Translations under genes and position numbers: made by a program | Source: a virus | Virus record (IMG/VR): IMGVR_UViG_3300012936_000245 | Coordinates: 1 to 20,374 of that record | Direction: 5' to 3' (one strand) | DNA: 20,374 nucleotides | Notes under the pieces: generated by a model | What the model was told of the DNA's origin: nothing | Seen by the model: the letters and a program-made list of their open reading frames with translations, nothing else | The model's database searches: none | Shown here: positions 1 to 20,374 of the stretch, piece by piece | Position numbering within the stretch: the first letter of the stretch is position 1 | How the letters are laid out: the number at the start of each line of letters is the position of its first letter

Positions 1-198
1 TATTCTTGCTGCTTCTGCTTCTCCAACTCTTTTTTTCCATGCTTCTATTGCTGGATTACCTTTTGATGATAAAATTGTTGTGATTGAGGGGTAGGAATTA
101 CCCTCAGGGGTCAAATATTGTCTTTTTCCGTTTTTGTTCGTTATAGATTCAAGATCTGAGTACCCTAAATCTACATTCTGATGGCTAAATATCTTCAT
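1..198 (-). CDS. PD-(D/E)XK-type exonuclease, N-terminal part (partial)
   Basis: Sixty-six N-terminal residues read from an ATG at 198 and run off the left edge without a stop. Residues about 29-43 read LTPEGNSYPSITTIL, followed by an ALxAW-like stretch with W54 and the helix KKRVGEAEAARI. From memory, a Y/P-S-(I/V)-T-x-(I/V)-L segment followed by W-K-x-R opens the MGME1/RecB-like nucleases found in many T4-like marine phages, where they are thought to process DNA ends in recombination or host-DNA breakdown. The catalytic D...ExK residues would lie outside the window, so nuclease activity is inferred only. It is last in the minus-strand block after phoH, with 15 nt between it and the preceding membrane-protein gene. 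An SD-like AAAGAA lies upstream in a weak AT-rich leader. No alternative family looked better. Confidence 0.55.
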   Translation of the reverse strand, partial: MKIFSHQNVDLGYSDLESITNKNGKRQYLTPEGNSYPSITTILSSKGNPAIEAWKKRVGEAEAARI

Positions 199-213
199 AT
201 ATTATATTATATA

Positions 214-471
214 CTATTTTTTAAAGAATGTCAATACTTTTTCTGAAATTTTTAATATTTTTACTTGTAATAAAAATTTTTTTCTGTTTATTTTCTCAGG
301 AAGTTGCTCTAAAAACCTTACTGTTGATAAAATAATGAAGACGCATAAAGTCCAACCAACTATAATTACAGCTAAAAACAACCACCTGATAAGATCAATA
401 AAAAATTTAAAGGAATCTGCTAAAACTTTGGATAATAAATTAAACGACTTTCCAATATTACTAATACTCAT
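214..471 (-). CDS. Small single-pass membrane protein
   Basis: An 85-residue protein with one clear hydrophobic stretch at about residues 27-50 (RWLFLAVIIVGWTLCVFIIL). It is flanked by a mostly uncharged amphipathic N-terminus and a Lys-rich C-terminal tail. The positive tail suggests that end faces the cytoplasm, if the protein is inserted in the host inner membrane. I do not recognise a family. It starts 1 nt after the phoH stop, so it is translationally linked to phoH, and the exonuclease gene follows. Roles such as holin, antiholin or superinfection exclusion are possible for a small phage membrane protein, but nothing in the sequence selects among them. Confidence 0.6.
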   Translation of the reverse strand: MSISNIGKSFNLLSKVLADSFKFFIDLIRWLFLAVIIVGWTLCVFIILSTVRFLEQLPEKINRKKFLLQVKILKISEKVLTFFKK

Positions 472-472
472 C

Positions 473-1279
473 TTAAAACAATTTTATTTTATCTAAAAAA
501 CCTTTTGATTCATCTTCTTCTTGAACCTTTTGTTCGTAGTGTTCTATGTTATCTCTCCAAAACTCAGTATATTCGTCTGGTAAATCGTTTTTAGCAAGGA
601 TATATTCTCTCACTAATCCAGACCTTACAATATCATCTTGGTCAAACTCCATCATACTGAAAGACTTCATCTTGTAAAGAATGTCCATGAATTCTGTTAT
701 TCCTGTCTTTTTACCTAAATCTGATTGATTGAAATCTCCGCAGAAAAGTAGCCTACAATTATTTCCAGACCTTGTGATAATGGAATCTAATTCATGAAAG
801 GTCATGTTTTGACACTCATCAATAATAACAATAGCATTTTCAAATGTCAAACCTCTAACAAAAGAAGTTGTAGCAAATTCAATCTTACCTGATTCCTTCA
901 AATCCTCATAAGCATTCTTGTTTATAAAGAGTTCTGTACATATATTTGAGTATGGCATTTCATACACGTTTGTTTTCTCTTCAATATTCCCAGGAAGGAA
1001 TCCGATGTCTCTTGTTGGAACTACTGAACGAATAACAATAATCCTTCTTGCTTTGGAATTACCTGATAAAATTTCGTTCAGTGACAAATACATTGCCATG
1101 AAAGTCTTACCTGTACCTGCCATTCCATGTAAACAAAAGTTTTTTCCTTTATGATATTGTTCAAAAGTTATTTGTTGTTTTTCAGTTTTTGGTTGAATAT
1201 CAGATAATCGTAAGTCCATTTTGGGTTTCTCTCTGGGAGTTGTTTTTGTTTTTATTGTTGTTTTTGCTTTCTTGGGCAT
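473..1279 (-). CDS. phoH: PhoH-family P-loop ATPase
   Basis: A 268-residue protein with Walker A GMAGTGKT at residues 52-59 and Walker B AIVIIDECQNM at 149-159. Between them lies the family-typical RSVVPTRDIGFLPG stretch at about 84-97. This combination identifies the PhoH ATPase domain (related to superfamily 1 helicases). The first ~35 residues are Lys/Thr-rich and low complexity, as in other phage PhoH proteins. PhoH is very common in marine T4-like phages. Proposed roles involve RNA metabolism or phosphate stress, but its function in phages is unsettled. It follows the FmdB-like gene by a few bases and is followed after 1 nt by a membrane-protein gene, so it appears to be a late member of the minus-strand operon. 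The length is normal for phage versions and both nucleotide-binding motifs are intact. Confidence 0.95.
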   Translation of the reverse strand: MPKKAKTTIKTKTTPREKPKMDLRLSDIQPKTEKQQITFEQYHKGKNFCLHGMAGTGKTFMAMYLSLNEILSGNSKARRIIVIRSVVPTRDIGFLPGNIEEKTNVYEMPYSNICTELFINKNAYEDLKESGKIEFATTSFVRGLTFENAIVIIDECQNMTFHELDSIITRSGNNCRLLFCGDFNQSDLGKKTGITEFMDILYKMKSFSMMEFDQDDIVRSGLVREYILAKNDLPDEYTEFWRDNIEHYEQKVQEEDESKGFLDKIKLF

Positions 1280-1283
1280 TTTT

Positions 1284-1535
1284 CTATCTTATTTTCATTT
1301 TACCATGGGGATGGTTTTTCTTAATATGTTTTAAAACTTCCTTGAATCCATCATCAACTTTTTTCAAACCCAAATGAACTGGGTCTCCAATTTTTAAGGA
1401 ACTATTTCCGAAAGACATTTCAACTTCTGTTGATCCACATTCTGGACATTCACTCGGTTCATTTCTTTTTGCGATAGTTCTAAATTGTTCAAATACATTT
1501 TCACAACTTTTACATTTGTAATCATATGCTGGCAT
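1284..1535 (-). CDS. FmdB-like zinc-ribbon protein
   Basis: Begins MPAYDYKCKSCENVFEQF, the standard opening of FmdB-type putative regulatory zinc ribbons, with Cys pairs C8xxC11 and C30xxC33 that would bind one zinc. The frame extends four codons upstream, but I chose the ATG at 1535. The mature family start MPxYDYxC lies exactly there, and this start sits 1 nt after the preceding stop rather than overlapping it. The 83-residue length is normal. The C-terminal half (GDPVHLGLKKVDDGFKEVL) is helical and basic at its end. Molecular function is unknown; copies occur in many T4-like marine phages among structural genes. It lies between the possible papain-fold protein and phoH. Confidence 0.85.
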   Translation of the reverse strand: MPAYDYKCKSCENVFEQFRTIAKRNEPSECPECGSTEVEMSFGNSSLKIGDPVHLGLKKVDDGFKEVLKHIKKNHPHGKMKIR

Positions 1536-1536
1536 G

Positions 1537-2064
1537 TTACACCCCAAACGTTTTAGGTAGGTTTAAGAAATCATAAATATCATTTTCTAAAAACCAATCA
1601 ATACTTTTATCATTATAACTTATATCTTTCGAAACGTCAAACATATTTATAATAAACTCAACTGAACAAATACGTTTTTCATTTTTTATCTGTAAGTTCT
1701 GAAGTCTTTTTATCTTTATTTTCTCACCAATTTTGTTGATACATCTTTGAACCATATTTCTATAATCGTAAAACTTAGTCCTTCTCACTTCTTTTATTTT
1801 GAGAAATCTTTCAAAAGCAATACCCTCTTCTACAAAAAAGGAATCTGCTTTCTTCATATCTATCACATCATGTTGATTTTTATATTCCCCTAAAGTATCT
1901 AAAAACACACCTTTCCTATCTATCCCTATAACCGAACCATGAGCCGATACGAAAGCAACCGAATCAAAATAAGAGTTATGGAGTACTCGATAGATTATGG
2001 ATTTTAGACCTTTTGTGCGAACTAAATACAGATTGTAGAAATATTGTTTTTGTCTTTCTATCAT
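1537..2064 (-). CDS. Possible permuted papain-fold (YiiX/NlpC-like) protein, catalytic His not conserved
   Basis: A 175-residue protein when started at the ATG at 2064. An in-frame GTG/ATG further up (2118/2115) would overlap the upstream gene by about 50 nt, so the later start is preferred though its SD is weak. Two segments resemble circularly permuted papain-like proteins: residues 20-52, with SYFDSVAFV followed by GSVIGIDRKGVF (like the ...SHVAiy..g.viea..kGv strand pair), and RICSVEFI at 131-138, which resembles the Cys-containing CSE(L/F)(I/V) motif (C133). The position normally held by His is Ser35, so activity is doubtful unless His42 substitutes. It lies two genes after the tape measure, where siphophages carry an NlpC/P60 tail protein. 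The family call is tentative; it may be an unrelated fold. Confidence 0.35.
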   Translation of the reverse strand: MIERQKQYFYNLYLVRTKGLKSIIYRVLHNSYFDSVAFVSAHGSVIGIDRKGVFLDTLGEYKNQHDVIDMKKADSFFVEEGIAFERFLKIKEVRRTKFYDYRNMVQRCINKIGEKIKIKRLQNLQIKNEKRICSVEFIINMFDVSKDISYNDKSIDWFLENDIYDFLNLPKTFGV

Positions 2065-2068
2065 ACTA

Positions 2069-2329
2069 CTATTTAGGTTCTGACTTTGATCTTTTTCCAA
2101 CTTCAACCATCTCATCACAATCAGGACAATAGATTTTATCGTGATTGTTTATAGACTCTTTTAGGCAAGCATCAATACCGTGTTTCATTATATGTTCTGA
2201 AGTGTACTCTTCAAAATATTTATGACCTTTAGGGCATGAGTAAATGATTCTTAGACAATAAGATTCCAACTCAAGACGAGTTCCATTAGTGATTTTTTTA
2301 CCAGTCTTTATACTGTATATTTTACCCAT
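2069..2329 (-). CDS. Small Cys-rich putative zinc-binding protein
   Basis: An 86-residue protein with C25, C32, H36, C55 and a C68xxC71 pair (YCPDCDEM). This is enough for one or two zinc sites, and the CPKGH and YCPDC elements look like halves of a zinc ribbon. I do not recognise a named family. The ATG shares one base with the tape-measure stop (TAATG), so it is translationally coupled to that gene, and it is followed 4 nt later by the possible papain-fold gene. Its location suggests a tail-assembly helper or small virion protein, but that is inference from position only. Confidence 0.65.
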   Translation of the reverse strand: MGKIYSIKTGKKITNGTRLELESYCLRIIYSCPKGHKYFEEYTSEHIMKHGIDACLKESINNHDKIYCPDCDEMVEVGKRSKSEPK

Positions 2330-5256
2330 TACTGTGAACTAAAGATTTTTTTATTGTGTGCATAATTATTAGTACTTACATATTTTCGGGAGTTGTTTTG
2401 ATTTACTGAACTGAACGAGTCTCCAGATGAATTTTCGACTGATTTTTTATTCTCTTTTTCAAGTTTTATATTATTACTATCAGTTTGGACAGAATCTAAA
2501 GTATTTGAAATACTTACATTTTTAGATTGATCGGTCTGTATAGATTTTGCAACTTTTTCCTTATTCTCTATAGATTTAAGTATTTCCACCGCAGTTGTAT
2601 ATCCAACATCAACTTTCCGACGATCAAAAAAAGTCAATCTTTCATCATTATATGCTTTATCTTCTTCTATTATAGCTTTAATTTGTTTAGAATCTATTGT
2701 TTGATTTTCTACACCTTCTTTAATTTTCATAAAAGCTGAATTTGATAAGTTTTCAGCATATTCAACTTTACCATCATTATTGAATTGCATAATTCTTTTA
2801 CCAGTTTTTAGATCATGTTCTGCATAAAAGTCAGAATAATCATTTTCATAACCGTCTTTATCCGATTCAGTTTTTCGTTCTTGGTAATAAAATGAAGTTT
2901 TGTCCTTTTCCATAGTTACAGTTCCGCTTTCATATTCTTGAATTTCCAAATCACCTTTCTGCCGAGTTCTATTTTTTTGAGATGCTGAAACTTTAGTTTC
3001 ACCCTCTTTAATATCTTCCCTAAACGGATACCAAGGCCCGAATTTAATTGGATTTAGGAATCTATTACCTTCAAATATAGTCATCTCAGGAATTCCAATT
3101 CCAGAAAGTAAACCCATAAAGGAACTCATTTTATCTTTTAGACTATTGAAAACCCCTTTCACTTTATCGAACATTCCAACCCAAATCCCTTTATACCAGT
3201 TCCAAAATTCTGAAAGTTTATCGAATATCTCATTTAAACCAAATTTTTCTTTGGTTTTTTCCCACATCTCACCGAAAGATGTTTTCAATCCAGTCCATTT
3301 TTCACTAAACCATCCTGATAAACCGCTCCATAGACCGATAAAACAAGTTTTAAAACTTTCCCAGGCATTCCCCATATCAGTTTTCAAACCTTCCCACTTT
3401 TCACTCACCCACTCTTTCATACTTGACCAAAAATCTGAAAATGATGTTTTTACACTTTGCCAAGAATATAAAATATCCTCTAAAATAACATCCCATTTAA
3501 CTAAATTGAATAGAAATCTAAATGGAAATGTTAGACCATTCCAAATAGCTTTTAGATATTCAACATATAACCCAAAAGCATCTATACCAAAAGTGTCTTT
3601 GATCAAATTATTCAACCAAACAAATGGAATTTTTATAACATCAAATATTCCAACTATTGCATATTCAAGCCAATCTAAAAGGTTTGAGTATGCTTCAGTG
3701 AATATATCAGTGAAACTAAAAGAATCTAACCAATTAGAAAAATCTTCAAACCCTAACCAGTCAGCAACATAACTAACAATACCTTTTAGAAGGTCAAAAG
3801 GTAAACCGACTATGGTTCCTATAAATCTTGAAATCCCTGCTTTGAGAGTTTCTACGATAGATCCTGTACTTTCATAGACTGCTGACATTTCTTGAAACGC
3901 TTCATATATAGAATATGCTACAAGTGCAATACCAGCAACGATTCCTATGACTGGGAGTAGTGGAGTTATAAATGCCGATAAACTTGAAGCTAGAGAAGTA
4001 AAAAATGTTGAAATAGATGCCGATAACCCTTTTATTGCGGTCATTTTTGTTTCAAATCCTCCACCTTCTCCAAAAAAGTTTTTAAATTTGGATATTGTCC
4101 CATCTTTACCGAATAATCCAGTAATCCCGCCAAACAATCCACCAAACAATCCACCTTTTTTCTTTTCTTTTCCAGATTTATCAGAATCCGACTCTTCACC
4201 AGTTAAAGACTCAAAAAGACTTTGCATCCAAGTTCTCTCTTCAGCTCGTGCAACTTCCTCTTCTTGAAGTTCTGCTGATTTTTCTTGAGATAGTGTTTGG
4301 GATTGTTGATCTTGTAACTTTATCAATTCATCTATTTTATTATTCTTTTCTTTTTCAATTAGGGATGCTTTTTCTTGAAGTTCTAATTTTAGTTCATCAC
4401 CTATATCTTCACCTAATAAAGTTTTAATTTCTTCTAATATTTCATTTTGAGAATTAGTTTCATGTAAAAGTTTATCAAATTCTAAACTAGCTAGTTTGTC
4501 GTCCGTTTTATTTAAGTCTTTTATACTATCACCTAATTCATCGGAGATTGAATTTTTTTCAGATTCCATTTCTGCTATTTGCTTTTCCAAGCTTATTTTA
4601 TTTTCACCTTTTGCTAGGGTTGCTGCCGATTTCTTTTTTTCTATTTCTGAATCTAATTTCTTAAACTTTTCAACTTTAAGTTGATTTTCATCTTCTGGAC
4701 TAAACTTTTCAGAAAGACTCTCACCGAAAAATGGAATTGATGCTACAGAATCACTGAAACCTTTTTGGAGATCAAACATTTTTAGTTTTATACTTTTTGT
4801 GAAAGCATTTCCAGTTATAGACTCTCTTGCTACAGAAACGTCACTAGAATCGGGTAACTCTTTCAGTGCTTCCTTTTTCTCTCTTTTTAGTTTTTTTTCC
4901 TCTTTTTTGATATCTTCCGTTAAATCTAAAGTTTTTTCATTTATAACTGAGATTTTTTTTATCAGTTCATCTCTTCTTACATCATCTTCGGTTCTCAATG
5001 TAACCGACTTTTTATCATGATCGAGAATTTTTTCCAAAAGTCCGATTGAATCAAAAGAGAAATTTTTAATGTGCTTTACTATATCAAGTGAATGTTGACT
5101 GAGTTTTTCTGTTAGTTTAACAAGATTTTCGAAATCTAAATCATTTGAAATTCCTTTATCGAATTCCGAATCTTTAAGATTATCAAACAGTTCCTCTCTT
5201 ATATTTAAACTTTTAGATCCGAAAATCACATTTGATAAATCCATACCTTCACTCAT
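2329..5256 (-). CDS. Putative tail tape-measure protein (T4 gp29 position)
   Basis: A 975-residue protein. Residues 1-345 are highly charged and helical, with likely coiled coil at about 100-130 and 190-340. A Gly/Phe-rich GGLFGGLFGGITGLFG segment lies at about 368-383, and a long hydrophobic stretch at 411-452 contains PLLPVIGIVAGIALVAYSI. A second hydrophobic region is at 478-500. A Trp-rich section at about 595-695 has two related units, WVSEKWEGLKT (616) and WFSEKWTGLKT (649), 33 residues apart. The last 250 residues are hydrophilic. This architecture fits a tape measure, which sets tail length inside the tube. The gene immediately follows the gp26/-1-frame pair, the usual chaperone-tape-measure order. 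A strong SD (AAGGAG, 7 nt spacing) and a TATAAATA box precede the ATG. No sequence match to T4 gp29 could be checked; a fibrous baseplate component is the alternative. Confidence 0.7.
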   Translation of the reverse strand: MSEGMDLSNVIFGSKSLNIREELFDNLKDSEFDKGISNDLDFENLVKLTEKLSQHSLDIVKHIKNFSFDSIGLLEKILDHDKKSVTLRTEDDVRRDELIKKISVINEKTLDLTEDIKKEEKKLKREKKEALKELPDSSDVSVARESITGNAFTKSIKLKMFDLQKGFSDSVASIPFFGESLSEKFSPEDENQLKVEKFKKLDSEIEKKKSAATLAKGENKISLEKQIAEMESEKNSISDELGDSIKDLNKTDDKLASLEFDKLLHETNSQNEILEEIKTLLGEDIGDELKLELQEKASLIEKEKNNKIDELIKLQDQQSQTLSQEKSAELQEEEVARAEERTWMQSLFESLTGEESDSDKSGKEKKKGGLFGGLFGGITGLFGKDGTISKFKNFFGEGGGFETKMTAIKGLSASISTFFTSLASSLSAFITPLLPVIGIVAGIALVAYSIYEAFQEMSAVYESTGSIVETLKAGISRFIGTIVGLPFDLLKGIVSYVADWLGFEDFSNWLDSFSFTDIFTEAYSNLLDWLEYAIVGIFDVIKIPFVWLNNLIKDTFGIDAFGLYVEYLKAIWNGLTFPFRFLFNLVKWDVILEDILYSWQSVKTSFSDFWSSMKEWVSEKWEGLKTDMGNAWESFKTCFIGLWSGLSGWFSEKWTGLKTSFGEMWEKTKEKFGLNEIFDKLSEFWNWYKGIWVGMFDKVKGVFNSLKDKMSSFMGLLSGIGIPEMTIFEGNRFLNPIKFGPWYPFREDIKEGETKVSASQKNRTRQKGDLEIQEYESGTVTMEKDKTSFYYQERKTESDKDGYENDYSDFYAEHDLKTGKRIMQFNNDGKVEYAENLSNSAFMKIKEGVENQTIDSKQIKAIIEEDKAYNDERLTFFDRRKVDVGYTTAVEILKSIENKEKVAKSIQTDQSKNVSISNTLDSVQTDSNNIKLEKENKKSVENSSGDSFSSVNQNNSRKYVSTNNYAHNKKIFSSQ

Positions 5257-5279
5257 GCGTCACTCCTTAGACATATTTT

Positions 5280-5287
5280 TATTTATA
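5280..5287 (-). promoter_or_regulatory. T4-type late promoter for the tape-measure gene
   Basis: An exact TATAAATA on the minus strand, 23 nt before the tape-measure ATG. T4 late promoters consist essentially of this single -10 box, with transcription starting about 6 nt beyond it. That would leave a leader of roughly 18 nt holding the AAGGAG ribosome site. It overlaps the non-coding gap just after the -1 frame stop. Confidence 0.6.
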
Positions 5288-5295
5288 AGAAGAAT

Positions 5296-5481
5296 TCATC
5301 TCATGGATTTTTTATTTCTCTCATTCTCTTCTTCTATGTGATTTACAAGAAGTGAAACATATATTTCTCTCTCAAAAGGGAACATGTCTTCAAGTTCTGT
5401 TAGAGTGAACCTGTTATTGTAGACTATCAAACTATTGGTTCTATAGTAGTTTTCAATATTGTCGTGAGATAGCCCTATGAT
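5296..5481 (-). CDS. -1 frame extension of the gp26-family protein (GT-like tail chaperone domain)
   Basis: An open -1 frame overlaps the end of the gp26-family gene and continues for 61 codons to a TGA at 5296. Counted from the slippery site it reads IIGLSHDNIENYY, then a conserved-looking core TLTELEDMFPFEREIYVSLL and an acidic end NHIEEENERN. Upstream in this frame there is no ATG, GTG or TTG after the last TAA near 5522. The first TTG is 17 codons in and the first ATG falls inside the core, so independent initiation would destroy the domain. A -1 slip on T TTT TTA would give a 300-residue fusion (239 residues of the gp26-family protein plus 61). The end lies 39 nt before the tape-measure start. 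By analogy with lambda gpGT, the extension would help load the tape measure for tube polymerisation. The similarity to small T4-like tail chaperone/gp51-position proteins is from memory. Confidence 0.75.
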   Translation of the reverse strand: MIGLSHDNIENYYRTNSLIVYNNRFTLTELEDMFPFEREIYVSLLVNHIEEENERNKKSMR

Positions 5482-5502
5482 AAAAAAGACTGAACTCCTT
5501 CT
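5407..5502 (-). promoter_or_regulatory. Programmed -1 ribosomal frameshift signal
   Basis: Three elements line up in transcript order. First, the SD-like AGAAGGAG at 5502-5495. Second, 7 nt later, the heptamer T TTT TTA at 5487-5481, in the exact X XXY YYZ phase of the gp26-family frame, two codons before its TAG. Third, after a 5-nt spacer, GGGCTATC (5475-5468), which can pair with GATAGTCT (5428-5421, including two G-U pairs). Directly inside that lies AAACTA/TAGTTT (5452-5447 with 5434-5429). GAACC in the inner loop (5441-5437) can pair with GGTTC at 5411-5407 to form a pseudoknot. The heptamer and phase are certain. The RNA structure was paired by hand and has not been folded computationally. 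Confidence 0.7.
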
Positions 5503-6197
5503 ATTGTGTGTGTTTCTTTTTTACCACATTTAGAACAAGTCCATTCCAAATCATAACAAACTTTAGGCATAGTGTCGAAAAAATTTCTAACAGTGTCCAT
5601 ATGATTCATATTGAAATTCAAAAAGAAATTTTTCTTTTCTTTCAAAGAAAAGTCTTTCATCATATAAACTTCTTCATTTTGAGTTACCATCTCTGTGCAA
5701 TTAACAAGAACGCTTAGAAGTGTTTCAAAATCGCCAGCTTTATTTTGTAACTTTATTACATCTTTATATTTTGGATATCTCATTTTGATTTGAACATCCG
5801 TTTCTTCATCCAAAATAAAAACATTCGAATGATTATCATATTTCTGAATTCTAATATCTTTCAAATCTAGATGAACGGTTTCAACATGATCACAGTCAGT
5901 AACATCTATATGTTTCATCTTTAGTTCGATAATATCCCCCACAGATTTTTCCCTCAATCTTAAAAAAATATATTCAATATCAAACAAAGAAAGTTTTTCA
6001 ACATCCTCTAAGCTTGTACAGGAACATATTAAAGATTTCAAAGAATCATATATTACGTTTACATCTTCAGAATCCTTAGTTAGTTGAATATATTTTTCTT
6101 CTTTGACTAAAAAAGGTCTGTAAGTGAACTCTTCACCAGTTGAAGGTAATGTGTCACTAAATCTAGGGGCATTTAATACAGGTAATTTTGTACTCAT
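5475..6197 (-). CDS. gp26: gp26-family baseplate hub / tail assembly protein
   Basis: A 240-residue protein. Signature segments are TYRPFLVKEEKYIQL at about 25-39 and FDIEYIFLRLREKSVG at 72-87, which I recognise as the T4 gp26-type 'T4 baseplate protein' family. A C-terminal CSKC pair (C221, C224), with C102 and C214 nearby, suggests a metal-binding end. T4 gp26 is listed as a hub component or assembly factor. Its place directly before the tape measure, together with the -1 extension, points to a tail assembly chaperone role (lambda G-like). The ATG at 6197 follows an AGGAAA ribosome site. The main product terminates at TAG 5475-5477, with the slippery site two codons earlier. Confidence 0.8.
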   Translation of the reverse strand: MSTKLPVLNAPRFSDTLPSTGEEFTYRPFLVKEEKYIQLTKDSEDVNVIYDSLKSLICSCTSLEDVEKLSLFDIEYIFLRLREKSVGDIIELKMKHIDVTDCDHVETVHLDLKDIRIQKYDNHSNVFILDEETDVQIKMRYPKYKDVIKLQNKAGDFETLLSVLVNCTEMVTQNEEVYMMKDFSLKEKKNFFLNFNMNHMDTVRNFFDTMPKVCYDLEWTCSKCGKKETHTIEGVQSFLS

Positions 6198-6218
6198 AAT
6201 TTATTTCCTTTTTAGAAT

Positions 6219-6785
6219 TTATTTTTCGTTTCCGTAGTAGTTAGCTGTCCAGTATTCATATTCAAATGAAACTGTTAGTTTGAGAACATCTTCATTCATC
6301 CAACTAACATTTTGTGCTGTTAGAGTGGTTGGAAAGATGTTTCGAAAAGTAAAGGAACATGATTTCTCATTTTCATTCCTTCCAGTATATAAATTTACAA
6401 CTATTTTACTAGAGATATATTGATCATAATACGAACTCCTAAAAAATTTACTAGAATTGTCAGTTTGATACCCTAATATACTTTCCATCCATTCGTCGAA
6501 AAATCTCCGTTCCTCCATATTTGACGAGCATAGAAAAGTTAAATTTAAATCAGTAAAGGTTACTCCGTAAACATGTTTTGATGAAGTTACATAGTCTTTT
6601 CTTTCATCAACTCCAAAAGTTTTCCCTGGCAAGTCAGCACTTTGACATTTAAATGTCAAATTTCTGGAAATTTCAGTATGAGATTTATCTTTTAAAGTTT
6701 TAGGTGGAATTATTTCAACATCCATCAAACTAGTTTTAGCCAAACCTCCAGATAAATGCGATTTAAATTGATTTATACTTTTCAT
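6219..6785 (-). CDS. Tail tube-fold protein, gp54 initiator or gp19 tube-like
   Basis: A 188-residue protein opening MKSINQFKSHLSGGLAKTSL, then LTFKCQSADLPGKTF at about 43-57, a YGVTFTDLNLTFLCSSNMEER segment at about 73-93, and a C-terminal strand pair FRNIFPTTLTAQNVSW ... LTVSFEYEYW. This order (N-terminal FxxxL.GG, 'xaxxPG' loop, FxxW helix, then 'yP..l....w......l...f.Y.yw') is that of the T4 tail tube (gp19) and its baseplate-tube initiator relative gp54. The length is close to gp19 (163 aa) and shorter than T4 gp54 (about 320 aa). Its position beside gp26 and across from gp48 favours the initiator role. It starts 1 nt after the upstream stop. Which of the two it is cannot be settled here, since another tube gene may lie outside the window. 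Confidence 0.75.
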   Translation of the reverse strand: MKSINQFKSHLSGGLAKTSLMDVEIIPPKTLKDKSHTEISRNLTFKCQSADLPGKTFGVDERKDYVTSSKHVYGVTFTDLNLTFLCSSNMEERRFFDEWMESILGYQTDNSSKFFRSSYYDQYISSKIVVNLYTGRNENEKSCSFTFRNIFPTTLTAQNVSWMNEDVLKLTVSFEYEYWTANYYGNEK

Positions 6786-6786
6786 A

Positions 6787-7383
6787 TCACTTATTATTTA
6801 TAACATCATTTCTGGAATCAATGTAAACATCTCTCGGTAAAATATTATTCCCTTGACTATCAAAAAACTTTGAACTAGGGAGAACCATAGCAAAAACCCA
6901 TTTTTCTGAAGGTATGTGGTACATTGGAGTTCTCATTTGCTTATATAAATATCTTTTTAGGCAAGGTTTATAAAGTTTACTTCCCCCTATAGATTTCAAC
7001 ATATTATATCTTAGTAGGAATTGAGTATCTTCATCAAGTTCACCTGTAGGGGAAGAGACAAATTTCCAAAGTTGGTTCATTAAAGCAAATCTCATATTCG
7101 TTGGTAAATAGTGAAGATTTAGTCCAAGAAATCCATTACTATATCTTTCTAAAACTATAGACATTGGAAAATAATCGTAATATTTCAATTTTGATTTTGT
7201 TTTTGCGTCATAAACAAACTGATATATGTGACCCCATCTTCCACTAGTTTCAGTTTTTGTAGCATTCTCTTTTATCAAGTTTTGAGACATTACTTGACTT
7301 CTACCTCGCATCCACTCCATAGATTTTTCAACAATCGAATTTTTTCTGGAATCGTCTTTCTTAAAAAAATTAGATAGACTCAT
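6787..7383 (-). CDS. Conserved T4-like phage protein of unknown role
   Basis: A 198-residue soluble, basic protein. Distinct segments are GHIYQFVYDAKTKSKLKYYD at about 51-70, FPMSIVLERYSNGFLGLNLHY near 71-91, and a later CLKRYLYKQMRT ... HIPSEKWVFAMVLPSSKF. I recognise this pattern from T4-like marine phages, where such proteins sit beside the gp4 gene, but I cannot attach an established function. DNA end protector (gp2-like) or another head-completion role is possible from the neighbourhood. The ATG overlaps the gp4 stop (ATGA), so the two are translationally coupled, and the tube-fold gene starts 1 nt after its stop. Confidence 0.6.
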   Translation of the reverse strand: MSLSNFFKKDDSRKNSIVEKSMEWMRGRSQVMSQNLIKENATKTETSGRWGHIYQFVYDAKTKSKLKYYDYFPMSIVLERYSNGFLGLNLHYLPTNMRFALMNQLWKFVSSPTGELDEDTQFLLRYNMLKSIGGSKLYKPCLKRYLYKQMRTPMYHIPSEKWVFAMVLPSSKFFDSQGNNILPRDVYIDSRNDVINNK

Positions 7384-7820
7384 ATGTTCAATTCCTTTTC
7401 AGTTATTATCTTGAACTTCCACCCATACTTCTCACAAAACCTTTGAGCTGATGTCCATTTAGCATTATTTATCTGCCAAGTTATATTTTCTCTCAAAATT
7501 CTTCTTTGTTTTATCCCAAATTTACCAACTTTTGGTTTTTTAACTTGAGATTTAGGTTTTATTTCTATCATTAGAGTTTCAATTTTTCCTTCACGGTTCA
7601 GTTTCTTCACTATAAAGTCGGGGAAGTATTTATGCACTTTACCATCAACTGGGGATCTATAAGGGACGCTCATTTCTTCTGAACTCCACTCAATTACAGA
7701 ACGATGTTCGTCACAGAAAATCATAAACTTCCTTTCCCATGAAGACCTATAAACTATGTTGTTTGGATTACCTCTGTACTTTTTTTTATTTTTTATTTTA
7801 TACTTTCCTGTAAAAGGCAT
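7380..7820 (-). CDS. gp4: gp4-like head completion nuclease-fold protein
   Basis: A 146-residue protein (T4 gp4 is about 150) starting MPFTGKYKI at the ATG at 7820. The frame extends a further 39 codons upstream, but that stretch reads hydrophobic nonsense across the divergent gp48 start. Family landmarks are YRSSWERKFMIFCD at about 24-37, IEWSSEE at 43-49, and VPYRSPVDGKVHKYFPDF at 52-69. YFPDF (D68) and EIKPK (E86, K88) form a PD-(D/E)XK nuclease pattern with all key residues present. gp4 acts late in head maturation and has been discussed as a DNA end-trimming nuclease. It leads the minus-strand block and is divergent from gp48 with only 29 bp between. No exact late box was seen on its own strand. 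Confidence 0.88.
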   Translation of the reverse strand: MPFTGKYKIKNKKKYRGNPNNIVYRSSWERKFMIFCDEHRSVIEWSSEEMSVPYRSPVDGKVHKYFPDFIVKKLNREGKIETLMIEIKPKSQVKKPKVGKFGIKQRRILRENITWQINNAKWTSAQRFCEKYGWKFKIITEKELNI

Positions 7821-7827
7821 ATAAATA
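7820..7827 (+). promoter_or_regulatory. T4-type late promoter for gp48-gp5 operon
   Basis: An exact TATAAATA on the plus strand, 22 nt before the gp48 ATG at 7850. Initiation about 6 nt beyond the box leaves a short leader with the ribosome site GGGAGGG. The box sits on the last base of the divergent gp4 start region, so this 29-bp gap is both a promoter and a double start. Confidence 0.6.
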
Positions 7828-7849
7828 TATAGTAGTGTAGGGAGGGCAT

Positions 7850-8956
7850 ATGCGTTTGAAAGATAAATTAAAAAGGTCATTACAATCTTCAAATATAAAA
7901 ATTCCAAATAGAACTTTGGATAAATTAAAAAGTTCATTGATTAATAATTCGAGTTTCAAAACACCTGAGACTTTATCAGAGATTGATAATTTCAATGAAA
8001 AGATTTCAGATAATTCATCATCAAGTTTATTAGGGGGTGGAGACTCTTTAAACGAAGTTCTAAAAAATACTGGAAGTAATCTACTGAAAGATGTAACTAA
8101 TAGTGTACAAAAGAAGATCAAGAAAAAACTTGGAGGGGGGATTCTTAATAATGTTAAAGGGTCTAATAGGAACACGCATAACAACCCTCTATATAAGAGT
8201 TGGCAAAACGATTATGTAAATAAGGTTGAAGGTTTGACTTCATTCGTAACTGCTGGAACTCCATTTATAAAGTTTGAAGTTCACGATAAACCTAGCATTG
8301 GAACTGAAGAATTTAAGAATAATACTACTAGAAACTCAACGCCTAGAGATACTAAGAATGGAATTTTAAAATATGTAAAAATTCCAGTAAGTCAAGAATT
8401 TATGAAAACTTCATATTCTTTTAATTATGATCAGGTGGAGAGTTTAAGAGATTTGGGTGATATTACTCAAGACGCAATAAAAGAAAGATTAGCTAATTTG
8501 AAATCTGTTAAGGTGGGTTTGCAAAATCTAAACGTAGCTATAAACCCTAACATGGAAAATGCTTTCACGGGAGTTGATTTTAGGAAGTTATCTTTCAATT
8601 TTGAACTAATACCTAAAAACAAAGCACAAAGTGTAGAATTAGATAGAATTGTACATATGTTCAAATTTTGGTCTCACCCCGAATCAACAACTCATTCGAA
8701 GTTCAAAGCTTTGAAATATCCAGCAAGATGGATAATTCATTATAATGATGGAACAAAGGGTACATCTGGAGTATCTTTTCAAACTAAACCTTGTTTTTGT
8801 GAGAACATAACTATTGAATATGGAAGTACAAACGGATATTTGCTTTTTAGAGAAACAAATAGACCAACTTCAGTGAGATTTACCCTAAGTTTTACGGAAA
8901 ATCAATATATAACAAGGGAAGATTTCTCTTCAACTCTTAATGGCGGAGAGTACTAA
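7850..8956 (+). CDS. gp48: gp48 baseplate tail-tube cap
   Basis: A 368-residue protein (T4 gp48 is 364). The N-terminal ~110 residues are helical, Ser/Lys/Asn-rich and variable. The conserved part begins near LYKSWQNDYVNKVEG, continues with TAGTPFIKFEVHDKPS, then RKLSFNFELIPKNKAQSVEL, the tube-fold-like strand followed by a helix (VHMFKFWSHPE), and ends with CENITIEYGSTNGY and SVRFTLSFTE. I recognise this as the T4 tail cap family. gp48 binds the dome of the baseplate hub and together with gp54 starts tube growth. The first gene of the plus operon, it has a strong SD and a late box upstream. Its stop overlaps the gp53 start (TAATG). Confidence 0.88.
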   Translation: MRLKDKLKRSLQSSNIKIPNRTLDKLKSSLINNSSFKTPETLSEIDNFNEKISDNSSSSLLGGGDSLNEVLKNTGSNLLKDVTNSVQKKIKKKLGGGILNNVKGSNRNTHNNPLYKSWQNDYVNKVEGLTSFVTAGTPFIKFEVHDKPSIGTEEFKNNTTRNSTPRDTKNGILKYVKIPVSQEFMKTSYSFNYDQVESLRDLGDITQDAIKERLANLKSVKVGLQNLNVAINPNMENAFTGVDFRKLSFNFELIPKNKAQSVELDRIVHMFKFWSHPESTTHSKFKALKYPARWIIHYNDGTKGTSGVSFQTKPCFCENITIEYGSTNGYLLFRETNRPTSVRFTLSFTENQYITREDFSSTLNGGEY

Positions 8957-9510
8957 TGTCAAAATTTTTTGAATATTATAAAACCACTGATTATAAACTT
9001 TTAGGTAAGAGTTTCAATATAACAAATGTAACGCTTAGGTATAAATTTAGACAAAATTTAACAAAAAACATTTATAATTTTTATGAATACTCCTTAAAAG
9101 ATGGTGAAAGATTAGACCATGTTGCTGATTTTTACTACGGTGATAGTAAGTATGTTTGGGTTATTATTTTATCAAACGATATGATTGACCCTCAGTTCGA
9201 TATCCCAAGACCTTACGATGAATTTAGAAAATATGTTATAAATAAATACGGATCTTGGGAAAATGTTGTTAATGGAATTCATCATTATGAAAAAGTTTCA
9301 ATTTATAGAAATGAAGAAAAAATAACTGATATAAATCCCCCTATTATTATAAACCAAAATACATATAACAGTTTAGACGATAAAGAAAGAAAAATTATAA
9401 CAAACTTAGAATATGAAGAAAAATTGAACGAAAGTAAAAGGAATATAAAACTTCTAGATTCTGATCAATTATATGCCGTTATAGATTTGGTTGAAAGTGT
9501 TTTCAAATGA
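8956..9510 (+). CDS. gp53: gp53 baseplate wedge protein
   Basis: A 184-residue protein (T4 gp53 is 196). The core YSLKDGERLDHVADFYYGDS (about 48-67), then YVWVIILSNDMIDPQFDIPR, is the LysM-like fold that defines the gp53 family. The following FRKYVINKYGSW segment is also typical. The remaining C-terminal residues are charged. gp53 joins neighbouring wedges around the hub in the T4 baseplate. The start overlaps the gp48 stop by one base and the end overlaps the next gene as ATGA, so all are co-translated. An exact TATAAATA inside this gene (9237-9244) lies in coding sequence and is probably chance. Confidence 0.88.
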   Translation: MSKFFEYYKTTDYKLLGKSFNITNVTLRYKFRQNLTKNIYNFYEYSLKDGERLDHVADFYYGDSKYVWVIILSNDMIDPQFDIPRPYDEFRKYVINKYGSWENVVNGIHHYEKVSIYRNEEKITDINPPIIINQNTYNSLDDKERKIITNLEYEEKLNESKRNIKLLDSDQLYAVIDLVESVFK

Positions 9511-10895
9511 GTTCTAAAGGGATATCATCTTCGAGTCAATATTTTATAGACACTATTTCAATACAATCAAAAGTAAATGGTGAATTTTTTGAATTGGTTA
9601 ATCTTTTTGATACCATAGAAATATTCGAATCTATGACTCACACTTTTATCCACGGTAAAATTTATATAACAGATACTAACGGTTTGATAGAAAGTTTACC
9701 AATTATCGGTCAAGAACAAGTCAGATTCAAGATAAAAAAACTTGAAACGGATTCGAAATATTTTGAAGTAATTGGACATGTTTATAAAATATCAAACAGG
9801 TCTAGAAACTCTAATAGGAAAGGTGTTGAAACTTATATAATCGAATTTATAACGGAAAACTCGATACTAAATCAGGTTCAAAGAGTATCTAAAACTTATG
9901 AGGGTGAGATATCTAAAGCTGTTGAGGACATATCTCAAAATTTTTTAAGTTTATCTAAAAATTCAAACCCTAAACCTAATGTCGAAAAAAACCCTGAACT
10001 ATATAAAGATATTTATATTGAAAACACTAAAGAGAAAAATAAAATAAATGTTCCAAATATGAAACCTGTTGAGGCTATAAATTTTTTAACAAAATTTTCC
10101 TTTTCTCAAGGTTCAGGTAAAAATAAGAACCCTTATAACACATCTTATAAATTTTATCAAACAAGGCAAGGGTATTTCTATCAATCAATCGAGAATGCGA
10201 TATCTCAAAATAAAAAAGTTGATAAAGCTTTTTTAATATCTAATGACCCTAATATAAAAAACAATAATAATATTTTAAATAAAGATGATTTGTATTCAGT
10301 TATTGACTATAGTTTTCTAAACTTTTATGATATATTCTCATCTTCTGACGATGGATATTATGGAGGTAGAAACCTTGGGTATGACACTCTAACAAAATCA
10401 ATTCACAAATATGACTTGAAATATATTGATAAATTTGATGACATGACCCACCTAGATCAGAACGACACGAATACTTCCGAGTTTATTTTAAATAAAGTTC
10501 CAGAAAAATCTTATATAGTATCCTTACCAACTAAAAAAGGATCTATCGGAAGTGAATATATAAAAAATAAAAATAAAAACAAAGATATATTTTACTGTAA
10601 AGAGGATGAGATAGACATTCTAAAAAAAGTAAAAAATGAGAGATTTAATGAAGGGATTGTTCTTGAAATGACTATTCCTTCAAATCCATTCTTATATGTA
10701 AATGAAGTTGTGTATCTACATTTTCCAAGTTTTAAAAGAAATAGTAACGGAAAGAAGGAATATTTCGATGATAAATACTTTAGTGGGAATTATTTAGTAG
10801 TAAGCATTGATCACACCTTAACTAATATTGATGATAGTGCTTGGTTTATGAAAGTGACCCTTTTAAAAGATTCTTACAGAAGTGAAATAGAATAA
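9507..10895 (+). CDS. gp27-like baseplate central hub protein
   Basis: A 462-residue protein. Residues about 14-70 contain LVNLFDTIEIFESMTHTFIHG, then KIYITDTNGLIESLPIIGQE and VRFKIKK. This pattern (a dtieifEsi..p...G.i.i.Dt.gli..lPi.GqE block) is the first hub domain shared by T4 gp27 and gpD/VgrG-like hubs. The middle is Lys/Asn-rich and divergent. The C-terminal VNEVVYLHFPSF ... SGNYLVVSIDHTLTN... region closes the hub fold. T4 gp27 is 391 residues, so this version is longer. The trimeric hub would carry gp5, encoded next. The ATG overlaps the gp53 stop. The symbol is left empty because the family link is structural and inferred. Confidence 0.75.
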   Translation: MSSKGISSSSQYFIDTISIQSKVNGEFFELVNLFDTIEIFESMTHTFIHGKIYITDTNGLIESLPIIGQEQVRFKIKKLETDSKYFEVIGHVYKISNRSRNSNRKGVETYIIEFITENSILNQVQRVSKTYEGEISKAVEDISQNFLSLSKNSNPKPNVEKNPELYKDIYIENTKEKNKINVPNMKPVEAINFLTKFSFSQGSGKNKNPYNTSYKFYQTRQGYFYQSIENAISQNKKVDKAFLISNDPNIKNNNNILNKDDLYSVIDYSFLNFYDIFSSSDDGYYGGRNLGYDTLTKSIHKYDLKYIDKFDDMTHLDQNDTNTSEFILNKVPEKSYIVSLPTKKGSIGSEYIKNKNKNKDIFYCKEDEIDILKKVKNERFNEGIVLEMTIPSNPFLYVNEVVYLHFPSFKRNSNGKKEYFDDKYFSGNYLVVSIDHTLTNIDDSAWFMKVTLLKDSYRSEIE

Positions 10896-10899
10896 GTTT

Positions 10900-12420
10900 A
10901 TGTTTGGTTTTGATCCGTGTTGGTTTATAGGCGTTATTGAAGATAGGAACGATCCCCTCAAGATCGGTAGATGTAGGGTGCGTTGTTTAGGGTATCATCA
11001 ACAAGACATTGCAGAACTACCAACTGAAAATCTACCATGGGCACAACTTTTACTACCTTCAAACACCCAAAATGAAATAAAACCTCCAAAAGAAGGGTCT
11101 TGGGTTTTCGGTTTTTTTAAAGACGGTAAAAAATATCAAGAACCTATGATAATGTCACTAATCCCAGGAATTCCTATAGATTCTCCTGAGGATAAAACTC
11201 AAGAAGGTTTTTATGATAAAGGAACTGATAAAGGTGAAAGACCTTTCCCTCCGAAAGAATTGAAATATAGTGTCGATGGGAAGAAGCTTGAAATAGCAGA
11301 GGGTGAATCAGATTACTATCCTCCAAAAAAAGAGGGGTACTTGAAACAAGTTCTAGATGAACCCGATACTCCAAGAGTTTCTAGAAATGATACTGAAGAG
11401 AAATATGTAAACGATAAAACTAAATTACCAAAAGATTCTCATATTGATAAAGTCAAAGAGTTTAGGATTGGCGGAGAGACTTACGAAAAAGAGGGTATAG
11501 AAAAAGCACTTTCAGAAAAAACAGTTGGGGAAAACTCAGAATATTCTAAAAAGGAAGATATTGATAGAACGTCTGAAAATGCTGAAGAGATAGATGATGG
11601 TAAGAAGTGGAAAGAAAAAGAAACCAAGTACAAATCAGTATACCCTTATAATAAAGTAGAGCAAACAGAGTCGGGTCATATTTTCGAGATAGATGATACA
11701 AAAGGATCTGAGAGAATACATCAACAACACAGGTCTGGAACATTTTACGAAGTACATCCTGATGGTTCTAAAGTTGAAAAGGTTATGGCAGATAACTTCC
11801 ATATCACCCAACAGAACGAATATAAACTAAATCTAGGGAATTATGAAGTCACCATAAAGAAAAACAAAGGTGAACGAGTTGAGGGTGATATATTCGTGCA
11901 TATCAACGGAGAGAGGTCTTTGAAGATAGATAAAGATTCTCATGTTGAGATTCTCGGAAATGATACCTATACAACCAAGGGAAATAGAGAACAGACAACC
12001 GTTGGAAATAAAGACGAAACTGTAAAAGGAAATAGAACTGAGATTGTTGAGAAAGATCATACAGAAACAATCAAAGGAAATAGAACAGAAACTGTAGAAA
12101 AAAATCATACAGAAACAATAAAAGGTCAACAAACAGAAACTTTCGAAAAAAATAAGACTGAAAAAGTCAAAGGGAATAGAACAGAAAACGTTGACGGTTC
12201 TCATTCCGAGACTATAGGTGGAAGTAAATCTGAAAATATTGGGAGTTCATACTCAACCTCAGCCGCAAGTTATTCTCTAAGTGTTACTGGAAGTGCCACT
12301 GCTAATATATCAGGGAGTTCATCTACAAGTGTCTCTGGAAGTCATTCAACAAGTGCTAGTAATGTTAGTATAAACGCAAGTCAGGTTACAATATCTGGCG
12401 GAATTATAAAATTAAACTAA
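10900..12420 (+). CDS. gp5: gp5-like baseplate spike, OB domain plus beta-helix, no lysozyme domain
   Basis: A 506-residue protein. Residues 1-90 form the gp5 OB fold (WFIGVIEDRNDPLKIGRCRV, PWAQLLLPS, GSWVFGFFKDG). Residues about 91-245 are hydrophilic and Lys/Glu-rich, with no E...D...T lysozyme catalytic triad. From about 250 the VgrG-like linker appears (ESGHIFEIDDTKGSERIHQQH, HPDGSKVEKV). It is followed by octapeptide repeats such as KGNRTETV and KNHTETIK at 355-440 and a Ser/Thr/Gly-rich tip that ends GGIIKLN. The repeats would build the trimeric triangular beta-helix needle. T4 gp5 carries lysozyme between these parts; here it is replaced. The start lies 4 nt after the hub stop, with a weak SD. 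A PAAR tip protein is encoded convergently nearby. Confidence 0.88.
   Translation: MFGFDPCWFIGVIEDRNDPLKIGRCRVRCLGYHQQDIAELPTENLPWAQLLLPSNTQNEIKPPKEGSWVFGFFKDGKKYQEPMIMSLIPGIPIDSPEDKTQEGFYDKGTDKGERPFPPKELKYSVDGKKLEIAEGESDYYPPKKEGYLKQVLDEPDTPRVSRNDTEEKYVNDKTKLPKDSHIDKVKEFRIGGETYEKEGIEKALSEKTVGENSEYSKKEDIDRTSENAEEIDDGKKWKEKETKYKSVYPYNKVEQTESGHIFEIDDTKGSERIHQQHRSGTFYEVHPDGSKVEKVMADNFHITQQNEYKLNLGNYEVTIKKNKGERVEGDIFVHINGERSLKIDKDSHVEILGNDTYTTKGNREQTTVGNKDETVKGNRTEIVEKDHTETIKGNRTETVEKNHTETIKGQQTETFEKNKTEKVKGNRTENVDGSHSETIGGSKSENIGSSYSTSAASYSLSVTGSATANISGSSSTSVSGSHSTSASNVSINASQVTISGGIIKLN
12025..12216 (+). repeat. Four 48-bp tandem imperfect repeats in gp5
   Basis: Units begin AAAGGAAATAGAAC or a variant at 12025, 12073, 12121 and 12169, each exactly 48 bp (16 residues, two octapeptide turns of the beta-helix). 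Units 1, 2 and 4 share AAAGG(A/G)AATAGAAC; unit 3 begins AAAGGTCAACAAAC. They encode KGNRTE..EKxHTETI-type repeats. The period in DNA matches the protein structural period, so recombination could lengthen or shorten the needle. Confidence 0.85.
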
Positions 12421-12429
12421 AGGTATATT

Positions 12430-12585
12430 ATGAAAAAAAGATTCAAAAACAGTTTTAAGTATGTTGCAGACCATTTAGAAATATTTTTCAGATGGTTTTT
12501 TATTATTTACATCTCAATAGCAATGTTGATGTCACCATTCTTTCTAATGTGGACAGGTGAAATATTATTAGGGGCATGCGGTTAG
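12430..12585 (+). CDS. 51-residue hydrophobic protein
   Basis: ATG at 12430, preceded by TAAAGG, 9 nt after the gp5 stop. The 51 residues start with a basic end (MKKRFKNSFK), followed by one hydrophobic segment at about 19-44 (FFRWFFIIYISIAMLMSPFF) and the end GEILLGACG. This could be a single-pass membrane protein or a small lipoprotein-like peptide, but the Cys is near the C-terminus, so it is not a lipobox. The last 4 bases overlap the end of the convergent PAAR gene. Position downstream of gp5 fits a holin-like or assembly peptide; no family is recognised. It was too short to be obvious and could be non-coding. Confidence 0.5.
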   Translation: MKKRFKNSFKYVADHLEIFFRWFFIIYISIAMLMSPFFLMWTGEILLGACG

Positions 12586-12893
12586 CCTCCAGCTATTACA
12601 TTTCCACTTCCAGATACTACTATAGAACCTCCACAAACAGGTGATCCTACTTTACCAATACCTTTACCTCCAACTTTTACTGTCCCAGAACCTACTCTAA
12701 GTATTTGAGGGGCAGGGCAGTAAACTGGGCCATATTTTGTCCAATAATAATGATGCAACCAACTATCACCTTGTAAGTGTGAAGGTCTTCCATTAACAAG
12801 AACCGTTGTTCCACTTGCAGTTATATTAGTTCTTGGGAACCAAGGGCCGTGACCTGAACATCTATCACCTAATCTACAAACTGGCATTGCCAT
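12582..12893 (-). CDS. PAAR-domain spike tip protein
   Basis: A 103-residue protein opening MAMPVCRLGDRCSGHGPW, then ITASGTTVLVNGRPSHLQGDSW at about 25-46. A late Gly-rich repeat (GSGTVKVGGKGIGKVGSPVCGGS) ends VVSGSGNVIAGG. This is the PAAR pattern. Candidate zinc ligands are H15, H39, H47/H48 and C59. The proline at 4 and repeated V.GxP / V.GG turns form the cone. T4 gp5.4 is the equivalent tip, and the protein would cap the gp5 needle encoded convergently. The start shares one base with the stop of the 403-aa gene (TAATG). It is unusual to find it on the opposite strand from gp5. Confidence 0.9.
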   Translation of the reverse strand: MAMPVCRLGDRCSGHGPWFPRTNITASGTTVLVNGRPSHLQGDSWLHHYYWTKYGPVYCPAPQILRVGSGTVKVGGKGIGKVGSPVCGGSIVVSGSGNVIAGG

Positions 12894-14104
12894 TATAAAA
12901 ACTTCCTTAAAAATCCATTTGAGTAAAGATAATTCAAATATTCAACTCCCGTCATGTACCCGACACCTTCAACATAATAAAATTTGAAATCTATATTACC
13001 ATCATCATCAACAACAAAATCATATTCATCAACACTTGAAACTCCAGCATCAACCTCAGCTACAAGTCTTTCATTTCCATATCTAGTTATAAAAAAATCC
13101 CTCAAATCATTCGGTGCCAAATATATAAATATGATTTGACTTCTTTGATCATTCCCTCTTCCCGCTCTTGAAGTTATAGATTTCCTTGTTTCATCTTCAT
13201 CAGTTTGAGTTACATATGAAGTATTACTACTACCGTAAGTTATTTCTAAAGGTGAATCAATAAGATCACCATTATCATCTTCCCTTTGAATAAAATCATC
13301 ATACTCTTCTTGAGAATAAACGTTACAATCAAACCATTGATTTAAATCACTATCAGTAATGTCATCACCAAACTCAGGGTTTGATTTTTTGAAATTATCC
13401 AACCCCAAATATATATCCAATTTTATTACGAACTGAAATGCGAAAGATGTATTGACTGGGCCAATATATTTTGAATAATTCCCACCAGCTTCTACACTAT
13501 TGTCAAACTTAGCATCCTGCGGTATCAATATAGAAGGAACTTGCGTATAAAGACTATCGACTAAACCTGTTATCAAATACTTACCTTGTTTTGGGTGATA
13601 TTTGACTGAAAGTTTTTTTGGTAAAGATCTTACTGTATTAAAAGAACTTCTTGATGATACACTTGAAGATGGTATTGAAACTGAGGAATTACTTTCACCC
13701 CCATATTCTATTATTGATATTCTATAATAAACATCTTTAAGATCTAGATCAACATCTTCAGGTGGATATGCAGTCCAAATTTGTACCGTTCTGGTACTAG
13801 AAACTCCATTAATTGATGACGTCACCCTCTTCTCTTCAACATTATTTAACTGAACAGTCATCTCACCAGAACTATAATTCATTCCACTTAATGTTGTTAT
13901 GGATGGGCCTCTAGTACCTCTATTCATATAATAATTAGCCCATCTATCGTTAAGGAATGCCTCAGAATCTGGATGAACGTTTGGTAGGTCTGGTCTCACA
14001 TACGTTTTAGTTCCAGTAAAAATACCTCCAGAACTTTTTTCAGTATACGTTTTAACTTCCCAAACAACCCCATATCCTGGAGGTCTTGTATTATTATTTG
14101 TCAC
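12893..14104 (-). CDS. 403-residue protein of unknown function, upstream of PAAR
   Basis: Starts with GTG at 14104, preceded by AGAGAG and overlapping the upstream stop by 11 nt. The protein is acidic and rich in Ser, Asp and Tyr, with no signal peptide or membrane segment. An N-terminal WEVKTYTEKSSGGIFTGT stretch and a Ser-rich linker (SSVSIPSSSVSSRSSF) at about 140-155 divide it. The second half has strand-like VKYHPKQGKYLITGLVDS and a C-terminal VVDDDGNIDFKFYYVEGVGY. I recognise no family. Coupling to PAAR by a TAATG overlap suggests it is made with the spike tip and may be an attached or secreted-like tail protein. That is inference from position. Confidence 0.6.
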   Translation of the reverse strand: MTNNNTRPPGYGVVWEVKTYTEKSSGGIFTGTKTYVRPDLPNVHPDSEAFLNDRWANYYMNRGTRGPSITTLSGMNYSSGEMTVQLNNVEEKRVTSSINGVSSTRTVQIWTAYPPEDVDLDLKDVYYRISIIEYGGESNSSVSIPSSSVSSRSSFNTVRSLPKKLSVKYHPKQGKYLITGLVDSLYTQVPSILIPQDAKFDNSVEAGGNYSKYIGPVNTSFAFQFVIKLDIYLGLDNFKKSNPEFGDDITDSDLNQWFDCNVYSQEEYDDFIQREDDNGDLIDSPLEITYGSSNTSYVTQTDEDETRKSITSRAGRGNDQRSQIIFIYLAPNDLRDFFITRYGNERLVAEVDAGVSSVDEYDFVVDDDGNIDFKFYYVEGVGYMTGVEYLNYLYSNGFLRKFL

Positions 14105-14423
14105 AACAACTCTCTATAACATCTTTTTTATCTTTATGTGATATACCGTCATCCAAATTTAGGTTTATTACATAAACGCTTCCAGTTTTTGGGTTCACTT
14201 CTCTTGTGTTTGACTGTATGTTTATATTTTTTTCAGAAAATATCTCAGCATTTCCTTTAACAACCAACTTAGCTTCACCTTCATAGATTATTGTGTTTGT
14301 CTCTACATCATAACCAAAATTTTCTAAGAAACTAATCAACTGTAACATTTTTTCTGGTTTTATTTTAGAAAGTAGTTCTAAATTTTCTACAATATTTAAA
14401 TTCTGTAAATCAATTTGTTTCAT
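14094..14423 (-). CDS. 109-residue protein with short beta-repeat motif
   Basis: Uses the ATG at 14423, 5 codons inside a possible GTG frame start, preceded by GAGATTAAAG. The N-terminal half is helical (NIVENLELLSKIKPEKMLQL). The second half contains LVVKGNAEIFSEKNINIQSN at about residues 61-80, which resembles one turn pair of the gp5/VgrG-type beta-helix (compare the gp5 tail KGNxTE...). It may be a small baseplate or spike-associated protein. It overlaps the cupin stop by 14 nt and the 403-aa start by 11 nt. No named family is recognised. Confidence 0.55.
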   Translation of the reverse strand: MKQIDLQNLNIVENLELLSKIKPEKMLQLISFLENFGYDVETNTIIYEGEAKLVVKGNAEIFSEKNINIQSNTREVNPKTGSVYVINLNLDDGISHKDKKDVIESCCDK

Positions 14424-14694
14424 AATCTTTAATCTCACTTATTTTCAAAATGAGATACCCTTCAACTAGAATTATTCTATGAATCTCATTTTTAGGCACC
14501 TCTATAACATCACCATATTTTATTCGAAATGGTGTTTGATTGTCAAATTGAAAAAAACATTTTTTGGCATGAACCACTTTAACTATTCTGTCATGTACAT
14601 CTTGATGCCATATGAACTTTTCTCTGTCTGCATAATTAAAATTTCTTATAAAAGTTGTTTCATCTAACCAAGTATCAACGTAAGGATCTACCAA
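14410..14694 (-). CDS. Small cupin-fold protein
   Basis: A 94-residue protein with no ATG available. Translation most plausibly begins at TTG 14694, preceded by a strong GGAGG 9 nt upstream and nested in the end of the upstream gene. Motif 1 is FIWHQDVHDR (H30, H34), followed by KVVHAKKCFFQFDN. Motif 2 is GDVIEVPKNEIHRI (G61, P67, H72), the cupin pattern G-x5-P-x4-H. Similar single-domain cupins occur in T4-like marine phages. A metal site could be formed by H30, D32 or H34 and H72. Substrate and reaction are unknown; it may act on sugar, nucleotide or protein, or be non-enzymatic. Confidence 0.75.
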   Translation of the reverse strand: MVDPYVDTWLDETTFIRNFNYADREKFIWHQDVHDRIVKVVHAKKCFFQFDNQTPFRIKYGDVIEVPKNEIHRIILVEGYLILKISEIKDYETN

Positions 14695-15236
14695 AAGAAG
14701 TTCCCTCCACCTTTAAGACCTAATGATTTTGCATATCTAGGTAATCTACATGCCCAATATCCTGGTTTTGTTTTATCTTTTTTTTGAGAACATTTATGTC
14801 TTGCTACAAAACTTTTCCTTGCTTCAGGGTCATTTATTTTTGCTGATAAACCTGTTGAATCTCCAAATTGAACCTTTATCACATTTCCCTTATCGTTTTT
14901 AACATAGACATAATATTTTTTTGAACCACCTCTTTTAGGTTTATTCAATTCAACTTTTTCATCTTCTTCAACTAAAGGAAAATCCAAAGGTATTTCTTCA
15001 CCTTCATATATCGCAAACTTACCCAAATCACCTTCTAGAATCTCTTTATCAAAATACGAAAGTTCATTCAGTTCTCCATTGAACATCATCCTTCTTGCTT
15101 CAATAAAAAAATTGAAATATTCTTTCGAACCCATTCTGAAGATATTCTCTGCGAATGGAACTTCATTTTCAATATGAAACTCGATTGCTTCTTGAACGTG
15201 ATTTTTTTCTATAAAAGTTTTGATAGAGTATTTCAT
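14688..15236 (-). CDS. 182-residue protein with conserved C-terminal phage domain (DUF5872-like)
   Basis: The N-terminal 90 residues are helical and acidic (IEKNHVQEAIEFHIENEVPF, EEDEKVELNKPKRGG). The conserved C-terminal domain at about 105-182 reads KYYVYVKNDKGNVIKVQFGD, then LSAKINDPEARKSFVARHKC, KPGYWACRLPRYAKSLGL and GGGNFFW. I recall the FGD...INDPEARKSFxARHxC...YWxCxxxRYAKxLGL pattern from T4-like phage virion or head-core proteins and link it tentatively to DUF5872. C148 and C160 (approximate), with H147, could bind metal. It starts by ATGA overlap with the upstream membrane-protein gene. Its molecular role is unknown. Confidence 0.65.
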   Translation of the reverse strand: MKYSIKTFIEKNHVQEAIEFHIENEVPFAENIFRMGSKEYFNFFIEARRMMFNGELNELSYFDKEILEGDLGKFAIYEGEEIPLDFPLVEEDEKVELNKPKRGGSKKYYVYVKNDKGNVIKVQFGDSTGLSAKINDPEARKSFVARHKCSQKKDKTKPGYWACRLPRYAKSLGLKGGGNFFW

Positions 15237-15442
15237 TTTAAATTATCTTCAATTTTGTCTAGTTCATCTTTTACTTTTTCATATTTGGTTTCTAGTTTCG
15301 CAGCAAACTTTGCATCAAGTAAAGACCAAACTAAAAGAATAGATAATCCCCACATTGCGATGTAACCAAAATATTTTACTGCCATGGATAATAAAAATAT
15401 ACCGACAATCCATATTGCCATTTGTCTTTGTAATTTACTCAT
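15233..15442 (-). CDS. 69-residue two-helix membrane protein
   Basis: Starts at the ATG at 15442, with GAGGTG 5 nt upstream. The longer frame would begin in the AT-rich promoter zone and is rejected. Two hydrophobic segments (about 8-22 IWIVGIFLLSMAVKY and 25-43 YIAMWGLSILLVWSLLDAK) are followed by a charged helical tail (LETKYEKVKDELDKIEDNL) likely to be a coiled coil in the cytoplasm. It leads the block C operon and is read from a TATAAATA box 18-25 nt upstream. No family recognised. A holin role is possible, but it is far from any lysis gene visible here. Confidence 0.65.
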   Translation of the reverse strand: MSKLQRQMAIWIVGIFLLSMAVKYFGYIAMWGLSILLVWSLLDAKFAAKLETKYEKVKDELDKIEDNLK

Positions 15443-15459
15443 TTTAACACCTCGTATTA

Positions 15460-15467
15460 TATTTATA
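15460..15467 (-). promoter_or_regulatory. T4-type late promoter for block C
   Basis: An exact TATAAATA on the minus strand, ending 17 nt before the ATG at 15442. The predicted start about 6 nt on leaves a short leader that contains GAGGTG. It serves the six minus-strand genes down to PAAR. Confidence 0.55.
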
Positions 15468-15660
15468 CTATAAAAAAGAGGAAAAGTCAATAGAAAATAA
15501 AAAAAATCTTGAAAAAAGTATACATAAGTATTATTATTGATTTTTATTTTATAAATAATATTATATTAAGCGCTTATTAATATATATTTATTATATATTT
15601 ATATATTATATTTATTTATATATAATACTTTAGTATATTTCCTGCGGAAAGGGTAAACCT
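15468..15660. other. AT-rich divergent intergenic region
   Basis: The longest gene-free stretch of the window, about 190 bp between the divergent membrane-protein and gp25 genes, built almost wholly of A and T between about 15480 and 15630. It contains a plus TATAAATA at 15550, two more minus-strand boxes (15596-15603, 15613-15620), a TATAAT at 15621-15626, the 10-bp palindrome TAAGCGCTTA at 15567-15576 and ATACTTTAGTAT near 15625. No open reading frame or RNA gene is evident. Its composition would melt easily, so promoter or origin use are both possible; box counts here are inflated by composition. Confidence 0.5.
15550..15557 (+). promoter_or_regulatory. Candidate T4-type late promoter for gp25-gp6
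   Basis: An exact TATAAATA on the plus strand, about 100 nt before the gp25 GTG start. Because the surrounding sequence is almost pure AT, a match is less telling than the others. A TATAAT at 15621-15626 is a second option closer to the gene. Confidence 0.4.
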
Positions 15661-16050
15661 GTGAGTAAAAAGAGAGAGTTCAGTGACATATCTTTATCAT
15701 TCGAAAGAAATCCTGTAACAGGAGATGTTGTAAAAGTTAAGGATGATGTAGCAATAAAACAATCAATAAAAACATTGGTTTTATCGGAAGTATTTGAAGC
15801 ACCGTTCCAAAAAGATAAAGGTACAAGGATAAGAAAAGTTCTATTTGATCTAATAGGTTCAGAAGGGGCTGATCAAATAAAATCTCAAATTGAAGATATA
15901 ATAATATCAAAAGAACCGAGAGCAAATTTATATGATGTTGAAATCGAACCTATCCCAGAAGAAAATAAATATTCAATAAGGATAATATTTTCTATGATAA
16001 ATACTCTTGACCCTCTAGAGGTTGAGATATTTGTTTCTAGGGTAAGATAA
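15661..16050 (+). CDS. gp25: gp25 baseplate wedge protein
   Basis: A 129-residue protein (T4 gp25 is 132) starting with GTG and preceded by GGAAAGGG. The family core is NPVTGDVVKVKDDVAIKQSI at about 18-37, then the EAPFQKDKGTRIRKVLFD segment at 46-63 and the diagnostic EPR at residues 85-87 (KEPRANL). This is the GPW/gp25 fold, which joins wedge proteins to the hub and resembles the sheath handshake domain. The remaining strands are typical. gp6 follows after 11 nt with GAGAGATAAAA as ribosome site. Confidence 0.93.
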   Translation: MSKKREFSDISLSFERNPVTGDVVKVKDDVAIKQSIKTLVLSEVFEAPFQKDKGTRIRKVLFDLIGSEGADQIKSQIEDIIISKEPRANLYDVEIEPIPEENKYSIRIIFSMINTLDPLEVEIFVSRVR

Positions 16051-16061
16051 GAGAGATAAAA

Positions 16062-17903
16062 ATGACAAATATAAAAATAACTGAATTAGATTTTGACATT
16101 ATAAAAGAGAACTTAAAAGATTTTTTGAGAGGTCAAGAAGAATTTAAAGATTATGATTTTGACGGTAGTGGATTGCAAATTCTTCTTGACATTCTTTCAG
16201 CTAACACTCACTACAATGCAATTTATCAAAATATGATTGCTAATGAGATGTTTTTGGATTCAGCAGTTCTTCGTGAAAGTGTAGTTTCTAGGTCTAAAGT
16301 TTTAGGTTATGTTCCTACATCTGCAAAAGCATCTCAAGTTGAAGTTAGTTTGAGTGTAGTATCCTCAGTTTTTGATGATACTATTACGGAACCTTCGACT
16401 ATAAACCTACCCGAATATTCAAATTTCACAGCAACTAAAGATTCAGTTACTTACATTTTTCAAAATACTGAATCAGTACCTCTAAATAATTCTGGTTCTA
16501 AGGATGACGGTAGAAAAATATTTTCAAATACCTTTACTATAAAACAAGGAGTTATGGTTGAAGAGGATTTTATTATAAATTATCAAGAAAATCCAGATCA
16601 AAGATTTATTTTACAGAATGAAAATGTTGATATAAGCACTTTAGTTGTTAGAGTTACAGAAGATGGTCAAGAGTATTCCGTTTCAAGTTTAGCTGAAAAT
16701 GTAGTCGATATCGGTTCAACTGATAATGTATATTGGGTAAATGAGAATGAAACTGGTAAATATGAATTATTTTTCGGTAATGGTAGAATTGGTAAAAAAT
16801 TGATTGACGGTTCTCAAATAAAAATTAATTATTTAACAACTTCTGGTTCTGAATCTAATAATATAAAAACAGGGTTTTCTTTCTCTGATTCAATAACTGT
16901 AAGGGTAGGCGACACGGACGTTGAATATACTTTAGATTCAATAACTAATAGTGGTCAATCTTTCGGGGGTTCAGATAAAGAAGGGGTTGAAGATATTAGA
17001 TTCACCTCATCAAAATTTTATCAAATGCAGAACAGGGCAGTTACAACTTTGGATTACAAATATTTGATAAAAAGTAAGTATCAAAATGTAGACAGTATTA
17101 AAGTTTGGGGAGGGGAGGATAATGACCCTCCATCTTACGGAAAAGTTTTTGTTTCATTGAAACCTAAATCTGGATTTTTATTGACGGAATCTGCTAAGAA
17201 AAATATAACAGATGATATTGTAAAAAAGTATAATGTAGTTACAATTCAATCTGAAATTGTAGACCCAATATACACTCATGTTGATTTAGTTTGTAATGTA
17301 AAGTACAATGTTAGAGAATATCCAGCTGGTGAAAATAGTCTAAGAGGTGAGATATTGAATTCTATAAAGGAATTCAACAGTGAAAATTTAGGTAAATTTG
17401 ATTCATATCTTAGATTTTCTAAACTACTTTCATCTGTTGATAGCACATCATCTTCCGTAAAATCTAACAATATAACAATAAAAATTAGAGAAGATTTTTT
17501 CATAAACCTAGCAACGCCTTCAACTTATGATATAAAATTTAATAATGAACTCACATTAGGAAGTTTAGAATCCTCTGAATTTACACACACTGGATATTCG
17601 AATTGTTTTTTAGAAGATGATTCAAAAGGTAAAGTGAGTATAAAAACCTATGTAAGTAATGTAAAAATAACAGTTGTTGATAATATTGGTTCAATTGATT
17701 ATCTTTCTGGTAAAATTAAATTGATTAATTTTGCTCCAACTTTTATAAATGATGGGACAGAATGCGTAAAGATAATAGCAACTCCTAAGAATTCAGATAT
17801 ATCACCTATTAGGAATCAAATAATCATTATTGATGAAAGTACTATAAATATCAATATGGAGAATATATCTGAGCAATTCTTAACAGAAAATAGATTCGAA
17901 TAA
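16062..17903 (+). CDS. gp6: gp6 baseplate wedge protein
   Basis: A 613-residue protein (T4 gp6 is 660). The N-terminus (LKDFLRGQEEFKDYDFDGSG, then LQILLDILSANTHYNAIYQN) and VVSRSKVLGYVPTSAKA (about 76-92) are the standard gp6/gpJ-family opening, with a helical first part that dimerises. A central GKYELFFGNGRIGKKL (about 236-251) is also typical of the family. The C-terminal part has long strand-rich repeats. gp6 dimers form the ring that controls sheath contraction. It follows gp25 as in T4. The gene ends 1 nt before the next start, and a TATAAATA at 17843 lies inside its tail. Confidence 0.9.
   Translation: MTNIKITELDFDIIKENLKDFLRGQEEFKDYDFDGSGLQILLDILSANTHYNAIYQNMIANEMFLDSAVLRESVVSRSKVLGYVPTSAKASQVEVSLSVVSSVFDDTITEPSTINLPEYSNFTATKDSVTYIFQNTESVPLNNSGSKDDGRKIFSNTFTIKQGVMVEEDFIINYQENPDQRFILQNENVDISTLVVRVTEDGQEYSVSSLAENVVDIGSTDNVYWVNENETGKYELFFGNGRIGKKLIDGSQIKINYLTTSGSESNNIKTGFSFSDSITVRVGDTDVEYTLDSITNSGQSFGGSDKEGVEDIRFTSSKFYQMQNRAVTTLDYKYLIKSKYQNVDSIKVWGGEDNDPPSYGKVFVSLKPKSGFLLTESAKKNITDDIVKKYNVVTIQSEIVDPIYTHVDLVCNVKYNVREYPAGENSLRGEILNSIKEFNSENLGKFDSYLRFSKLLSSVDSTSSSVKSNNITIKIREDFFINLATPSTYDIKFNNELTLGSLESSEFTHTGYSNCFLEDDSKGKVSIKTYVSNVKITVVDNIGSIDYLSGKIKLINFAPTFINDGTECVKIIATPKNSDISPIRNQIIIIDESTININMENISEQFLTENRFE
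17843..17850 (+). promoter_or_regulatory. Possible internal late promoter before the gp7-position gene
   Basis: An exact TATAAATA in the 3' end of gp6, 54 nt before the next ATG. It lies in coding sequence, where such 8-mers also occur by chance in this AT-rich DNA, so the call is weak. Confidence 0.25.
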
Positions 17904-17904
17904 A

Positions 17905-20374
17905 ATGGAATTACAATATAACAAAATATCTGAGTTGATTGAGAGTCAATTACCAAACTTCTTACAAGAAGAGGGCCCAAAGTTCATAAAGTTCGTAGAA
18001 AATTATTATGAATGGATGGAAACTTCAAAGTTGGAAGTTTCTGTTACAGGAAATTTAAATCTAACCTCTATTCCAGATACTCTAAGAATAAAAGGTACTG
18101 GTTCAGAAAAAATAGTTTATGCTAATGTTTTAAATATATATTCTTTAGACAACGGTAACTATGTTTTTTATATAAAAGAGTATAATCAAGATTTGAATGA
18201 AGTCAAAACTAGGGGATTTTCCTCTGGAAATACTTTAACTTTTATAGATGATAATCAGATTATAGAAGATGGCGATACAATGGAAGTGGTTTCTTATATT
18301 CAGAACACTTCATTATCATCAAAAAATCTTTGGAATTTACAAGATATTGACAGAACTCTTGATGAGTATGTTGATTTTTTTATGATAGAATATTTAAAGG
18401 GATTTCCTTTATCTCTTCCGACACAGTCCGAAAGTTTAGATATTGATGTTGAACAATTTAAGAAGTTTTTAGTTAAACATTCTAGAGAGTTTTATCAATC
18501 AAAAGGTACTGAGGGTTCTTTTAAATATTTTTTCAGATCAATTTTTAATAAAGAAGTTTCGATATCATACCCTAAAGAAAGAGTTATGAGTTCATCTAAC
18601 AACTCTTTTGAATCAACTTTTACCGTTTTTCTAGAACCAAATTCCAACACTATACCTGATATTACTTCTAAGAAAATAAAAGGTCAACAATCTGGTGTTG
18701 AATATTTTGTAGAAAATGTTTCTTTAGAAACTATATCAGATTATAAAGTTTTGAAACTTGAATTATTTAAGACGACAACTATTTCAGAATTTGATTTAGG
18801 TGAGACGATTTTAGATGATGTTGATCAACCGATTGGTAAAATTTATCACGGTGGAAGTTCTATAGAAATACTAAACACAACTGATAGTTTTTCCCCTCAT
18901 CAAAGATTCTTTATTAATAGAAATGGAGAACTTATAGAATATAAAGACATACCGAATTCTCAAAAGGGGTCTTTATTAGAAATAATGTTATGCGATGTTA
19001 ACAGTGGTGATCTAACCGATATAAATGTTTCTAATGGAGGTTCAGGTTATTCAGTTGGTCAGAATTTAGTTTTTGATAACTCTGGTTGTTTTGAAAATGA
19101 AGTCTATCAAAGACCTATAGTAGCTTCCGTTTCAGAAGTTGATGAAAATGGTTCTATAACGAAAATAAAAGTTCGAAGAGTTGGTAGAGGGTATGTTAAA
19201 ATACCTGAAATAACTCACATTGGAGATAATGAAGTTACAAGTGAAGTTTTAGATATTGTTAGTGTAAATGTCGGAACTATAAAAGATATAAAGATAAAAA
19301 ATAGTGGTTTTGGATATTCTTTGAGTGAGATAGAATTAGACTTGAATAATTCAGGTCAAAATAATATAAAAATAAATTTTGGTTCTGTATTCGATGATGG
19401 TGGAAAGTTTTTAAATGAAAACAGTTTTTTATCAGATTTTAAAGTTTTACAAGATTCCTCATATTATCAAACTTTTTCATATGTTGTAGAATCTTCCTTA
19501 CAAATATATAAGTATAAAGATTTATTGAAAGCTTTGATACACCCAGCTGGAATGAAAATGTTTGGAACTATTAGTTCCGAAAATAAAGAAGATTCTAGGA
19601 TGGTTTCTGTTGATTCTGTACTCAAGATACCTTTTCACATAGAAAAACTTATAAACAAGTACTCTGACGTCCCTATAAACAAAATACACAGCAACATTAG
19701 TCGAGTAGTTCCTTATGATGGGGGTGAAAACTCTGATTATACTGAGTCACCTGTAAACTATGAAACTTTTGAAGGTGGTGAACCTCCAGACGCAGGAGCT
19801 ATTGGAGATATTGCTGATTTACATATTGACTCTGTTTCATCTTGGAGCGATTTACATCAAGTTTATAAACACAAATATTTAAATCTGAGAGCAGGGTTTC
19901 ATGAAAAAAGTTATTTCAAGTTTGAGGAAATTAAAGGTCTTAGAGCTTCGATAGATTTAGATGGTAAAACCGCATCTATTTCGAAAACTTTTTTTATGAA
20001 TGTAACTAAAGAAGATAATAGAGACTTCAAGGAAGACGATTTTATTATTGGTGATGTTGTTTATCAGGGCGATAGTTATGAAACATCAATATCCAGATCT
20101 TTAATCGAAAATTGGAATAGTGAAACTGGTGAACTAGAACTTCTTAAAACTCAAGGGGATTTCGATCCTACTGTTGAATTTAAAGTCAATTCGTATACTA
20201 AAAATATTTTATTTGATGATTTGAATTCGGTTGATTCTAATTTTTTAAATATTTGTAAAAAAATAAAAATCGACAGTGATTTTGATAAAATAAATGCAGG
20301 AGAAATAATTTATCAAGGTGTTGATATTGATAACACCACATTCAAGTCTGAGGTTTTAGGTGTTGATTATTTCA
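17905..20374 (+). CDS. Large baseplate structural protein, gp7 position (partial)
   Basis: Open from ATG 17905 to the right edge with no stop (823 codons). It opens MELQYNKISELIESQLPNFL, then EEGPKFIKFVENYYEWME, and at about 145-215 DIDRTLDEYVDFFMIEYLKG, LVKHSREFYQSKGTEGSFKY and FRSIFNKEVSISYP. I recognise this pattern from the long virion protein that follows gp6 in marine T4-like phages. By gene order it would take the T4 gp7 wedge position. Later parts are strand-rich. Near the end two similar units GDVVYQGDSYE (about 718) and GEIIYQGVDID (about 804) mark a tandem domain. Translation is 1 nt downstream of gp6. Being gp7 itself is inferred from position only. Confidence 0.7.
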   Translation, partial: MELQYNKISELIESQLPNFLQEEGPKFIKFVENYYEWMETSKLEVSVTGNLNLTSIPDTLRIKGTGSEKIVYANVLNIYSLDNGNYVFYIKEYNQDLNEVKTRGFSSGNTLTFIDDNQIIEDGDTMEVVSYIQNTSLSSKNLWNLQDIDRTLDEYVDFFMIEYLKGFPLSLPTQSESLDIDVEQFKKFLVKHSREFYQSKGTEGSFKYFFRSIFNKEVSISYPKERVMSSSNNSFESTFTVFLEPNSNTIPDITSKKIKGQQSGVEYFVENVSLETISDYKVLKLELFKTTTISEFDLGETILDDVDQPIGKIYHGGSSIEILNTTDSFSPHQRFFINRNGELIEYKDIPNSQKGSLLEIMLCDVNSGDLTDINVSNGGSGYSVGQNLVFDNSGCFENEVYQRPIVASVSEVDENGSITKIKVRRVGRGYVKIPEITHIGDNEVTSEVLDIVSVNVGTIKDIKIKNSGFGYSLSEIELDLNNSGQNNIKINFGSVFDDGGKFLNENSFLSDFKVLQDSSYYQTFSYVVESSLQIYKYKDLLKALIHPAGMKMFGTISSENKEDSRMVSVDSVLKIPFHIEKLINKYSDVPINKIHSNISRVVPYDGGENSDYTESPVNYETFEGGEPPDAGAIGDIADLHIDSVSSWSDLHQVYKHKYLNLRAGFHEKSYFKFEEIKGLRASIDLDGKTASISKTFFMNVTKEDNRDFKEDDFIIGDVVYQGDSYETSISRSLIENWNSETGELELLKTQGDFDPTVEFKVNSYTKNILFDDLNSVDSNFLNICKKIKIDSDFDKINAGEIIYQGVDIDNTTFKSEVLGVDYF

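Follow-up and report, generated by a model that had tools for sequence, protein, structure and literature searches.

Tail assembly chaperones of T4-like phages were reportedly identified by Vladimirov, Gautam and Davidson in 2022 (Virology 566:9-15, PMID 34826709). Where PRFect (PMC10885494) refers to that study, it describes some T4-like phages as having a short gene and a longer fused gene, with no frameshift, and it is the source given in the phage Adele paper (PMC12846349) for the statement that TAC-N genes in T4-like phages have poly-T slip sites. Since these two papers, in the passages concerned, credit the 2022 study with the two-gene solution and the poly-T sites, the general principle has very probably been published already, and the locus described here is a further example of it.

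The lambda G/GT frameshift is widespread among long-tailed phages, with T4 named as the exception in a 2016 review (PMC5009743). The tail assembly chaperone of the Vandenendeviridae uses the slip site GTTTTT (PMC12846349). In T4, gp26 and gp51 are encoded by two separate, divergent genes; both were tabled as hub assembly chaperones, and gp51 is needed for assembly and absent from the particle (PMC3004832). The gp51 of cyanophages and marine vibriophages is without the first ~200 residues (Sullivan et al. 2010, PMC3037559).

The locus analysed here was found in a 20,374-nt stretch of virus DNA (the window). As in lambda, a short chaperone gene with a -1 slip site near its 3' end is followed by an extension and then by the tape measure gene; it differs from lambda in its protein family (PF12322) and in a slip site that is a T-run, and is likened to it by arrangement. 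The likeness to the Vandenendeviridae, which belong to another phage family, is also one of arrangement: a conserved -1 poly-T slip site at the end of the short form, an open extension, and the tape measure gene downstream. The locus shares the PF12322 families with T4, and its extension matches the gp51 C-terminus; it has one gene with a -1 frameshift where T4 has two genes. We consider it very likely (probability of about 0.93) that two forms of a tail assembly chaperone are produced from this gp26-family gene through -1 slippage at T TTT TTA, the long form carrying a T-like gp51 domain.

The junction and its neighbouring genes

In the 0 frame, the 3' end of the gp26-family gene reads TCT TTT TTA TCA TAG. 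Reading of the minus strand confirmed three claims of an earlier note on this DNA, namely that the gene ends at this TAG, that a T TTT TTA heptamer in exact -1 phase is present near the stop, and that the -1 frame stays open over 61 codons, after which it closes at a TGA (Table 1). The predicted fusion comprises 300 aa (239 + 61), with the junction SFL-IIGLSHDNIENYYR.

Table 1. Positions of the features of the locus, numbered from the first nucleotide of the window
Feature	Position	Strand	Evidence or remark
Tail tube protein gene, gp19-like, just upstream of the gp26-family gene	6219..6785	-	phrog_45 E 1.8e-36, PF23849
gp26-family gene, 240 aa	5475..6197	-	PF12322 E 1.2e-48, phrog_150 E 3.2e-51, hhalign T4 gp26 99.1%
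Shine-Dalgarno-like element, AAGGAG inside, proposed stimulator	5493..5502	-	7 nt before heptamer
Slippery heptamer T TTT TTA	5481..5487	-	-1 phase, exact X XXY YYZ
0-frame stop TAG	5475..5477	-	one sense codon after heptamer
Predicted stem-loop (GGGCUAUC ... GAUAGUCU), possible stimulator	5421..5475	-	starts 5 nt after heptamer
-1 extension, 61 codons (TAC-C, T-like domain)	5299..5481	-	phrog_634 E 1.4e-19, T4 gp51 hhalign, dN/dS 0.07
TGA closing -1 frame	5296..5298	-	read from sequence
Tape measure protein gene, 975 aa, next downstream	2329..5256	-	PHROG tape measure families, best E 2.5e-18

The gene scored 166 bits against PF12322 ('T4 bacteriophage base plate protein'; Pfam cut-off of 24.5) and was the only gp26-family match in the 20.4-kb record, which is a genome fragment. 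The tail tube, gp26-family and tape measure genes follow one another in this order, all on the minus strand. PHROG and Pfam profile matches placed the source region in a T4-like structural module, because the other neighbours are head closure, DNA end protector, and gp53-, gp5-, gp25- and gp6-like genes.

Two further genes of the window were recorded. A gene for a PAAR-motif protein, likely to be the spike tip, is located on the opposite strand (12582-12893), near the gp5-like hub gene (phrog_281, E 7e-18). It is adjoined by a gene for a 403-aa protein without a PHROG match (12893-14104), in the middle of the baseplate module.

Identity of the extension and proposed forms of the chaperone

The phrog_634 family matched by the extension is annotated as 'baseplate hub assembly catalyst'. 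Profile alignment (hhalign) placed the extension on residues 206-243 of T4 gp51 (E 2e-4). T4 gp26 and T4 gp51 both belong to PF12322 (E 9e-64 and 4e-52, respectively), which covers the first 200 residues of gp51. These matches identify the extension as the C-terminal domain of T4 gp51. Since gp26 and gp51 of T4 share PF12322, the latter is a paralogue of gp26 to which the extension domain has been fused in frame; the short and long forms in T4 would thus come from two genes. The T-like character that the earlier note had given to a 'compact acidic domain' was therefore supported, and was refined to the gp51 C-terminal domain. Unlike T4, most of the relatives sampled have one frameshifted gene. 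The C-terminus of T4 gp26 (RGLKEFFELL) aligns with the slip region; no heptamer is present at the end of the T4 gene (GAG TTC TTT GAG), and the two Phe codons are kept.

The earlier note had also expected annotations to miss the extension, and this was borne out. Annotations either split it off or miss it, many cyanophage records giving a separate small 'gp51 baseplate hub assembly catalyst'.

The gp26 part and the extension were modelled as separate chains, with AlphaFold used for gp26. The gp26 model had a pLDDT of 88, and the extension model was all-helical with a pLDDT of 75. The best PDB fold match of the gp26 model among 350,542 chains was the HK97 tail assembly chaperone 2ob9, both chains of which were in the top three; the match is weak (E 0.3, probability 0.66, TM-score of 0.44 on the target), and gp26 is about twice as long. 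Foldseek comparison of the extension alone with PDB folds gave no confident match, and when gp26 and the extension were compared with PDB sequences by profile search, the matches were all unconvincing and were set aside. Given the gene order, the T4 genetics and the weak HK97 fold match, a G/GT-like role is the best reading of the gp26-family gene. The arrangement of chaperone, -1 extension and tape measure gene proposed in the earlier note is supported by the slip site, the gene order, the relatives and the dN/dS values given below.

From the sequence, we infer that slippage occurs at some rate and gives two products with different roles. Most ribosomes would stop at the TAG and yield a 240-aa short form (TAC-N, lambda G-like), while a minority would slip back by one base at T TTT TTA. 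The latter would translate another 61 codons and so produce a 300-aa long form with the T-like domain that is called gp51. If lambda G/GT is a guide, binding and coating of the tape measure protein would fall to the short form, and binding and recruitment of tail tube subunits to the long form. The slip rate would probably be set by the upstream Shine-Dalgarno (SD)-like element and, in this clade, by the downstream stem-loop.

Conservation, candidate stimulators and competing explanations

The junction was read in 80 related IMG/VR loci of 30-82% identity, a scan for the motif and the open -1 frame that the earlier note had suggested. An in-phase TTTTTT[A/C/T] was present 0-6 nt before the stop in 80/80 relatives, as was a homologous -1 extension, 55-66 codons long in nearly all; neither had been lost in close relatives. 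The outliers in length were one locus with 33 codons (L048) and one with 508 (L051), which may reflect single-base differences or errors. In the latter (L051:4705-6230), the -1 frame of gp26 continues for its 508 codons into the tape measure frame, as either a natural fusion or an assembly error. Beyond these 80 relatives, T TTT TTN was found in most of the further groups sampled. The heptamer and the -1 extension were both present in cyanophages S-PM2 and P-RSM6, Vibrio phages phi-Grn1 and D480, Aeromonas phages AsFcp_1 and 65, Stenotrophomonas phage Ps15, Caulobacter phage Cr30 and phages of Agrobacterium, Rhizobium and Sinorhizobium, and were represented in Vibrio Schizotequatrovirus, Angelvirus and Menderavirus.

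Codon choice was analysed in 49 representatives after 90% clustering. The codon before TTT ended in T in all 49 (~75% elsewhere in the same genes), and the first Phe codon was TTT, again in 49/49 (~67% elsewhere in the same genes). In a set of six close relatives with 71-82% gp26 identity, the extension had a dN/dS of 0.07 when read in the -1 frame, compared with 1.6 and 2.4 for the other two frames; the value for gp26 itself was 0.12. The extension thus evolves as a protein in the -1 frame, as is also seen in the alignment. The conservation in 80/80 loci and the dN/dS of 0.07 are decisive for the arrangement being real. A +1 shift was rejected, as most relatives have a stop within a few codons in the +1/-2 frame.

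The SD-like element and, in about a third of the lineages, a downstream stem-loop are likely stimulators on the sequence evidence. In the relatives, the upstream element takes the form GGAGG or AGGG and mostly precedes the heptamer by 9-10 nt. The Glu codon at this position is GAG in 19/26 lineages and in 207/784 cases (26%) elsewhere. The predicted anti-SD pairing exceeded that of synonymous reshuffling (Fisher p 2e-4, after 70% clustering, which removes relatedness only partly). No ATG, GTG or TTG is present at initiation distance from the element in the window. The element resembles the SD stimulator of E. coli dnaX. The excess of RNA structure over shuffled sequences peaks just after the heptamer (mean z of -0.9 at offsets 0 and 4), fades to -0.4 by offset 40 and is near 0 in most other places. 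A stem starting 3-9 nt after the heptamer and stronger than 95% of shuffles was found in 12/36 lineages, and the stem-loop is weak or absent in most. The window stem (GGGCUAUC/GAUAGUCU) is individually non-significant (z of -1.2); its pairing is kept in 92% of pair cells across six relatives, in which no compensatory changes were seen, so that covariation is uninformative. There was no Rfam match.

The extension could instead be translated separately, through re-initiation near the gp26 stop, as a small stand-alone gp51. Such a product is implied by many cyanophage annotations, including that of S-PM2, where an ATG 2 nt after the stop is annotated as starting a separate gene (the predicted fusion junction in this phage is ...LEGLQSFFRISMFYNNLENYYR). 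An ATG overlaps the gp26 stop in Caulobacter, Rhizobium and Vibrio relatives, and an ATG falls within the first 7 extension codons in 19/49 lineages (any start in ~20/49). In the window, re-initiation is nevertheless unlikely because the first starts fall inside the conserved domain: the first candidate is a TTG at codon 18 (5430-5428) with no Shine-Dalgarno sequence in the bases inspected before it, and in close relatives, which are missing this TTG, it is an ATG at codon 33. The claim of the earlier note that no ATG, GTG or TTG precedes ELEDMFPFER thus does not hold for TTG; an independent start with a good SD, which the note had regarded as evidence against a fusion, was not found in the window. 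Furthermore, the heptamer is kept whether or not a start exists, and T4-type gp51 is a covalent fusion of both domains. Overall, we regard separate translation as very improbable as the explanation of the locus. In the ~20/49 lineages with an early start, a small free product may also be made. In five loci (L085, L086, L091, L096 and L097), the T-run heptamer occurs together with an ATG that overlaps the stop of gp26, so that these phages might produce a free gp51 domain as well as the fusion.

RNA polymerase slippage on the T-run, in place of ribosomal slippage, is less probable still. The site is homopolymeric and has 7 or 8 T in 8/36 lineages (70% clustering), but transcriptional slippage is disfavoured because exactly six T are present in the other 28. 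A run of this length is shorter than those usually tied to strong bacterial transcriptional slippage. The codon phase is also kept, and the site is accompanied by the SD-like element and, in some lineages, by downstream structure.

A chance arrangement or a recent frame-disrupting mutation has a negligible probability: in sequence this rich in AT (GC 0.30), the base composition gives ~0.007 for an open frame of 60 codons and ~0.005 for a T-run in phase within the last 9 nt, each thus being ~0.5-0.7% likely, but the conservation in 80/80 relatives and across several phage families, together with the dN/dS of 0.07, has already refuted this explanation.

Other arrangements among T4-like phages

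Separate gp26 and full-length gp51 genes were found in Acinetobacter phage 3014 and Aeromonas phage phiAS4, and one 246-aa in-frame fused gene in Campylobacter phages F379 and IBB_35. Campylobacter phage CP21 was considered as a possible +1 case and rejected, as its relatives F379 and IBB_35 carry the in-frame fused gene. The gp51-like gene of CP21 (L095:1242-1990) appears broken relative to these two, which is probably a sequence or record error.

The Ackermannviridae and related Vibrio phages (L092, L093, L102-L105 and L087) have kept the -1 extension, and the canonical heptamer is absent. The Ackermannviridae gp26 ends read ATT TTC ATT TAA, GTT TTC ATC TGA, CTT TTC AAG TAA and CTT TTT CGC TAA, with no tandem heptamer among them, and some of the Ackermannviridae and related loci have a TAATG overlap at the gp26 stop. 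Slippage on the single Phe codon, or a restart at TAATG where it is present, may operate in these phages.

The distribution among lineages suggests that frameshifting is the older state, and the two-gene and fused solutions the younger. A broader reading can be put forward tentatively, and as a whole we hold it to be somewhat doubtful: that frameshifting is ancestral and commoner in the T4 superfamily, where it relies on the SD-like stimulator and a U-rich heptamer, joined in some lineages by a stem-loop; that gene duplication and in-frame fusion took its place in T4, Acinetobacter and Campylobacter phages; and that the Ackermannviridae use a non-tandem slip or coupled re-initiation. If this joint reading is true, what is new in it may be the analysis of stimulators, together with the map of lineages and the variant seen in the Ackermannviridae.

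The missing ~200 residues of cyanophage and vibriophage gp51 are explained by the present arrangement, their gp51 being the -1 extension of gp26. For annotators, gp26 and 'gp51' should be joined as one frameshifted gene. Many T4-like phages come under the general G/GT rule, to which T4 was the exception in the 2016 review (PMC5009743), and we suggest that T4 gp26 and gp51 be read as the short and long tail chaperones.
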